From Nitrospira sp. (GTDB lineage Bacteria > Nitrospirota > Nitrospiria > Nitrospirales > UBA8639): a stretch of DNA of 64,000 nucleotides. Positions 1-64,000 of this stretch are shown one piece after another. The notes beneath the pieces were generated by a model. It made no database searches and was not told the DNA's origin. It saw only the letters and a list, made by a program, of their open reading frames with translations. The position numbers and the translations under genes are program-made. Numbering within the stretch: position 1 is the first letter of the stretch; the number at the start of each line of letters is the position of its first letter. The stretch spans positions 27,329-91,328 of the forward strand of contig JAPPLK010000106.1 of assembly GCA_028819435.1 (NCBI GenBank). The letters are read 5' to 3'.

Positions 1-2
1 TG

Positions 3-1388
3 GCTGCCGAAATTGATGACCGGCGTCAAATCATGCTGGAGATGGGAAAAGAGATCAATGAAATCGCGCACCGGTATTTCCCCGGTGGTGCCTTGGTGGC
101 CGAGGGGCATCGTCAATCAACGGCCGCCCTGGAAAAAACGGCGGCCCTCATGGCCGATCCGGCCGTGCCCGCGATTTTTGAAGGCGCTTTTCAATTTGAA
201 GGGACCTTAGTGCGGGTGGACGTACTCGAACGAGTCAACGAGAGCTGGAGGCTGATTGAAGTGAAAGCGGCTTCACGAGTGAAATCCGTGCACCTCGATG
301 ATTTGGCGGTGCAAACCCACGTGCTCCGGGGAAACGGCCTCACGCTGAGCGGCATTTCCTTGATGCGCGTGAATCGACACTATGCGTATCCCGGCGGGGA
401 TGTGGACCTGCGACAATTGTTCGTGGTCGAAGATCTCACGGAAGCCATCCAGGAAAAACTGCCGGATATGCCTCCACGACTCGATGAGATGCGAGCGATG
501 CTCGCTCAAAGTCATGTTCCCGCCGTCGAGCCGGATCACCATTGTCACTCTCCTTATGAATGCCCGTTCTGGTCGCATTGTACCGCGACCAAACCCGCGC
601 GATGGATCTACTATCTGCCCGGCCGGAAAGAGGTTGTGCGTCGGTTGCGCCAACAGGGAATCGAGACTATCGACGAGATTCCTGCCCAGGTTTCTCTGCC
701 TCATTTGCAGCAACGGGTGCGGGAGAACGTAGAATGGATGTCGCCAAGGCTGGCGGAGAAACTTCAGTCGATCCGATACCCTGTCCATCATTTGGATTTC
801 GAGACGGTGATGCCCGCGGTTCCCCTGTACGCACGCACCCACCCCTATCAGCCCATCCCGATTCAATGGTCGAACCATACGGAGACGGAAGACGGGACGT
901 TGCGGCATACCGCCTATTTATCAACGGAACAGAAAGATCCGCGTGAAGGTATTGCCGTGAGCCTGCTGGAATCGGTCGGGGAGGAAGGCAGTATCTGCGT
1001 CTACTCCGAATATGAACGTTACATCGTGAAGGCGTTGGCCGAAGCCGTGCCACGCCTGCGGAAAGACCTGCTTCGAGTGGGGGAGCGTCTCTGGGACCTT
1101 CTCGAAGTGCTGCAAAACCATTATTACCACCCGGACTTTCAAGGGTCGTTTTCCATCAAGTCCGTGCTGCCGGCCCTCGTCCCGTCCTTGGATTATGGCG
1201 ATTTGGAAATCAAGGACGGTGCAACGGCATCGGCCATGTACCATCGAATGATGTTTGTTGTGACCGATTGGGTTGAACGTCAACGCCTGGAATCAGCACT
1301 CCTTGCCTATTGCGCACGGGATACGTTGGGCATGGTGGAACTCCGCCGGGTCCTGTCACAAAAAGTGCAAGCGGCCACCGCATCCTAG
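3..1388 (+). CDS. DUF2779-type protein, 5' end outside window; Cas4-like nuclease region plus DEDD exonuclease-like region
   Basis: Frame is open to the window edge upstream of ATG 33; motifs LIEVKAA, CHSPYECPFWSHC, HLDFET and YCARD. Confidence 0.7.
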   Translation, partial: AAEIDDRRQIMLEMGKEINEIAHRYFPGGALVAEGHRQSTAALEKTAALMADPAVPAIFEGAFQFEGTLVRVDVLERVNESWRLIEVKAASRVKSVHLDDLAVQTHVLRGNGLTLSGISLMRVNRHYAYPGGDVDLRQLFVVEDLTEAIQEKLPDMPPRLDEMRAMLAQSHVPAVEPDHHCHSPYECPFWSHCTATKPARWIYYLPGRKEVVRRLRQQGIETIDEIPAQVSLPHLQQRVRENVEWMSPRLAEKLQSIRYPVHHLDFETVMPAVPLYARTHPYQPIPIQWSNHTETEDGTLRHTAYLSTEQKDPREGIAVSLLESVGEEGSICVYSEYERYIVKALAEAVPRLRKDLLRVGERLWDLLEVLQNHYYHPDFQGSFSIKSVLPALVPSLDYGDLEIKDGATASAMYHRMMFVVTDWVERQRLESALLAYCARDTLGMVELRRVLSQKVQAATAS

Positions 1389-1433
1389 GCGACCGACTTG
1401 AATCAAGGAACAAGGTAAGGGTACTCTTTGATC

Positions 1434-1886
1434 ATGCGAATCTTGGTATTGCACGGGCCCAACCTGAATATGCTTGGGGTACGAGAGCAGGAAACCTACG
1501 GGGATCAGACTCTTCAAGCCATCAACGATCGACTCATGGAACTGGCGAAGGCCGAAGGGGTGGCCCTTGAGGCAAGACATTCGAATGGCGAAGGAGAATT
1601 GGTCTCGTGGATCCAGGAAGCCCGAGGTCAATTCGATGCGATCGTGATCAATCCTGCGGCCTATACGCATACCAGTGTGGCACTTCGGGATGCCATCTTG
1701 AGTGTCACCGTCCCGACGGTTGAGGTGCATTTGTCGAACATTCACCAACGGGAGGAATTTCGCCAACGTTCGTATCTGGCTGGAGTGGCCATCGGCCAGA
1801 TCAGCGGCTTTGGGTCGTTCAGTTATGAGCTCGGGGTTCGGGCGGTCATTGACCACGTCAGAAGAGCCCGGGAGAAATCCGGGTAG
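1434..1886 (+). CDS. aroQ: 3-dehydroquinate dehydratase type II
   Basis: [52 protein letters not shown]. Confidence 0.95.
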
Positions 1887-1919
1887 GTCGGATTGGCGAA
1901 GGGTAATCAGACAAGAAGT

Positions 1920-2044
1920 CTCTACCCCACCTGACCTCCCCTTACAAAGGGGAGGAAACGGATGGGAATGCTGCCTGCATTTTCCGGCTGTGTTGTTTTT
2001 CTGGCGTTCCCCTCCTTTGTAAGGAGGGGTAAGGGGAGGTAGAG
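1920..2044. repeat. CTCTACC-type dispersed inverted-repeat element, copy 1
   Basis: ctctaccccacctgacctccccttacaaaggggagg...cccctcctttgtaaggaggggtaaggggaggtagag. Confidence 0.9.
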
Positions 2045-2100
2045 CTAGAGGACAGAAGTACGATTGTCGGGTTACTTGTGAGAGAAAGGATACGGAAATC

Positions 2101-2664
2101 GTGATTTCAACCGCAGAGTTTCGAAATGGTGCCCGGATGGAGTTGGAGGGCACACCCTACTATATCGTGGAATTTCAACACGTCAAGCCGGGCAAGGGCG
2201 GAGCGTTTGTCCGGACCAAGTTGAAGAATTTGAAAACCGGTCAGGTATTGGAAAAGACGTTTCGGTCCGGTGAAAAGTTTGACGAACCGGATTTGGAGGA
2301 ATGCGAGATGCAGTTCCTCTATGCTGCCGGTGAGTCCTATACGTTTATGGATACCTCCTCCTATGAGCAGTTCACCTATCAAAAAGGGCAACTCGGCGAC
2401 GATACCGATTTGCTCAAAGAAAACACGATGGTGGAAATTTTGCTTTACGAAGGCAGTCCCATTTCCGTGCTTTTGCCGATATTCATGGAGTTGAAGGTCG
2501 TGGAAACCGACCCTGGGGTACGAGGTGATACCGCTTCGGGAGGCACGAAACCCGCAGTCGTTGAGACCGGAGCGACCATCAAAGTCCCGTTATACCTGGA
2601 GAACGGTGAAACGATTAAAGTCGATACCCGGACCCGGGAGTACGTCGAACGCGTCCGGTCGTGA
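2101..2664 (+). CDS. efp: Elongation factor P
   Basis: MISTAEFRNGARMELEGTPYYIVEFQHVKPGKGGAFVRTKLKNLKTG. Confidence 0.97.
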   Translation: MISTAEFRNGARMELEGTPYYIVEFQHVKPGKGGAFVRTKLKNLKTGQVLEKTFRSGEKFDEPDLEECEMQFLYAAGESYTFMDTSSYEQFTYQKGQLGDDTDLLKENTMVEILLYEGSPISVLLPIFMELKVVETDPGVRGDTASGGTKPAVVETGATIKVPLYLENGETIKVDTRTREYVERVRS

Positions 2665-2667
2665 AGC

Positions 2668-3120
2668 ATGAACAGCGAAGAACGAAAAGAAATCCAGGAT
2701 TTGGTTGAAATTCTCAACGAGCAGAATTTGAACGAGATCGAGGTTCAACGCGGGGACGTGCGTATCCGGATCCGCCGTGAATCCAGTATGGTGGCGAATG
2801 GACAGGTGTCCTCTTCCACGGAATCCGGTCAAACTCCCCAAGCGACCGCAGACGTTGTGGACAAGGATTCATCCCGGTTCTTGACGGTCACCTCGCCCGT
2901 TGTCGGGACGTTCTACCGGTCTCCGTCGCCGGACGTCGAGCCTTACGTGGAAGAAGGAGACCTGGTGAGCAGGGGACAAGTCCTTTGCATCGTCGAAGCC
3001 ATGAAACTGATGAACGAAATCGAATCCGAAGCCGACGGACGAGTCGTCAAGATCCTGGTTGAGAATGAGGCAGGCGTGGAATATGGACAACCCTTGTTTG
3101 TCATCGAACCTCTTCCGTAA
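2668..3120 (+). CDS. accB: Acetyl-CoA carboxylase biotin carboxyl carrier protein
   Basis: Biotinylation motif EAMKLMNEIE near the C-terminus; directly precedes accC. Confidence 0.96.
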   Translation: MNSEERKEIQDLVEILNEQNLNEIEVQRGDVRIRIRRESSMVANGQVSSSTESGQTPQATADVVDKDSSRFLTVTSPVVGTFYRSPSPDVEPYVEEGDLVSRGQVLCIVEAMKLMNEIESEADGRVVKILVENEAGVEYGQPLFVIEPLP

Positions 3121-3147
3121 AGCTTGTTTGTTGGACGAGGAGACTCC

Positions 3148-4497
3148 GTGTTTAAAAAAATCCTGATTGCGAATCGCGGAGAAATCGCCCTGCGTATTAT
3201 CCGTGCCTGTCGGGAACTGGGTATCAAAACGGTCGCTGTTTTCTCCGAAGTCGATGAGCAGGCTCTTTTTGCGCGTCAAGCTGACGAGAGCGTGTGCATC
3301 GGCCCTGGTGACAGTGCTTTGAGCTACCTGAATATTCCCAACGTATTGAGCGCGGCGGAAATTACCGGGGTCGATGCCATCCATCCCGGATACGGGTTCC
3401 TGGCGGAGAATGCGCACTTTGCCGAGATCTGCGAATCCGTCGGCATGACGTTCATCGGTCCGACCTCAGAGCACGTCGCCCTGCTGGGAGACAAGGCCAA
3501 GGCTCGAGAAACCATGCTCCGGCACGGGATTCCCGTCATGCCGGGCAGCGAAGGTGAACTGCAAAACCTTGATCATGCCGTCCAGGTCGCGAGCGAACTC
3601 GGATATCCCGTGATGGTAAAGGCTTCCGCCGGAGGAGGAGGGCGGGGTATGCGGGTCGTCAGTCGTGAAGCCGAACTGGGCAAGGCCATATTATCAGCCC
3701 AGGTGGAAGCGAGAACGGGATTTGCTCACGACGGCGTCTATCTTGAAAAGTTTTTTCCCGAACCCAGGCACGTCGAAATTCAGGTGTTGGCCGATGAACA
3801 CGGACACGCGGTTCATTTGGGAGAGCGTGACTGCTCGATCCAGCGTCGCTACCAGAAATTGGTGGAGGAATCCCCGTCTCCCGTTGTGGATGACTCATTG
3901 AGAAGGGAGATGGGGAAGGTTGCCCTTCAGGTGGTCAAAGCCGTGAATTATCGAAACGCGGGCACCGTGGAGTTTTTGCTTGATCAAAATCGAAAATTTT
4001 ACGTGATGGAAGTCAATACCCGGATCCAGGTTGAACATCCGGTCACGGAAATGGTGACGGGCGTTGATCTCATCAAGGAACAAATTCGCGTGGCCTCGGG
4101 GATTCCATTAGGATTTCGACAGAAAGATGTCCGGTTGCAGGGCCACAGTATCGAATGCCGGATCAATGCGGAATGTCCGGAAACCTTCGTCCCGAGTCCG
4201 GGGGTCGTCTCGCGTTTTCGAGTCCCGGGGGGGGCAGGGATTCGTGTGGATACGGCCCTGGAAGCGACGAGTCAGGTTCATCCCCACTACGATTCCCTGA
4301 TTGCCAAATTGATTGCGCACGGCCAGGATCGTGCTGATGCGCTGGCCCGGGCGCAACGCGCGCTCGACGAGTTTGTCGTGGAAGGGATCAAGACGACGAT
4401 CCCCTTGCAGCGGCTTATCCTGCGTGATCCCGACTTTCAAAAAGGCGGCGTTTCCACTAATTTTCTCGACCGGTTGTTAGCCGGACGTATGCTGTAG
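3148..4497 (+). CDS. accC: Acetyl-CoA carboxylase biotin carboxylase subunit
   Basis: GTG start; VFKKILIANRGEIALRIIRACRELGI, ASAGGGGRGMR, EVNTRIQVEHPVTE. Confidence 0.96.
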   Translation: MFKKILIANRGEIALRIIRACRELGIKTVAVFSEVDEQALFARQADESVCIGPGDSALSYLNIPNVLSAAEITGVDAIHPGYGFLAENAHFAEICESVGMTFIGPTSEHVALLGDKAKARETMLRHGIPVMPGSEGELQNLDHAVQVASELGYPVMVKASAGGGGRGMRVVSREAELGKAILSAQVEARTGFAHDGVYLEKFFPEPRHVEIQVLADEHGHAVHLGERDCSIQRRYQKLVEESPSPVVDDSLRREMGKVALQVVKAVNYRNAGTVEFLLDQNRKFYVMEVNTRIQVEHPVTEMVTGVDLIKEQIRVASGIPLGFRQKDVRLQGHSIECRINAECPETFVPSPGVVSRFRVPGGAGIRVDTALEATSQVHPHYDSLIAKLIAHGQDRADALARAQRALDEFVVEGIKTTIPLQRLILRDPDFQKGGVSTNFLDRLLAGRML

Positions 4498-4501
4498 CGC
4501 C

Positions 4502-5152
4502 GTGCCAAAACCTTCCCTTTCCGGCGTCTATCTCCTGTTGGATGAGCAATGGGCTCCCCGTCATGATTTGCCGGCCGTCATGGAACTGGCAGCCGGATGC
4601 GGTATCCGGTTGTTTCAATATCGGAACAAGACAGGATCCCCACGGGACGTCTTTGCCAAGGGTAAAGAATTACGGGAAGTGGCCGTTCGCTTGGACGTCT
4701 TGTTCATCGTGAATGACCGGTGCGACCTGGCCCTGGCAGTGGAGGCGGACGGCGTACACTTGGGCCAGGATGATCTCCCCCTGGAGTTGGCGAGAAATAT
4801 CATGGGACGCCACAAGATCATCGGGACCTCAACCCATCGACCCGAGGAAGTGACGCAAGCGACCCGGGGAGGCGCGGACTACGTCGGATACGGCCCTCTT
4901 TTTTCCACAACGACCAAGGAAGCCCACGAGGTGCCCGTGGGATTTGCCGGATTACGGGACATTCGTCCCCTGACCTCGTTGCCGGTGTTTGCAATTGGAG
5001 GGATCACTCCGGATTCCGTTGAGGAAGTCATCGCATCCGGAGCGAATGGCGTGGCCGTCGCTTCCGCCGTGTTCGATGCCGTGTCCATGGAACAGGCCAT
5101 GCGTGATCTTGTCAGTTCCTTTCCTGCACCATCCTCGCCACTTCACGAATAG
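4502..5152 (+). CDS. thiE: Thiamine phosphate synthase
   Basis: VNDRCDLALAVEADGVHLGQDDLP, YVGYGPLFSTTTK, AIGGITPDSVEEV. Confidence 0.95.
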   Translation: MPKPSLSGVYLLLDEQWAPRHDLPAVMELAAGCGIRLFQYRNKTGSPRDVFAKGKELREVAVRLDVLFIVNDRCDLALAVEADGVHLGQDDLPLELARNIMGRHKIIGTSTHRPEEVTQATRGGADYVGYGPLFSTTTKEAHEVPVGFAGLRDIRPLTSLPVFAIGGITPDSVEEVIASGANGVAVASAVFDAVSMEQAMRDLVSSFPAPSSPLHE

Positions 5153-5879
5153 TTGAATGGTTTGCGAGCGTTCTGATGCCGTCTTCCCACTGGTCGGGAC
5201 GAACCTGTGTGTTGTAGGGGCGGACCTGCGTGTCCGTCCTCAGACAGGGCTCAAAGGGGAGGGGGCCCATGACCGGCACGTCGCTGAGTTCACGGATCAG
5301 TTTGACGGTGGATGCCTGCTGTTCTTCCGGCGTGGTGTCCGTTTGATTGAGCAGGATCCCGAAAACCGGAACGCCAGCTTGCCGGAGCCCCATGAGGGTT
5401 AAGCGCGTATGGTTGATCGAACCCAAACAGGTTCGACCGACGATCAAACACGGAAAGCCCAGAAGCCTGATCAGGTCGCAGACGTCATGGGTTTCAGTCA
5501 GGGGTACGAGAATGCCTCCGGCGCCTTCCACGAGCACGTAATCGTGATGAACGGCAAAGGTTCGGCAAGCATTGAGAATCGCGTCAACGTCGATGTGTTG
5601 TTGCGCGGTCCGCGCGGCTTCGAGCGGAGCCACGGGCTGAGGAAGGCTATAGACGTTCCGCACGTCCACGTTCTTGCAGGACGCAAATACAGTCCTGAGC
5701 CGGCGGACGTCCGAATTCGTCTTGTCCGGCGCGGAGCCCGTCTCGACGGGCTTCATGATCCCGACTTTGGCGCCGGTTTGTTGCAGCGCCAGCCCCAAGG
5801 CCGCAGTCACCACGGTTTTCCCCACGTTCGTATCCGTTCCGGTGATGAAGATTCCGGGTTGTCGAAGTTGGTTGGGCAT
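5112..5879 (-). CDS. bioD: ATP-dependent dethiobiotin synthetase
   Basis: GIFITGTDTNVGKTVVTAALGLAL, KPVETG, VEGAGGILVPLT; 3' end overlaps thiE 3' end convergently by 41 bp. Confidence 0.93.
   Translation of the reverse strand: MPNQLRQPGIFITGTDTNVGKTVVTAALGLALQQTGAKVGIMKPVETGSAPDKTNSDVRRLRTVFASCKNVDVRNVYSLPQPVAPLEAARTAQQHIDVDAILNACRTFAVHHDYVLVEGAGGILVPLTETHDVCDLIRLLGFPCLIVGRTCLGSINHTRLTLMGLRQAGVPVFGILLNQTDTTPEEQQASTVKLIRELSDVPVMGPLPFEPCLRTDTQVRPYNTQVRPDQWEDGIRTLANHSTIREVARMVQERN
5214..5239 (+). repeat. GTAGGGG-headed REP-like hairpin inside bioD
   Basis: GTAGGGGCGGACCTGCGTGTCCGTCC. Confidence 0.7.
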
Positions 5880-5883
5880 GCAT

Positions 5884-6645
5884 CTACCGGATACGGTTAT
5901 CCACGTTGTACACCTGACCCGAGATATCCCGGGACGTGGTTAAGCGATAGATCAAATCGGCAACCTCATCGAGCGAGGGCGTGCGTCCTAAAACGTGAGC
6001 ATGGAGTTGGTCCGGGTCAGGAAATGTGTCTCCGGCGAGAGGCGATTGATGCCAACCTGGAAAGACCGCATTGACGCGGACGTTGGCCTTGCCGAGTTCC
6101 TTCGCTGCCGACTTGACCAAGCCCAAGGCCCCGGCTTTGCACGCGGCATAAGCCGCTTGGCCTGTCCCGCCCATGGTGCTGCTCAGGGAATTCACGACAG
6201 TCACGGCGCCTCCGCGTTGTTCGGAAAACAGCCTCAGCCCTTGTTGCAGACAAAGAAACAGGCCCGTGAGGTTGACGCGCAGCATGCGCTCCCATTCGGC
6301 CGGCGTGATGCGGACGGTGAGGCGGTTGGTGGTTGTGCCCGCCGCCCACACCATTGCGTCGAGTTCTGGCCAGACCGTTTGAACCTGATTAAAGAGTGCG
6401 TGGATTTGACGGCCGTCACTCACGTCCGCTTGAAAAGAGCGGCTCTGTTGATCCGGGTTTTCGATTTTGCGAACAATAGCATCGGCTGAGTCGTGCCGGG
6501 CATGATAATGGACCCCGACGTTCCATCCATCCTGCGCGAATCGAAGACACACCGCTGAACCGATGACTCCGGAGCCTCCGAGGACGAGCACCGTGGGGGG
6601 ATCCACGGAGCCCTGCTCCTGCTGCAATGAATGCTTCGGTGCCAT
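5884..6645 (-). CDS. SDR family oxidoreductase
   Basis: VLVLGGSGVIGSAVCLRFAQDGW, NSLSSTMGGTGQAAYAACKAG. Confidence 0.9.
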   Translation of the reverse strand: MAPKHSLQQEQGSVDPPTVLVLGGSGVIGSAVCLRFAQDGWNVGVHYHARHDSADAIVRKIENPDQQSRSFQADVSDGRQIHALFNQVQTVWPELDAMVWAAGTTTNRLTVRITPAEWERMLRVNLTGLFLCLQQGLRLFSEQRGGAVTVVNSLSSTMGGTGQAAYAACKAGALGLVKSAAKELGKANVRVNAVFPGWHQSPLAGDTFPDPDQLHAHVLGRTPSLDEVADLIYRLTTSRDISGQVYNVDNRIR

Positions 6646-6655
6646 GGCTATTCTA

Positions 6656-6753
6656 CTCTACCCCACCTGACCTCCCCTTACAAAGGGGAGGGAGAAACGT
6701 CGACAGCATTCTCCATTCCCCTCCTTTGTAAGGAGGGGTAAGGGGAGGTAGAG
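6656..6753. repeat. CTCTACC-type element, copy 2
   Basis: Same conserved arms as copy 1 with a different spacer. Confidence 0.9.
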
Positions 6754-6821
6754 GCATTGGCCGGAACAACGAACCCCGGCGCCTCTGTCTTGCCGTGCTG
6801 AGGGGGCTATGGTACGGTGAT

Positions 6822-6871
6822 ATAGGGGACGGCCGGAGCCTGCCCTGAGCGAAGTCGAAGAGTGCCGTCCC
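6822..6871 (+). repeat. TAGGGGACGGC...GCCGTCCC hairpin with CCTGAGCGAAGTCGAAG element in the loop
   Basis: ataggggacggc-cggagcctgccctgagcgaagtcgaagag-tgccgtccc. Confidence 0.75.
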
Positions 6872-6895
6872 AAATGATTCAGGACATTCCACGGT

Positions 6896-6925
6896 GGGAG
6901 GACAACCACAGGGGGTTGTCCCTAC
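6896..6925 (-). repeat. GTAGGG-headed REP-like hairpin
   Basis: rc: GTAGGGACAACCCCCTGTGGTTGTCCTCCC. Confidence 0.75.
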
Positions 6926-6944
6926 AGGACGAAGGCATCATGAC

Positions 6945-6970
6945 GTAGGGGACGGCCCCTGTGCCGTCCC
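6945..6970 (+). repeat. GTAGGGG-headed REP-like hairpin
   Basis: GTAGGGGACGGCCCCTGTGCCGTCCC. Confidence 0.8.
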
Positions 6971-7000
6971 GTCTGTCAAAACCGAAAAACAGGAGAACGT

Positions 7001-7882
7001 GTGGTCGGATTCGCCGTATTGAGAGCCGTACTGGTTGCAGGTCTGTTCGCGGGTTGGTGCAGTCCCGGGTTCGGGCAGGTTGCGCCTACCGTGATCCAGG
7101 ATGCGGGCGTCTACTTTCCCGATCAAACGGGAAATGAGTGGAAATACCAAGGGCGTATCGCCGAAGGCGTCGTGAACCAGATCGAAGATAAAACGTTCGT
7201 GAACGTTTCGAAGGTCACGGGAACAGAAAAAAAGGACGGCGTCGTGGTCACGGTGTTCCACGATACCAATCCCGGTGACCAGGGGCCCACCGACAGTTAT
7301 TATCTGCGAGACGTGGCAGGTATTCGTTACTATGGATCCAAACCGGGGACGATTCTGGAACGGCAGTTGATTCCCTATCAAATCGTGCGGTTTCCTCTCG
7401 AAGTTCCAAGCTCCTTTCATCAATTGGACCGGAAAAACCTCAATTTGGGCTTGGACCTCGATCGTGACGGACAGGCAGAGACCGTGGACGTCCGGGCTAC
7501 GGTGAACCTCGCGGGGCAGGAAGCCGTGACCGTGCCGGTCGGGACGTATGAAAAGGCGATTCGCATGGAAGCGCACATGAACCTGTTGGTGCATTTGTCC
7601 GGAGACGGCACGCGCATTACCGGATTCGACACGATGACGCTGTGGTTGGCGAAAGGCGTGGGGTTGGTCAAATACATTGAGCGCCAGATGGTTCCGATGG
7701 TCGGAGCAGGCAAGGACCGGTTGATTGAAATTACCGAAGAATTGGAAGAAGCCAGCTTACAGGACGGGACCGTCCGGCTCAGCCGGCGCAAACCCGCGAC
7801 GTATGGTGTTCTCGCACGTCAGCCGTTGAACCATGAATTGTTCCAGGTACCCATCCCCTCCGGCCTTGACGCCTACCCCTGA
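7001..7882 (+). CDS. Hypothetical secreted protein
   Basis: GTG start, N-terminal hydrophobic signal; 3' end overlaps putA 3' end. Confidence 0.75.
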   Translation: MVGFAVLRAVLVAGLFAGWCSPGFGQVAPTVIQDAGVYFPDQTGNEWKYQGRIAEGVVNQIEDKTFVNVSKVTGTEKKDGVVVTVFHDTNPGDQGPTDSYYLRDVAGIRYYGSKPGTILERQLIPYQIVRFPLEVPSSFHQLDRKNLNLGLDLDRDGQAETVDVRATVNLAGQEAVTVPVGTYEKAIRMEAHMNLLVHLSGDGTRITGFDTMTLWLAKGVGLVKYIERQMVPMVGAGKDRLIEITEELEEASLQDGTVRLSRRKPATYGVLARQPLNHELFQVPIPSGLDAYP

Positions 7883-10732
7883 CAAGCGATGCCCGCCAAA
7901 GGGTTGTCGTCCGACCAGCGACCCGGTAATGGGGCGGTTGATGTACAAATTTCCCACGTCAAACGCTTCACGAGCCCGCTGAATATTCGAGGGGCTTCGG
8001 GAGTAAATCCCGCCGGTCAACGCAAAATCCGATTGCATCGCGACGCGCAGGGCTTCAGGCAACGTGGCGCAACGGAACACGGCGACGACGGGACCGAAAA
8101 TTTCTTCACGCGCCAGTCGATGATGCGGTTGTATTCCGGTCACGATGACCGGCCCCTGGAACCAGCCCTCACTGGTCATCTTTTGGTCCAGCAGGATCGT
8201 TCCTTCCTGTCCGGCGATCTCGACGTATGCCCGAACTTTTTGAAGGGCGCGTTCGTCGATCATCGGTCCCATGTGATGGGCCGGGTTTTCCGGCGGACCG
8301 ACGTGGAGGCTTTGCGCGGCCTGCGTCAACCGTTCGACAAACTCGTCATACACCGGTTCGAGTGCGATGGCACGGGAACAGGCGGAGCATTTTTGTCCCT
8401 GATACCCGGTAAAGGACGACAGGACTCCACTCACGGCTTCATCCATGTCCGCGGTTTCGTCCACGATAACGGCGTTTTTTCCGCCCATTTCCGCAATAGC
8501 GCGCTTCACGTGGGATTGGCCGGGCGACACCTGCGCGGCTTGCCGGATAATCTCAAGCCCGGCTTCCTTGGAGCCCGTGAAAGCGATCACGTCAATCCGG
8601 GGATGGGCGACGAGCACTTTCCCGATTTCAGGTCCGCCCGGGAGAAGGTGCAGGACGTCGTCGGGGAGACCGGCTTCCTTGTAGAGAGCAAACAGGTGAT
8701 ACCCCATCATCGGCGAACGTTCCGAAGGCTTGAACAGAACGGTGTTACCCGTCACCAACGCGGCCGAGACCATCCCCGTCGGAATAGCCAATGAAAAATT
8801 CCATGGAGAAATGACCACAGCCACCCCGCGCGGCAGCCATTCGAGATGATTCAATTCACCCGGTTCGTGCCCGATGAGCTGCGGGCGTTCCAGGCGTTGC
8901 ACCTGGCGGGCGTAGAATTCGAGAAAGTCAATGGCTTCGGCAACGTCGGCATCCGCTTCTCTCCAGGGTTTTCCCGTTTCAAAAATTTCCCACGCGGCCA
9001 ACTCGAACCGGCGTTGCCTCATGAGTTCCGCCACGCCACGGAGATACTCGGCGCGCGTACTGGCCGGCGTGGTACGCCAGGATGCAAACGCTTCATGCGC
9101 GGCCTGAATCACCGGTTCCAATTCAGCAGGGGAATAACAGGGCACGCGGGCAACGACCTCATCCGGCCGGCTGGGATTGATCGAAACCAGTTCGTCTTTC
9201 AATGCCCCGATTGTCGAAGGTACCGTGAAGGCAGGTGACTGCCCGAGTTGCCGGTTAACTTTTTCAATGGCTTGCGTCATGGCAAGCCGCGATGCCTCGC
9301 GTGAAAAATCCGTGTGCGGTTCGTTGTGAAAACGCGAGCCGGCGTCCGGTTGGGAGAGAGAGTCCGCGTGGCTGCCCGTTGCCTCCGGTGGGGCGAGTAA
9401 GACCTCAAGAGGCGTGTCCCGCTTGCGCTGTTGTGAGAGGAAGGATTCGTTGGAGGTGTTTTCCAACAGTCGCCGCACGAGATAGGCCATGCCGGGAAGA
9501 AGTTGCCCGATTGGCGTGTACACTCTCACGCGACGCCCGTATCTGACGATGGCGCGTTGCAACGAATCGGCCATACCGTACAGCGATTGGTATTCACAGG
9601 TCTCCGGTAAGAGTCCTTGGGACTGAGCGACGGCCTCGGCGTGGGCCAAACTTCGCAAATTATGGGTGCCGAAGGCCGGACGGAGCAGCAACGGACAGGC
9701 CAGCACTTTCTTGCTGAGATGTTCAAAGTTGGCATCAGTCTCGGCTTTTCGGCTTAACACGGGGACGGGCCAACCGCGTTGCACGTTTTGAATGGTTTCC
9801 GCGTCCCAGTACGCGCCCTTGACCAAGCGAATGTTGATGGGTGTGCCGCGTTGTCGAACCCAGTCCACGAGACGGTCCAGGGTACCGTCGGCATCCCGAA
9901 GATAGGCCTGGAGGGCAATACCCGCCCATGGGTAATCCCGATACGCGGGTTCGGAAAAAATCCGCATGAAAATCTCGTGGGTCAAATCCTTGAGTTCATA
10001 GTGTTCCATGTCAAAGGTCAAGGATGCCGGCAGTTGCAGCGCCACGTTCAGGATAGGCCGGAGCCGTCCGGCCACACCCTCAAAACTGCCGTCGGGATCA
10101 GCCGGATCCAATTGTGAATACAGGGCGGAAACTTTCACCGACAGGTTCACGCGCGGGATCGCCCCAAGGTGATCACGTTCGAGCAGCGACCGGCCCGGCC
10201 ATGTTTGCGCCTGTTCATGATACTCGCGAAGGGCATCCAAGCACCGGTCTCGGTATTGATCGGCTTCCGCTTCGCTGACAATGGTTTCACCCAACAGGTC
10301 AATGGACGCGCCACGTCCCGATCGCCACAGGTGTTTGAGTGCCGGCATCGCGCTGTGTATGGAGTCCCCGGCGATGAACGTATAGGCCATGCGCGTGAAT
10401 TGCCGTCGCAGCACGAGAGCGCCGACGTGGGCGCCGATCCAGGTGACGGGCAGCTTCTGCAGGGACCACTTGAGGGTTCGGGGAAGAATGGGCGTGTGGC
10501 TGAAGTATTCGGCGAGAAGTCGAGTGAATTGTTCGTCCGTTTTGAGAGTGGGCAGCACGTCCACAAAGCGGAAGAGTTGAACCTTGAAATCCTCATCCTG
10601 CATCCCCCAGTCCATGAGGAGGTCATTCCACCAGCGTTGACTCAGGATGGCCGGGGTGCCGGCTTTACAGTGTTCGGCTAACGTATGCCCGATATGCTGA
10701 ATGGAGGGTTCGAGGATCTCTTCCGCCCGCAT
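7757..10732 (-). CDS. putA: Bifunctional proline dehydrogenase / L-glutamate gamma-semialdehyde dehydrogenase
   Basis: N-terminal PRODH motifs (VSALYSQLDP, IRLVKGAYWDAE); C-terminal ALDH motifs (FTGSKEAGLEI, YQGQKCSACSRAI, QPFGGHRLSG). Confidence 0.93.
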   Translation of the reverse strand: MRAEEILEPSIQHIGHTLAEHCKAGTPAILSQRWWNDLLMDWGMQDEDFKVQLFRFVDVLPTLKTDEQFTRLLAEYFSHTPILPRTLKWSLQKLPVTWIGAHVGALVLRRQFTRMAYTFIAGDSIHSAMPALKHLWRSGRGASIDLLGETIVSEAEADQYRDRCLDALREYHEQAQTWPGRSLLERDHLGAIPRVNLSVKVSALYSQLDPADPDGSFEGVAGRLRPILNVALQLPASLTFDMEHYELKDLTHEIFMRIFSEPAYRDYPWAGIALQAYLRDADGTLDRLVDWVRQRGTPINIRLVKGAYWDAETIQNVQRGWPVPVLSRKAETDANFEHLSKKVLACPLLLRPAFGTHNLRSLAHAEAVAQSQGLLPETCEYQSLYGMADSLQRAIVRYGRRVRVYTPIGQLLPGMAYLVRRLLENTSNESFLSQQRKRDTPLEVLLAPPEATGSHADSLSQPDAGSRFHNEPHTDFSREASRLAMTQAIEKVNRQLGQSPAFTVPSTIGALKDELVSINPSRPDEVVARVPCYSPAELEPVIQAAHEAFASWRTTPASTRAEYLRGVAELMRQRRFELAAWEIFETGKPWREADADVAEAIDFLEFYARQVQRLERPQLIGHEPGELNHLEWLPRGVAVVISPWNFSLAIPTGMVSAALVTGNTVLFKPSERSPMMGYHLFALYKEAGLPDDVLHLLPGGPEIGKVLVAHPRIDVIAFTGSKEAGLEIIRQAAQVSPGQSHVKRAIAEMGGKNAVIVDETADMDEAVSGVLSSFTGYQGQKCSACSRAIALEPVYDEFVERLTQAAQSLHVGPPENPAHHMGPMIDERALQKVRAYVEIAGQEGTILLDQKMTSEGWFQGPVIVTGIQPHHRLAREEIFGPVVAVFRCATLPEALRVAMQSDFALTGGIYSRSPSNIQRAREAFDVGNLYINRPITGSLVGRQPFGGHRLSGVGVKAGGDGYLEQFMVQRLTCENTIRRGFAPAEPDGPVL

Positions 10733-10822
10733 GGCAACCTCCTCCCTTCATTGTACTCCTTTCCCTTGCTTTTTTGTGCAGGTCGGCTTAGCGTAGCGTA
10801 ATCCGACAATGGGCCCCCCTCC

Positions 10823-10917
10823 TGTCATCCCTGACTCGATCGGGGATCCAGTGTCTTTGGTTTTCCAGACAGAGGAAAAAGAAAAGACGCTGGATTCCTG
10901 CTTTCGCAGGAATGACA
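10823..10917. repeat. TGTCATCCC.../...GGAATGACA inverted repeat element
   Basis: tgtcatccctgactcgatcggggatccagtgtc...gacgctggattcctgctttcgcaggaatgaca. Confidence 0.75.
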
Positions 10918-10972
10918 GCTAGACTGTCGGATGAGCGTAGCGTTTCGCTGTGTCGCAACACGGAGGTCGAGT

Positions 10973-11194
10973 ATGGCGAATCAAAGTCAATTCAAGGTCG
11001 AGCTTGATCAAGAAAAAGATGGCCGCTGGATTGGCGAAGTTCCATCTCTTCCCGGTGTCCTGGCTTATGGCGCCACCCGTTCCGAGGCTCAAGCTGCCGT
11101 CCAGGCATTAGCCCTTCGGGTCCTGGCTGACAGACTGGAGCATGGAGAAACCCTGCCTGACACGCTACTCAACGTATCATTCCACGCGGCATGA
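10973..11194 (+). CDS. hicB: HicB-like antitoxin, short form
   Basis: FKVELDQEKDGRWIGEVPSLPGVLAYGATRSEAQAAVQALA; 4-bp overlap with hicA. Confidence 0.8.
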   Translation: MANQSQFKVELDQEKDGRWIGEVPSLPGVLAYGATRSEAQAAVQALALRVLADRLEHGETLPDTLLNVSFHAA

Positions 11195-11403
11195 GCCGCT
11201 GGCCTTCTACGCAAGCTGCTCGTGTTCTCTCTGCATTGCTTCGCATTGGTTGGTCGATTAAGCGAACAAATAGCTCCCACAAGGTCTTGGAACGACAGGG
11301 ATGGACAGACGTTGTTTTTGCCTTCCATGATCGAGTTGAAATCGGCCCCAAGATGCTTGCCCGATTAGCAAAAACAACCGGGTTGAAGCCGGAAGATCTT
11401 TAG
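11191..11403 (+). CDS. hicA: HicA-like mRNA interferase toxin
   Basis: RIGWSIKRTNSSHKVLERQGW with catalytic-type His; GPKMLARLAKTTGL. Confidence 0.78.
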   Translation: MSRWPSTQAARVLSALLRIGWSIKRTNSSHKVLERQGWTDVVFAFHDRVEIGPKMLARLAKTTGLKPEDL

Positions 11404-11490
11404 GTTAACCGAAGCGTCATCCGACAACCCCCGAAAGGTCATTCCTACGCAAGCAGGAATCCAGGGTCTTTTCTTCACAAAGAAAGGGAC

Positions 11491-11707
11491 TTATCCAGAA
11501 TAGTTGACAATGCTGGTTTTCTTTGCAAAACGCCTGGATTGATCGTGGTCTTAGCCCGGCTCATGCGGCCTCTCTGTCGTTGTAGCTGCCACATCTTATG
11601 CGGCTGGAGAGGACGTCAAGAAAAAGAAGCGCCATAAGCCTGCCCTCGGCTTGATCGGGGGATGGCGCGGCTACACATAAGAAGAACCCGTCAACTATTC
11701 TTGATAA
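11491..11707. mobile_element. Candidate non-autonomous element with imperfect terminal inverted repeats
   Basis: Left TTATCCAGAATAGTTGACA; right (rc) TTATCAAGAATAGTTGACG; 17/19 identical. Confidence 0.5.
11582..11674. repeat. REP doublet (REPIN-like), copy A
   Basis: GTAGCTGCCACATCTTATGCGGC ... inverted GTAGCCGCGCCATC[insert]TTATGGCGC. Confidence 0.65.
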
Positions 11708-11765
11708 TTCCCTTTACAAAGGGGATGAACAAGACAACCCAACTGTCCTTGGTTCTCTCTTGTGA

Positions 11766-12866
11766 TCATCTCTCGATTTCCCGGCACGGCTTGATACGGC
11801 GGCCGGTGATGGTGCCGTTGGGTCCCAGGTTGTTGACGAAGGTGCCTGAGAGGAGTTGATCCTTCTCGCCCAGCAGCAGGCTTTCTTCCTGTATGATTCC
11901 TCTTGGGAATTCCCACCTGATGTAAACGGTGTCTCCCCGGACCCGGACTGCGGCCGGCCGGGGATCCATCCGGTGGTATTGCGAGGGGGGAGGGTAGACC
12001 ATGATTGTTTTATGGTCGCCGTGGTTCTGGTGATTATGAATGAGCCATTGCCACGTCCCGCACAGCCGTCGTAGCCCTTGTTCGTTTTTTCGATTGTTGC
12101 TCCACGTTTGAATCGCCTGCCACGTCGTCCATGCCTGTTGTTCGTTTCTGACTTGCAATTGGAAGAGGCCGGCCTTGACGTGCGCCGTGGCTATCGGCAG
12201 AAAGGATTGTCGGAGAAAGAGATTGATGGATGGAGCGGGGTCGTTTTCAAGTGGCTTCTCGTGCCGGCCATCCTGCGCAGGCAGGTGCTCCCAGGAATCC
12301 CGTAGTCGCTTCTGCACGCCTGGGACTCCTTGGGTTTGTGCCAGCGTTAACCAGCTATCGGGAGTGCCGGTCCAGTCCGGGTATTGTTCATGGAGAAACT
12401 GCGTGAAGACGGCGCCGTATGGAGAGGGAGGTTGCGTGGATGGCGCCGGAGGCTGCAATCGGGCGATAGTCTTGACTAAGGCCAAAAGATCGCTAAGATC
12501 CGGTTGGGTCCGCTTGAGCCACTCGATCTGTCGTTGTTGATCGAGAATAGTTTGAATCAGGGGTGTTTTTCCCTGAGCAAGGGCCGTCAGGAGGTCACGT
12601 GTGAGATGCCACGTCGCGAGGTTTGTCACAAAGGGTGACAGGTGCTGCCTCAACTCCTTCGGGAGGGATGGGGGCGTCCGCCCGTGTTGCGGCAGTACTC
12701 CGGATAATTCGAGGGAAGGACCGAACGTTTTCAGGAAAAAAGCCGTGGCGGCTTTATCGGAAGCAACAACCCGAGGATCTTTGTCTTGCAAAAAATCTGC
12801 AAAATCGGCCGCCCAAAGAACGTGCGGCCATGCCAGAAAAACCAGGATAAGAAACGCTTGAGCCAA
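11766..12866 (-). CDS. Hypothetical secreted protein
   Basis: Possible TTG start giving signal peptide LAQAFLILVFLAWPHVLWAADF; start uncertain. Confidence 0.65.
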   Translation of the reverse strand: MAQAFLILVFLAWPHVLWAADFADFLQDKDPRVVASDKAATAFFLKTFGPSLELSGVLPQHGRTPPSLPKELRQHLSPFVTNLATWHLTRDLLTALAQGKTPLIQTILDQQRQIEWLKRTQPDLSDLLALVKTIARLQPPAPSTQPPSPYGAVFTQFLHEQYPDWTGTPDSWLTLAQTQGVPGVQKRLRDSWEHLPAQDGRHEKPLENDPAPSINLFLRQSFLPIATAHVKAGLFQLQVRNEQQAWTTWQAIQTWSNNRKNEQGLRRLCGTWQWLIHNHQNHGDHKTIMVYPPPSQYHRMDPRPAAVRVRGDTVYIRWEFPRGIIQEESLLLGEKDQLLSGTFVNNLGPNGTITGRRIKPCREIER

Positions 12867-12891
12867 GGTGCGCCGTAGCCGCTCTAATGCG

Positions 12892-13707
12892 TTAAACGGG
12901 CAATTGTTTTTTGAGAAAAGCGATGGTGTCGTCCCAAGCTTGCTTGGCCGAGGATTCATTGTAGAGTTCAGGCTGCACCTGATCGCAAAATCCAATGCCC
13001 GTGCCGGGATATTGACGTATTTCTACAGTCTTTCCCGCTTCCTGTGCGACTTTCGTGATTTGTGCGAGTTCTTCGGGCGTCGCGGCATTGTCCGTTTCAG
13101 CCGCATGGTAGAGGAGCGGGCAATACATGTTCTTGATTGAATCCAGCGGGTCGGGAAGTTTTCCATAAAAGGAGACGGCTGCGCGTAGCCGCTTTCGTTT
13201 GAGGGCAAAGAGTAGGGCCAGGGTGCCGCCCAAGCCCAACCCGATCGCGGCATGCGCGTTCCGCACCGTAAACTCCAGGTTCGGGTCTTCGGAGAGATTC
13301 GCATTCAAGAATTCGCATGAGGCATTAATGTCCTGCAAGGCCATTGGGACGTCGATTCTTTCCGCAAGAGCATCGGCCACTTCGGCGTTGGCCGTGACCA
13401 TACCGCCCTGCCGGCCGTACACGTTCGGAAGCATGACCACGTATCCCTCGCAGGCGAGTCGCATGGCCAGGTCTTTCGCGTCCGGGGTCAGCCCCCATTT
13501 GTCATGGAGCAGGAGGATGCAAGGGAATTTTCCTTTTTCCTGGGGCCAGAATTGAAAACCTTGAACCTGGTGTTCTTTGGGGATTTTGGTGGCGGCATAG
13601 GGATCGACCATCTGGTCTTTATGCGTATCGAAAACGCCTTTGCTGGAAAAGCGGACGGCTCGATACCCGATTTGATTCGCAGTAAAAGGTGTGACGTGAT
13701 CCGGCAT
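12892..13707 (-). CDS. Dienelactone hydrolase family protein
   Basis: FPCILLLHDKWGLTPDAKDLAMRLACEGYVVMLPNVY, AAIGLGLGGTLA, PLLYHAAETD. Confidence 0.85.
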   Translation of the reverse strand: MPDHVTPFTANQIGYRAVRFSSKGVFDTHKDQMVDPYAATKIPKEHQVQGFQFWPQEKGKFPCILLLHDKWGLTPDAKDLAMRLACEGYVVMLPNVYGRQGGMVTANAEVADALAERIDVPMALQDINASCEFLNANLSEDPNLEFTVRNAHAAIGLGLGGTLALLFALKRKRLRAAVSFYGKLPDPLDSIKNMYCPLLYHAAETDNAATPEELAQITKVAQEAGKTVEIRQYPGTGIGFCDQVQPELYNESSAKQAWDDTIAFLKKQLPV

Positions 13708-13739
13708 GATAAGAGGTATTGTCGGGTTCTGCTGTAGTC

Positions 13740-13861
13740 CTCTACCTCCCCTCACCCCTCCTTACAAAGGAGGGGAATGTCAGGTGAACGACATCACAGG
13801 GGAAGCTAAGGTATACCCATCTGCTTCCTCCCCTTTGTAAGGGGAGGTCAGGTGGGGTAGA
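13740..13861. repeat. CTCTACC-type element, copy 3
   Basis: ctctacctcccctcacccctccttacaaaggagggg...cctcccctttgtaaggggaggtcaggtggggtaga. Confidence 0.9.
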
Positions 13862-13923
13862 AACTTCTCCGACTATATCGACCGGGTTGAAGTGCTGTCA
13901 ACAAAATCGGGAAACGTCGCGGG

Positions 13924-15105
13924 CTAGGAAGCGTGAAAAGACAATTCGGCGAGTTCGGCGGTTTCGAGCCCGGCGCGGACCATGTCTTGGACCGGGAGCG
14001 CGGCTTCGGCTTGTTGAATGGCGTCGGGCCGGCAGCGCGTATTCGGATGAGGCGGGACGAACAACGTACAGCAATCCTGGTCCGGTTCGATGGAGGTTTC
14101 AAAGGTTCCGATTCGCTCGGCTTCATTCGTGATTTCTATTTTGTCCATCCCGATGAGCGGACGAAGAATGGGCAGGTGTGCCACCTGGCTCACGATTTGG
14201 AGATTTTCTGCGGTTTGGGAAGCCACCTGGCCCAGACTGTCGCCGGTGACCAGGCCCCAACAGTGTTCTTTTTCGGCCAGTTGCCCTGCAATTCTCATCA
14301 TCATCCGCCGGTACAGGACCACGCGAATCGGAGCGGGAGAGCCGAGGACGATTTGTCGTTGAATGTCTCCGAACGGAACGAGATAGAGGCGGGCTGCCAA
14401 TTGATAACGGGTGAGCAGGCAGACGAGGTCGCGGACCTTTTCTTCGGAGGTTCGAGAGAGATAGGGCCGGCCGTGGAAATGCACGAAGACGGCCTTACAG
14501 CCTCGTTTCATCATCCGGTAGGCGGCGACCGGCGAATCGATGCCGCCCGAGATGAGGCACAGCACGTTGCGACTGATGCCCGTGGGGAGCCCTCCCGGCC
14601 CCGGGTATTTGACGAGTGAATAGTACGCGGTGTGATCGACGATTTCCACGACCACGTTGACGTCGGCCCCGTTCAGGCGTACTCGCTTCCCGGTTGCGGC
14701 GCACACGTGGGCGCCGATTTCCCGGTTCAGTTCAACGGAGGTCTTGATAAACCGTTTGTCCGCGCGCTTGGTCGTGACGCGAAAGGTTTCATACGTGATT
14801 GATCGAAGAGCGGTTTCAATAGCCTTGCAGAGCGGCGTGATATCCGGCGCTTTGTAGTCGATCGGCAGGGAATGGGCCAGGGAATAATTCGCCACCCCGA
14901 ACGTATGGCGGATGCGATCCTGTACGTCCGCCCATGAAGATTCGTCCGTGAAGGTGATCCGGATACGGCCGGAGAGGGATTTGATTTCGGTGACGTTCGT
15001 GTTTTTGAGAGCATTGCCAAGGTGCTGAATCAATCGTTGTTCAAAAAATCCCCGGTTGCGGCCCTTGAGCGCCAACTCGTGATAGTGAACCAGGGCATAG
15101 GGCAT
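13924..15105 (-). CDS. thiI: tRNA 4-thiouridine synthase, no rhodanese domain
   Basis: HYHELALKGRNRGFFE, LCLISGGIDSPVAAYRMMKRG, VTGDSLGQVASQT. Confidence 0.94.
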   Translation of the reverse strand: MPYALVHYHELALKGRNRGFFEQRLIQHLGNALKNTNVTEIKSLSGRIRITFTDESSWADVQDRIRHTFGVANYSLAHSLPIDYKAPDITPLCKAIETALRSITYETFRVTTKRADKRFIKTSVELNREIGAHVCAATGKRVRLNGADVNVVVEIVDHTAYYSLVKYPGPGGLPTGISRNVLCLISGGIDSPVAAYRMMKRGCKAVFVHFHGRPYLSRTSEEKVRDLVCLLTRYQLAARLYLVPFGDIQRQIVLGSPAPIRVVLYRRMMMRIAGQLAEKEHCWGLVTGDSLGQVASQTAENLQIVSQVAHLPILRPLIGMDKIEITNEAERIGTFETSIEPDQDCCTLFVPPHPNTRCRPDAIQQAEAALPVQDMVRAGLETAELAELSFHAS

Positions 15106-16022
15106 TACCCTTCAGCCTCCAGAAACCGTTCGGCGTCCATTGCGGCCATGCAGCCGGTACCCGCTGCCGTGATCGCCTGACGATAGTGAGGGTCCTGCAC
15201 GTCGCCGGCGGCGAAAACTCCGGGCACGTTGGTTGCCGTCCCATGCGACGTTTGAATGTACCCGTTGGCATCCGTATCGAGTTGTCCCCTGAAAAGTTGG
15301 GTGTTCGGCGTATGCCCGATGGCCACGAACACGCCCTTGCAATCCAGCGTCGCCGTGTCATGGGTGACGACGTCCCGCAGGCGAAGACCCGTGACCACGT
15401 CGTCACCCATAACTTCTTCCACCATGGCATTCCAGTGGAACGAGATTTTGTCGTTCTTCATGGCCTTGTCCTGCATGATCTTGGACGCGCGAAGTTTGTC
15501 TCGACGATGAACGATGGTCACGTGGGAGGCGAATTTCGTTAAAAACGTGGCTTCTTCCATCGCGCTGTCGCCGCCTCCGATGACGACAATAGGTTGGCCC
15601 CGGAAGAAAAAGCCGTCACAGGTGGCACACGTGGAGACCCCGTGGCCGAGTAGACGGCTTTCCGAATCCAGGCCCAGGAGGTTGGCCGACGCACCGGTGG
15701 ATATAATCAACGACTGCGCCTGTATGGTTTCTTCTTCGTTGATCGTGACGGTAAAAGGCCTGCGGCCCAGGTCGACCTTGGTCACGTCGGCCGTCTGAAA
15801 CGTCGTGCCGAAGCGTTCCGCTTGGGCCCGCATGTCCTGAATCAGTTGCGGTCCCATAATGCCCTGGGGAAACCCGGGAAAATTTTCCACGTCAGTCGTT
15901 AACGTGAGTTGCCCGCCGGCTTGCGAGCCTTCGATCATGAGTGGCGCAAGATTGGCTCGAGCCGTGTATATGGCGGCCGTGAGTCCTGCAGGACCCGATC
16001 CGATAATGACAACGTTGTGCAT
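15105..16022 (-). CDS. trxB: Thioredoxin-disulfide reductase
   Basis: VVIIGSGPAGLTAAIYTARANL, CATCDGFFF, VFAAGDVQDPHYRQ. Confidence 0.96.
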   Translation of the reverse strand: MHNVVIIGSGPAGLTAAIYTARANLAPLMIEGSQAGGQLTLTTDVENFPGFPQGIMGPQLIQDMRAQAERFGTTFQTADVTKVDLGRRPFTVTINEEETIQAQSLIISTGASANLLGLDSESRLLGHGVSTCATCDGFFFRGQPIVVIGGGDSAMEEATFLTKFASHVTIVHRRDKLRASKIMQDKAMKNDKISFHWNAMVEEVMGDDVVTGLRLRDVVTHDTATLDCKGVFVAIGHTPNTQLFRGQLDTDANGYIQTSHGTATNVPGVFAAGDVQDPHYRQAITAAGTGCMAAMDAERFLEAEG

Positions 16023-16083
16023 GTCGTTCTATCCTTCGTGTGAAATGAAAAAATGGTCAGGCGTGACGCGGCTTGCCTGATCG

Positions 16084-16695
16084 CTACGGCATAGCCGCTT
16101 CTTGAAGAAACTCCCGGTAGAGTTGCCGTACCTTTGGCCGGAGCCGGGCAATCGGCAACGTGCCGTCCAGGATATAATCCGCGAAACGACGTTTGGTGCG
16201 CAAGGGCAGTTGCCCTCGAATGCGAGCCAATGCCTCTTTTTTGGTGAGGCCGTCCCGTTGCCGGGCGCGTTGAATTTGTATGGGCTGGTTGGCGGTCACC
16301 ACGATGATCCGGTCCATTCGTTCATGTGCCCGCGCTTCGATCAAGAGCGCCGCATCGTAAATGATCACGGCGTTTGGATGTTGCCTGGCGATGACGTTGG
16401 TTTGCCGGACCTGTTCGCGCGCCACGCGAGGGTGCACGATGCGATTCAGGACCGACAATTTGTGAGGATTCCGGAAGACCAGTTCGGCCAGGACTCCACG
16501 GTCCAGGGTGCGGTCGGCTTGCAGAACGTGGGGACCGAACGTTTTGACGATTTCTTTCCAGGCTATTCTGCCCGGTGCCACGACGGTCCGGGCCAACTGG
16601 TCGGCCTGAATGAGGAACGCGCCGCATTCCAGAAACAGGCCGGCTATCGTTGTTTTTCCGGAAGCGAGTCCCCCTGTCAGACCTACCAATATCAT
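16084..16695 (-). CDS. coaE: Dephospho-CoA kinase
   Basis: MILVGLTGGLASGKTTIAGLF, HPRVAREQVRQ. Confidence 0.93.
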   Translation of the reverse strand: MILVGLTGGLASGKTTIAGLFLECGAFLIQADQLARTVVAPGRIAWKEIVKTFGPHVLQADRTLDRGVLAELVFRNPHKLSVLNRIVHPRVAREQVRQTNVIARQHPNAVIIYDAALLIEARAHERMDRIIVVTANQPIQIQRARQRDGLTKKEALARIRGQLPLRTKRRFADYILDGTLPIARLRPKVRQLYREFLQEAAMP

Positions 16696-16868
16696 CGGAT
16701 CCCCTAGTATAGAAAATTTTTTCGATCTCCGAAAGCCACCTGTCGAGTCGCGCCGTCGGCTTGACCGAGAAAAGGCGCTTCCTGTATGTCCCCTATGCAT
16801 CGAATAAGGAGTCCGTCGCTGGCCATGGAACGAGACGGCACGTGGTCAATAATAAGGAACAGGGTCAA

Positions 16869-17900
16869 ATGCCGGGGTTCTGCATGAAATCCATTATTTC
16901 CGTTGGGGCATTGCTTGTCTTGTTCGGCGCGAACGTCCTGCTTGCTCAAGAGCAGCGTGGGTCCGGTGATGGAACGTCCGGCACAGGATCAACCTGGAAC
17001 GTGGCCCTGGATGGGTCCGGACACTTCACGTCGATTCAAGAGGCCATCGATCAAGCACAAGACGGGGATACCGTCTTCATCAAGGCCGGGCGCTATGCCG
17101 AGGACGTCACGGTCCACAGCAAAGAGGGGCTGAAGGTCATTGGCGAAGGTCCGGAAAAAGTCTTTCTCGCGGGTCTGAAACGGGTCGGTACGCTGCATAT
17201 TGGAAAATGGCCTTATGGGGCCACGAACGTGGAAATTCGCGGATTGACCGTTCAACAACACGGCGGGTTGGGCGTCGGCATTTTCAATGGTTCAGGCGTG
17301 ACCCTCAAGAATCTCAAGGTCAATGGCTTCGTCTTCGGCCAACAAGTTCAAAACGTGCACGTCGAGGATTGCGTGATAGGCGGCAGTGAAACTACGGGCA
17401 TCGCGTTTGCGGATTCTCAGGCCACGTTGATCGACAACCTGATTCACGATAATGACCATGGCGTGTCGGTCGGAGGAACGTCGATCGTACACCTGGAGCG
17501 GAACGTCATTACGCGAAGCTTATTTGAAGCCGTTCTTGTGGCCGATCAAGGTCACGCCACGTTGATTCAGAATACCCTTGTCGGAAATCAGGGCGGGGTC
17601 AAGTTTCAGGACGACGCAACGGGCAGGGTGGCCGGTAATATTATTGACGAAGCCCAAGTGGGCGTCGCGTGGTCAGTCAAGAACGAGGTGGCCGTCGCGC
17701 ATAACGGATTATACCAGGTTACAGTGAAGTATCAGGTCGATGGCCAAACCGCGTCTTCCGAGTCCCAGGCATTTTCGGACGTGTACGTTGCCCCCAAGTT
17801 TGTCGCGCCTGATCGCGGAGATTACCGGTTGCAGGCCGATTCCCCACTGCTGAACGTCGGCGGGTTTCCTTTTCTTGGCGCCTTTGGTCCCGTGCGGTAG
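16869..17900 (+). CDS. Secreted right-handed parallel beta-helix repeat protein
   Basis: Signal peptide; HFTSIQEAIDQAQDGDTVFIKAGRYAEDVTV; repeated beta-helix turns. Confidence 0.85.
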   Translation: MPGFCMKSIISVGALLVLFGANVLLAQEQRGSGDGTSGTGSTWNVALDGSGHFTSIQEAIDQAQDGDTVFIKAGRYAEDVTVHSKEGLKVIGEGPEKVFLAGLKRVGTLHIGKWPYGATNVEIRGLTVQQHGGLGVGIFNGSGVTLKNLKVNGFVFGQQVQNVHVEDCVIGGSETTGIAFADSQATLIDNLIHDNDHGVSVGGTSIVHLERNVITRSLFEAVLVADQGHATLIQNTLVGNQGGVKFQDDATGRVAGNIIDEAQVGVAWSVKNEVAVAHNGLYQVTVKYQVDGQTASSESQAFSDVYVAPKFVAPDRGDYRLQADSPLLNVGGFPFLGAFGPVR

Positions 17901-17924
17901 GGGCGACCGGCCGGTCGCCCCTAC
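17897..17924. repeat. Perfect 28-bp palindromic REP-like repeat overlapping a stop codon
   Basis: GTAGGGGCGACCGGCCGGTCGCCCCTAC. Confidence 0.85.
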
Positions 17925-17934
17925 CAGAGAAACC

Positions 17935-18027
17935 CTCTACCTCCCCTCACCCCTCCTTGCAAAGGAGGGGAATAGAAGAGGCGCTTTCGTTCCTCCTCTT
18001 TGTAAGGGGAGGTCAGGTGGGGTAGAG
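17935..18027. repeat. CTCTACC-type element, copy 4
   Basis: ctctacctcccctcacccctccttgcaaaggagggg...cctcctctttgtaaggggaggtcaggtggggtagag. Confidence 0.9.
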
Positions 18028-18068
18028 ATCCGGTGTCGAATAATGTTACGCCAATCCGGCCTGCAGGG

Positions 18069-18785
18069 TCAGACCGGCCATTGTTCTTCACGCCAGGCCA
18101 TGTCCCAAAACATCCATTCATAGCGCGAACTGATCAAGAATGCTTCGCTCATCCGCTCTTTTTCGGCCGTGCCGGCTCTTTTGGCTTCTTTATCGACCAA
18201 GGCGCGCATCCATCGGGTGACTTCGGCGAATTCCGGCGATCCATATAGCAGCAACCAATCCCGATAGGGATGCTTGGAAGAGGGGGAGCCTTTTCGCAGC
18301 AGGTGCTGCCCCACCGCACAATAGATCCATGCGCAGGGAAGGGCCACGACCGTGAGTTCGGCCAATGTGCCGGTTTGGGCTATGCTTCGCATGTGCCTGC
18401 AGTAGGCGTAATTTGTTGGCGCGAGCGGCGTGTTTCGCATGTCGGTCGCCGAGAGCTTCCATTGTTTGCCGTAGGTTTCGTGCAACCCGCGTTCAACCAC
18501 GATGGTTTCTTCCACCAGCTTGGCAAAGCGAAGCGCCGTATCAGGGTCCTGGGCTCGTTGGGCACCCAGGGCGAATATTCGGGCCAATTCTTCGAGGTAT
18601 CGGGCATCCTGCAGGATATAATACCGGAACTTGCGTTTGGGAAGCGTGCCGTTCCCCAAGGCGACGACAAAAGGATGCGTGAGTTGGGCATCCCAAATTG
18701 GCTTGGCCAACTGCCGTAAACGTCTGGTGAAACTCACAAGGTCTCCGGTGCGTTGGCGATTGGAAAGGATTGGTAAGAGAAGCAT
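18069..18785 (-). CDS. tenA: TenA family protein (thiaminase II-like); start may be GTG at 18737
   Basis: SFTRRLRQLAKPIWDAQLTHPFVVALGNGTLPKRKFRYYILQDARYLEE. Confidence 0.85.
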   Translation of the reverse strand: MLLLPILSNRQRTGDLVSFTRRLRQLAKPIWDAQLTHPFVVALGNGTLPKRKFRYYILQDARYLEELARIFALGAQRAQDPDTALRFAKLVEETIVVERGLHETYGKQWKLSATDMRNTPLAPTNYAYCRHMRSIAQTGTLAELTVVALPCAWIYCAVGQHLLRKGSPSSKHPYRDWLLLYGSPEFAEVTRWMRALVDKEAKRAGTAEKERMSEAFLISSRYEWMFWDMAWREEQWPV

Positions 18786-18802
18786 GTGGCCTCTCCGTCA
18801 TT

Positions 18803-18871
18803 GTAGCTGCGGCATCTCATGCCGCCCGGAGAGGCCACGTGGCAGAAAGCGCGATAAGATCGCGCGGCTAC
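18803..18871. repeat. REP doublet (REPIN-like), copy B
   Basis: GTAGCTGCGGCATCTCATGCCGC ... GCGCGATAAGATCGCGCGGCTAC. Confidence 0.75.
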
Positions 18872-19091
18872 AACTGAGAAGAGACCGTCAACTGTTCTTG
18901 ATAATGCCCAAATTTTATACGGGAGGGTTGAATGGCTGTCAAGAAATTGTCGAAAAGTAGCAGAAAATCATACAAAATGCATCAAATATGCGCTTAAATA
19001 TAACATAAAGTGATCATAAACGCATCAAAAATGCGTCGAAATTGAGAGAAACCGAAAGTGCAAGACGACATGCCGCAAGTGCCAAGTAGTG

Positions 19092-19160
19092 GTAGCTGCG
19101 CCATCTCATGGCGCTTGGAGAGGCCACGTGGCAGAAAGCGCGATAAGATCGCGCGGCTAC
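19092..19160. repeat. REP doublet (REPIN-like), copy C
   Basis: GTAGCTGCGCCATCTCATGGCGC ... GCGCGATAAGATCGCGCGGCTAC. Confidence 0.75.
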
Positions 19161-19243
19161 AAATAAGAAAAGACCGTCAACTATTCTGAATATGTTTCTT
19201 GGCAAATGAGGGTAATGAGGGGGAGTGTTCCCGGTCAGGAACC

Positions 19244-20125
19244 TCATTTGGTCAGGAATTTCAGGATGGCAGGGTTGACAAAGTCGGGTTTTTCCCACTG
19301 CGTGAGATGCCCGGAATCCGGCGCGACGAGGAACGAACTGCCGGGAATGGTCGTTTGGAGGGCTTGTCCCACCGAAAGGGGGAAGAGCTTATCGTATGCC
19401 CCCCAAATTATAAGCGTGGCGTGCGAAATGTTTCCTAATCGTGGGGCAAACGTCGTTTCCCATTCCGGGATCTGGTCCAGTTGTGAATACATGGCATTGA
19501 AGAAGCCGGGCTGGAAGCGAAGGCGGTGAACGCGTTCCACAAGCATCGGGGAAATCAAGGCCTGGTCGTGGATTATTTCTTTCAGGATGCGTTTGATGGA
19601 CCATCGGCCGGTGATCCGGCTCCCCAGTTTCGACAGCCAGATGGCCGGCCGGTACTTGATAAACTGTCTGGTTTTCGATGATTGCATGTTGTCGAGAATG
19701 CCGGCGGGAAATCCGCCGATGAGCACAAGTTTGTCGACGCGCTCGGGATATTCCAGGCTCATCCCGATGGCGATGCCGGCACCCATGGAACTGCCGATCA
19801 GCGTGGCTTTTTGAACGTTGAGGGTATCCATGAACGCACGGAAGGTATCGAGCAGAAACGTTGGAGTGTACGGGCGTTCAGGTTTCTCGGACAGCCCGGA
19901 TCCCAACAAATCAGGCGTAATGATCCGGCACGACCTGGCGAGCGCAACCTGTTGGCGTTCCCAATGCCACATGGAACCTCCCAGCCCGTGAATCAGGATG
20001 GCGGTCGTGCCCTCCCCACGGTCCAGGTAGGCCATGCGATATCCGTTGACGGTCGCGGTATGAACGGTGTGTCGATGAAGCAGGTCAACGTGGGAGGGTA
20101 TACGAGAGAGAGAAGAGGGTGCCAC
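19244..20125 (-). CDS. Alpha/beta fold hydrolase
   Basis: TAILIHGLGGSMWHWERQ, LIGSSMGAGIAIGMSLEYPERV, PDSGHLTQWEKPD. Confidence 0.9.
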   Translation of the reverse strand: MAPSSLSRIPSHVDLLHRHTVHTATVNGYRMAYLDRGEGTTAILIHGLGGSMWHWERQQVALARSCRIITPDLLGSGLSEKPERPYTPTFLLDTFRAFMDTLNVQKATLIGSSMGAGIAIGMSLEYPERVDKLVLIGGFPAGILDNMQSSKTRQFIKYRPAIWLSKLGSRITGRWSIKRILKEIIHDQALISPMLVERVHRLRFQPGFFNAMYSQLDQIPEWETTFAPRLGNISHATLIIWGAYDKLFPLSVGQALQTTIPGSSFLVAPDSGHLTQWEKPDFVNPAILKFLTK

Positions 20126-20187
20126 AGCCGTAAGAAGCGCGCGCCGACAGAAGGCTGGCGAAAGGACCGGCGATCGTTGGTCCTTCT

Positions 20188-22146
20188 TTATTCGACCCGG
20201 ATCAGGGTCTCATCGCAATTCACCATATCGCCTTCACGGACGTATATGGCCTTTACCGTGCCTTCAATCGGCGTGGTGACCTGATTTTCCATTTTCATCG
20301 CCTCAATGACGATAACCGCCTCTTCTGCAGCGACAGTGCTGCCTTCCGTGACCAGGACTTTTACGACTCGGCCCGGCATGGGAGTCGTCACGTCTCCCGG
20401 GCCACTGGGTTTGGGGCGTTCTCCTTGGGTCGCGTCGCTTGCTGCGGTGGTTTGGACGGGTGTATCCGGTCCGCTGGCCAATACTTCCTGTAGCGGTTCG
20501 AGAAAGATTTCCTCGAGTTTGTCATCGACCTTGATATAGTAAGGCTTTTTCCCGTCGACCGTCCGTCCTGAGCCTGAAACCCGCACGTGATACGATTCGC
20601 CGTGGAGGGTGACGTTGAATTCGATGGGAGCCAGGTGAAGCCCTTGTTGTCCGCCGCCGCCCCTTCCTTCCAGTAGCGGTTCAAGAGGTTCCGGCCGCAA
20701 ATCTCCGCTTGCCCGTTCGTGGAGGAACTGCAACGCCACGGACGGGAACAGGGTATACGACAAGACGTCTTCTTCCGAGACGTCATGCTCGCTCAGTTCC
20801 TTGGCGGCTTCTTTCAATTCAGGCGCAAGGTTGTCTGCCGGCCTGTTTGAGATCGGCGTGTCATCGGCTATGGCTTTTTCTTTTGTGGCCGAATCCACGG
20901 ACCCGGGTGGTTCACCGTAGAGACCCAAAAAGTAATTTTTGGCTTCGTTGGTGATGACTTTGTACCGCTCTCCTGTGATCGCGTTCAGCGTGGCCTGGGT
21001 GCCGACGATTTGACTGGTGGGGGTGACCAACGGCGGGTAGCCCATGTCCTTGCGGACGCGCGGAATTTCCTCCAGCACTTCTTTCATTTTCTCAATGGCG
21101 TTCTGTTCAGCCAATTGGGAGGCCAGGTTTGAAATCATTCCCCCAGGCACCTGTGACAACAACACGTCCGTATCGATACCCGTGTATTCGCTTTCAAATT
21201 GGTGATATTTCTTTCTCGCCGTTCGCAGTGTTTCCGTGATGGGTGGGAACTGGGATAAATCCAGCCCCGTGTCATACGGGGTCTTTCTCAGGGCCGCAAT
21301 AAAGGTCTCGGTGGGGGGATGTGACGTGCCGCCGGCAAGCGGAGACAGTGCCGTATCCAAAATGTCGAGGCCGCCGAGGATCGCCATCAGTGACGACATC
21401 GACGCCATCCCCGACGTATAGTGCGTATGAAGGTGGATGGGGACCCGAACCGCTTCTTTCAACCGTTTGGTGAGCGCATAGGCCTCGAAAGGCGGTAAGA
21501 GTCCGGCCATATCCTTGATGCAGATGCTGTTCGTGCCGAGATCTTCCAGTCGTTTGGCCTGTTCCACGAAGTGATGCAGGCTGTGTACCGGGCTGACCGT
21601 GTAGCAAATGGTGGCTTCCACGTGTTTGTTGCATTGCCGGACCACCCTGATGGCGGATTGAAGGTTCCGAATGTCGTTCAGTGCGTCGAAAATGCGAAAG
21701 ACGTCAATGCCGTGTTCCGCGGACTTGACGATGAACTGTTCCAGGACGTCGTCGGCATAATGCCGGTACCCCACGAGGTTTTGACCGCGCAGCAGCATTT
21801 GCAGCCTGGTGTTGGGGGCGGCTTGGCGGAAGGCGCGCAACCGTTCCCATGGATCTTCTTTCAGGAATCGCAGGCAGGCGTCGAACGTGGCGCCTCCCCA
21901 GACTTCCAGGGACCAGAACCCGACCGCATCCAGTTGTTCGGCCGTCGGGACCAGGTCTTCCGTGCGCATGCGCGTCGCCAGCAACGATTGATGCCCGTCT
22001 CGTAACGACACGTCCGTGAGGTGTATTTTGCGTCCCGGCGAGGTTTCCAGTTCAAACGTTTCCAAACGTTTGGCTTTCCGTCGCTTTCGGGACGAGACGC
22101 CGGTGCGTCTTTTGAATTTGTCCCAGAATGTCGGTTTCTTTGCCAT
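20188..22146 (-). CDS. pycB: Pyruvate/2-oxoacid carboxylase subunit B (carboxyltransferase plus biotinyl domain)
   Basis: DVSLRDGHQSLLATRMRTEDL, ICIKDMAGLLPP, C-terminal EAMKMENQV. Confidence 0.88.
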   Translation of the reverse strand: MAKKPTFWDKFKRRTGVSSRKRRKAKRLETFELETSPGRKIHLTDVSLRDGHQSLLATRMRTEDLVPTAEQLDAVGFWSLEVWGGATFDACLRFLKEDPWERLRAFRQAAPNTRLQMLLRGQNLVGYRHYADDVLEQFIVKSAEHGIDVFRIFDALNDIRNLQSAIRVVRQCNKHVEATICYTVSPVHSLHHFVEQAKRLEDLGTNSICIKDMAGLLPPFEAYALTKRLKEAVRVPIHLHTHYTSGMASMSSLMAILGGLDILDTALSPLAGGTSHPPTETFIAALRKTPYDTGLDLSQFPPITETLRTARKKYHQFESEYTGIDTDVLLSQVPGGMISNLASQLAEQNAIEKMKEVLEEIPRVRKDMGYPPLVTPTSQIVGTQATLNAITGERYKVITNEAKNYFLGLYGEPPGSVDSATKEKAIADDTPISNRPADNLAPELKEAAKELSEHDVSEEDVLSYTLFPSVALQFLHERASGDLRPEPLEPLLEGRGGGGQQGLHLAPIEFNVTLHGESYHVRVSGSGRTVDGKKPYYIKVDDKLEEIFLEPLQEVLASGPDTPVQTTAASDATQGERPKPSGPGDVTTPMPGRVVKVLVTEGSTVAAEEAVIVIEAMKMENQVTTPIEGTVKAIYVREGDMVNCDETLIRVE

Positions 22147-22176
22147 AGGTTGCCTCTGCGTTAAAGGTACTCGTCG

Positions 22177-23595
22177 CTACAGCCCTTCATACGCCGCAAT
22201 GGCGGCAGAGAGCGTCACCACAAGATCTTCCGATGCCAAGGCATAGTCGTATTCATAGAGGCCCGGATGAGAGTCAAGATACGACGTATCGAATTTTCCG
22301 GAAAGGAAATCGGGTTCTTCCATAATGTTCTTCAGAAAGGGAATGTTCGTTTTGACTCCCCGCAACAAAAATTCCTCCAGTGACCGGTTGGTTCGCCGGA
22401 CGGTCTCGTTCCAGGTCCGGCCATGGACCGTCATTTTGGCCAACAACGCGTCATAGTAGGGGGGGACGGTATAGTCCTTGTACACCGCGCCGTCGATCCG
22501 CACGCCAATTCCCCCGGGAGACAGGTAAGCCGTGACTTTGCCCGAAGACGGACGAAACCCGTTTTGCGGGTCTTCGGCGTTGATTCGACATTGAATGGCA
22601 TAGCCTTGAAGATTGACTTCATGCTGCCCGAACACCAGCGGCCGTCCCGCGGCAATCCAGATTTGGGTCTGGACGATATCGATGGTGGTAATCTGTTCCG
22701 TGACCGTATGTTCCACCTGAATCCGTGGGTTCATTTCCATGAAATAGTAGTGGCCACCCTGATCCAACAGGAACTCGATGGTGCCGGCATTTTGAAACTC
22801 GGCGGCACGTGCCAGGGCCACCGCGGCATCACCCATTTGGCCACGCAGTTGCGGGGTCAGGATCAATGAAGGAGCAATTTCGATCATTTTTTGATGGCGT
22901 CGCTGGATGGAACAATCGCGTTCGCCCAAATGCACGATATGCTCTTCATTGTCCGCGAGGAGCTGGAACTCGATATGATGCGGTCGTTCAATGTATTTTT
23001 CAAGAAAAAGATCGGCGTTGCCGAAAGCCGCCAACGCTTCCCGCGCCCCGGACTCCATGGCCTCTTTGAGTTCTTCGTCGGAACGGACGACGCGAAGGCC
23101 TCGCCCTCCGCCACCGGCACTGGCTTTGACCATCACCGGATAGCCGATGGATTGGGCGAAATGCAGGCCTTCTTCGACGCTTTCGACGCGACCCTCCGTT
23201 CCCGGCACCACGGGGATCCCGATTCGTTTGGCAAGTTCCCTGGCCCGGACTTTGTCCCCCAACAGTTCCAACGCTTCGGGCGAGGGACCGATAAACGTGA
23301 TCCCCGCCTCTCGACACAAATGGGCGAATTGGGCGTTCTCCGCCAAAAACCCATATCCGGGATGAATCGCATCGGCTTCGATGCGTTTGGCCAGGTTGAC
23401 GATTTGTTGTGCATCCAGGAATCCCTGGACCGGTCCCGGGCCGACCAAATACGCTTCATTGGCCTTTTTGACGTAAATCGCCGTGGCTTCGCATTCCGCG
23501 TAAATTGCGGCGGTGGCAATGTTGAGTTCCCGACAGGCCCGGATGACCCGCATTGCAATTTCTCCACGATTTGCCACGAGGATTTTCTTTAACAT
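22177..23595 (-). CDS. pycA: Pyruvate/2-oxoacid carboxylase subunit A (biotin carboxylase)
   Basis: MLKKILVANRGEIAMRVIRACRELNI, EMNPRIQVEHTVTE; adjacent to pycB. Confidence 0.88.
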   Translation of the reverse strand: MLKKILVANRGEIAMRVIRACRELNIATAAIYAECEATAIYVKKANEAYLVGPGPVQGFLDAQQIVNLAKRIEADAIHPGYGFLAENAQFAHLCREAGITFIGPSPEALELLGDKVRARELAKRIGIPVVPGTEGRVESVEEGLHFAQSIGYPVMVKASAGGGGRGLRVVRSDEELKEAMESGAREALAAFGNADLFLEKYIERPHHIEFQLLADNEEHIVHLGERDCSIQRRHQKMIEIAPSLILTPQLRGQMGDAAVALARAAEFQNAGTIEFLLDQGGHYYFMEMNPRIQVEHTVTEQITTIDIVQTQIWIAAGRPLVFGQHEVNLQGYAIQCRINAEDPQNGFRPSSGKVTAYLSPGGIGVRIDGAVYKDYTVPPYYDALLAKMTVHGRTWNETVRRTNRSLEEFLLRGVKTNIPFLKNIMEEPDFLSGKFDTSYLDSHPGLYEYDYALASEDLVVTLSAAIAAYEGL

Positions 23596-23623
23596 GGCAC
23601 GTCCTGAGGAAGAGAAACGTCTC

Positions 23624-24517
23624 TTACTCCCCGTCGAGTGGGTAATATTTGATGACGGAACTGGTCTTGTCCTGGAAGAGACCGCTGGCGCCTATTTTGA
23701 TGGCTCGTTGTCCTTGCGGCGACAGCACGTATTCGAGAAAGGCCCGGGCTACCGGAGAGGCATTGCCATTCATGACGAAGACCACCGGTCTGCGTAGGGG
23801 ATAGGTGCCGTCCAGGACCGTTTGGTATTCGGGTTCAATATCGTCAACGAACAGGAGGGTCACGCCGTACCCGTCTTTACGCGCTTGCAAAGCGGGTCCC
23901 ATCGAGACGTAGGAAATGGAATAGATGTCACCATTGATGGCCTTGAAGGTTTCATTTTCTTTTTCAACGACCTTTGCCCGGATGCCTTTGTGGTTTTCAA
24001 TGCCTAGAAATTTTTCGAATGGTTGGCGGATATTTTGGTTCCAGGTCCGGTGAATCAACGAAATTCTGGCTTCCGGGCCCTCCTCGTACACTTGCGACCA
24101 GAATTTTATTTCGCCGGAGAAAATTTTTGCCAATTCTTCCCGCGTGATGTCTTCAATGGCATTAGAAAAATTCGTCACGACGGCGATGCCGTCCCAGGCC
24201 ACGGTGGTTGAGGGAAGATCGTTTTCCGCTTGACCCGTCACGGCGATGTCCGCTCCATTTTCCCGAACTTCTTCGACGGGCCTGGCGTTCTGGTGCCAGA
24301 AGAAATCAATCGAGGTTTTCGGATGCGATGCTTCAAAATTTTTTGCCAAGGCCTCGATCGCGTACCGTTCCGGTCCATTCCCCACGATTAAGGCTGATCC
24401 GGTCAGTTCCTCGGCGGCGCCAGGCACCGGCCATCCGAACGGCAGCAGGGGTATCAGGCAGAATGCTGCCAGGGCGTTGATTTGCGACCACGTGGTATTT
24501 TTTCGAACGTGTTGCAT
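23624..24517 (-). CDS. PstS-like phosphate ABC transporter substrate-binding family protein
   Basis: GTSIDFFWHQN-type PBP pattern, IEDITREELAKIFSGEIKFWSQV. Confidence 0.8.
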   Translation of the reverse strand: MQHVRKNTTWSQINALAAFCLIPLLPFGWPVPGAAEELTGSALIVGNGPERYAIEALAKNFEASHPKTSIDFFWHQNARPVEEVRENGADIAVTGQAENDLPSTTVAWDGIAVVTNFSNAIEDITREELAKIFSGEIKFWSQVYEEGPEARISLIHRTWNQNIRQPFEKFLGIENHKGIRAKVVEKENETFKAINGDIYSISYVSMGPALQARKDGYGVTLLFVDDIEPEYQTVLDGTYPLRRPVVFVMNGNASPVARAFLEYVLSPQGQRAIKIGASGLFQDKTSSVIKYYPLDGE

Positions 24518-24649
24518 GCAAGGTCTCTTATTCAGTGGAATCGGGCTTTCCTGGATGGTTAAGCGATCTCATCGCAATGATAGAATGGAGCAATCCGACA
24601 AGTTTCCTGATATTGTGATTATACAGGGAATCGACGGGAGTGGTGAGCG

Positions 24650-24973
24650 CTAACTTTCTCCTGAATCTGAGCCTGAGCCGGAATCCGTCGGCTGCGTCAT
24701 CATGGGCGTTCCGGGAGCATCGCGGGCCACCCCCATGAGGGGCGGAAGTTTTTTGAATTTGTCCATTCGTTCATTGTACATGTCGTAGGCCTTCATTTCA
24801 CCGAATCCGGGTTTATGATCGCCTTTGATCTGCGAAGCGAACGCGGACATGAGCCGTTGCGCATTGGTTTCATGGCATTGGGGACAGGCTGTCTCTTCCG
24901 GCCTGGCGTTGACGGATTGGAGCAGTTCAAATTTATGGCCGCAGGTATTGCATTGATATTCATAGACAGGCAT
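24650..24973 (-). CDS. FmdB-type zinc ribbon protein
   Basis: MPVYEYQCNTCGHKFELLQSVN...CPQCHE. Confidence 0.88.
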   Translation of the reverse strand: MPVYEYQCNTCGHKFELLQSVNARPEETACPQCHETNAQRLMSAFASQIKGDHKPGFGEMKAYDMYNERMDKFKKLPPLMGVARDAPGTPMMTQPTDSGSGSDSGES

Positions 24974-25230
24974 GGATCAAGTACTCCCTTGTTAAATCAG
25001 AGGTTCCTGTACGTCGTGACGTTGGGCCTTATTATACAGGATTGAAAATGTCCTTGACCATGACCCAATGAAATTATTCCGTTTCTCCCTTGAATTCCGA
25101 AAGAGGGCTTCTTTCAGCCTCACGACGAAGGCGGGATCAGGGAACCGCTCTTGACGCCCGAAGGTTTTCTTCTTTAAATTTGTATCGTTCCAATTGATTT
25201 TCTTCATTCTAACGGGTTGGAGGATGGCAG

Positions 25231-25410
25231 ATGTCTGTCTTGGTGAGAACGTATCGGTTGGCAAGTGGGTTGCAGCAGGTTGAACGGATTGATGACCCGG
25301 ATCGGATTGAACGGTATATGAAACTGTTTGATCGTGAAGACGTGAAGAAAATTCAGACCGGGGCAAAGGTCAAGATTGAAAAAGATGAATGGCAACTTGT
25401 TGAAGACTGA
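25231..25410 (+). CDS. Small hypothetical protein (59 aa)
   Basis: ATG 25231, TGA 25408-25410; upstream GGAGGA-like SD; MSVLVRTYRLASGLQQVERIDDPDRIERYMKLFDREDVKKIQTGAKVKIEKDEWQLVED. Confidence 0.6.
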   Translation: MSVLVRTYRLASGLQQVERIDDPDRIERYMKLFDREDVKKIQTGAKVKIEKDEWQLVED

Positions 25411-25436
25411 AGCTGATCATTTCTGAGAGACACCCT

Positions 25437-25640
25437 ATGGCTCTCTGGGTCAATATTCGAAGATCCGTGGATGAGGCCGTCCTGCATAAGGAGCGGTGCA
25501 TCGAAGTTCCTTCCGTTCCTACACGGTCTGATTTTTGGGAAGGCGGATGGTTTGAATATCCCGACAAAGAGACGGCCCTGGATGCCCTGGAACAGTCGGG
25601 AGTGATGCGCCAGGTGAAGTGTCGTCTGTGTAAACCCTAA
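25437..25640 (+). CDS. Small hypothetical protein (67 aa)
   Basis: MALWVNIRRSVDEAVLHKERCIEVPSVPTRSDFWEGGWFEYPDKETALDALEQSGVMRQVKCRLCKP. Confidence 0.65.
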   Translation: MALWVNIRRSVDEAVLHKERCIEVPSVPTRSDFWEGGWFEYPDKETALDALEQSGVMRQVKCRLCKP

Positions 25641-25645
25641 GCGTT

Positions 25646-25818
25646 AGGAACCTCTGATTGACTGCACTATCGGGCGCAGGGTTGCGTTGTGTCCTCACTC
25701 AACCCTCACCTATCTCGTTTGATAAGCTTCGGGTTTCGCTGCGGGACGCCTTGCCCTGCATCCCGCTATCACAATAAACCTGTCCCCGACGTTCTTAATC
25801 GGGGATCAGAGGTTCCTT
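25646..25818. repeat. Inverted AGGAACCTCTGAT pair bounding ~170 bp
   Basis: taggaacctctgattgac ... ggggatcagaggttccttt. Confidence 0.55.
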
Positions 25819-25836
25819 TATTGTTTTATCGGGCGT

Positions 25837-26313
25837 ATGGCGGAAAAATTCGGCGGATATCGATGGGTCAAGGAAGGCTATCTCGACAATCGCACGCCTG
25901 GCGTGGTGGTCGGGGCGATGACTTTTGCTTCCCTGGGGCCCGTTGAATTTTATTTGAACGGGGATTTCAAACCGGACATTGCCGGCCGTATTTTTTCCTT
26001 TAAGAACTCTCAATTCGTCGATGATCCCAGCGCCGCGTCTCGCCTGCTCGATTTGGCCAATCCTCAACTCGGCACCGTGAGTTCGATTTCCTTTGACCCG
26101 CACCCCCTGCTTGCTCCACATCCCTATATTGAGTGGTTTTCGCTGAACGGCGATCATTACCGGATTGAATTGCAGGAGGGTGACGCGTGGTTGCTCGATT
26201 CCGATGAAGCCGCATCCTATGAAGCGCAAAGTCAACAGATCAGGGAAGCCTATGCCGGTCAATCCGTCCAGCCCACGGAAGATGCTCCGTCTGCCGACCA
26301 GGAGTGGTTTTAG
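25837..26313 (+). CDS. Hypothetical protein
   Basis: 158-codon ORF with coherent composition, between small ORFs and hemE. Confidence 0.7.
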   Translation: MAEKFGGYRWVKEGYLDNRTPGVVVGAMTFASLGPVEFYLNGDFKPDIAGRIFSFKNSQFVDDPSAASRLLDLANPQLGTVSSISFDPHPLLAPHPYIEWFSLNGDHYRIELQEGDAWLLDSDEAASYEAQSQQIREAYAGQSVQPTEDAPSADQEWF

Positions 26314-26367
26314 GAACCTCTGGTTCATTGACAGTTTTTTCCTCTCATCCGTACAATTTCATCCCCT

Positions 26368-27396
26368 ATGACCAATGATCGTTTTCTGAGAGCCTGCCGC
26401 CGGGAACCCGTGGACCGGACGCCGGTCTGGTTTATGCGACAAGCGGGTCGCTACATGGCGGAATATCAGCGAGTCCGGGCGAAACACAGTATTCTTGACG
26501 TCTGCAAGATTCCCGATTTGGCCGCGGAGGTGACGCTTCAACCCATCGAGCGTTTTGACTTGGACGCGGCCATCATTTTTGCGGATATCCTTTTACCCCT
26601 GGAGTCGATGGGGTTGCAGTTGGCCTTCAAGGAAGAACAGGGGCCGGTCATTTTCAATCCGGTCAGACGTGAAGATGACGTGACGCGGCTACGTCATGTA
26701 GAGCCGGACGCCTTTCGTTTTTCCTTCGATGCGATCAGTATGACGAAGAAGGCGTTGGACGGACGCGTGCCCCTCATCGGGTTTGCCGGAGCCCCGTTCA
26801 CCCTGGCGAGTTACGCGATCGAGGGCGGCAGCTCACGAAACTATCTCAATACCAAACAGATGATGTTCGGCCGGACTGATCAGTGGCACGCGTTACTTCG
26901 CAAACTTTCGGACGTGGTCGTCACGTATTTGGACAACCAGGTTCGGGCGGGTGTCGACGTCGTGCAACTGTTCGACAGTTGGGTGGGATGCTTGTCCCCG
27001 GCCGACTATGGCGAATACGTGTTGCCGCACGTAAAATCGGTTATCGATCGGTTGAAACCTCAAGGGATTCCGATCATCTATTTCGGAACGGGAACGTCGA
27101 CGCTCCTGCCGCTCATGCGTAGCGCCGGCAGCGACGTCCTGGGGTTCGATTGGCACGTTGAACTCGATGAAGCGTGGGCGCGTGTCGGGTTCGACGTTGC
27201 CGTACAAGGCAATCTTGATCCCGTGGTCCTGTTTGCGCCCCTTCCGGAGATCGAGCGCCGCGTCAAGGACGTTCTCGACAGGGCAGGGAACAGGGCCGGG
27301 CACGTCTTCAATCTTGGTCATGGCATTCTTCCCAAAACGCCCGTTGAGCACGTCGAGTCCGCCATTGAGTTCGTGCATCGATACGGGACTCGTTGA
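26368..27396 (+). CDS. hemE: Uroporphyrinogen decarboxylase
   Basis: RTPVWFMRQAGRYMAEYQRVR, GFAGAPFTLASYAIEGG, NLGHGILPKTPVEHV. Confidence 0.97.
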   Translation: MTNDRFLRACRREPVDRTPVWFMRQAGRYMAEYQRVRAKHSILDVCKIPDLAAEVTLQPIERFDLDAAIIFADILLPLESMGLQLAFKEEQGPVIFNPVRREDDVTRLRHVEPDAFRFSFDAISMTKKALDGRVPLIGFAGAPFTLASYAIEGGSSRNYLNTKQMMFGRTDQWHALLRKLSDVVVTYLDNQVRAGVDVVQLFDSWVGCLSPADYGEYVLPHVKSVIDRLKPQGIPIIYFGTGTSTLLPLMRSAGSDVLGFDWHVELDEAWARVGFDVAVQGNLDPVVLFAPLPEIERRVKDVLDRAGNRAGHVFNLGHGILPKTPVEHVESAIEFVHRYGTR

Positions 27397-27442
27397 ACGT
27401 GATCCGGCCTCCTCAATGGCCCTCCTTTGCAGCACGTGATTC

Positions 27443-28897
27443 ATGATGGCGATTCCCAAACGAGTGGTGATTGTCGGCGGAGGGATTTCGGGGCTTTCTG
27501 CTGCATTTGCCCTGTTGGAACGTGCAAGCGGCAGGAATGCGCCGTTTCGCTGTACGGTCGTGGAAGGACAGGATTATCTTGGCGGGAAAATTCTCACGAA
27601 TCGTCGGGACGGCGTGATCACGGAAGGAGCCCCCGACTCGTTTCTGACGACGAAACCGGAGGCCCTGGCCCTCTGTGAAAAACTGGGGCTGTCTTCGCAA
27701 TTGATTGACACCAATCAGGAAAACGCGCAAACGTTTATTTATTCGAAAGGCCGCTTGCGTCAATTCCCGCAGGGTCTGATCTCAATGGTCCCGACGAAGA
27801 TCGGTCCCTTGTTTCATAGCGGGGTTTTGTCCTGGGCCGGTATCGTGCGCATGGGGGCCGATTGGGTAATCCCTTGCCGGGCTCGCGCGAAGGATGAGGA
27901 AACCTTGGCGGAGTTTTTCAGCCGGCGTCTGGGGGGCGAGGCCTTTGATCGCCTGATAGAACCGTTGGTTGCGGGAATTTACGCCGGTGACGCGAATGAG
28001 TTGAGCGCAGACGCGACCTTTCCCCACCTCGTTGAATTGGAGCGCAAGTACGGCAGTCTGATCAAAGGCGCGTTGGCTACGCAGCAGTCCCGGTCTTCGC
28101 ACCAGCCTGGCGCGAAACCCCGTACCCTGTTCACGACCTTACGGGGCGGGCTGGGTGATTTGATAACGAGCCTGACGGAGAGATTGTCCGGGGCTGGAGT
28201 GTCCCTTCGTCGAGGGACGAGCGTGCGGGCTGTGCATATACCAGGTTCGCAGACGGAGCCACCGTATCGACTGGAGTTGGAAGGAGGGGGCGTCCTGGAT
28301 GCAGAAGCCGTGATCCTTGCCACGCCGGCATATGTGTCCGCGAACCTCCTCCGCCCTTTCGACGATGAGGCCTCGACGTTGTTGGATCAAATTCCCTATG
28401 CCTCGACAATGACGATCTCAATGGTCTTTCCCGAGCCGGAGGTCAAAGGTTTGATTCGAGGGTACGGGTTTGTGGTCCCGCGCGTTGAGAATCGGTCGTT
28501 GATTGCGGCGACGTGGTCGTCGATGAAGTGGGCGGAACGCGCGCCTGCGGGTCAATGTCTGGTCCGGTGTTATTTAGGCAGGCGAGGACGGGAGGATTTG
28601 CTGGATTCGAATGATTCGGAATTGACGGAACGAGCCTGCCGTGAGCTGGAAGCCATAGTTGGCATTCAAAGCCGGCCTCTCCACGTGGAAGCGTATCGTT
28701 GGCCTCGATCCATGCCTCAATATATCCGCGGGCATTGTGAGCGTGTGCGGCACATTCGTGAACGTGTTGCACGGCGGCCCGGCTTGTACGTGACGGGGGC
28801 GGCCTATGACGGTATAGGGATTCCGGATTGTATCCGCGACGCGGAACAGACGTCTGCAAAGTTGAGCGCGTACCTGTGGGATCGCGCGTCGGTGTAA
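27443..28897 (+). CDS. hemG: Protoporphyrinogen oxidase
   Basis: VVIVGGGISGLSAAFALLE, VEGQDYLGGKILTN, VTGAAYDGIGIPDCIRDAEQ. Confidence 0.94.
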   Translation: MMAIPKRVVIVGGGISGLSAAFALLERASGRNAPFRCTVVEGQDYLGGKILTNRRDGVITEGAPDSFLTTKPEALALCEKLGLSSQLIDTNQENAQTFIYSKGRLRQFPQGLISMVPTKIGPLFHSGVLSWAGIVRMGADWVIPCRARAKDEETLAEFFSRRLGGEAFDRLIEPLVAGIYAGDANELSADATFPHLVELERKYGSLIKGALATQQSRSSHQPGAKPRTLFTTLRGGLGDLITSLTERLSGAGVSLRRGTSVRAVHIPGSQTEPPYRLELEGGGVLDAEAVILATPAYVSANLLRPFDDEASTLLDQIPYASTMTISMVFPEPEVKGLIRGYGFVVPRVENRSLIAATWSSMKWAERAPAGQCLVRCYLGRRGREDLLDSNDSELTERACRELEAIVGIQSRPLHVEAYRWPRSMPQYIRGHCERVRHIRERVARRPGLYVTGAAYDGIGIPDCIRDAEQTSAKLSAYLWDRASV

Positions 28898-28922
28898 ATG
28901 TTCACTAATTTGTTGACAATTT

Positions 28923-29102
28923 CCCCTCACCCCAGCCCTCTCCCGCAAGGGGCGAGGGGGTCTCTTTCATGCTCTTTCATGCCCTTTCTTTGCCTGTCCT
29001 GAGCAAAGCCGAAGGAAGCGAAGTCGAAGGGTAAGGAGGAGTGCAAGGGAGGTGGAGACCTTAACTCCCTCTCCCCTTGTGGGAGAGGGCTGGGGTGAGG
29101 GG
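28923..29102. repeat. CCCTCACCCCAGCCCTCTCCC inverted pair enclosing CCTGAGC...GAAGTCGAAGG sequence
   Basis: cccctcaccccagccctctcccgcaagg ... ccttgtgggagagggctggggtgagggg. Confidence 0.7.
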
Positions 29103-29103
29103 C

Positions 29104-29135
29104 TGTCGGATGACGCTTCGCTAATCCGACCTGCA
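29104..29135. repeat. TGTCGGAT...ATCCGACCTGCA hairpin repeat
   Basis: tgtcggatgacgcttcgctaatccgacctgca. Confidence 0.65.
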
Positions 29136-29272
29136 ACTCTTTACCTGTAAGCACACGCGTCAGTTGTCATCCTGAGCGTAACGGAGTGAGGTCGATGGGA
29201 ATTGCTGAACACATACAATGGGGTGCTGTTGAACGGTTGTGGTAAGAAACCTTTGATTTATTGTGTAAGATC

Positions 29273-29581
29273 ATGGATCGAGAAGTCGAGGAAAACCCCG
29301 TTCGCGCTCACGTCGTGGCCCGAGGTCGCGTGCAGGGCGTTGGGTTTCGGGTGTTTCTCCAGTCTCAGGCGATCGGGCGTGGGCTGAGCGGGTGGGTCAG
29401 GAATTTGCCGGATGGTCGAATAGAAACGGAAGTTGAAGGCCCCGCCGTTCTCGTCGATGAATTTATTCAGGCCGTGAAACGCGGCCCGTCTTCAGCGCGC
29501 GTTCAGGATGTTGAAGTGGAATGGATCGACCCGGGCAGCCAGGGTTCATCCGATTTTATTATTGTTACCGGCAGTGGCTGA
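29273..29581 (+). CDS. acyP: Acylphosphatase
   Basis: RAHVVARGRVQGVGFRVFLQSQAIGRGLSGWVRNLPDGRIETEVEG. Confidence 0.95.
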   Translation: MDREVEENPVRAHVVARGRVQGVGFRVFLQSQAIGRGLSGWVRNLPDGRIETEVEGPAVLVDEFIQAVKRGPSSARVQDVEVEWIDPGSQGSSDFIIVTGSG

Positions 29582-29623
29582 AACGATTTCTTTTGGGAGC
29601 CTGGCCGGAAAGGATTGACCGAT

Positions 29624-30139
29624 ATGGATTACAAATCATTGATTCGTGAGATCCCGGATTTTCCCAAACCCGGCATTTTGTTTTACGACATCACGACGTT
29701 GTTGAAGGACCCTCAAGGATATCGAGCGGTCATTGAGGACTTCACGGCTCACTACCGGGATGCCAGGATCAGCAAAGTCGTTGGCATTGAGTCTCGCGGC
29801 TTTATCCTGGGAGCGCCGTTGGCGTACAACCTGGGTGCGGGATTTGTGCCGGTCCGCAAAGCCGGCAAGCTTCCTGCTGACGTGTTTGAGGTGAAGTACA
29901 ATCTGGAATACGGGGCAAGTTCGTTGGCGATTCATCGCGACGCCGTGGCGATGGAAGAACGAGTGCTGGTGGTTGATGATCTTCTGGCCACTGGCGGAAC
30001 TGCGGCGGCAACGGTGGATTTATTGCGGAAATTAGGCGCGGAAATTGTCGGATGCGCGTTTATGATTGAATTGGGGTTTTTGCAGGGGCGTCAAAAAATT
30101 GAGGATTGCGCGATTCATTCCTTGATGACTTATGACTGA
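29624..30139 (+). CDS. apt: Adenine phosphoribosyltransferase
   Basis: [50 protein letters not shown]. Confidence 0.97.
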
Positions 30140-30247
30140 ACTGCTACCTTTTACCATTTCGGCGTCGTGAACCGATGCGAATCGTTGTTTGCGTTGGCCG
30201 GAGCAAGAAGTCACGTATTGTGGTTGCGCGAGAAAAGGAGACCGGAT

Positions 30248-30868
30248 ATGGCAGGGAAATCGGCGAAGAAAACTCCAACTGCAGTCGCCAAGCCTTCGTC
30301 CAAAACGTCCAAGACGAAATCTGTGTCCTCTTCCAAGGGCAAAACGATGAAAGTGGTCGCCAAAGCTGCGTCTTCTTCGGTCAAACGCAAAGTTACGGCC
30401 TCTTCGGTCAAGAGTAAGGCCAGTGAACGGAAAACCGTGAAAAAAAGAACTGCGGCGACCGCGAAAACTCCCAAACGAATGCCTTCTTCACGATCGGCGA
30501 CGTTACGGAAAATTATGCTGGACAAGCGATTCCAGCTCATGAAGGAAATTCAAAGCCAGTTGGGGCAATCATTGACGGAAGAACAGCAACGGCGGTTTGA
30601 GTCGGCCATGGACAGCGGTGATCAGGCCTTGCTGGACCTGGAGCGTGAAATGGGTATTTCCCTTCAGGAAAAACGCAACCGCGAACGGCAAATGATCGAT
30701 GAAGCGTTGGTGAGCCTGGAAGAAGGAACCTATGGTATTTGCGTCGAGTGCGGCAAGGAAATCAGTGAAAAACGGTTGGCGGTCATGCCCTTCGCCAGGC
30801 TCTGCGTTGAATGCCAGGAACAACTCGAGCTGCTTGAAAAAATTGAACGCGGAGAGCAACGGATCTGA
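30248..30868 (+). CDS. DksA/TraR-type zinc finger protein with long Lys/Ser/Thr-rich N-terminal tail
   Basis: C-terminal GTYGICVECGKEISEKRLAVMPFARLCVECQEQLE; basic low-complexity N-terminus. Confidence 0.88.
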   Translation: MAGKSAKKTPTAVAKPSSKTSKTKSVSSSKGKTMKVVAKAASSSVKRKVTASSVKSKASERKTVKKRTAATAKTPKRMPSSRSATLRKIMLDKRFQLMKEIQSQLGQSLTEEQQRRFESAMDSGDQALLDLEREMGISLQEKRNRERQMIDEALVSLEEGTYGICVECGKEISEKRLAVMPFARLCVECQEQLELLEKIERGEQRI

Positions 30869-30950
30869 CTTGACCGGCGACTTGCCTCTGAACCCCGCCT
30901 TTCTTCTGCGTTTTTCTTATTGCTCGCTGGAATCGATCTTTAGCCTGTCT

Positions 30951-31045
30951 CTCTACCTCCCCTTACCCCTCCTTACAAAGGAGGGGTAAAGAACGGCATG
31001 CCCACCTAGCCTCCCCTTTGTAAGGGGAGGCTAGGTGGGGTAGAG
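30951..31045. repeat. CTCTACC-type element, copy 5
   Basis: ctctacctccccttacccctccttacaaaggagggg...cctcccctttgtaaggggaggctaggtggggtagag. Confidence 0.9.
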
Positions 31046-31102
31046 TCAAAGGAGGGGAATGATTACAGAATTCATGAATGTGTAGGATCTTCCCGGGTGC
31101 CG

Positions 31103-31810
31103 ATGAAAGCCGTCGTACTTGCCAGCGGAGGGCTTGACTCAACCGTGGCCGCTGCCATGGCTCGTCGTGATGGGTACGCCCTGTATTTGCTCACCATCGA
31201 ATACGGCCAGCGTCATCACGTTGAAATTCAAAAGGCACGAGAAATTGCCGCGTGGCTCGAGGCTGGGGAACATAAAATTCTTCGTTTCGACTTGCACGCA
31301 TTCGGCGGTTCGGCTTTGGTCGGCTCCGGGGACGTCCCGAAAAACCGGTCGGAGCATGAACGAGAGACGGGCATTCCATCCACGTATGTTCCGGCGCGCA
31401 ATACGGTATTTTTGTCGTTGGCATTAGCATACGCGGAGGTCGTCGATGCTTCTTGCATTTTCATCGGAGCGAACGTGTTGGATTATTCCGGATATCCGGA
31501 TTGTCGCCCCGAGTTTTTGCGCGCATTTGAACGGGTTGCCCGGCTTGGTACGAAAAAAGGCACTCATGGCAACACGGTCCGGATAAAAGCCCCGCTCTTG
31601 CTTTTGAGTAAAACCCAGATCATTCAACAAGGCTTGGCTTTGGGCGTGCCCTTTGAGTTGACGCACAGTTGTTATGATCCTCGTGGGGATGGTTCGGCCT
31701 GTGGGCAATGTGACAGTTGCCTGATCCGATTGAAGGGGTTTGAGGATGCCGGTCTTCGAGATCCCGTTCCCTATGCGGCAAGGGCTTCCGATGCATCATC
31801 GGCCCCCTAA
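31103..31810 (+). CDS. queC: 7-cyano-7-deazaguanine synthase
   Basis: MKAVVLASGGLDSTVAAAMARRDGY, TYVPARNTVFLSLALAYAE, CGQCDSCLIRLKGF. Confidence 0.96.
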   Translation: MKAVVLASGGLDSTVAAAMARRDGYALYLLTIEYGQRHHVEIQKAREIAAWLEAGEHKILRFDLHAFGGSALVGSGDVPKNRSEHERETGIPSTYVPARNTVFLSLALAYAEVVDASCIFIGANVLDYSGYPDCRPEFLRAFERVARLGTKKGTHGNTVRIKAPLLLLSKTQIIQQGLALGVPFELTHSCYDPRGDGSACGQCDSCLIRLKGFEDAGLRDPVPYAARASDASSAP

Positions 31811-31868
31811 AAGATCATCCCTTGCGTCCGGTGGTTGCAACGCCAAATTGAAGACCGTTGAAAACTGA

Positions 31869-32111
31869 TTATTCGTGGAGCGTGTAGACCAGGTGGGTGT
31901 CGGTTTGAGCGACTCCTTCGATGGCATGGATTTTGGTGAGGACCAATTGGGTTAAGGCTTCCTGGCTTGCCACTTCGACTTTGACGAAAATATCCGGCTT
32001 TCCCCAACAGGCGTCAATCGTTTTGATTTCCTCGATTTGCGCCAATAAATTCTTCACGTTTGCCGTTTGTCCAGGTAGCACGTTGATGAGAACGTAAGCG
32101 CTTTCCGGCAT
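31869..32111 (-). CDS. Lrp/AsnC ligand-binding-domain protein without HTH
   Basis: YVLINVLPGQTANVKNLLAQIEEIKTIDACWGKPDIFVKVEV. Confidence 0.85.
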   Translation of the reverse strand: MPESAYVLINVLPGQTANVKNLLAQIEEIKTIDACWGKPDIFVKVEVASQEALTQLVLTKIHAIEGVAQTDTHLVYTLHE

Positions 32112-32289
32112 TCGTTAAACTCCCTTTCTCAAAATCTTACCCTTCAAGGGTATCCGGCAACGATCAGAAAAACAGGCTAGCGCAATAAATATCTTTAAAT
32201 CAAGGAAAGATGTCTGGCACCGCCATGGCGGCCACGTCGTGTTTTCTGAACAGCTATTGCCATGAAATCTAAAATATACTATTATGCAC

Positions 32290-32304
32290 TACATATGTCA
32301 TGTA
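32290..32304. promoter_or_regulatory. Candidate operator TACATATGTCATGTA overlapping a TATAAT -10
   Basis: TACAT/ATGTA inverted arms; TATAAT at 32303-32308 upstream of ATG 32336. Confidence 0.4.
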
Positions 32305-32335
32305 TAATTTATTCAAGCCTTATGTGTTGTTTATG

Positions 32336-33481
32336 TCCAAACCTCAACGGCTAGTGACGAACCGTTTGCGTGAAACGCGGATCGCCGCCGGTCTGTCCCA
32401 AGGAGATTTGGCGCAAAGCGCGGGTATTACGCGACAAGCTCTCTATGCCATGGAAAGGGACCAGTATCTTCCGGGCACGGAAGTCGCGTTGCAACTTGCC
32501 CGTACGCTGGGCGCGTCGGTTGAAGACCTGTTCTCTTTACGGGACACCCGGGAAATTCTTGAGGCGGAATTACCGGCGGATCATTCCAGGGCTTTGAAAT
32601 CCACCAGGGTGAAATTGGCGATTGTAGGGAATCGCCTGTTAGCCAAGCCCGTGATGGAACTGGGGGACGTCTTGAATTATACGATTCCCGCAGATGCCTT
32701 GATTTTAGGGGCGGCTTCCCGAAAAAAACGTTCGGTTTACGTACATCTCTTGAAAAGTCAGAAGGACGTGGAACGGCAGGTTGTCGTGGGGGGGTGCGAC
32801 CCGGCCATTTATCTGGCCGGAGAGCACGTTCGTCAGCAAGAGAATGGCGCGTCGATCGTCGGGTGGAACATGACGAGCCTTGCTGCCTTGCGTGCGTTAA
32901 AACGGGGAGACGTCCACGTGGCAGGAATTCATATGAGGGACCCCCGTTCAGGAGAGTATAATATTCCTTTTGTGAAAAGGCATTTAAAAGGTCAAGCCGT
33001 GACCGTCGTCCGGTTTGCCACGTGGCACGAAGGGTTTTTGGTGAAAGAAGGGAATCCCAAACAAGTCCGTGGCCTCGAAGATTTGACCAGGCCTGACGTT
33101 CGGATGGTCAACCGTGAGAAGGGGGCGGGTGCTCGCTTGCTTTTGGATCATTTGCTGTCGAGTTATCGTATTCCAAGTCAAATCGTGAGGGGCTACGAGG
33201 CCATCGCTTTTTCACAGATCGGACTTGGGCGATATATTTCAGAAGGGAAAGCGGACGTCGGTATTGGGGCGCAGGCCGTGGCCCAATTGTACAATTTCGA
33301 TTTTATTCCCCTGCAGGAAGAACGGTATGACCTGGTCATCCCGACGGCGTACATCGACTCGCATCCCGGCATGAAGATATTTCTGGATACCTTGGCCACG
33401 CGTAAGTTTCAACGGGAAATTGAAGCCTTGGGAGGGTATGACGTCAAAGAGAGCGGGAAGGTCATCAGGCAATTAGTGTAA
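32336..33481 (+). CDS. XRE-family HTH regulator fused to PBP-like substrate-binding domain (putative molybdate-responsive)
   Basis: RLRETRIAAGLSQGDLAQSAGITRQALYAMERDQYLPGTEVALQLAR then PBP-like domain; precedes mod genes. Confidence 0.88.
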   Translation, partial: SKPQRLVTNRLRETRIAAGLSQGDLAQSAGITRQALYAMERDQYLPGTEVALQLARTLGASVEDLFSLRDTREILEAELPADHSRALKSTRVKLAIVGNRLLAKPVMELGDVLNYTIPADALILGAASRKKRSVYVHLLKSQKDVERQVVVGGCDPAIYLAGEHVRQQENGASIVGWNMTSLAALRALKRGDVHVAGIHMRDPRSGEYNIPFVKRHLKGQAVTVVRFATWHEGFLVKEGNPKQVRGLEDLTRPDVRMVNREKGAGARLLLDHLLSSYRIPSQIVRGYEAIAFSQIGLGRYISEGKADVGIGAQAVAQLYNFDFIPLQEERYDLVIPTAYIDSHPGMKIFLDTLATRKFQREIEALGGYDVKESGKVIRQLV

Positions 33482-33488
33482 AGATTAA

Positions 33489-33517
33489 TTGACTTTTAGT
33501 AATTGATAAAATAATAT
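33489..33517 (+). promoter_or_regulatory. Sigma70-like promoter upstream of beta-barrel/modABC
   Basis: TTGACT 33489-33494, 17-nt spacer, TAATAT 33512-33517. Confidence 0.5.
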
Positions 33518-33524
33518 CTTTGTT

Positions 33525-34991
33525 GTGGCCGTGAGCGTTCCAAAGAAGAAGTTCCGGGCTTTGGCGTGGGTGGGTGGTTTGGCCTTGATCGCCTGGGGCG
33601 GTACGGCATCCGCCTCTACGGATGGGTTTCCCCGAGGTGGGGACGGGTGGCTTGAACGGGCTTCGGGGATGCAGCCGACTGAACCCGCGGATGCCATACT
33701 CGTTCAAACGAGGGAATGGAAATGGAATCGGTACCTGAAGGCCGCCCTGCATCTCCCGGATTGGCTGGATCTTGGCCTCGAACACCGGACGCGTTTCGAA
33801 ACCTATGACCATCCATGGCGACGAAGCCAACCTGCCGGTCAAACGGACTCCCAAATTCAACAACGGTCCCGTGTGCGGTTGGGTTTAAACGGGAGGCACG
33901 TCAAGTTTTTGTTTGAGGGACAGGATTCCAGGGTGTATCTCGATGGCGTTGAAAGCTACGTCACCACGGCCATCAGGGATGAAATGGACGTGTTGCAGCT
34001 CATGGCGTCCTTCACGGTCAACAACGCGTTGGAAGCCGGCTTTCGTACCGACCTGCACGTTGGACGGCTGACGATGGACTTCGGCCGGGGTCGCCTGATC
34101 ATTCGGAACGACTATCGCAACACGTCGAACGCGTTTGACGGGGTGCATTGGCAACTAGGACGGGACAAGCAGTGGCGCGTCCGCTTGTTTCTGGTGGAAC
34201 CTGTCCTACGGGACGTCCTCCAACCTAACGAACAGTCAAAACGAAGCGTCTTTTGGGGCAGCTCCTTTGAAATCAATTACATGCCTCGGGTGCGTCTCAA
34301 TGCCTATTATTTCGGGTTGAACGACCAGCGGGGTCCCGAAGCCAGCAGGCATCGAACCTATTCGACTTTCGGCACGCGCTTCTATGACGACCCGAAGCAG
34401 GGAAGGATCGACTATGAAATTGAGAGCGTCCTGCAGACGGGGAAAAGAGGCTACGTCGATCATTTCGCTCATTTTCAGCATATCGATATCGGGTACACCT
34501 TGAATCTCCCATGGTCGCCGCGATTTCTGATTCATTATGACTATGCCAGCGGCGACCGGAACGCAAATGACAACCGGCATTCGGCTTTCGATACGCTGTT
34601 CGGCGCCCGACGTTTCGATTATATGCCCACTGGCAATTTCGGACCCTTTTTTCGGTCGAACTTCAGTTCGCCGGGTTGGCGAGTGATCGTGGTTCCGTGC
34701 CTGGGCTGTGAAGTGCAGCTCAAACATCGGGTGTGGTATCTCGCTACCTCACTGGGTGCGTTTGGCCGTAACGGATTGCATGATCCCACGGGCGGTTCCG
34801 GAAACTTTCTTGGCCACGACCTTGAACTGCGGGCCCAGTGGAGAACCAACGAGAACCTGGAATTCGAATTAGGCTACACGCATTGGTTTAAAGGCAGTTA
34901 TTTCGACAGGCTTCCCGACTCGGCAGGGTTGCCTCCCGGCGGAAACAGGGATAGCGATTATTTTTACATGCAGACGAAGTTCAGGTTGTAA
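33525..34991 (+). CDS. Outer-membrane beta-barrel protein, AlgE/alginate-export-like porin
   Basis: Signal peptide; LDLGLEHRTRFETYDHPWRRSQP, alternating beta-strand pattern, terminal YFYMQTKFRL. Confidence 0.82.
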   Translation: MAVSVPKKKFRALAWVGGLALIAWGGTASASTDGFPRGGDGWLERASGMQPTEPADAILVQTREWKWNRYLKAALHLPDWLDLGLEHRTRFETYDHPWRRSQPAGQTDSQIQQRSRVRLGLNGRHVKFLFEGQDSRVYLDGVESYVTTAIRDEMDVLQLMASFTVNNALEAGFRTDLHVGRLTMDFGRGRLIIRNDYRNTSNAFDGVHWQLGRDKQWRVRLFLVEPVLRDVLQPNEQSKRSVFWGSSFEINYMPRVRLNAYYFGLNDQRGPEASRHRTYSTFGTRFYDDPKQGRIDYEIESVLQTGKRGYVDHFAHFQHIDIGYTLNLPWSPRFLIHYDYASGDRNANDNRHSAFDTLFGARRFDYMPTGNFGPFFRSNFSSPGWRVIVVPCLGCEVQLKHRVWYLATSLGAFGRNGLHDPTGGSGNFLGHDLELRAQWRTNENLEFELGYTHWFKGSYFDRLPDSAGLPPGGNRDSDYFYMQTKFRL

Positions 34992-35004
34992 GAGTACGCA
35001 TGCC

Positions 35005-35766
35005 ATGATCGCCAAACTTCATAGTTTGCTGTTCTTTCTGTTCTTTACGATTTGGCCGGCCGCAAGTGTCGCCGAAGAGGTACGCGTGGCCGTTGCAGCA
35101 AATTTTCTGGCGACCCTTAATGCAATAGCGACCAGGTTTGAGCAAGACAGTGGGCACACCGCTGTTGTCAGTTCAGGTTCCAGCGGCAAACTTTATGCGC
35201 AGATCAAGAACGGTGCTCCGTTCGACGTGTTTTTTTCCGCCGACGTCATGCGTCCGAAATTGCTGGAAGAGGAAGGCTTTGCAGTTCCAGGAAGCCGGTT
35301 TACGTACGCGGTGGGACGATTGACGTTGTGGCATCCCGGACCCGCCGTGATCGAGGGAAATGAACAATCCATACTGTTGCGTAGCGACGTCAGGCACGTG
35401 GCCATTGCGAATCCCAAAACCGCGCCCTACGGTATCGCTGCCAAGGAAGCCTTGCAGTCACTGGGACTTTGGGAACAGGTTCAGGATCGGTTGGTCCGGG
35501 GAGAAAATATCGGACAAACCTTTCATTTTGTCTTTTCGAAGAATGCCCAACTGGGATTCGTCGCCCTTTCGCAGGTTTTGGGGCCCAAGGTTAACGGATC
35601 CGGAAGCCGGTGGGACGTGCCGACGCATTTGCATGCCCCTATCCGGCAACAAGCGGTATTGTTGCGCTTTGGCCAACGTCGGGCAGTTGCACGCGCGTTT
35701 CTGGACTACGTGAAAGGCGTCAGGTCCCGGAACGTTATTGAACGATTCGGTTATGGCTTGGAATGA
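35005..35766 (+). CDS. modA: Molybdate ABC transporter substrate-binding protein
   Basis: VRVAVAANFLATLNAIATRFEQDSGHTAVVSSGSSGKLYAQIKNGAPFDVFFSAD. Confidence 0.95.
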   Translation: MIAKLHSLLFFLFFTIWPAASVAEEVRVAVAANFLATLNAIATRFEQDSGHTAVVSSGSSGKLYAQIKNGAPFDVFFSADVMRPKLLEEEGFAVPGSRFTYAVGRLTLWHPGPAVIEGNEQSILLRSDVRHVAIANPKTAPYGIAAKEALQSLGLWEQVQDRLVRGENIGQTFHFVFSKNAQLGFVALSQVLGPKVNGSGSRWDVPTHLHAPIRQQAVLLRFGQRRAVARAFLDYVKGVRSRNVIERFGYGLE

Positions 35767-35787
35767 TCGAGGCTGGAGAGCCGGAGG

Positions 35788-36471
35788 ATGAACGTACCGG
35801 AAATGGATTGGAGCCCGTTGTGGCTGACCATGCAACTGGCAGGGGTGACCGTTATCGTGTTGTTGCTGGTTGGCACTCCAATCGCATGGTGGTTGGCATT
35901 CACGCGTTCGCGATTCAGGACGTTGGTAGAGGCCGTTGTGGCGCTGCCCATCGTGTTGCCGCCGACCGTACTTGGCTTTTATCTGTTGACGGCACTCGGG
36001 CCCCATGGATTGATTGGCGGGGCTTGGAAAGATTTAACAGGCTCGGCGCTCTCGTTTACTTTTACGGGATTGGTGATCGCCTCGACGCTCTATTCACTGC
36101 CTTTTGTCGTTCAACCCTTGCACGGCGCATTCGAGGCCGTCGGTAAAAAACCTTTGGAAGCGGCCTGGTCGCTGGGCGCCTCAAAGCTTGACGCTTTTTT
36201 TACCGTCGCGTCGCCGATGGCGGTTCGTGGGTACCTGAGCGCCGTTGTCCTGGGCTTTGCCCATACGCTGGGAGAATTCGGCGTGGTCCTGATGGTTGGC
36301 GGTAATATCCCAGGGGTCACCAAAGTCCTCTCCATTGCCATCTATGATCACGTCGAGGTGCTTGAATATACCCAAGCCCATTTCCTGTCGGCCGTGCTTC
36401 TCATATTCAGTTTTCTCGTCCTTACGATCGTGTATGCGGTCAACAGGTGTTTGCCCATTCACGTCTCATGA
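35788..36471 (+). CDS. modB: Molybdate ABC transporter permease
   Basis: ALPIVLPPTVLGFYLLTALG, AHTLGEFGVVLMVGGNIPGVT. Confidence 0.95.
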   Translation: MNVPEMDWSPLWLTMQLAGVTVIVLLLVGTPIAWWLAFTRSRFRTLVEAVVALPIVLPPTVLGFYLLTALGPHGLIGGAWKDLTGSALSFTFTGLVIASTLYSLPFVVQPLHGAFEAVGKKPLEAAWSLGASKLDAFFTVASPMAVRGYLSAVVLGFAHTLGEFGVVLMVGGNIPGVTKVLSIAIYDHVEVLEYTQAHFLSAVLLIFSFLVLTIVYAVNRCLPIHVS

Positions 36472-37550
36472 ATCGACTCGACGCACGATTTTCCATCGAC
36501 TATCCCGGTTTTCGTTTTGACGTGGCTTGCGCGGTTCCGCTGGAAGAGACGACTGCGGTGTTCGGTTCGTCCGGGAGCGGCAAGACCACGCTGTTGAGGT
36601 GCATTGCCGGGTTGACCCGCGTTCCGTCGGGATTTCTTCAATTCGATCAAGCGGTTTGGCAAGACGATGCCCAGGGGATTTTTCTGCCGGTCGAACAACG
36701 ACGCGTTGGGATGGTCTTTCAAGAAGCGCGATTGTTTCCGCATCTGACGGTGACGCAAAATCTTAAGTATGGGATGAAGCGCAGCAACCCATCCTTGCGA
36801 CGCATTGATTTTGCCCACGTCAGTGAATTGTTGGAGCTTGAGTCGCTCTTTGAACGCCGGGTATCCCACTTGTCCGGTGGCGAGCAACAACGTGTGGCCA
36901 TAGGACGAGCACTGTTAACCAGCCCGCAACTCCTGTTGATGGATGAGCCCCTGGCCTCTCTCGACCAACAACGAAAAAAAGAAATTCTTCCCTTTATCCA
37001 GAGATTGAATCGGGAATTGCGGATTCCGGTCCTGTACGTGAGTCACGACCTTCAAGAAATTTTGCCACTCGCCAATCACGTGGTTCTGTTGAAGGAGGGG
37101 AAAGTGGCGGCGACCGGGCCGATCCAGGAAGTCTTTTCGCGGTTGGACCTGCCGGGGTTGGTTGAATCAAACATGGTCGGGGCTATCCTTGAAACGCGAA
37201 TCGTGGAGCATGAACCGCAGTTCGGGCTGACACGAGTTGAATTTTTGGGACAATCTCTTTTCCTGCCTCAACAGGCTCTTCCGCCCGGGGCGCCCTTGAG
37301 GGTACAAATCCTGTCACGTGACGTGAGCCTGGTGGTGGGTGATCCTCCTGCGACAAGCAGCGTGTTAAACACCCTGGAAGCGACGATTGTCGAGGTCAGG
37401 AAATCGCCGGGCGACCAGTATGCAGTCGAAGTGAAACTCGACGTGGGGTGTCCGTTGTTGGCCATGATTACGAGAAAATCTTTTTACCAACTCCGGCTGC
37501 GACCCGGCCAAAAAGTTCATGCTTCCTTCAAGGCGGTAGCTTTAAGTTAG
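36468..37550 (+). CDS. modC: Molybdate ABC transporter ATP-binding protein with C-terminal Mop/TOBE region
   Basis: Walker A FGSSGSGKTTLLRCIAG, LSGGEQQRVAIGRALL; ATGA overlap with modB. Confidence 0.94.
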   Translation: MNRLDARFSIDYPGFRFDVACAVPLEETTAVFGSSGSGKTTLLRCIAGLTRVPSGFLQFDQAVWQDDAQGIFLPVEQRRVGMVFQEARLFPHLTVTQNLKYGMKRSNPSLRRIDFAHVSELLELESLFERRVSHLSGGEQQRVAIGRALLTSPQLLLMDEPLASLDQQRKKEILPFIQRLNRELRIPVLYVSHDLQEILPLANHVVLLKEGKVAATGPIQEVFSRLDLPGLVESNMVGAILETRIVEHEPQFGLTRVEFLGQSLFLPQQALPPGAPLRVQILSRDVSLVVGDPPATSSVLNTLEATIVEVRKSPGDQYAVEVKLDVGCPLLAMITRKSFYQLRLRPGQKVHASFKAVALS

Positions 37551-37577
37551 CCGCAGTTCCCGGTGGAAATTTCTTCG

Positions 37578-37940
37578 TTATTCCTTCTTTGCGGGCGGCA
37601 GACATTGTTTTCCATCAAACTCGGGGCAGGTTGACTCGCCGTTCGCCAATTTCCATAACTTGATAATCGGCGGATTGGGTTTGCCTTGAAATACAACCAC
37701 AACGTCAATCAGCCCGCCAACGGGTAACTTTGCAATGTGCGGCATTGCCGCCTCGCTGGCTTTGAGCCAGAGAATGCCGCTCCCGCTATTGATCAGGATA
37801 AAGCCTTTGTCCGGGACCACACGGATGATCGGACTGTAAAAACTTCCTTCTTTGCCGGGTTCATCGGTAAACGCCCAAGCGAGCGTAGCCGTCGAGATAA
37901 TAAAGACGAGTAGCAGGACGAATGTAAAAGGACGAAACAT
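37578..37940 (-). CDS. Small secreted hypothetical protein
   Basis: Signal peptide MFRPFTFVLLLVFIISTATLAWA. Confidence 0.7.
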   Translation of the reverse strand: MFRPFTFVLLLVFIISTATLAWAFTDEPGKEGSFYSPIIRVVPDKGFILINSGSGILWLKASEAAMPHIAKLPVGGLIDVVVVFQGKPNPPIIKLWKLANGESTCPEFDGKQCLPPAKKE

Positions 37941-38029
37941 GATGACTCTCCTTGTTATAAGGGAGAAAAAAGTTTGCACATTATGGCAATTTGAAAAATG
38001 GTTGTCCACCGCGGCATGCCATAGCGTGG

Positions 38030-38536
38030 TTATCGTCGTTCGATAGGGACTTCGGTAGCCGTCGCATTCCGGATCCGATAGCCGCGAATGACGGGATTCG
38101 TTTTATCCTGGAGGGAGATAATGACGTGTACGGGTTCGGGTATACTGAGTTTTTCCCTGTAACTCTCGAATTCCATGGCGATTTTAATGTCGGTGATGGA
38201 TGGGCGGGCAGGGCTGAACGTATGCGAATGGTAAAAGGCCTTGAGCGTGGCGTCTTTTTCACGAATATCCTTTTGCGCTTGTGACATTTCCTGTGCATCC
38301 ATCTGGAAGGCGATATCAGCCCGTTCCGCGGGAGAAAGTTGTTTCAGGTCGGATAGCTTGGCCTGGTCGAAACGGTCCAGTTCAGCCTCACTCATTTTGG
38401 CCAGGATGTTGGTGATTCGGTAGTGTTCGGTAATGCTCTCGTTCCGGCCGGCCAAAATGCCGCAGCACTCATGAGGGGCAAGGGCCCGTGCGTGCTCGAT
38501 CATGTCTTCCCAAATGTCTGAAGGGATCGAAAGCAT
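38030..38536 (-). CDS. M67-family JAMM/MPN+ metallopeptidase
   Basis: HECCGILAGR; JAMM motif YHSHTFSPARPSITD (HxHx7Sx2D). Confidence 0.93.
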   Translation of the reverse strand: MLSIPSDIWEDMIEHARALAPHECCGILAGRNESITEHYRITNILAKMSEAELDRFDQAKLSDLKQLSPAERADIAFQMDAQEMSQAQKDIREKDATLKAFYHSHTFSPARPSITDIKIAMEFESYREKLSIPEPVHVIISLQDKTNPVIRGYRIRNATATEVPIERR

Positions 38537-38619
38537 GGTGATCAAGGACGGTCAGCGGGTATGCGGCTTTCCCGATACCACGCCGCAGACGATACATGGC
38601 CGCGTTGGAGTCATGGCCG

Positions 38620-39420
38620 TTACACGCTGCACGAGACGTGATGTTCTTCCAGCGCGGTGATCGTTGGGTTGGCGCCGCAGAGTGGACAGCGGGGATCTTT
38701 GGGGCGTCCGACGCTACGAAACTTCATCTCGAGCGCGTCATAGATCAGTAAACGGTCGGCGAGCGTGTCCCCGATTTCCAGGATTTCTTTCACGGCTTCA
38801 TTGGCCTGCAGAATACCGATCGTGCCCGCGAGGACGCCCAGTACTCCGGCTTCCTGGCAATTGGGGACCAGCCCGGCAGGCGGTGGTTCAGGGTAGAGAC
38901 ACCGATAGCAGGGGTAGCCTTCGTGCGGTTTGATCGTGGCCAACTGCCCTTCAAAACGAAAGATACTTCCCGAGATTAAGGGCTTTTTTGCAAAGTAGCA
39001 GGCGTCATTCACCAGGAACCGGGTGCCGAAGTTATCGGACCCGTCCAACACCAAGTCATAGTTCGGCAACAAGGTCATAATATTTTCGGCGCTGATGTGC
39101 TCCTGGTACGTTTGCACGCGGACGTCGGGATTCAACGCCTCCAGGAGCCGGCGGCCGGATTCGACCTTGGGGACTCCCACGTGGGGCGTCGTGTGGAGGA
39201 CCTGCCGTTGCAGGTTCGAAAGATCAACCACGTCGCCGTCAATCAATCCAATCGTGCCGATACCCGCCGCGCCCAGGTAGAGGGCAATCGGAGAACCCAG
39301 GCCTCCGGCGCCAATCACAAGGACCCTGGCCCGGCTCAGTTTTTGTTGCCCCTTACCGCCAACTTGCTCGAGGATGATCTGGCGGCTGTACCGTTCGATT
39401 TGATCTTCGGTAAAATCCAC
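38620..39420 (-). CDS. moeB: E1-like MoeB/ThiF/HesA adenylyltransferase, paralog 1
   Basis: YSRQIILEQVGGKGQQKLSRARVLVIGAGGLGSPIALYL, CYRCLYPEPP, CPLCG. Confidence 0.93.
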   Translation of the reverse strand: MDFTEDQIERYSRQIILEQVGGKGQQKLSRARVLVIGAGGLGSPIALYLGAAGIGTIGLIDGDVVDLSNLQRQVLHTTPHVGVPKVESGRRLLEALNPDVRVQTYQEHISAENIMTLLPNYDLVLDGSDNFGTRFLVNDACYFAKKPLISGSIFRFEGQLATIKPHEGYPCYRCLYPEPPPAGLVPNCQEAGVLGVLAGTIGILQANEAVKEILEIGDTLADRLLIYDALEMKFRSVGRPKDPRCPLCGANPTITALEEHHVSCSV

Positions 39421-39429
39421 GTCCAGCCT

Positions 39430-39669
39430 CTACTCCACCACGTTGAGTTCAATCGGGTCTACGAGTACGCCCTTCTCCCGCAAACCGGCAATCGCGCGTT
39501 CGATTTCTTCGGTTTCGCCTGAGAATTCCACGTCCATCCAGCCCGTGGTTTCGCGTACGTCGGCCCGGCGAATGCTGGTGACCACTTGATATTCACGCCC
39601 GATCTGGTAAATGACGGGTTCGGGAATCTTTTCTTCCGGAAACCGGATGTGAAATCGCAGTTTAGTCAT
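39430..39669 (-). CDS. NIL-domain protein
   Basis: FHIRFPEEKIPEPVIYQIGREYQVVTSIRRADVRETTGWMDVEFSGETEEIERAIAGL. Confidence 0.85.
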   Translation of the reverse strand: MTKLRFHIRFPEEKIPEPVIYQIGREYQVVTSIRRADVRETTGWMDVEFSGETEEIERAIAGLREKGVLVDPIELNVVE

Positions 39670-39943
39670 GGCTGCCACCGGCGATAGCGGGAACGATAGA
39701 CACCTCGTCACCGTCCTTGACGGGCGTGTCCTTGCCCGTCAGGAACCGGATGTCCTCCTCGTTCAGGTAAACGTTGATAAACCGTCGAATCTCTCCCTGT
39801 TCGTCGCAGATCCGGTCTTTTAACCCCGGATGTGCCGCGTTCAATTGCTCGATCAATTCGCCGATACTGGCGCCGGTTCCTTCGACTTCACTCTTGCCTC
39901 CGGTCATCGGCCGGAGTGGAGTAGGTATGCGTACGGTGATCAT
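39662..39943 (-). CDS. MoaD/ThiS-type ubiquitin-like sulfur carrier with GG-SHD C-terminus
   Basis: MITVRIPTPLRPMTGGKSEVEG...DGDEVSIVPAIAGGSHD. Confidence 0.92.
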   Translation of the reverse strand: MITVRIPTPLRPMTGGKSEVEGTGASIGELIEQLNAAHPGLKDRICDEQGEIRRFINVYLNEEDIRFLTGKDTPVKDGDEVSIVPAIAGGSHD

Positions 39944-41178
39944 GCCGCCCCCTGCTGTCCAAACGTTTGTTCAAATTTTACCAGGCTCGGCGGAATGCGG
40001 AACGGCCGTCCGACCGAATCCACAACGGCTTCCTGGGTCTTCAATCCGTTGCCGGTGATATAGGCGACGGTCACGTCATGCTTCTTGATGGCGCCCTGTT
40101 TCACAAGCTTGCGGAGGGTTCCGATGGTCACGCCTCCCGCGGTTTCCGCAAATATTCCTTCCGTTTGAGCCAGGAGCTTAATACCTTCGATGACTTCATC
40201 GTCGGTGACTGCGTCCATGGCCCCTTGACTTTCCGCGACGGTTTTCAAGGCATAGTAGCCGTCCGCCGGGTTACCAATGGCCAGGGACTTGGCAATAGTG
40301 TTGGGCTTGACCGGTTTGAAGAAGTCGCGACCGTCCTTATACGCCGTGGCGATCGGGGAGCACCCTTCGGCCTGGGCGCCGTTCACCTTTGTGGACACGT
40401 CCTTGAGAAGCCCGATTTTTTGGAATTCGTTGAGTCCCTTCCAGATTTTGGTCAATAACGATCCCGATGCCATGGGCACGACGACCTGGTCGGGAGCCCG
40501 CCATCCCAGTTGCTCCACGACTTCAAACGCGAGGGTCTTCGAGCCTTCGGCATAATAGGGACGGATATTCACGTTCACGAAGGCCCATCGCCGTTCGCCG
40601 GCAATTTCACTGCATAAACGGTTCACGTCATCGTAGTTGCCTTCAATTTCCACGACTTTCGGTCTGTAGATCAAGTTGCCGAGGACTTTGGCTGCTTCCA
40701 GGTCACCTGGGATGAAGACGTAACATTGCATGCCGGCCTGCGCCGCGTGCGCGGCGACCGAATTAGCTAAATTGCCGGTGGAAGCACAAGCTGCGGTTTC
40801 ATACCCCAGTTCCCTGGCGCGCGTCAGGGCCACGGCCACGACCCGGTCCTTGAACGACAGGGTCGGCTGGTTGACGCAGTCGTTCTTAATGTACAGTTCA
40901 TCGAGTCCCAAAAAGGCCCCCAGGTTTTTAGCGTGAACGAGTGGCGTCATGCCGGCGTGCAGACCGATCGTTGGGCCGCCTTCGATTGGGAGCAATTCCT
41001 TGTACCGCCACAGCGACTTGGGACCAGCTTCGATCGAGGCTCGTGACATCGCCTCCCTGATTTCATCGTAATTATATTTGACTTCCAGGGGGCCAAAGCA
41101 CAGTTCACAGACGTGAAGGGCTTCCGTGGGATATTCTTTCCCGCACTCGCGGCAAATGAGGGCTTTCATCTTTGCCAT
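39940..41178 (-). CDS. thrC: Threonine synthase(-like) with N-terminal zinc-ribbon
   Basis: LICRECGKEYPTEALHVCELCFGPLEV, FIKNDCVNQPTLSFKDR-type PLP Lys motif, CASTGNLANSVAAHAA. Confidence 0.93.
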   Translation of the reverse strand: MAKMKALICRECGKEYPTEALHVCELCFGPLEVKYNYDEIREAMSRASIEAGPKSLWRYKELLPIEGGPTIGLHAGMTPLVHAKNLGAFLGLDELYIKNDCVNQPTLSFKDRVVAVALTRARELGYETAACASTGNLANSVAAHAAQAGMQCYVFIPGDLEAAKVLGNLIYRPKVVEIEGNYDDVNRLCSEIAGERRWAFVNVNIRPYYAEGSKTLAFEVVEQLGWRAPDQVVVPMASGSLLTKIWKGLNEFQKIGLLKDVSTKVNGAQAEGCSPIATAYKDGRDFFKPVKPNTIAKSLAIGNPADGYYALKTVAESQGAMDAVTDDEVIEGIKLLAQTEGIFAETAGGVTIGTLRKLVKQGAIKKHDVTVAYITGNGLKTQEAVVDSVGRPFRIPPSLVKFEQTFGQQGAA

Positions 41179-41199
41179 GGTTCAACCTCCTTGCGGAAA

Positions 41200-42027
41200 T
41201 CAGGAAATACCGAGCGCCCCTGGCGCTTGCAGTTGGCACGCCTCCTGTTCGTGCTCAAACAGTTCGGTAACGTCCGGATGGTTCCCGCACAAGGGACACC
41301 TGGGATTTCGTTTCGTCCTTATTTCACGAAATGCGGTTTTTCGAGCATCAAAGTCGAGAATACGGTCGGTGAGCGGGTCCCCGATCCCAAGGATCAATTT
41401 CAGTGCCTCCGTGGCCTGGATGGTTCCAATAATACCAGCTACGACGCCGATGATGCCAGCTTCCTGACAACTCGGCACGAGTCCGGGAGGTGGGGGCTGC
41501 TGGAAGATGCACCGGTAGCAGGCTGATTGTCCGGGCACGATGGAGAACACCCGGCCTTCGAACCGGAGGATCCCGCCGTGGACAAGGGGTTTGCCTGCAA
41601 AATAGCACGCATCGTTGATGAGGAACTTGGCCGGAAACGTATCCACGCCGTCAATCACCACGTCATAGGGCGCAATGTAATTCATCGCATTGGAGGCGGT
41701 AAATCGATCCTCGTACGTTTCAACGTTCACGTCTGGATTCAGGAGAAAGATTTTTTCTTTCGCCGATTGCACCTTGGACCGTCCGACGTCGGGAGTATGG
41801 TGCAGTACCTGTCGTTGAAGATTGGACAGGTCGACCACGTCGCTGTCGATCAAGCCAATCGTTCCGATACCGGCTGCGGCCAGGTATAAGGCCACCGGTG
41901 AGCCCAGCCCTCCGGCTCCGACGACAAACACTTTTGCCTGGGCAATTTTCTTTTGTCCCTTCCCGCCGACCTCCGGTAACAGGATGTGCCGGCTGTACCG
42001 GGTGATTTGTTCTTCCGTGAAACTCAT
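41200..42027 (-). CDS. moeB: E1-like MoeB/ThiF/HesA adenylyltransferase, paralog 2
   Basis: YSRHILLPEVGGKGQKKIAQAKVFVVGAGGLGSPVALYL, CYRCIFQQPPPPG, CPLCG. Confidence 0.93.
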   Translation of the reverse strand: MSFTEEQITRYSRHILLPEVGGKGQKKIAQAKVFVVGAGGLGSPVALYLAAAGIGTIGLIDSDVVDLSNLQRQVLHHTPDVGRSKVQSAKEKIFLLNPDVNVETYEDRFTASNAMNYIAPYDVVIDGVDTFPAKFLINDACYFAGKPLVHGGILRFEGRVFSIVPGQSACYRCIFQQPPPPGLVPSCQEAGIIGVVAGIIGTIQATEALKLILGIGDPLTDRILDFDARKTAFREIRTKRNPRCPLCGNHPDVTELFEHEQEACQLQAPGALGIS

Positions 42028-42040
42028 ATAGATCGACTCG

Positions 42041-42970
42041 TCAGATATTAAAATATTTTTCGATGCTCAAGTAGCGTTCGCCCGTGTCGCACAACACCGT
42101 GACCACGTGTTGGTCAGGCCTGAGGTCTTTCGCGACCTGTTGGGCTCCAAAGACGTTAGCTCCTGCGGATATCCCGACGAGCAGCCCCTCTTTTTTGGCC
42201 AGCAGTTTCGTAGTCTGGTAGGCTTGGTCGTCGGTGACCCGAATAATGTCGTCAATGATGGAACGATTGAGGACTTTTGGCACAAAACCTGCGCCGATGC
42301 CTTGAATCTTATGCGGGCCGGGTGCTCCTCCCGAGAGTACTGGGGATCCAGCCGGTTCCACGGCAACGATTTTGGTGCCCGGCGCACGTTCTTTCATGAC
42401 CTCTCCGCAACCGGTAATGGTTCCGCCCGTGCCGACTGCTGCGACAAATGCATCAATCTTGCCGTCCATGGCATCCCAGATCTCAATCGCGGTCGTGGCC
42501 CGGTGAATGGCGGGATTCGCCGGATTGGAGAATTGGTCAGGCATGAAATATTCCGGATTTTGGGCAATGATGTTTTCAGCTTCTCGAATCGAACCCTGCA
42601 TGCCTTCCCACGCCGGGGTCAAAATCAATTGCGCGCCATAGGAGGACAACAGGCTTGCTCGTTCGAGGCTCATGCTTTCCGGCATGACCAGGATCAATTT
42701 ATACCCGCGAACCGCAGCGATTAAGGCCAGTCCGATTCCCGTGTTCCCGCTGGTCGGTTCGACGATCGTTCCCCCGGGCTGGAGCGTGCCGGTACGTTCC
42801 GCCTCATCGATCATATTGAGGCAGATCCGATCTTTGACGCTCCCGCCGGGGTTGGCGAACTCCACTTTTCCGAAAATCGTAGCGCCGCCTTCCTCGGAAA
42901 GGCGATTCAACCGAACCAAGGGTGTCTTGCCTATTCCCTCCGTAATCTTTGATAAATATCGGGTGGTCAC
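42041..42970 (-). CDS. cysK: Cysteine synthase (CysK/CysM family)
   Basis: IGKTPLVRLNRL, NPGGSVKDRICLNMI, PTSGNTGIGLALIAA, GTGGTITGCGEV. Confidence 0.94.
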   Translation of the reverse strand: MTTRYLSKITEGIGKTPLVRLNRLSEEGGATIFGKVEFANPGGSVKDRICLNMIDEAERTGTLQPGGTIVEPTSGNTGIGLALIAAVRGYKLILVMPESMSLERASLLSSYGAQLILTPAWEGMQGSIREAENIIAQNPEYFMPDQFSNPANPAIHRATTAIEIWDAMDGKIDAFVAAVGTGGTITGCGEVMKERAPGTKIVAVEPAGSPVLSGGAPGPHKIQGIGAGFVPKVLNRSIIDDIIRVTDDQAYQTTKLLAKKEGLLVGISAGANVFGAQQVAKDLRPDQHVVTVLCDTGERYLSIEKYFNI

Positions 42971-43167
42971 GCCCCTCCACCCATATAGAACAGAAATTCT
43001 ACCTTATCGCCGTCTTGGACCTTCGTAGTTGGGAGCCGGTCTCGTTCGACGATTTGCGTATTGAGTTCAACGGCCACCATATGCGGGTCGATATCTTTCT
43101 GTTTCAGGACGTCCATAACAGTGTCGGCCTGTACTTCTTCGGGTTTACCATTAATGGTGATTTGCAT
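42967..43167 (-). CDS. thiS: ThiS/CysO-type ubiquitin-like sulfur carrier
   Basis: MQITINGKPEEVQADTVMDVL...DGDKVEFLFYMGGGA; 4-bp overlap with cysK. Confidence 0.9.
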   Translation of the reverse strand: MQITINGKPEEVQADTVMDVLKQKDIDPHMVAVELNTQIVERDRLPTTKVQDGDKVEFLFYMGGGA

Positions 43168-43207
43168 TGATTTCTCCGACGTATGGGATATGGCTATAAA
43201 CAGGTAA

Positions 43208-43236
43208 AAATAACAGACTCATAATAATGTCGTCAA
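43208..43236 (-). promoter_or_regulatory. Candidate promoter of the Ubl/E1/PLP/JAMM operon
   Basis: Minus strand TTGACG (43236-43231), 17-nt spacer, TTATTT (43213-43208). Confidence 0.4.
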
Positions 43237-43258
43237 GAAAATGTTAAAATACAAGGGG

Positions 43259-43987
43259 TTATGAAAGCAGTTCGGGTACCAGGTCTTTGGCGCGGCCTTG
43301 GATGGCCACGTCCACGAGGTCGGAATTGGGCGTCGGGTCCAGGTTCAATTCCACCACGAAAGCGCCATTGTCTTTGGCAATGGGCCCGAAAGACGCGGCA
43401 GGATAGACGACTCCGGACGTGCCGATAATCAGGAGTACGTCGCAATTTCGCAACGCGTTGAAACTCTGTTGCAAATCCTCAGGATCAAGAGATTCTCCGA
43501 ACCAGACGATATGAGGACGAAGAAGTCCGCTGCACGTCACGCATTCCGGCAAGATGGCAATGGGCACGTCCCGATTGACGGCAACCTTTCCGCATTGCGT
43601 GCATCGGACCTTCCAGATATTTCCATGAATCTCCGACAGGCGTTGAGAACCCGCCAAGGGGTGGAGCCCATCGACGTTTTGTGTAATGAGCCAAAAATTT
43701 TTGACTCTGTGTTCCAGTTCAACGAGGGCGGTATGGGCCGGGTTCGGCTGCTTGGTTGCAATGAGTTCTCGGCGCCAGTTGTACCATTCCCACACGAGTT
43801 TGGGATTTCGGGCAAAGGCCTCGGGTGAGGCCAGTTCTTCGGGCCGGTGATCCTTCCAGAGCCCATCCGCCCCGCGAAACGTCGGCACGCCGCTGTCCGC
43901 TGAGATGCCGGCTCCGGTCAGGACTGTCACCGCTGTGGCGCGGGCAAGCCTCGCCTTCAGTTCCTGGATTCCGGGGGAAGCGGTCAT
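43259..43987 (-). CDS. cobB: NAD-dependent protein deacylase (sirtuin)
   Basis: VLTGAGISADSGVPTFRGADGLWK, TQNVDGLHPLAGS, ELHGN-like SEIHGNIWKVRC. Confidence 0.95.
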   Translation of the reverse strand: MTASPGIQELKARLARATAVTVLTGAGISADSGVPTFRGADGLWKDHRPEELASPEAFARNPKLVWEWYNWRRELIATKQPNPAHTALVELEHRVKNFWLITQNVDGLHPLAGSQRLSEIHGNIWKVRCTQCGKVAVNRDVPIAILPECVTCSGLLRPHIVWFGESLDPEDLQQSFNALRNCDVLLIIGTSGVVYPAASFGPIAKDNGAFVVELNLDPTPNSDLVDVAIQGRAKDLVPELLS

Positions 43988-44018
43988 GCCCAATGAAAAA
44001 CGTCGATCAGGAGGGGGG

Positions 44019-44288
44019 TTATCTTTGTTGAGCTTCGAGGTGGTCAAGTCTTGCTTTGAGAACACCTACATCTGTTTCAAGCGATTGGATTCGATGATCC
44101 AGTTCTGCAAAAGAAAATTTCAGCAACGCCCTAACTTCTCTAAACTCGTCCTTCACATCTTCACGAAATTGTTGGACTTGGGTCAGGATGACTTGATGGC
44201 CTTCGGCTACGTGCTGAAGATCGTGTCGAAGTCCTTCGACCACAACGCTCACATGGCGTTTGAGTTGCTCCATATCGTCTGCATTCAT
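44019..44288 (-). CDS. Small coiled-coil protein
   Basis: MEQLKRHVSVVVEGLRHDLQHVAEGHQ...FAELDHRIQSLETDVGVLKARLDHLE. Confidence 0.75.
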   Translation of the reverse strand: MNADDMEQLKRHVSVVVEGLRHDLQHVAEGHQVILTQVQQFREDVKDEFREVRALLKFSFAELDHRIQSLETDVGVLKARLDHLEAQQR

Positions 44289-44313
44289 AGTTTCTCCAAC
44301 TCTTGGAGAATCG

Positions 44314-45096
44314 TCAGACTTGGCGGAGGTGTTGCTCCAGCAATGAGTGGTAAGCGCGGATGCGTTTCACGTACCGCACGGGTTCCCAGCCGCGAGCATA
44401 CCCGTATTGCAAGGTTTCGTGGTAGGATTTTTTGGCCAAAAGGGGTAGCGTCGTCTTGAGATCATCCCATGAATGGGGATTTTTACCCATCTGGCGGGCC
44501 AGAAATTGTGCGTCCTTGATGTGTCCCATGCCCACGTTATAGGCCGCCAGGGCGATAGCGATGCGATCGGTTTTACCGATGCGGCGGGGAAGTTGTTTTT
44601 CCAGGTCCCGAAAATACCGGGCTCCACCTACGATGCTTTTGGTGGGATCTGTTCGATTTTGGATGCCTAAGGACGAAGCGGTATCGCGGGTCAGCATCAT
44701 GATGCCTCGAACTCCGGTTGGGCTGACGGCGTGTGGGTCCCAACGTGATTCCTGGTACGCTTGGGCCGCGAGCAACGTCCAGGAAATCTTGTAAGCCTTT
44801 GCGACGCCTTCAAATTGCCGCCGGTACTGTGGCAAGCGGGTTTCAATATGGCGACGGAACCTGATTCTCTCCCACAAGGGGAGACCGGATGCGACCGGGT
44901 CCGGCGCACGTTGGACGGTTTTGGGTTCGAGATTGGAATTGGATGGAGAAACCGTCTGGGTGCCAGGAACGGTCCACCATAATATCGCGATAAGGCTCAA
45001 GAGAGCCGCACAAGCAGCCAGGCTCTTTCCAACGATAGTAGCCGCCCGAAACAACTCGGGTTTCTTGGGAAGGCGTTTCGATAAAGACGGAAGCAT
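44314..45096 (-). CDS. Lytic transglycosylase, MltF-like
   Basis: WTLLAAQAYQESRWDPHAVSPTGVRGIMMLTRDTASSLGI. Confidence 0.9.
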   Translation of the reverse strand: MLPSLSKRLPKKPELFRAATIVGKSLAACAALLSLIAILWWTVPGTQTVSPSNSNLEPKTVQRAPDPVASGLPLWERIRFRRHIETRLPQYRRQFEGVAKAYKISWTLLAAQAYQESRWDPHAVSPTGVRGIMMLTRDTASSLGIQNRTDPTKSIVGGARYFRDLEKQLPRRIGKTDRIAIALAAYNVGMGHIKDAQFLARQMGKNPHSWDDLKTTLPLLAKKSYHETLQYGYARGWEPVRYVKRIRAYHSLLEQHLRQV

Positions 45097-45404
45097 AAAA
45101 CTCCTCGTGACTCAAGAAGACTTGAATTACAAGATACACAAAGTATGTATTCTTACACGGATCAGGTGTCGATCTCAAGACTCTTTTTTGGATGAGCAGT
45201 TTGAATGGCGTCGAATGAACTCAGCCGAAACGCGTTCAGTATCATTTATCGTGATCATTTGAAATGAGATGCACTTGGCGTTTGGGCTACCCGTTGGTGT
45301 TCTTCTTCTCGAACGTGCTAGGCTATGCGAAGCGCAGGATGAGCATGGACGCCTGTCATTACCAACAGGTTTCGAATGAGTCGATGAAGGAAGGATGAGT
45401 AAGA

Positions 45405-45818
45405 ATGGTCGAACGAACGTTAGCGATTATTAAACCTGACGCCGTGAAAAAGCGGGTGATCGGCAATGTCATTCAGAGCTATGAAGCTGCGGGGCTTCAC
45501 CCGATTGCCATGAAAATGATGAGTTTATCCAAACCAATAGCCGAAGGATTCTACGCCGTACATCGCGAACGTCCGTTTTTTCACGATCTGACCACGTTCA
45601 TGTCTTCGGGGCCTTCGGTCGTCCTTGTCCTCGAAGGGGAAAACGCAATCCAAGCAAATCGGGACCTTATGGGAGCAACCGATCCTCAAAAAGCAGAGTC
45701 AGGAACGATTCGAGCGGCTCATGGAGCCTCAATCGAGGCCAATGCGGTTCACGGATCGGATTCCCCTGAAACGGCCCGGTTCGAAATAGGATATTTTTTT
45801 CCGGGAATGGATTTGTAA
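45405..45818 (+). CDS. ndk: Nucleoside diphosphate kinase
   Basis: [45 protein letters not shown]. Confidence 0.97.
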
Positions 45819-45877
45819 CCCGGTTGCTGAACGTTGCCGTGCGGGCCGAAGCATAACCCGACGATGTGCAGAACTGC

Positions 45878-45975
45878 CTCTACCTCCCCTTACCCCTCCT
45901 TACAAAGGAGGGGTATAGAGTCGGTATGCCATGTGTTTCCTCCCCTTTGTAAGGGGAGGGCAGGGTGGGGTAGAG
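45878..45975. repeat. CTCTACC-type element, copy 6
   Basis: ctctacctccccttacccctccttacaaaggagggg...cctcccctttgtaaggggagggcagggtggggtagag. Confidence 0.9.
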
Positions 45976-46042
45976 GGCTGGTGTCGGACGACGCTCAGTG
46001 AATCCAATCTGCGATTCCTGAACATTGACAATTCTTCACCCC

Positions 46043-47461
46043 ATGTCGATTCCGCTTTTGTATTTGCGATTCATTGTGATCACCCTGTTTGCTCTCCTGT
46101 TGTTAAGCGGGTGTGTACGGTCCGCAGGTCCGGATTTGCGCGGGCTGGAATTGCGTGACGAGATCGAAAAACTCTCATTGCAACAGGCTCAACGGGCCTT
46201 TCTTCGAGCCGATTATTCGACGACGGTGCAGTTACTGAACCGGTTTTTACGTACGTATCCACAATCATCTCGATCGCTGGAAGTCCGCTGGTGGTTGGCC
46301 CGGGCGTATCAGAAGACGGGCAGGCTGTCTCCTGCCGTCGAACACCTGCGCTTTTTGGCCAACACGCCGACCTGGAACGTGTACCAGACAGATGCCCGAT
46401 ACCGTGCGGCGCAACTTGAGGAACGCCTGGGCAAATCGATGGCGGGTAGGGCCAGAAAAGGAGTTCTGCTCTCTCTCGGCTCCGCCCAAACGCCCGGTTA
46501 CGTGGATCTTGCGCTCTCGACAAGCCAGGAAATCGCAGGTGACACGATTCTTTTGGATGTTCCATGCCGGGTCGATGGAGTCCCCTCGGAAAGCCAGGAA
46601 TCGTTCCTGATTCATGCGATGCGCTCTGCCGTTGAACATATGCATTCTCAGAAGAAAGCCGTCTATCTTGGCGTGACGCTCAGGTGTATGGGACAGTTTG
46701 CCCGGGAACCTGAATCGGACAAATGGAAAGATTGGGCATATGACCCGTCATCGGGAACGTTGCGCCGATCTTCCCATTATTCGTTGAATTTTGGGGATTA
46801 TCAGGCCTTTCTCGTGGATTGGCTCGCACGACTTCATGATCTTCCGCTGACGGGACTGGTGATTCGCAACGCGGAGCCCTTGGGTTTGCATGAAGGGTTC
46901 AACCCTTTGGCCGTTCAGTTATTTGCCCGGGAATTTGGGGTGAGTTTTGATCCGGTTCTCATGTTTGGCGATGACCGGACCATGTTTCAGACGAATTCCG
47001 AGTCAGGCGTTCGCCTTCCGTCCGTGTTCTGGAAATGGGCCGGGTGGAAAGCCCGGGAACGGCTGCGAATCATCCGAAGCCTGGTTCAGACGTTGCGCGT
47101 TCGTCTCCCTCATCTTGAGTTTGGAATGACACTGCAACCTCAAAGCGTGACGGAGCCCATGCGGGGGTTGATTCATTTTGCCGAGGATTGGATCGACGTG
47201 GCACGTGGGCCGTTTGATATGTTTTTGGTAAGGGTCGAAGGATCGGACCAGAAGGTCGTCCATTCAATTTCTCAAGGTTCGTCCCCGGAATCGTCAGAAA
47301 ATAACGATGGCGTTACCGTTGTCGCGGAGATGGCAAAACATCTGGGCAAGCCGGACAAAATCTGGACCATCATGGCCCTCCGGTCCGGTTCCGCATATGG
47401 ACAATCGGCCATGTTACCCAAAGGAGTCGGCCGTATCTATGAGCGTCCTGCCGTTCCTTGA
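46043..47461 (+). CDS. Lipoprotein with TPR-like N-terminus and PgaB-C/GHL13-like region
   Basis: Lipobox LLLLSGC; AQRAFLRADYSTTVQLLNRFLRTYP; FWKWAGWKARERLRIIRSLVQTLR. Confidence 0.65.
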   Translation: MSIPLLYLRFIVITLFALLLLSGCVRSAGPDLRGLELRDEIEKLSLQQAQRAFLRADYSTTVQLLNRFLRTYPQSSRSLEVRWWLARAYQKTGRLSPAVEHLRFLANTPTWNVYQTDARYRAAQLEERLGKSMAGRARKGVLLSLGSAQTPGYVDLALSTSQEIAGDTILLDVPCRVDGVPSESQESFLIHAMRSAVEHMHSQKKAVYLGVTLRCMGQFAREPESDKWKDWAYDPSSGTLRRSSHYSLNFGDYQAFLVDWLARLHDLPLTGLVIRNAEPLGLHEGFNPLAVQLFAREFGVSFDPVLMFGDDRTMFQTNSESGVRLPSVFWKWAGWKARERLRIIRSLVQTLRVRLPHLEFGMTLQPQSVTEPMRGLIHFAEDWIDVARGPFDMFLVRVEGSDQKVVHSISQGSSPESSENNDGVTVVAEMAKHLGKPDKIWTIMALRSGSAYGQSAMLPKGVGRIYERPAVP

Positions 47462-47494
47462 CAAACGGCCGACCCTCATTTAAGAAAACAGGGT

Positions 47495-47523
47495 GGAGGG
47501 CAGGCACAGGGGCCTGCCCCTAC
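47495..47523 (-). repeat. GTAGGGG-headed REP-like hairpin
   Basis: rc: GTAGGGGCAGGCCCCTGTGCCTGCCCTCC. Confidence 0.8.
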
Positions 47524-47547
47524 GAATACGGGCTCTCCTCCCAGGCC

Positions 47548-47608
47548 GTAGGGGACGGCTGGAGCCTGCCCTGAGTGTAGCGATAGCGAAGTCGAAGGGT
47601 GCCGTCCC
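47548..47608 (+). repeat. GTAGGGGACGGC...GCCGTCCC hairpin with CCTGAG...GAAGTCGAAGG element in the loop
   Basis: gtaggggacggctggagcctgccctgagtgtagcgatagcgaagtcgaagggtgccgtccc. Confidence 0.8.
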
Positions 47609-47628
47609 GAATTCGGGGGTTTATTTTC

Positions 47629-48018
47629 ATGCCAATGATTCCTGAAGATTTACGGTATCACAAAGAACATGAATGGGTGCGGCTCGACGGCCAAAAGGTC
47701 ACGTTGGGGATCAGCGACTTTGCGCAAGATGCCTTGGGTGACGTGGTGTTCGTGGATTTGCCGAAAGTCGATACCGAAATGACCGCAAACCAGGAAATCG
47801 GCGAAGTAGAATCGACCAAAGCAACGTCCAACCTGTACTCGCCGGTCGGCGGAAAAATCGTCGAAGTGAACGCCGATTTGCAAGACCATCCCGAATACCT
47901 GAACCAGGATCCCTACGGGAAAGGATGGATCGCCGTGATCGAACTGGCCAATCCCGCGGACGTTGAAGCCTTGATGACGGCCTCGCAGTATGAGGAATTT
48001 CTTTCCTTGCAGAGTTAA
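47629..48018 (+). CDS. gcvH: Glycine cleavage system H protein
   Basis: MPMIPEDLRYHKEHEWVRLDG...EIGEVESTKATSNLYSPVGGKIVEVN. Confidence 0.95.
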   Translation: MPMIPEDLRYHKEHEWVRLDGQKVTLGISDFAQDALGDVVFVDLPKVDTEMTANQEIGEVESTKATSNLYSPVGGKIVEVNADLQDHPEYLNQDPYGKGWIAVIELANPADVEALMTASQYEEFLSLQS

Positions 48019-48054
48019 TTCCCTCCTTAGGAGCCTCTGATTTATTGTTCCTTA

Positions 48055-49458
48055 ATGCCTTCTCCTCGACATATTGCCATTCTTGGCGCCGGTCCCGGTG
48101 GCTACGTGGCGGCTATTCGCGCGGCCCAACTCGGGGCCAGGGTGACGGTTATCGAAAACCGGGCACTGGGCGGTGTGTGCCTGAATTGGGGCTGCATCCC
48201 CAGCAAGGCATTGTTGTCGGTCGTCGAATTGGGCGAAAAATTGAAAAAGGCGCATGAGCTTGGCCTGCAACTTTCTCAGCCTCCGACCTATGTTCCGTCA
48301 CAAATGGTGGAGAGAAAAAACCGGGTCGTGGGTGGACTGGTCAAGGGCATTGCCACGTTGTTGAAACACTGGGGTGTATCACACGTCGAAGGGACTGGGC
48401 GACTGGTGAATGACCGGACACTGCAGGTGTCTCTTGCGGATGGCACTGAAACCTCTATTCAGGCGGATGGCATTATCATCGCGACGGGTTCGTCATCGCC
48501 CGCCCTTCCGATGTTTCCCGTGGATGGACGTGACATCATGACGAGCCAGGAAGCCTTGGAGATACCGCGAGTGCCCGAGCGATTGCTCATCGTCGGCGGA
48601 GGAGTTGAAGGGTGTGAGTTTGCTTCCTTGTACGCCGGGTTGGGTTCGCACGTGACGGTGGTGGAAATGATGTCCCGTTTATTGCCGCTGGAAGATGAAG
48701 AGATTTCGGCGTTTATTGAACGTGAGTTGAAAAAGCGTCACGTGCGAATCATGGCCGGAAATTCGGTGAAGTCCGTTGCAAGGACGGACACGGGAATAAG
48801 CACGGAATTGGCTGACGGAGAACAGTTGGCTTGCGACGCGATCCTGGTCTCGGTGGGCCGTCGCTGTAATACCGACGGAATCGGGTTGAACGAAGTTGGC
48901 GTGAAACTCGGAGACAAAGGGGCGATTGCAGTCAACGATCACCTGGAGACAAACGTGCCTGGGGTGTATGCCGTTGGTGACGTCGTCGGAAAGGCCATGT
49001 TGGCGCACGTCGCGTCGGCGCAGGGTAAAATTGCCGTGGACAACGTCATGGGGAACGTGAAAACCATGAACTATGACGTGGTGCCGGCCGGTATCTTTAC
49101 GCTGCCGGAAATTGGGCGGGTTGGCTTGACCGAAGGGCAAATTCGTGAACGAGGCATTGCCCCCAAAATCGGGCGCTATCGGTATCATGCCTTGGGTAAG
49201 GCCCATGCCGTTGGTGATACCGTGGGTTTGGTGAAAATCCTGGCTGACCCGCAAACGGATCGGGTGCTGGGGGCGCATTTGGTTGGAGCCCATGCGGCGG
49301 ACTTGGTCCATGAAGCGGCACTGGCCATGCAGTTGAATGCCAAAGCCCGGGACGTGGCCGATATGATTCATGCCCATCCCACTCACGCCGAAGCCTTGAT
49401 GGAGTCATTTGAGGACGTCGAAGGCATGGCGATTCACCAAGCCAGGAAACGGTCCTGA
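48055..49458 (+). CDS. lpdA: Dihydrolipoyl dehydrogenase
   Basis: IAILGAGPGGYVAAIRAAQLGARVTVIENRALGGVCLNWGCIPSKALL. Confidence 0.95.
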   Translation: MPSPRHIAILGAGPGGYVAAIRAAQLGARVTVIENRALGGVCLNWGCIPSKALLSVVELGEKLKKAHELGLQLSQPPTYVPSQMVERKNRVVGGLVKGIATLLKHWGVSHVEGTGRLVNDRTLQVSLADGTETSIQADGIIIATGSSSPALPMFPVDGRDIMTSQEALEIPRVPERLLIVGGGVEGCEFASLYAGLGSHVTVVEMMSRLLPLEDEEISAFIERELKKRHVRIMAGNSVKSVARTDTGISTELADGEQLACDAILVSVGRRCNTDGIGLNEVGVKLGDKGAIAVNDHLETNVPGVYAVGDVVGKAMLAHVASAQGKIAVDNVMGNVKTMNYDVVPAGIFTLPEIGRVGLTEGQIRERGIAPKIGRYRYHALGKAHAVGDTVGLVKILADPQTDRVLGAHLVGAHAADLVHEAALAMQLNAKARDVADMIHAHPTHAEALMESFEDVEGMAIHQARKRS

Positions 49459-49886
49459 TGACGGGGTGGTCGATCAGAAAATATCCGACGGTATTCTCAT
49501 TCGGAGTCAAACTCCTGCTTCTTTCCGGGGCCATGGGGGTTCTGTCTTTTGTGGGTTTACTGGAAAGTCCGTCCCAACCTGCTCCATCCGATGCCTTGTC
49601 CGTGCAGCAGGCTGATGCGTCGACGGGAGATTCTTCCCAATCGTCACCCGTGAGAGTTGCGGACGTTGGTCGCGTTGACATGAATCGCGGTTCGGCTGAA
49701 GACTTACTTCATCTGCCGGGAATCGGGCCGGTGCTGGCTGAGCGCATCATCCGGTATCGCCGGGAGCATGGAAAGTTCGGCTCCATTCGTGATATTCAAA
49801 ACGTAAAAGGCATTGGCGAGAAACGGCTTGCGCAACTCGAGCCGTATATCCATATTGATGACCAAGCTCTTTCGCCCGACAAATAA
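49458..49886 (+). CDS. ComEA-type helix-hairpin-helix protein
   Basis: VDMNRGSAEDLLHLPGIGPVLAERIIRYRREHGKFGSIRDIQNVKGIGEKRLAQLEPYI. Confidence 0.88.
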   Translation: MTGWSIRKYPTVFSFGVKLLLLSGAMGVLSFVGLLESPSQPAPSDALSVQQADASTGDSSQSSPVRVADVGRVDMNRGSAEDLLHLPGIGPVLAERIIRYRREHGKFGSIRDIQNVKGIGEKRLAQLEPYIHIDDQALSPDK

Positions 49887-49913
49887 CACGTTGTTGCAGG
49901 GCACCGGAATCTG

Positions 49914-51137
49914 ATGTCAGATCGGGAATTGAAACGGCAGCTTGACCTGATTACGCGTGGCACCGTTGAGGTGATCCAACAGCGTGAGCTTGAGGACCGT
50001 CTCAAATTGTCGCTCAAGGAGGGGAGGCCCTTGCGGGTGAAGGCCGGGTTCGATCCCACCGCGCCGGACCTCCATCTCGGACATATCGTGCTCATCCAGA
50101 AACTCAGACATTTTCAGGAACTCGGGCATGAGGCGATCTTTTTGATTGGGGATTTTACCGGCATGATCGGTGATCCGACCGGGGTCTCCGAAACGAGGAA
50201 AGTGTTGAGCAAGGAACGGGTCCTGGCCAACGCCAAGACCTATGAGCGGCAGATTTTCAAGACGCTGGACGCCAAAAAGACGCGCGTGGAATTCAACAGT
50301 CGCTGGATGCAGGACATGCGGGCACAGGACGTCATCGAATTATGTTCGCATTATAATTTGGCGCGCATGTTGGAACGGGACGACTTTTCCAAACGTTACC
50401 GGGAGCAGAAACCCATCGGCGTTCATGAATTTTTATATCCGCTGGTCCAGGGGTATGATTCCGTGGCGCTCGAGGCTGACGTCGAACTGGGCGGCACCGA
50501 TCAGACGTTCAATTTGCTCGTTGGACGCGATCTCCAGCGCAATTGGGGCCAGGTCCCCCAAGTGGTCATCACGATGCCGCTCCTGGAAGGGACGGACGGC
50601 GTGCGAAAGATGAGCAAGAGTTTCGGAAACTTCATCGCCTTGGAAGACGAACCCTCGGACATGTTCGGCAAGATCATGTCGATCAGCGACGACCTGATGT
50701 TCCGGTACTATGAACTGCTGACCTCCGAAGACCTTGGTGCGGTCAAGCAACGCCATCCCAAGGAGGCGAAGCTGGACTTGGCGGGAGCCATGGTGTCCCG
50801 GTATCACGGCGAGGAGGCCGCACGACAAGCCAAGGAGGACTTTGAGCAGAAGTTTCGCAAGCGGGGATTTCCCGAGCAGCCCGACGTGACAGTCACGCTG
50901 ACGGCGGCGGATTTTTCAGACCCGGGAAGCCCTTCGATCGGGCTGGTGGATCTCCTCATGCGAACGGGCTTGTTGCCCAGCAAGGCGGAAGTGCGTCGCT
51001 TGATCGCGCAAGGCGCCGTTACGATCAACCAGGAACGCTGTCAGGAGGGCAATGCGGTTTTGCCGTTGCAGTCGAACGAGTCATATCAAGTAAAAATCGG
51101 CAAACGGAAATATGCGCTGGTACAGGTCCGGCTATAG
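49914..51137 (+). CDS. tyrS: Tyrosyl-tRNA synthetase
   Basis: [49 protein letters not shown]. Confidence 0.97.
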
Positions 51138-51161
51138 GGGCGACCGGCCAGTCGCCCCTAC
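51134..51161. repeat. ATAGGGGCGACCGG/CCAGTCGCCCCTAC hairpin overlapping the tyrS stop codon
   Basis: atagGGGCGACCGGCCAGTCGCCCctac. Confidence 0.8.
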
Positions 51162-51177
51162 GAACGCCAAGCAGTCA

Positions 51178-51213
51178 CCCTCACCCCAGCCCTCTCCCGT
51201 CAAGGGAGAGGGA
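51178..51213. repeat. CCCTCACCCCAGCCCTCTCCC-type repeat hairpin
   Basis: ccctcaccccagccctctcccgtcaagggagagggagg. Confidence 0.6.
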
Positions 51214-51275
51214 GGAGATCAGCTTGACTTGCTTTCCGAGCCCTGCCTAGAATGAATTCCCTTCAATGACTGCGA

Positions 51276-51350
51276 GCGGGTGTAGCGCAGTGGTAGCGCA
51301 TCGGCTTCCCAAGCCGTTGGTCGGGAGTTCGAATCTCCTCACCCGCTCCA
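51276..51350 (+). tRNA. tRNA-Gly(CCC), encoded CCA
   Basis: Folded by hand: acceptor GCGGGTG/CACCCGC, D arm GCGC/GCGC, anticodon loop TTCCCAA, T loop TTCGAAT, 3' TCCA. Confidence 0.95.
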
Positions 51351-51486
51351 ACTCTTTCCCACCAACTTTAATCAAATTTTCAAACAGAGCGTAACAAGGG
51401 ACTACCTACCGTTTGCCGATGGTTTCGGAAAGGCGGTATCATAGAGGCACCGCATTCGAGACACGTGGTTTTTTTATAGGAGAATT

Positions 51487-52710
51487 ATGGAACGGTCGAT
51501 CAAATTATTCTTGAGGAGTCTTCTGCTTCCGCTGGTTGGGTTGACTGCCTGCCAACAGGAGGGAGGTCCGCCGCCTGCGCCGCCGACCCCTGAAGTGAAG
51601 GTCATGACCATTGTCGCCAAGACCATCCCCGATGAAGTGGAATTCATTGGTCAGACTCAGTCTTTCCGTCCGGTCGAGATTCGGTCGCAGGTCACGGGCA
51701 TGATCAGGAAAGTCTTTTTTGTCGAAGGTCGTGACGTGAAAAAAGGCGAGAAGCTGTACCTGATCGATCCCGTACCTTTTAAGGCGTCGGTCGCCAGTGC
51801 CAAGGGTCGAGTCGGGCAGGCTCTCGCTCGATTGGCACAGGCGCGCGCGGAGTTGGCGCGGGTCAGACCGTTGCTGGCCGAGCAAGCCGTGAGCCAAAAA
51901 GACGTCGATGACGCCATTGCAGAAAAACTTGGAGCGGAAGCCGCGCTGGTGACGGCAAAGGGCGATTGGGAAAAAGCGACGTTCGATCTGAAGAACACGC
52001 TCATTGTTGCGCCGGTGGCGGGACGACCCGAGCGAAGCCGATTGTATGAGGGACGTCTGGTTTCGGCTCAAACCGACCTGCTCACGAGCATCCACCAAAT
52101 GGATCCGATGTACGTCAACGTCAATATACCGGAAAGTTACATTCTGCGGCGGCAACGGGAATTAGCCGCCCATCGCGTGGAACGGCCCGATCTGTTTCAA
52201 CTGAAAGGGATGATGATCATGGCTGACGGAACCACCTATCCACACGAAGGCACTATGGATTTTGCGGGGATACAATTTCGCTCCGAAACGGACTCCCTCT
52301 CGGCACGCTTCAAATTTCCCAATACGCGCCAGCGCATGTTTCCCGGAGACCGGGACAACCGTCCTCTCTATTCTCTCTTTCCGGGACAGTTCGTCAAAAT
52401 TCGGGTTCGGGGGTACATGCGAAAAGACGCGATATTGGTTCCCCAGCGGGCCGTCCAGCAAGGCCCCAAAGGTCTCTTTGTGTACGTCGTGAACGGCGAA
52501 GACAAGGTGGAATTCCGCGCGGTCACGGCCAGCTCCTGGCATGGCCAGGAATGGCTCATTGAAGATGGGGTTCACGCAGGAGACCGGGTTGTCGTCGAAG
52601 GGTTCCATCGTATTCGACCCGGAGCGCACGTCAAATCCATGCCCTATCAGCCGGTGTCCTCACCTTCGGATGCCCCTGATTCTGAGCCAGCCCCGCGAGA
52701 GAAAGCGTGA
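51487..52710 (+). CDS. RND efflux periplasmic adaptor lipoprotein
   Basis: Lipobox LVGLTAC; VEIRSQVTGMIRKVFFVEGRDVKKGEKLYLIDPVPF. Confidence 0.93.
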   Translation: MERSIKLFLRSLLLPLVGLTACQQEGGPPPAPPTPEVKVMTIVAKTIPDEVEFIGQTQSFRPVEIRSQVTGMIRKVFFVEGRDVKKGEKLYLIDPVPFKASVASAKGRVGQALARLAQARAELARVRPLLAEQAVSQKDVDDAIAEKLGAEAALVTAKGDWEKATFDLKNTLIVAPVAGRPERSRLYEGRLVSAQTDLLTSIHQMDPMYVNVNIPESYILRRQRELAAHRVERPDLFQLKGMMIMADGTTYPHEGTMDFAGIQFRSETDSLSARFKFPNTRQRMFPGDRDNRPLYSLFPGQFVKIRVRGYMRKDAILVPQRAVQQGPKGLFVYVVNGEDKVEFRAVTASSWHGQEWLIEDGVHAGDRVVVEGFHRIRPGAHVKSMPYQPVSSPSDAPDSEPAPREKA

Positions 52711-55700
52711 GTGCCCATTTTTTTATCGACCGTCCCATCTTTGCGTCGGTGTTGTCGATCATCATCGTCGTGGTCGGCCTTGGGTCATTACGGATTTTGC
52801 CCGTCGCGCAGTTTCCGCAGATCACGCCGCCGATGGTGCAAATCGACGCGGACTATCCCGGTGCCAGCGCCGAGGTCGTGGCCGAATCCGTCGCACGGCC
52901 GATAGAAGTCCAACTTCCGGGAATCGACAACCTGCTGTATTACGATTCCACAAGTACCAACGACGGTCACATGACCATGCGACTCACGTTTGAAATCGGG
53001 ACGGACGTGGATATCGCCCAGGTCCAAACGCAAAACCGGCAACGGCTCGCCGAACCACAATTGCCGGATGAAGTCATTCGCCAGGGTATCACGGTCAAAA
53101 AGACTTCACCGAGTCTTCTGGCGGTCGTGGCGTTGAGTTCCTCCGATCCCAAACATGACACGGTGTTTCTTTCCAATTATGCCGTGTTGCGAATGATCGA
53201 TAGCCTCAAACGATTGCCCGGAGTGGGAGACGCCTTCGTGTACGGCGAGCAAAATTACGCCATGCGCGTCATTCTCGATCCCATTCGCATGGCCCAGCTC
53301 GATCTCACGCCAACGGATATTGCAAACGTCGTTCGTGAGCAAAATCGCGATTTTCCGGCCGGACGCGTTGGTCGGGAACCCGCGCCTCAAGGGACTCAAC
53401 TGACCATTCCGATTATCACACAAGGCCGTATGAGCGACGTCGAGGACTTCGAGAACATGATCGTTCGAGCCTATCCCGACGGCTCCATGGTCTATTTGCG
53501 AGACGTCGCCCGCGTCGAACTGGGAGCGCAATCCTACAACCTTCAAGCACGATGGAACAGCAGACCCAATACGTTTCTCCTCACGTTTCTTTCTCCGGGG
53601 GCGAACGCGCTGGACACGGTGAACCGGGTTAAAAAGGAGATGGAACGACTCGCCCGGCAGTTCCCCGCGGGCGTGTCCTACGATATTCCCTATAACACGA
53701 CGAAATTCATCGAGATCTCCATCAGGGAAGTGGTGAAAACCCTCATGGAAGCGATGGCGCTGGTGATTTTGGTCGTGTTCCTGTTTTTGCAAAGCTGGCG
53801 TGCGACGCTCATTCCGGCCGTCGCCGTTCCGGTTTCCCTGATCGGCACGTTTGCCGGATTGGCGGTTTTGGATTTTTCAATCAACACGTTGACCCTGTTC
53901 GGCATGGTCCTGGCCATAGGCATTGTGGTCGATGACGCCATTATCGTCGTGGAAAACGTTGAACGACACATGACCAAAGGCGGCCTGTCAAGAAGAGACG
54001 CCGTCAAGCAGGCCATGACCGAAGTGACGGGACCGGTGATCGCGAGTGTACTCGTCCTGTCCGCGGTGTTTGTGCCCGTTGGATTTCTCGGAGGAATCAC
54101 GGGTGAATTGTACAAACAATTTGCGGTCACCATTGCGCTGTCCGTGATCATCTCCGGGCTCGTGGCGCTGACGTTGAGTCCCGCCCTCTGCGCCACGGTG
54201 TTAAAATCCGGTCATCGCCACGCCAGGGGGAGGTGGAGGTTGTTCAACCAATCGTTCGATTGGACGCAAAATTTCTACGTCGGCACGGTGAGACGCATCC
54301 TGCCGCGTCCAGGCATGTTTTTCGGCATGTTTGCCGTGCTCGTATTCTGCGCGTGGGGATTATTTCAGAACGTCCCTGAAAGTTTCCTCCCGGATGAAGA
54401 TCAGGGCTACTTCATCACCATCGTTCAACTGCCCGACGGCGCGTCAAAAGAGCGAACGCTCAAAGTGGTTGAAAAAGTCGAGCGGTACTTTCAGGCGGTC
54501 CCCGAGGTGCATTCAACCGATACGCTGGTTGGCCAAAACTTTGTGTTCAATACCCGTGGCACGAATCAAGCCACGATGTTTATACCCCTCCACCCTTGGG
54601 ACAAACGTCCGGAAGCCCGCCAACGGGCCCAGTCTTTGATCGGGGCCGCCTTTCAAAAATTTGCCGAAATCCCCGAAGCCCTGGTTTTGGCGTTCAATCC
54701 TCCGGCTATCATGGGATTGGGCGCTACCGGCGGCTTTTCACTCCAGCTCCAGGACCCCAGTGGGGGCGATTTCGCCGAGTTTGCCGAGGTCGCGCAGGAA
54801 TTCGTGACAAAAGCCATACAGCATCCTGCTATCGCTTTTGCGGGTACCAGTTTTCGCGTCAGTGCTTCCCGACTGTATGCCCACGTGGACCGTGATCACG
54901 CCAAAGCTCTCGGTGTCCCGATTTCCGACGTGTTCGATACCATGCAGGCCTACTTTGGAAACTTCTATATCAATGATTTCGTCAAATTCGGCCGCGTGTA
55001 TCGAGTCCAGACGGAAGCGCCCCCTCAATACCGTTCGACGCCGGAAGATATCAGCAAGATCTACATTCGCGCGCAGAACGGACCGGAAAGCAGCATGATC
55101 CCGTTGAGTACGGTGGTGACGACCGAATTTACCAGCGGTCCCGACCCGGTCACCCATTTCAACGGCTTCAACACGGCACTTGTGTTGGGAGGCGCGGCGC
55201 CGGGCTTCAGCTCGGGAGAAGCGCTCGCTGTACTGGACCAAGTGGCGAATGAAGTGTTGGTTCCACGGGGGTATACGATTGACTGGAGTGGCATGTCTTT
55301 TCAGGAACGGTATGCGGGAGGACAAACCGGCATCGTGTTCGGCTTTGCACTCCTCATGGTTTTCCTGGTGTTGGCCGCTCTATACGAAAGCTGGTCCGTT
55401 CCGTTTGCAGTACTCTTTGCGGTCCCGTTCGGCGTGCTCGGCGCACTGAGCGCCGTGTGGGTGCGGGGCCTGGACAATGACATCTACTTTCAAATCGGAT
55501 TAGTGACGTTGATCGGCCTGGCCGCCAAGAATGCCATTTTGATCGTCGAATTTGCCAATAAACTCTACGAAGGCGGGCGCTCCCTGCCGGACGCGGCGCT
55601 CGAAGCGGCACGCCTGCGGTTTCGACCCATCGTGATGACGTCAATGGCGTTTATCCTGGGAGTGGTGCCTCTCGTGGTCGCTTCGGGAGCCGGCGCGGCG

Positions 55701-55880
55701 AGCCGCCATTCAATAGGGACGGGCGTGTTCGGCGGGATGTTGGCTGCCACGTTTTTAGCCATATTTTTCGTGCCGCTGTTCTTTGTGGTGATTCGAAAAC
55801 TCTTTGACCGTGGCAGCCGGTCTTTGCCTGGTGACGCGGGAGTCGAGAATCAGGGCGCGCCGGATCAGGGAGAATCCTGA
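52707..55880 (+). CDS. RND (HAE1-type) efflux permease
   Basis: [50 protein letters not shown]; 1057 aa; overlaps adaptor. Confidence 0.96.
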   Translation: [1057 protein letters not shown]

Positions 55881-55881
55881 C

Positions 55882-57276
55882 GTGGGTATTGTCCTCACCC
55901 TCCTTCTCTCCGGCTTGGTGAGCGCGTGCGCGCTGGGTCCTGATTACTCACGGCCCGACGTGCAAGTTTCGGAACAGTTTCGCATGGCGGAGGGGCCGGA
56001 CTCCTTGCCGTCTATTGCGAATCTTTCCTGGTGGGAGTTGTTGAAAGATCCGACGCTCCAGGAACTCATCAACGTCGCCCTGGCGGAAAACAAGGATCTG
56101 AAGCGGGCCGTATCGGCCATTGAGGAATTCGAGGCGAGGCTGGCTGCCGCGCGAACAAGCTTTATTCCGCAAGTGGAGGACAGTTCCAGGTTGCCGGCGC
56201 TGGGTCGAGCCGGAGGCTTTGCCCTGGACGGATTTCCCAGTGACTTCAGCTATTCCGTGCTGGGCAATTTGTCCTGGGAGCTTGACGTGTGGGGTCGTAT
56301 CCGCCGGTCAACGGAGGCCTCGCTTGCAGACCTCCTGGCCCGGGAAGAAAACCGGCGGGCGGTGGTCCTGGCATTGGTCAGTGGAGTGGCTCAAGCCTAT
56401 TTCGATCTGTTGCAATTCGACATGCAATTGGATATTGCGAAACGCACGCTGGAATCCTGGGAGGAATCGGTCAGAATTGCCAGTGCCCGCCTGCGAGGGG
56501 GGATCACCTCCAAGTTGGATGCGGATCAATTTGAGTCCGAGCGGGCGAATGCCGCGGCGCGGGTGGCCGAATTTGAGCGCAGGAGGATCCAGAAGGAAAA
56601 TGAGTTGAGCGTGTTACTTGGAAGCAATCCAACGCATATCAAACGGGGGGCATTATTGACGGAACAGGTGATGCCGCCCGAAGTGCCGGCCGGACTGCCT
56701 TCAGAGCTGCTTCAGCGCCGTCCGGATATTTTGCAGGCGGAACAAGGGTTGGCCGCGGCAACGGCCCGAATCGGAGTCGCAAAAGCGGCACGATTTCCAA
56801 GCGTGACCCTGACTGGCATTCTTGGAGTCGCCAGTCCCCGGTTATCGAACCTGTTTACCTCCGATGCGAGGTTCGGCGTCTCAGGTTTCAATTTCGCCGG
56901 ACCACTGCTGGACGCGAACGCTTTGGGCTTTCAGCAAGACGTAGCCGAGGCGCAGGCCAGACAGACTCTTGCGCAATACGAACAAACCATCCTTGTGGCT
57001 TTCAAAGAAGTGGAGGATGCGTTGGTAGCCGTTCAAACGGCGCGAGAACAGCGTCAAGCTCAAATAGAGCAGGTTGAGGCGTTACGTTCGGCATTACGGC
57101 TTGCGAATTTACGTTACCACGGGGGCGTGACAAGTTATATCGACGTGCTCATCGCCAAGCGGAATCTTTTCGACGCGGAATTATCCCTCACGGAAACCCA
57201 TCGCCTGCACCTGGTGTCGGTTGTCCAACTATATAAAGCCTTGGGTGGAGGATGGCCGGCAACTTCTGCCACTTGA
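55882..57276 (+). CDS. RND outer-membrane lipoprotein (NodT family)
   Basis: GTG start; lipobox LVSAC; ALGPDYSRPDV; NELSVLLGSNP. Confidence 0.92.
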   Translation: MGIVLTLLLSGLVSACALGPDYSRPDVQVSEQFRMAEGPDSLPSIANLSWWELLKDPTLQELINVALAENKDLKRAVSAIEEFEARLAAARTSFIPQVEDSSRLPALGRAGGFALDGFPSDFSYSVLGNLSWELDVWGRIRRSTEASLADLLAREENRRAVVLALVSGVAQAYFDLLQFDMQLDIAKRTLESWEESVRIASARLRGGITSKLDADQFESERANAAARVAEFERRRIQKENELSVLLGSNPTHIKRGALLTEQVMPPEVPAGLPSELLQRRPDILQAEQGLAAATARIGVAKAARFPSVTLTGILGVASPRLSNLFTSDARFGVSGFNFAGPLLDANALGFQQDVAEAQARQTLAQYEQTILVAFKEVEDALVAVQTAREQRQAQIEQVEALRSALRLANLRYHGGVTSYIDVLIAKRNLFDAELSLTETHRLHLVSVVQLYKALGGGWPATSAT

Positions 57277-57295
57277 AAACGGGAAGGCGGGGGAC

Positions 57296-57481
57296 TCAGG
57301 CGTGGCCGACTTGTCCGTTGTGATCGTCCGGGGGGTGTTCCATCGGATGGTCGATCAATGAATTCCCGCCAAATTCCTGTGCCATGAGGGAGCTGATCAC
57401 TTGATGGAGTCTGGAGTTCACCTCTTCCTCCGAGACGTGATCGGGGACTTGAATATTGAAAACAATTTGGACGTTTTTCAT
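57296..57481 (-). CDS. Small hypothetical protein (61 aa)
   Basis: MKNVQIVFNIQVPDHVSEEEVNSRLHQVISSLMAQEFGGNSLIDHPMEHPPDDHNGQVGHA. Confidence 0.55.
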   Translation of the reverse strand: MKNVQIVFNIQVPDHVSEEEVNSRLHQVISSLMAQEFGGNSLIDHPMEHPPDDHNGQVGHA

Positions 57482-57683
57482 AACTGGATAAATTCCTTCC
57501 CTGCGGCGTGAATTGAGATTTTCTTTGCCGGGCACGGCCTTCCTGGCTTTGTACACTGGTTCAACGTGAGTTTGCAATGGTGGCGCAGGAGAAGAAGCCC
57601 CCGTTTCGGCGCTGGGGCTTTGCTCCATTGTTTATGAAGAAACATTTGTTTCCTTGTATGCGTCGTCTTGCTATACTTTTTTC

Positions 57684-58229
57684 ATGGGAAAAATTATCAC
57701 GGCCCAACGCAAGGAAAATGAGGCGCAACTCGCCGAAAACTATATCCGCACCTATATTCTGTTTCCGTCAGGGCTGCTGGGTTTGTTGGCCATGATCATC
57801 GGCATTCTTGCGTTGGTCTACCAGTTGTTTGTCGAGACGTATGATGAGTGGACGTTTGTCAAGAGTTCGGGGCTGATGCTGGCCGGCATCCTGCTCGGGT
57901 GGGGACAGACGCGCTATCACCGCTATCTGTTTCGAGCGTTTCCTGAATTTTGGGCGAGTCGCATGAGGTCTTCCAATAGCCGGGGAGTCCAACGACTCAA
58001 GAAAGCGGCCAAAGCATCGACTGGCGTGGAATTGGAGCATGCCGGGCGGAGTTTGGTTCCGGTAGCCTACGTGCTGGGGATAGGAGGGTTGCTCGGGCTG
58101 TCCGCGTGGAGCTTCAGTTCCGGGTCCCTGGATTATATGGCAGCGTTTGCCTTGCCGTGGGCGGGGTTTTTTTGGGGTAAGTTGTTTACTTGGCGGTCGG
58201 TCATTCCTCCGTTGACCGGCAAGAAATAA
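57684..58229 (+). CDS. Membrane hypothetical protein
   Basis: Hydrophobic segments (LFPSGLLGLLAMIIGILALVYQLF; YVLGIGGLLGLSAWSF). Confidence 0.75.
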   Translation: MGKIITAQRKENEAQLAENYIRTYILFPSGLLGLLAMIIGILALVYQLFVETYDEWTFVKSSGLMLAGILLGWGQTRYHRYLFRAFPEFWASRMRSSNSRGVQRLKKAAKASTGVELEHAGRSLVPVAYVLGIGGLLGLSAWSFSSGSLDYMAAFALPWAGFFWGKLFTWRSVIPPLTGKK

Positions 58230-58238
58230 ACGAAAATT

Positions 58239-58371
58239 CTACCCCACCCCCGCTTTCGCGGGGGCATGCCTAGCTCAACCTCCTCTTACAAAGGGGAGGA
58301 AGCCTGACAGCAAACATTGTTTGCACTCTCCGGTTCCCCTCCTTTGTAAGGAGGGGTGAGGGGAGGTAGAG
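58239..58371. repeat. CTCTACC-type element, copy 7, with extra hairpin in left arm
   Basis: ctaccccacccccgctttcgcgggggcatgcctagctcaacctcctcttacaaaggggagg...cccctcctttgtaaggaggggtgaggggaggtagag. Confidence 0.85.
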
Positions 58372-58380
58372 CGGGAACAC

Positions 58381-59454
58381 CTACGGGGACTTCTTGGTTT
58401 GACGAGGGCTGGATGGTTTGCCTTCGATTGCGGCAAGACGTTTTTCCAGGTTCAAAATCTGTTTTTTGAGTTCCGGAAGTTGTTGTACCAGGATATGGGA
58501 GCGGAAAAAGACCGTACTGTGTTTTGCGGGTCGCCCGGACATTCTGGCACCGGGTTCCACGTCTTTTTCAATTCCCGCTCCTGCCGCAATCATGGCTTGA
58601 TCCCCGATCGTGAGGTGATCGATCAGGCCGGCTTGTCCTCCGATCATGACTCCCTTGCCGATCGTCGTGCTGCCCGCGATGCCCACTTGGGCTACGATGA
58701 TCCCGTGTTCTCCCACGGTCACGTTATGGGCGATTTGGACCAGGTTGTCGATTTTTGTGCCTTGTCTGACGTGGGTGGCTCCAAACGTGGCCCGGTCGAT
58801 CGTCACGTTGGCTCCGATTTCGACGTCGTCTTCAATGACGACGATGCCGCGTTGTGGAATTTTATGATGACGGCTTTCGTGTTGGACGTACCCGAATCCG
58901 TCGCTTCCAATAACGGTTCCGGCGTGGATAATGACCCGGGCGCCTATCCGGCATCCGTCCTGAATACTCACGTTTGGATGAAGGACGGAATCATCGCCGA
59001 TAGTGACGCCTTCTCCCAAAACGACGCCGGGGTAGAGGGTGACTTGGTTCCCCAGAGTCGTATGACTGCCAACCGTCACGAATGGTCCGATGGATACGTC
59101 GCGACCCAAGCGTACGTTTGAGCCTTTCACGACGTGTTCGGCGATTCCAGCGGGAGAGCGTGTTTTTGTGAAAAATTGGTTAATCAACCGGACAAAATCA
59201 AACTGGGGGCGCGCCGACACCAGTTGGGCGCCGTTCAAGTCGGGAAAATATTCGGGAACGATGAAAGCTGACGCCTTCGAATGAAGGGCCTGGTCCATCA
59301 ACCGGTGGCTGGCCAGCAATGCCAGGTCACCCGGTTCGGCCTGTTCAAGATTGTTGACGCCTGCAATACGAAGTTCCGCCGGGCCATGAAGCCGGGCGTC
59401 GATGGCGCGGACTAACTCGATTACGGGATAGCCTTCAGGCGTTTTCAGGGGCAT
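58381..59454 (-). CDS. lpxD: UDP-3-O-(3-hydroxymyristoyl)glucosamine N-acyltransferase
   Basis: Hexapeptide repeats; GSDGFGYVQHESRHHKIPQRGIVVIEDDVEIGANVTIDRATFGAT. Confidence 0.96.
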   Translation of the reverse strand: MPLKTPEGYPVIELVRAIDARLHGPAELRIAGVNNLEQAEPGDLALLASHRLMDQALHSKASAFIVPEYFPDLNGAQLVSARPQFDFVRLINQFFTKTRSPAGIAEHVVKGSNVRLGRDVSIGPFVTVGSHTTLGNQVTLYPGVVLGEGVTIGDDSVLHPNVSIQDGCRIGARVIIHAGTVIGSDGFGYVQHESRHHKIPQRGIVVIEDDVEIGANVTIDRATFGATHVRQGTKIDNLVQIAHNVTVGEHGIIVAQVGIAGSTTIGKGVMIGGQAGLIDHLTIGDQAMIAAGAGIEKDVEPGARMSGRPAKHSTVFFRSHILVQQLPELKKQILNLEKRLAAIEGKPSSPRQTKKSP

Positions 59455-59496
59455 GGCTTTTTCTCTTTCGATCCGGCAAGTCTTGTGAGAGGTTGA

Positions 59497-60588
59497 TCAG
59501 TATCGCACTTTCAGAAAAATGTTGAAACTGACGATGAGAAACATCATGCACGCGATCCAAGCCGCAATCGAGGGGGGTAACGCCCCGCTTTTTCCCAGCG
59601 TCAGGCCAACGGAATTTGTCGCCCAGAACAGGAAACTGACGCCTAAGGCCTGCCCAATGCCTTTTCCTATACTGACGGTCCGGGTGCCAATTTCAAGAAG
59701 TCCGATGGACACACCGAGAATCGTCATGATTAACGGGACGAAAGCAAATGCCACTCGCTTCCAATAATTGAGCAGGAATCTTGTCACGCTGGTTTTTTCC
59801 TGACGCAGGCGTTCGACGTGCGCGCTGAGTTGGTTCAACGTCATGTGTTCGGGCTCAAGAGCGTTCCAGGTCATCAAGTCATCGGGCGTGAGGGATAATT
59901 GCAAGGGGAGGGTCGTCCGGTGAACCATTTCGACGCTCCCATCCGGGTTGATCTTCCGTTGTGCGACGTTGCGTAACGTCCATTGCTCACTTATGAAAGC
60001 GGCACCGTCCGCCGTGAGCAATGTATCCAACGTGAATTGGTCCTTCAGTCGGTAGAGGGTAACGTTGTAGAGGTGCGTACCCGTCGGGTCGACTCGTCGA
60101 ACGTGCATGAGAGCGTTGTCCTGGAGGTACAGCCACAGGTTTTCGCTGGTAAAAGAAAGCGGTTGTGCTTTTTTCTGGATCTCGACGGTTCGAATGTATT
60201 CCGCCTTGGTATTGGCCAATGGAATCACGACTGCCGTCAAGCCCAACAGGAGAAACGTGACGAGGCCCGCGACGGCCAAAAATGGAATGGTAACGTGAAA
60301 GAGGCTGATCCCACAACTTCGCATTGCCGTGATTTCGCGGTTTTTGTTCAGGAGTCCAATGGCGAGAAGCGAAGCCATCAATACGGCAAAGGGTACCAGT
60401 TGAAAGGACACGTCAGGGATTTTAAACATGAAATACAGGAACATGGAGGTCAGTTCCGCGTCATGTCGCAGGAATCGACGCAGTTTTTCAAAAAAGTCGA
60501 TCACCAGGTAAATGGTGACAAGACCGGTGAGACACAGGATCAGGATGCCGAGATAATGACGAACGATGTACCAGAACAGGGTGCCCAT
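59497..60588 (-). CDS. lptG: LPS export permease LptG
   Basis: YjgP/YjgQ family pattern; adjacent to lptF. Confidence 0.9.
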   Translation of the reverse strand: MGTLFWYIVRHYLGILILCLTGLVTIYLVIDFFEKLRRFLRHDAELTSMFLYFMFKIPDVSFQLVPFAVLMASLLAIGLLNKNREITAMRSCGISLFHVTIPFLAVAGLVTFLLLGLTAVVIPLANTKAEYIRTVEIQKKAQPLSFTSENLWLYLQDNALMHVRRVDPTGTHLYNVTLYRLKDQFTLDTLLTADGAAFISEQWTLRNVAQRKINPDGSVEMVHRTTLPLQLSLTPDDLMTWNALEPEHMTLNQLSAHVERLRQEKTSVTRFLLNYWKRVAFAFVPLIMTILGVSIGLLEIGTRTVSIGKGIGQALGVSFLFWATNSVGLTLGKSGALPPSIAAWIACMMFLIVSFNIFLKVRY

Positions 60589-60613
60589 GCTTGTCCTGAG
60601 CGAAGTTGAAGAA

Positions 60614-61696
60614 TCAGCGCCGGCTCGCCTGGTAAAAGAGCAGGCCCGTGATCAAAAGTAAAAGGGCGTTGGGGAGCCATGCTCCGGCAAACGGATGAAG
60701 GAACAGGGCCGTGACGGAAAACTCTCCCAACACGTTGAGCAGATAATATCCCACCATGATGAAAATTCCCAAAACAAACCCCCTCATGCGTCCGGTTTGT
60801 TTCGAGACCATTCCGACCGGCATGCCCAGGACCCCCAGGATGAGCGTTGCCACGGGAAACCCCAGGTCTTTGTAGTATTCCATCAGGCGGCGCAGCATGG
60901 TGGTGTCACGCCAGCCGGATGCGTTCAATCCGGCCATAATCTGTTCGTAGTCCGGCCGTCTGGGTGTTTCGACGGCAAGGGCCTGGGCCAGATTGATCTT
61001 GAGATCATACGTGGAAAATGCCACCTGGTGATGTTGTGTGCCGTCCTGGGGCACATGATGAATCTCGCCTTCATATAAGCGCATGCCGAATTGTTTGCGT
61101 TGCGGATGTTTGAGCATTTGAAAGGTTCGAGCCGTGATGATGATCTCTTGCTCAGGGTCGCGCTGGTCCAGAATGAAAATGCCCATGGCTTTCTTGCCGG
61201 GTTCCGGCCTGGGAACAAAAATCATCATGTTTTTCGTCGGTTCGTTGAACGTGCCTTGCTCCAAGGCCAGGTTCAACTGGTCCTGGATCAGGCTGATAGC
61301 CAGTTTTTTCAGGGAAATCGAGGACCAGGGCTGTCCCCATTGTGAAAGAAGCAAAGTGCCCAGAAAAACGAAAAATGAAAAGACAAACACGGGGACGGCG
61401 ATCCGTAACAAGCTGAGTCCGGCTGTCCTCATGGCGACGAGTTCCTTGTCGAAAGAAAAACGACTGAAGGTTGTAATCGACGAGATCAGGCAAGCCATAG
61501 GAAGCGTCAGCACCAAAAAAGAGGGCATGAGATGGACAACAATCTTCAGGACGGCCTTGAGATTCACCCCGTTGGTAACCAACAATTCAACCAGGCGCAA
61601 CATCTCCTTGGTGAGGACGATAAAGCACAGGATGCCGAGGCTGATGAAAAAGGGGATGAGCAGTTCTTTGAATATGTAACGATCGAGAATGGTCAT
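60614..61696 (-). CDS. lptF: LPS export permease LptF
   Basis: MTILDRYIFKELLIPFFISLGILCFIVLTKEMLRLVELLVTNGV. Confidence 0.9.
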   Translation of the reverse strand: MTILDRYIFKELLIPFFISLGILCFIVLTKEMLRLVELLVTNGVNLKAVLKIVVHLMPSFLVLTLPMACLISSITTFSRFSFDKELVAMRTAGLSLLRIAVPVFVFSFFVFLGTLLLSQWGQPWSSISLKKLAISLIQDQLNLALEQGTFNEPTKNMMIFVPRPEPGKKAMGIFILDQRDPEQEIIITARTFQMLKHPQRKQFGMRLYEGEIHHVPQDGTQHHQVAFSTYDLKINLAQALAVETPRRPDYEQIMAGLNASGWRDTTMLRRLMEYYKDLGFPVATLILGVLGMPVGMVSKQTGRMRGFVLGIFIMVGYYLLNVLGEFSVTALFLHPFAGAWLPNALLLLITGLLFYQASRR

Positions 61697-61885
61697 GATC
61701 TTTCCATCGGAAATAATAGGCATGATGTGGCCAGTCCCGGCTTTTGTCAACGCCTGTCCTGTCACTTCAACTTCAGGCGCGAGGCGTCCTGAGCGTAGCG
61801 CCAGCGAAGTCGAAGGAAGCCTCACAATGGTCTTTGCTTACAGAAGAGAGTGTGTTTTAATGGCGCTCCAATCGGTTGAGGAACC

Positions 61886-62443
61886 ATGGTGACAAACGCT
61901 CGATCAGGACGAACATCCAGGCGTGTGAATCGGTTTGCCCCGATACTCAAAAACATTCGGCTGTTTGCGACGGACGTCGATGGCGTCCTCACCGATGGCG
62001 GCCTCTATTATTCGGATTCGGGTGAACAGACCAAGAAATTCAACGTCTGGGACGGCCTGGGGCTGGTCCTGTTAAAGAGAGCCGGGCTGGTGACGGCCAT
62101 CATCACCATGGATCAAACCCCGTTGGTCAACGTTCGGGCGGCCAAGCTCGGCGTTTCCGAAATTCACCAGGGCGTCAGAGACAAACTGGCCGTTTTGAAA
62201 GAACTCTCATCGAAGTATGACATCCCCCTTGAGGAAATGGCCTACATGGGCGATGACGTGCCTGATTTATCCGCGCTTCAAGTGGTAGGGTTTTCCGCCG
62301 CGCCGGCGAACGCACGCGAGCCCGTCCGGAAAAAGGTACGGTACGTGTGCAAGGCCAAGGGCGGTGAAGGAGCAGTCAGGGAAGTGGCGGACCTGATTCT
62401 GGCCGCACAGGGCGCAACCGACGACGGGGGTGCTCGCCCATGA
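61886..62443 (+). CDS. kdsC: HAD-IIIA KDO-8-phosphate phosphatase
   Basis: NIRLFATDVDGVLTDGGLYYSDSGEQTKKFNVWDGLG, MGDDVPDLSAL. Confidence 0.93.
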   Translation: MVTNARSGRTSRRVNRFAPILKNIRLFATDVDGVLTDGGLYYSDSGEQTKKFNVWDGLGLVLLKRAGLVTAIITMDQTPLVNVRAAKLGVSEIHQGVRDKLAVLKELSSKYDIPLEEMAYMGDDVPDLSALQVVGFSAAPANAREPVRKKVRYVCKAKGGEGAVREVADLILAAQGATDDGGARP

Positions 62444-63837
62444 ATATCTTCCGGGAATATGACGTGCGCGGAGTCGTTGGGCAAGACCTGACGCCGGACG
62501 TGGCGCAATCCATTGGCCGTGCCTATGGGACCATGGCCAGGCAACGCGGTTGTCGAACCGTGGCGCTGGGACGGGACGGGCGGCTGACTTCGCCGGATCT
62601 TAGAGACCGGGTGCTCGCCGGTATCACGGCCGCGGGGGTGAACGTCGTGGATATCGGGGTATGTCCGACGCCGTTACTCTACTTTGCCCTCTATGAATTG
62701 CCCGTTGACGGAGGCCTCATGGTCACCGGTAGCCATAATGCCGCCGAATACAACGGCTTCAAAATGTGTTTGGGGAAAATGGCCCTGCATGGCGAGGACG
62801 TTCAGGAACTCAGACGCCTGATCGAAGCCGGGACGTATGCGTCCGGTTCAGGGACCGTCTCCGCGGCCACGGTGATTCCTTCCTACCTGCGGTATCTCAA
62901 GGAACACTTTGCCGGCGTCGATGGACAAGGGTTGCACGTGGTGGTCGATTGCGGCAACGGCGCCGCGAGCCTGGTGGCAAAAGCCGCGTTGGAGCAATTG
63001 GGCTGCCGCGTCACGGGATTGTACGACCACCTCGACGGCCGTTTCCTCAACCATCATCCCGATCCCACGGTCGTCGAGAATCTTCAGGATCTTGTACACG
63101 CCGTCGAGCACCATCGGGCCGACGTTGGCATTGCCTACGACGGCGACGCGGACCGCATCGGGACCGTTGACGAACAGGGAACGATTATCTGGGGAGACCG
63201 CCTGCTGCTGATTTTTGCGCGAGATCTCTTGAAGGACAGGCCTGGGAGCACGATTGTTTCCGAAGTCAAAGCCTCCCAATGCCTGTACGAAGATATTCAA
63301 AAACGGGGCGGGAAGGGCATCATGTGGAAGACGGGTCATTCCGTGATGAAAGCCAAAATGAAAGAAGAAAACGCTGTCCTGGCCGGGGAAATGTCGGGGC
63401 ACATGTTTTTTGCCGATCGCTATTTCGGATACGACGACGCCATCTATGCCTCGTGCCGGTTGATTGAAATCCTGTCAAACACGCGGGTGCCCTTGTCGTC
63501 CCTGTTGGCGGATCTGCCGCCTACGCACGTAACCCCGGAAATTCGCGTGGACTGTCCCGACGACGTGAAATTTCCGGTCGTCGAGGCACTGCGAACCCGG
63601 CTTGTCGAGGCAGCCGGACAGCCGCCTTCGTCCAATGCCCATCATTCGAGGCCCGTAATCCGGGAAGTCGTCACGATTGACGGAGTTCGTGTCAGCTTCG
63701 ATGCCGGCTGGGGTCTCATTCGCGCCTCCAACACGCAACCCGCGTTAGTCCTCCGCTTTGAAGCCACCTCCCCCGAACACCTGCAAGCCATCCGCACCTA
63801 CCTGGAAGAAGAATTGGAAGCCTGCTGCAACGCCTGA
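62440..63837 (+). CDS. Phosphomannomutase/phosphoglucomutase
   Basis: MNIFREYDVRGVVGQDLTPDVAQSIGRAYG, MVTGSHNAAEYNGFKM, AYDGDADRIGTVDE; ATGA overlap with kdsC. Confidence 0.95.
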   Translation: MNIFREYDVRGVVGQDLTPDVAQSIGRAYGTMARQRGCRTVALGRDGRLTSPDLRDRVLAGITAAGVNVVDIGVCPTPLLYFALYELPVDGGLMVTGSHNAAEYNGFKMCLGKMALHGEDVQELRRLIEAGTYASGSGTVSAATVIPSYLRYLKEHFAGVDGQGLHVVVDCGNGAASLVAKAALEQLGCRVTGLYDHLDGRFLNHHPDPTVVENLQDLVHAVEHHRADVGIAYDGDADRIGTVDEQGTIIWGDRLLLIFARDLLKDRPGSTIVSEVKASQCLYEDIQKRGGKGIMWKTGHSVMKAKMKEENAVLAGEMSGHMFFADRYFGYDDAIYASCRLIEILSNTRVPLSSLLADLPPTHVTPEIRVDCPDDVKFPVVEALRTRLVEAAGQPPSSNAHHSRPVIREVVTIDGVRVSFDAGWGLIRASNTQPALVLRFEATSPEHLQAIRTYLEEELEACCNA

Positions 63838-63949
63838 ACCACCACCCATTTTTCTTCCGTCTTCCTCCTTCCGCCTTCCGCCTTTTTCCTTTACTCCCTC
63901 GCCCCTTGAGGGAGAGGGCCGGGGTGAGGGGTCTCCAGCGTCTTTCTAT

Positions 63950-63987
63950 TCCCCTCCTTTGTAAGGAGGGGCAAGGGGAGGTAGAGG
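63950..63987. repeat. Half copy of the CTCTACC-type element
   Basis: cccctcctttgtaaggaggggcaaggggaggtagag with no matching left arm. Confidence 0.7.
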
Positions 63988-64000
63988 TCTTTGTATGCTT

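Follow-up and report, generated by a model that had tools for sequence, protein, structure and literature searches.

The window analysed here, i.e. 64 kb of a Nitrospirota MAG, harbours at positions 38030..43167 an operon whose eight genes all lie on the minus strand in the order Ubl1 (ThiS-type)–CysK–E1a–ThrC-like–Ubl2 (CysO-type)–NIL–E1b–JAMM, with Pfam/NCBIfam matches, in this order, to ThiS, PALP/CysK, ThiF, PALP/ThrC, ThiS (SAMP1/MoaD-arch), NIL, ThiF and Prok-JAB. The co-directional arrangement with tight or overlapping junctions given in the preliminary description was borne out with small corrections of the starts, i.e. ATG 39666 for the NIL gene and GTG 42970 for CysK; the JAMM gene most likely starts at ATG 38536, and a TTG at 38545 lies 9 bases upstream. 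Overlaps of 4 to 5 bases connect Ubl1/CysK, ThrC-like/Ubl2 and Ubl2/NIL, and the remaining gaps measure around 10 to 85 bases.

The cysteine module consists of Ubl1 (42967..43167), a ThiS-type sulfur carrier of 66 aa with the tail FYMGGG-A (TIGR01683, 66.5 bits), the cysteine synthase CysK (42041..42970), a PLP enzyme of fold type II (TIGR01139, 449.9 bits with a cut-off of 351), and E1a (41200..42027), an adenylyltransferase of the MoeB/ThiF type (ThiF, 284.5 bits). It is followed by the gene annotated as ThrC (39940..41178), here termed MetM-like, which has an N-terminal four-Cys segment and is predicted to encode an O-phosphohomoserine-dependent homocysteine synthase. The homocysteine module further includes Ubl2 (39662..39943), a CysO/MetO-type sulfur carrier of 93 aa with the tail AIAGG-SHD, and a second MoeB/ThiF-type adenylyltransferase, E1b (38620..39420; ThiF, 266.8 bits). 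Between these two lies a NIL-domain protein of about 79 aa without a ferredoxin part (39430..39666; PF09383, 56.3 bits), and the last gene encodes a JAMM/Mec+-like metallopeptidase (38030..38536; Prok-JAB, 62.8 bits) with the complete motif ECCG...HSH...PSITD. ThiF was the only domain found in either E1, i.e. both are without a rhodanese domain.

Conservation across the Nitrospirota had been proposed as a check of the operon, and confinement to close strains would have spoken against it. Of 80 related loci, 69 keep all eight genes with their order and orientation, and the remaining 11 are interrupted by the end of a contig or a break in the assembly; the conservation of the eight-gene order is therefore far beyond chance. 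Since the order is also kept in class-level relatives, in which the ThrC-like protein is about 70 % identical, the neighbourhood is not confined to close strains.

The proposal of two parallel modules, each with a Ubl, an E1 and a PLP enzyme, one for cysteine and one for an Asp-family product, likewise held up, as both modules also occur alone. In deeper Nitrospirota, the MetM–Ubl2–NIL block is found by itself between hom and thrC (hom-E1-JAMM-MetM-Ubl2-NIL-thrC-'proposed homoserine kinase' (TIGR02535)-lysC), and in Nitrospira UBC2 (L211) Ubl1–CysK–E1a stands alone as a Cys-only cluster. In the E1 tree, E1b is sister to the single E1 of the Met-only clusters, and E1a groups with the E1 of the free-standing Ubl1-CysK-E1 cluster. 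In addition, Ubl1 and CysK are fused in frame in five relatives, Ubl2 and NIL in two, and NIL and E1b in one locus (L020). Together with the E1 tree and the Cys-only cluster, these fusions argue for dedicated pairings. Judged from its sequences, the operon is the union of two predicted protein-thiocarboxylate pathways that are known separately.

The canonical thrC gene is located elsewhere in the genome, between hom and lysC, and the copy in the operon is therefore free for another reaction. Plasmid searches for other phyla yielded a single close relative, from the actinobacterium Nonomuraea, and in the phylogenetic tree the operon protein groups with this metM-like gene product (clade support 100/100), apart from canonical ThrC. 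In an alignment of MetM-like and canonical ThrC proteins, 43 columns were fixed differently, including the substrate-phosphate and PLP loops, and at nearly all of them the Nonomuraea protein agrees with the MetM side. AlphaFold, run on 16 close sequences, gave a poor model of MetM (pLDDT 41), which was set aside. The fold and family match (PALP/ThrC) of the original ThrC call stands, but the protein lies outside the canonical ThrC clade, and given the tree, the separate thrC gene and the fixed differences we reject an assignment as threonine synthase. The Asp-family sulfur amino acid postulated earlier need not be left open: it is very probably homocysteine, predicted from sequence to be made from O-phosphohomoserine by the MetM/MetO route published in 2024.

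SAM riboswitches were found upstream in the relatives L191, L204 and L220. In Nonomuraea, one (RF00162, 68.7 bits) directly precedes the metM-like gene. The operons of L204 and L220 stand under a SAM-II-type riboswitch, i.e. in L204 the eight genes follow a SAM-II riboswitch-metK-ahcY arrangement, and the riboswitch ahead of the L220 operon is of the SAM_alpha family. At the operon of the window itself, no SAM riboswitch reached the Rfam gathering threshold.

The search for other routes to homocysteine revealed no MetB/C/Y/Z in the window's genome (G000), where the best PF01053 score was 30.9 bits, compared with 314 to 505 bits for true MetB/Y/Z of the same phylum; a PF01053-type enzyme was likewise not found in three further Nitrospira-type genomes. 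The DUF39 route is ruled out for G000 by the lack of any HcyBio/DUF39 (PF01837) match. Exclusivity is only partial, since a MetB/Y/Z-type enzyme is kept in 8 of 36 sampled MetM-bearing genomes (Fisher p = 0.04, with genomes that are not independent). On the cysteine side, G000, G001 and G003 have no cysteine synthase other than the operon CysK. This enzyme scores 449.9 bits as CysK vs 288 bits as CysM (cut-off 394) and is of the CysK type, with O-acetylserine as the predicted substrate; CysE is present in the window's genome. The operon appears to hold the only recognisable cysteine synthase and the only recognisable homocysteine-forming candidate of Nitrospira-type bacteria.

Both carriers usually have residues beyond Gly-Gly. 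In the relatives, the tail of Ubl1 reads FxMGGG, usually with one extra residue, and that of Ubl2 reads AGG with 0 to 9 further residues; about 40 % of the Ubl2 copies already end in GG, so that trimming is not universal for this carrier. Of the previous carrier assignments, ThiS-type was retained for Ubl1, but Ubl2, then called MoaD-like, is of the CysO type (M. tuberculosis CysO 3dwg, 85.3 bits, E 2.9e-23). A separate ThiS adjoins ThiG and a separate MoaD lies in moaC-moaD-moaE-moaA, and we therefore rejected Ubl1 as the ThiS of thiamin synthesis and Ubl2 as the MoaD of molybdopterin synthase. In closed relatives, which also carry ThiS and MoaD, the operon E1s are the only two MoeB/ThiF-type E1s, and G001 and G003 have no strong Prok-JAB besides the operon JAMM; the one JAMM and the two E1s therefore probably also serve ThiS and MoaD.

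The model of the NIL protein matches the C2 methionine-binding domain of MetN in the PDB (3dhx, 2qsw, 3ced). The protein resembles this domain and probably serves the Ubl2/E1b/MetM branch as an adaptor or as a sensor of its product.

Several known systems share parts of this operon. In work by Hasebe et al. from 2024, MetM of Streptomyces reportedly uses thiocarboxylated MetO as the sulfur donor to convert O-phosphohomoserine to homocysteine. As in that system, the ThrC homologue is separate from canonical ThrC, a Gly-Gly carrier is adjacent (Ubl2, directly downstream), and no canonical homocysteine synthase is recognisable; the SAM riboswitch that lies upstream in actinobacteria was seen here in Nonomuraea. 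In contrast, the Nitrospira version comes with a NIL protein, a JAMM and an E1 of its own, its carrier keeps a tail, and it is joined to a Ubl-dependent cysteine module. The CysO-CysM-Mec+ system of M. tuberculosis combines, together with MoeZ, a Ubl, a PLP cysteine synthase, a JAMM and a MoeB-like E1, and its CysM is described as using O-phosphoserine. The parallel drawn to it earlier is valid for this set, including the complete JAMM motif, but the CysO homologue is Ubl2 of the methionine module; the cysteine Ubl is ThiS-type, the synthase belongs to the CysK type, and neither E1 has a rhodanese domain. The Wolinella HcyS/HcyD/HcyF proteins, according to what Krishnamoorthy and Begley are said to have described in 2011, act with MetY in a thiocarboxylate route to homocysteine. 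An E1 and a JAMM are common to both, but Wolinella uses a MetY-type (PF01053) enzyme, absent from the window's genome, instead of a ThrC-fold enzyme. Operons with ThiS/MoaD, E1, JAB and cysteine synthase were described by Iyer, Burroughs and Aravind in 2006 (rows 4c to 4e; PMC1779556); these have one Ubl/E1 set, the row 4c E1s are fused to rhodanese, and a threonine synthase homologue is not mentioned there. Finally, a NIL domain is tied to homocysteine synthesis in the DUF39-NIL/ferredoxin-COG2122 pathway (PMC5764234), but here DUF39 is absent and NIL stands alone, without ferredoxin.

Taken together, the best explanation, in which we have considerable confidence, is a double protein-thiocarboxylate pathway, with Ubl1/CysK predicted to lead to cysteine and Ubl2/MetM to homocysteine. 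We draw for this on gene content, order, families, separability of the modules, pairings in fusions and the E1 tree, the SAM riboswitches of relatives and the absent alternative homocysteine enzymes, and deduce from them all of the chemistry, along with the cleavage sites and the role of NIL. The JAMM would trim the tails of Ubl1 (GGG-A) and Ubl2 (GG-SHD), exposing their terminal glycines, and E1a and E1b would adenylate Ubl1 and Ubl2, respectively. The acyl-adenylates would be converted to thiocarboxylates via a sulfur donor not encoded in the operon. Ubl1-COSH could then supply sulfur to CysK, which would put it in place of the acetyl group of O-acetylserine and so form cysteine. Ubl2-COSH would supply the MetM-like enzyme, which would exchange the phosphate of O-phosphohomoserine, diverted from the threonine branch, for sulfur; the product would be homocysteine, leading on to methionine.

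It is tempting to speculate further that a single hub of one JAMM and two E1s matures and charges Ubl1, Ubl2, ThiS and MoaD, i.e. that cysteine, methionine, thiamin and molybdopterin share a proteolytic gate, with the Ubl-client fusions cut after Gly-Gly and NIL sensing methionine on a carrier/E1/MetM complex; we regard this extension as possible rather than likely. Ubiquitin-ribosomal fusions are a precedent for carrier-client fusions cut after Gly-Gly. In a rival reading, both Ubls and both E1s would be interchangeable and the PLP, thiamin and molybdopterin enzymes would use one pool without dedicated modules, which would fit the two E1s of the closed genomes with ThiS and MoaD, the 59 % identity of E1a and E1b, and the deeper relatives L205 and L220, which run both Ubls with a single E1. 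However, E1a and E1b stand apart in the E1 tree, each with its matching clusters, each module occurs alone and the fusions pair specific partners, making such a pool unlikely.

Even less probable is that the ThrC-like protein is a second threonine synthase or a threonine deaminase with the Ubl as regulator. With 301 bits, it does score above the cut-off of the thrC equivalog model TIGR00260 (167 bits), and a cyanobacterial ThrC, 51.6 % identical to MetM and encoded beside a metO-like gene, has threonine synthase and deaminase activity in vitro without a clear methionine role (PMC12172450), so that not every member of the family need be a homocysteine synthase. Against this, nearly all genomes examined also have a canonical thrC, and the loops for the substrate phosphate and for PLP are among the sites of the 43 fixed differences. 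Moreover, relatives have SAM riboswitches upstream, and a homocysteine synthase of any other kind could not be recognised. Conjugation in the manner of SAMP1-HvJAMM1 (PMC4443979), in which lysines of the PLP enzymes would carry the Ubls until a desampylase-like JAMM removes them, seems to us the most improbable, because the gene context is confined to the metabolism of sulfur and methionine, an E2/E3-like gene is missing, and the fusions place the Ubl ahead of its client at the GG junction, pointing to processing; in its favour, Ubl2 scores above the SAMP1 cut-off of NCBIfam, and there is a match of the JAMM to the desampylase model, albeit below the cut-off of that model.

With the double thiocarboxylate pathway, a concrete and testable explanation is at hand for how homocysteine could be formed without MetB/MetY/MetZ in Nitrospira and in most of the sampled Nitrospirota, through genes that annotation pipelines name 'threonine synthase', 'ThiS' and 'MoaD'. 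Its clear partner pairs in one operon allow a direct comparison of how specifically carrier, E1 and client recognise one another. The system further provides natural fusions of a Ubl with its client, a JAMM/E1 hub probably shared by four carriers, and, within a biosynthetic operon, a stand-alone protein resembling the methionine-binding domain of MetN. The key enzyme of nitrite oxidisers requires molybdopterin, and if the supply of sulfur amino acids were linked to that of molybdopterin, this would matter physiologically in these bacteria.

All eight minus-strand genes of the preliminary description were confirmed at 38030-43167, and their families match the names given, i.e. Ubl1 (a ThiS-type carrier), CysK, E1a, a ThrC-like gene, Ubl2 (CysO-type), NIL, E1b and JAMM, with 4 to 5 base overlaps at the Ubl1/CysK, ThrC-like/Ubl2 and Ubl2/NIL junctions. 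That this order might be conserved in Nitrospirota was borne out by one scan of genome contigs: of 80 loci, each assigned by identity to Nitrospira-type bacteria, 69 carried the complete operon in the same order, the other 11 being interrupted by contig ends or assembly breaks. Two of these loci (L021 and L024) come from MAGs titled Nitrospinota, probably a wrong name or bin; their ThrC-like protein shares 86 to 87% identity with that of the window. Of 396 Nitrospirota genomes searched, 352 have a close ThrC-like protein (E <= 1e-60).

Directly upstream lies a Sir2-family deacylase (43259-44065), also found there in many Nitrospirales relatives and not found upstream in loci titled Nitrospira, e.g. 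L039 to L059. Directly downstream of JAMM, a small ORF with a signal-peptide-like start (37578-37943) recurs in many relatives at 36 to 94% identity, with no match in Pfam or NCBIfam. Converging on the operon are plus-strand genes (32300-37550) for a ModE-like regulator, an alginate-export-like porin and a molybdate-type ABC transporter (solute-binding protein, permease and ATPase with TOBE).

The proposal of two parallel modules, one for cysteine and one for an Asp-family sulfur amino acid, finds good support in both gene context and phylogeny. Deeper Nitrospirota have the arrangement hom-E1-JAMM-MetM-Ubl2-NIL-thrC, with neither CysK nor Ubl1 at this site; in the closed genome G017, a TIGR02535 'proposed homoserine kinase' and then lysC come after thrC. 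This cluster is the Met module by itself, located precisely at the point of O-phosphohomoserine synthesis and use. Conversely, Nitrospira UBC2 has a second, free-standing Ubl1-CysK-E1 cluster at L211:5749-7840 (G002:C1:2745748-2747839) lacking MetM, NIL and JAMM, i.e. the Cys module alone. About 3.5 kb downstream of it there is a CysE-like match that scores below cut-off. In the E1 tree, the Met-only enzymes group with E1b, while the Cys-only enzyme falls inside E1a. Natural fusions agree with this pairing, namely Ubl1-CysK (L047, L193, L198, L201 and L206), Ubl2-NIL (L016 and L199) and NIL-E1b (L020). At the nucleotide level the Ubl1-CysK and Ubl2-NIL junctions contain no stop, with in-frame GTG or ATG codons nearby, so internal starts are possible in some. 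Carrier fusions have a precedent in M. tuberculosis MoaX, where some protease cleaves the fused MoaD-MoaE chain after Gly82 (PMC4326299).

Because its score exceeds the TIGR00260 cut-off, the ThrC-like gene will be labelled thrC by annotation pipelines. Its reading as a threonine synthase was nevertheless rejected, given a separate canonical ThrC, the tree split and 43 fixed differences. The second ThrC of the window's genome lies in a hom-thrC-lysC cluster and is 35% identical to the operon protein; both proteins occur in almost all family representatives examined. A tree of 73 proteins puts the operon type, together with one Nonomuraea protein, in a clade with 100/100 support, with canonical ThrC on the other side. 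The 43 differently fixed alignment columns include two loops, VNSxNPxRxEGQK in ThrC versus VNxNxRPxYAEGSK in the operon type and GNAGN versus ASGSL, which we take, from threonine synthase structures in general, to contact substrate phosphate and PLP. At almost all 43 columns the Nonomuraea protein carries the residue of the MetM side; its gene lies 40 bases downstream of a SAM riboswitch (RF00162, 68.7 bits) and is followed by a GG-ended carrier. The same arrangement is reported for Streptomyces metM/metO (Hasebe 2024, cited in PMC12172450).

The distribution of other homocysteine enzymes was also compared. The window's genome has no recognisable PF01053 (MetB/C/Y/Z) member, the best score being just 30.9 bits, and three further Nitrospira-type genomes score below 45 bits throughout, whereas genuine members elsewhere in Nitrospirota score 314 to 505 bits. 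DUF39 was searched for and is absent from the window's genome. PF01053 is missing from 28 of 36 genomes with MetM and present in 8/8 genomes sampled from f18, a family without the MetM-like gene. Since family f16 (G006, G016, G025, G034, G042 and G049) has neither, another homocysteine route may exist there.

A link to methionine is also seen in regulation. At L204, a SAM-II riboswitch is followed by metK, ahcY and the eight genes, in that order (ahcY-Ubl1 gap, 5 bases), and at L220 a SAM_alpha riboswitch stands ahead of a JAMM-Ubl1-CysK-MetM-Ubl2-E1-NIL operon, both riboswitches scoring only slightly above the Rfam threshold. The moderate-confidence NIL model (pLDDT 77) best matches the MetN C2 domain, where methionine binding leads to transinhibition (PMC8416018), and we infer that NIL could be a methionine sensor.

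As for cysteine, neither the window's genome nor the closed genomes G001 and G003 have a cysteine synthase other than the operon CysK. Because it scores as CysK-type rather than CysM-type and CysE is present in the window's genome, O-acetylserine is its likely acceptor. Ubl1 is closest to ThiS structures, e.g. PDB 2k5p, sharing an MGGG motif near the end, while Ubl2 is closest to CysO of M. tuberculosis and related proteins; therefore, in contrast to M. tuberculosis, the CysO-like carrier belongs to the Met module and the ThiS-like one to the Cys module.

All free Ubl1 copies read with confidence end in FxMGGG plus one or more residues (exactly one in 81), and in five relatives the chain continues into CysK; Ubl2 ends in AGG plus 0 to 9 residues, 0 in about 40%. 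MoaD of Nitrospira-type genomes also extends past GG (AGGSEGC, AGGNS, SGG + 15), as ThiS often does (GGGAR, GGGAE, GGGTSPYL), which suggests that the molybdopterin and thiamin carriers may be processed by JAMM as well. Such residues occur on MoaD of the window's genome and of Nitrospira relatives, and on ThiS of several relatives (these carriers lie at L099:1459-1752 and in L093 to L098). A fifth ThiS/MoaD-fold protein of 93 aa (L105:1483-1764; HDGMSTKGLGPSFY), downstream of a CxxxCxxC radical-SAM-like gene, has no Gly-Gly end. In the closed genomes G001 and G003, the two E1s and the JAMM of the operon are the only MoeB/ThiF-type E1s and the only strong JAMM. Given these tails and sole enzymes, the operon E1s and JAMM are probably used for thiamin and molybdopterin synthesis too. 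The window's genome has two further weak ThiF matches, one within a 479-aa open frame (G000:C66:1393-2319) with ThiF-like and Prok-JAB-like matches, perhaps an E1-JAB fusion; it has no counterpart in the three other genomes searched.

The pathway logic has precedents in CysO/CysM/Mec+, in HcyS and most of all in MetM/MetO. New are the union of both modules in one conserved operon, the way this operon is regulated in relatives, the fusions and the constant NIL partner, as well as, probably, a shared E1/JAMM hub.
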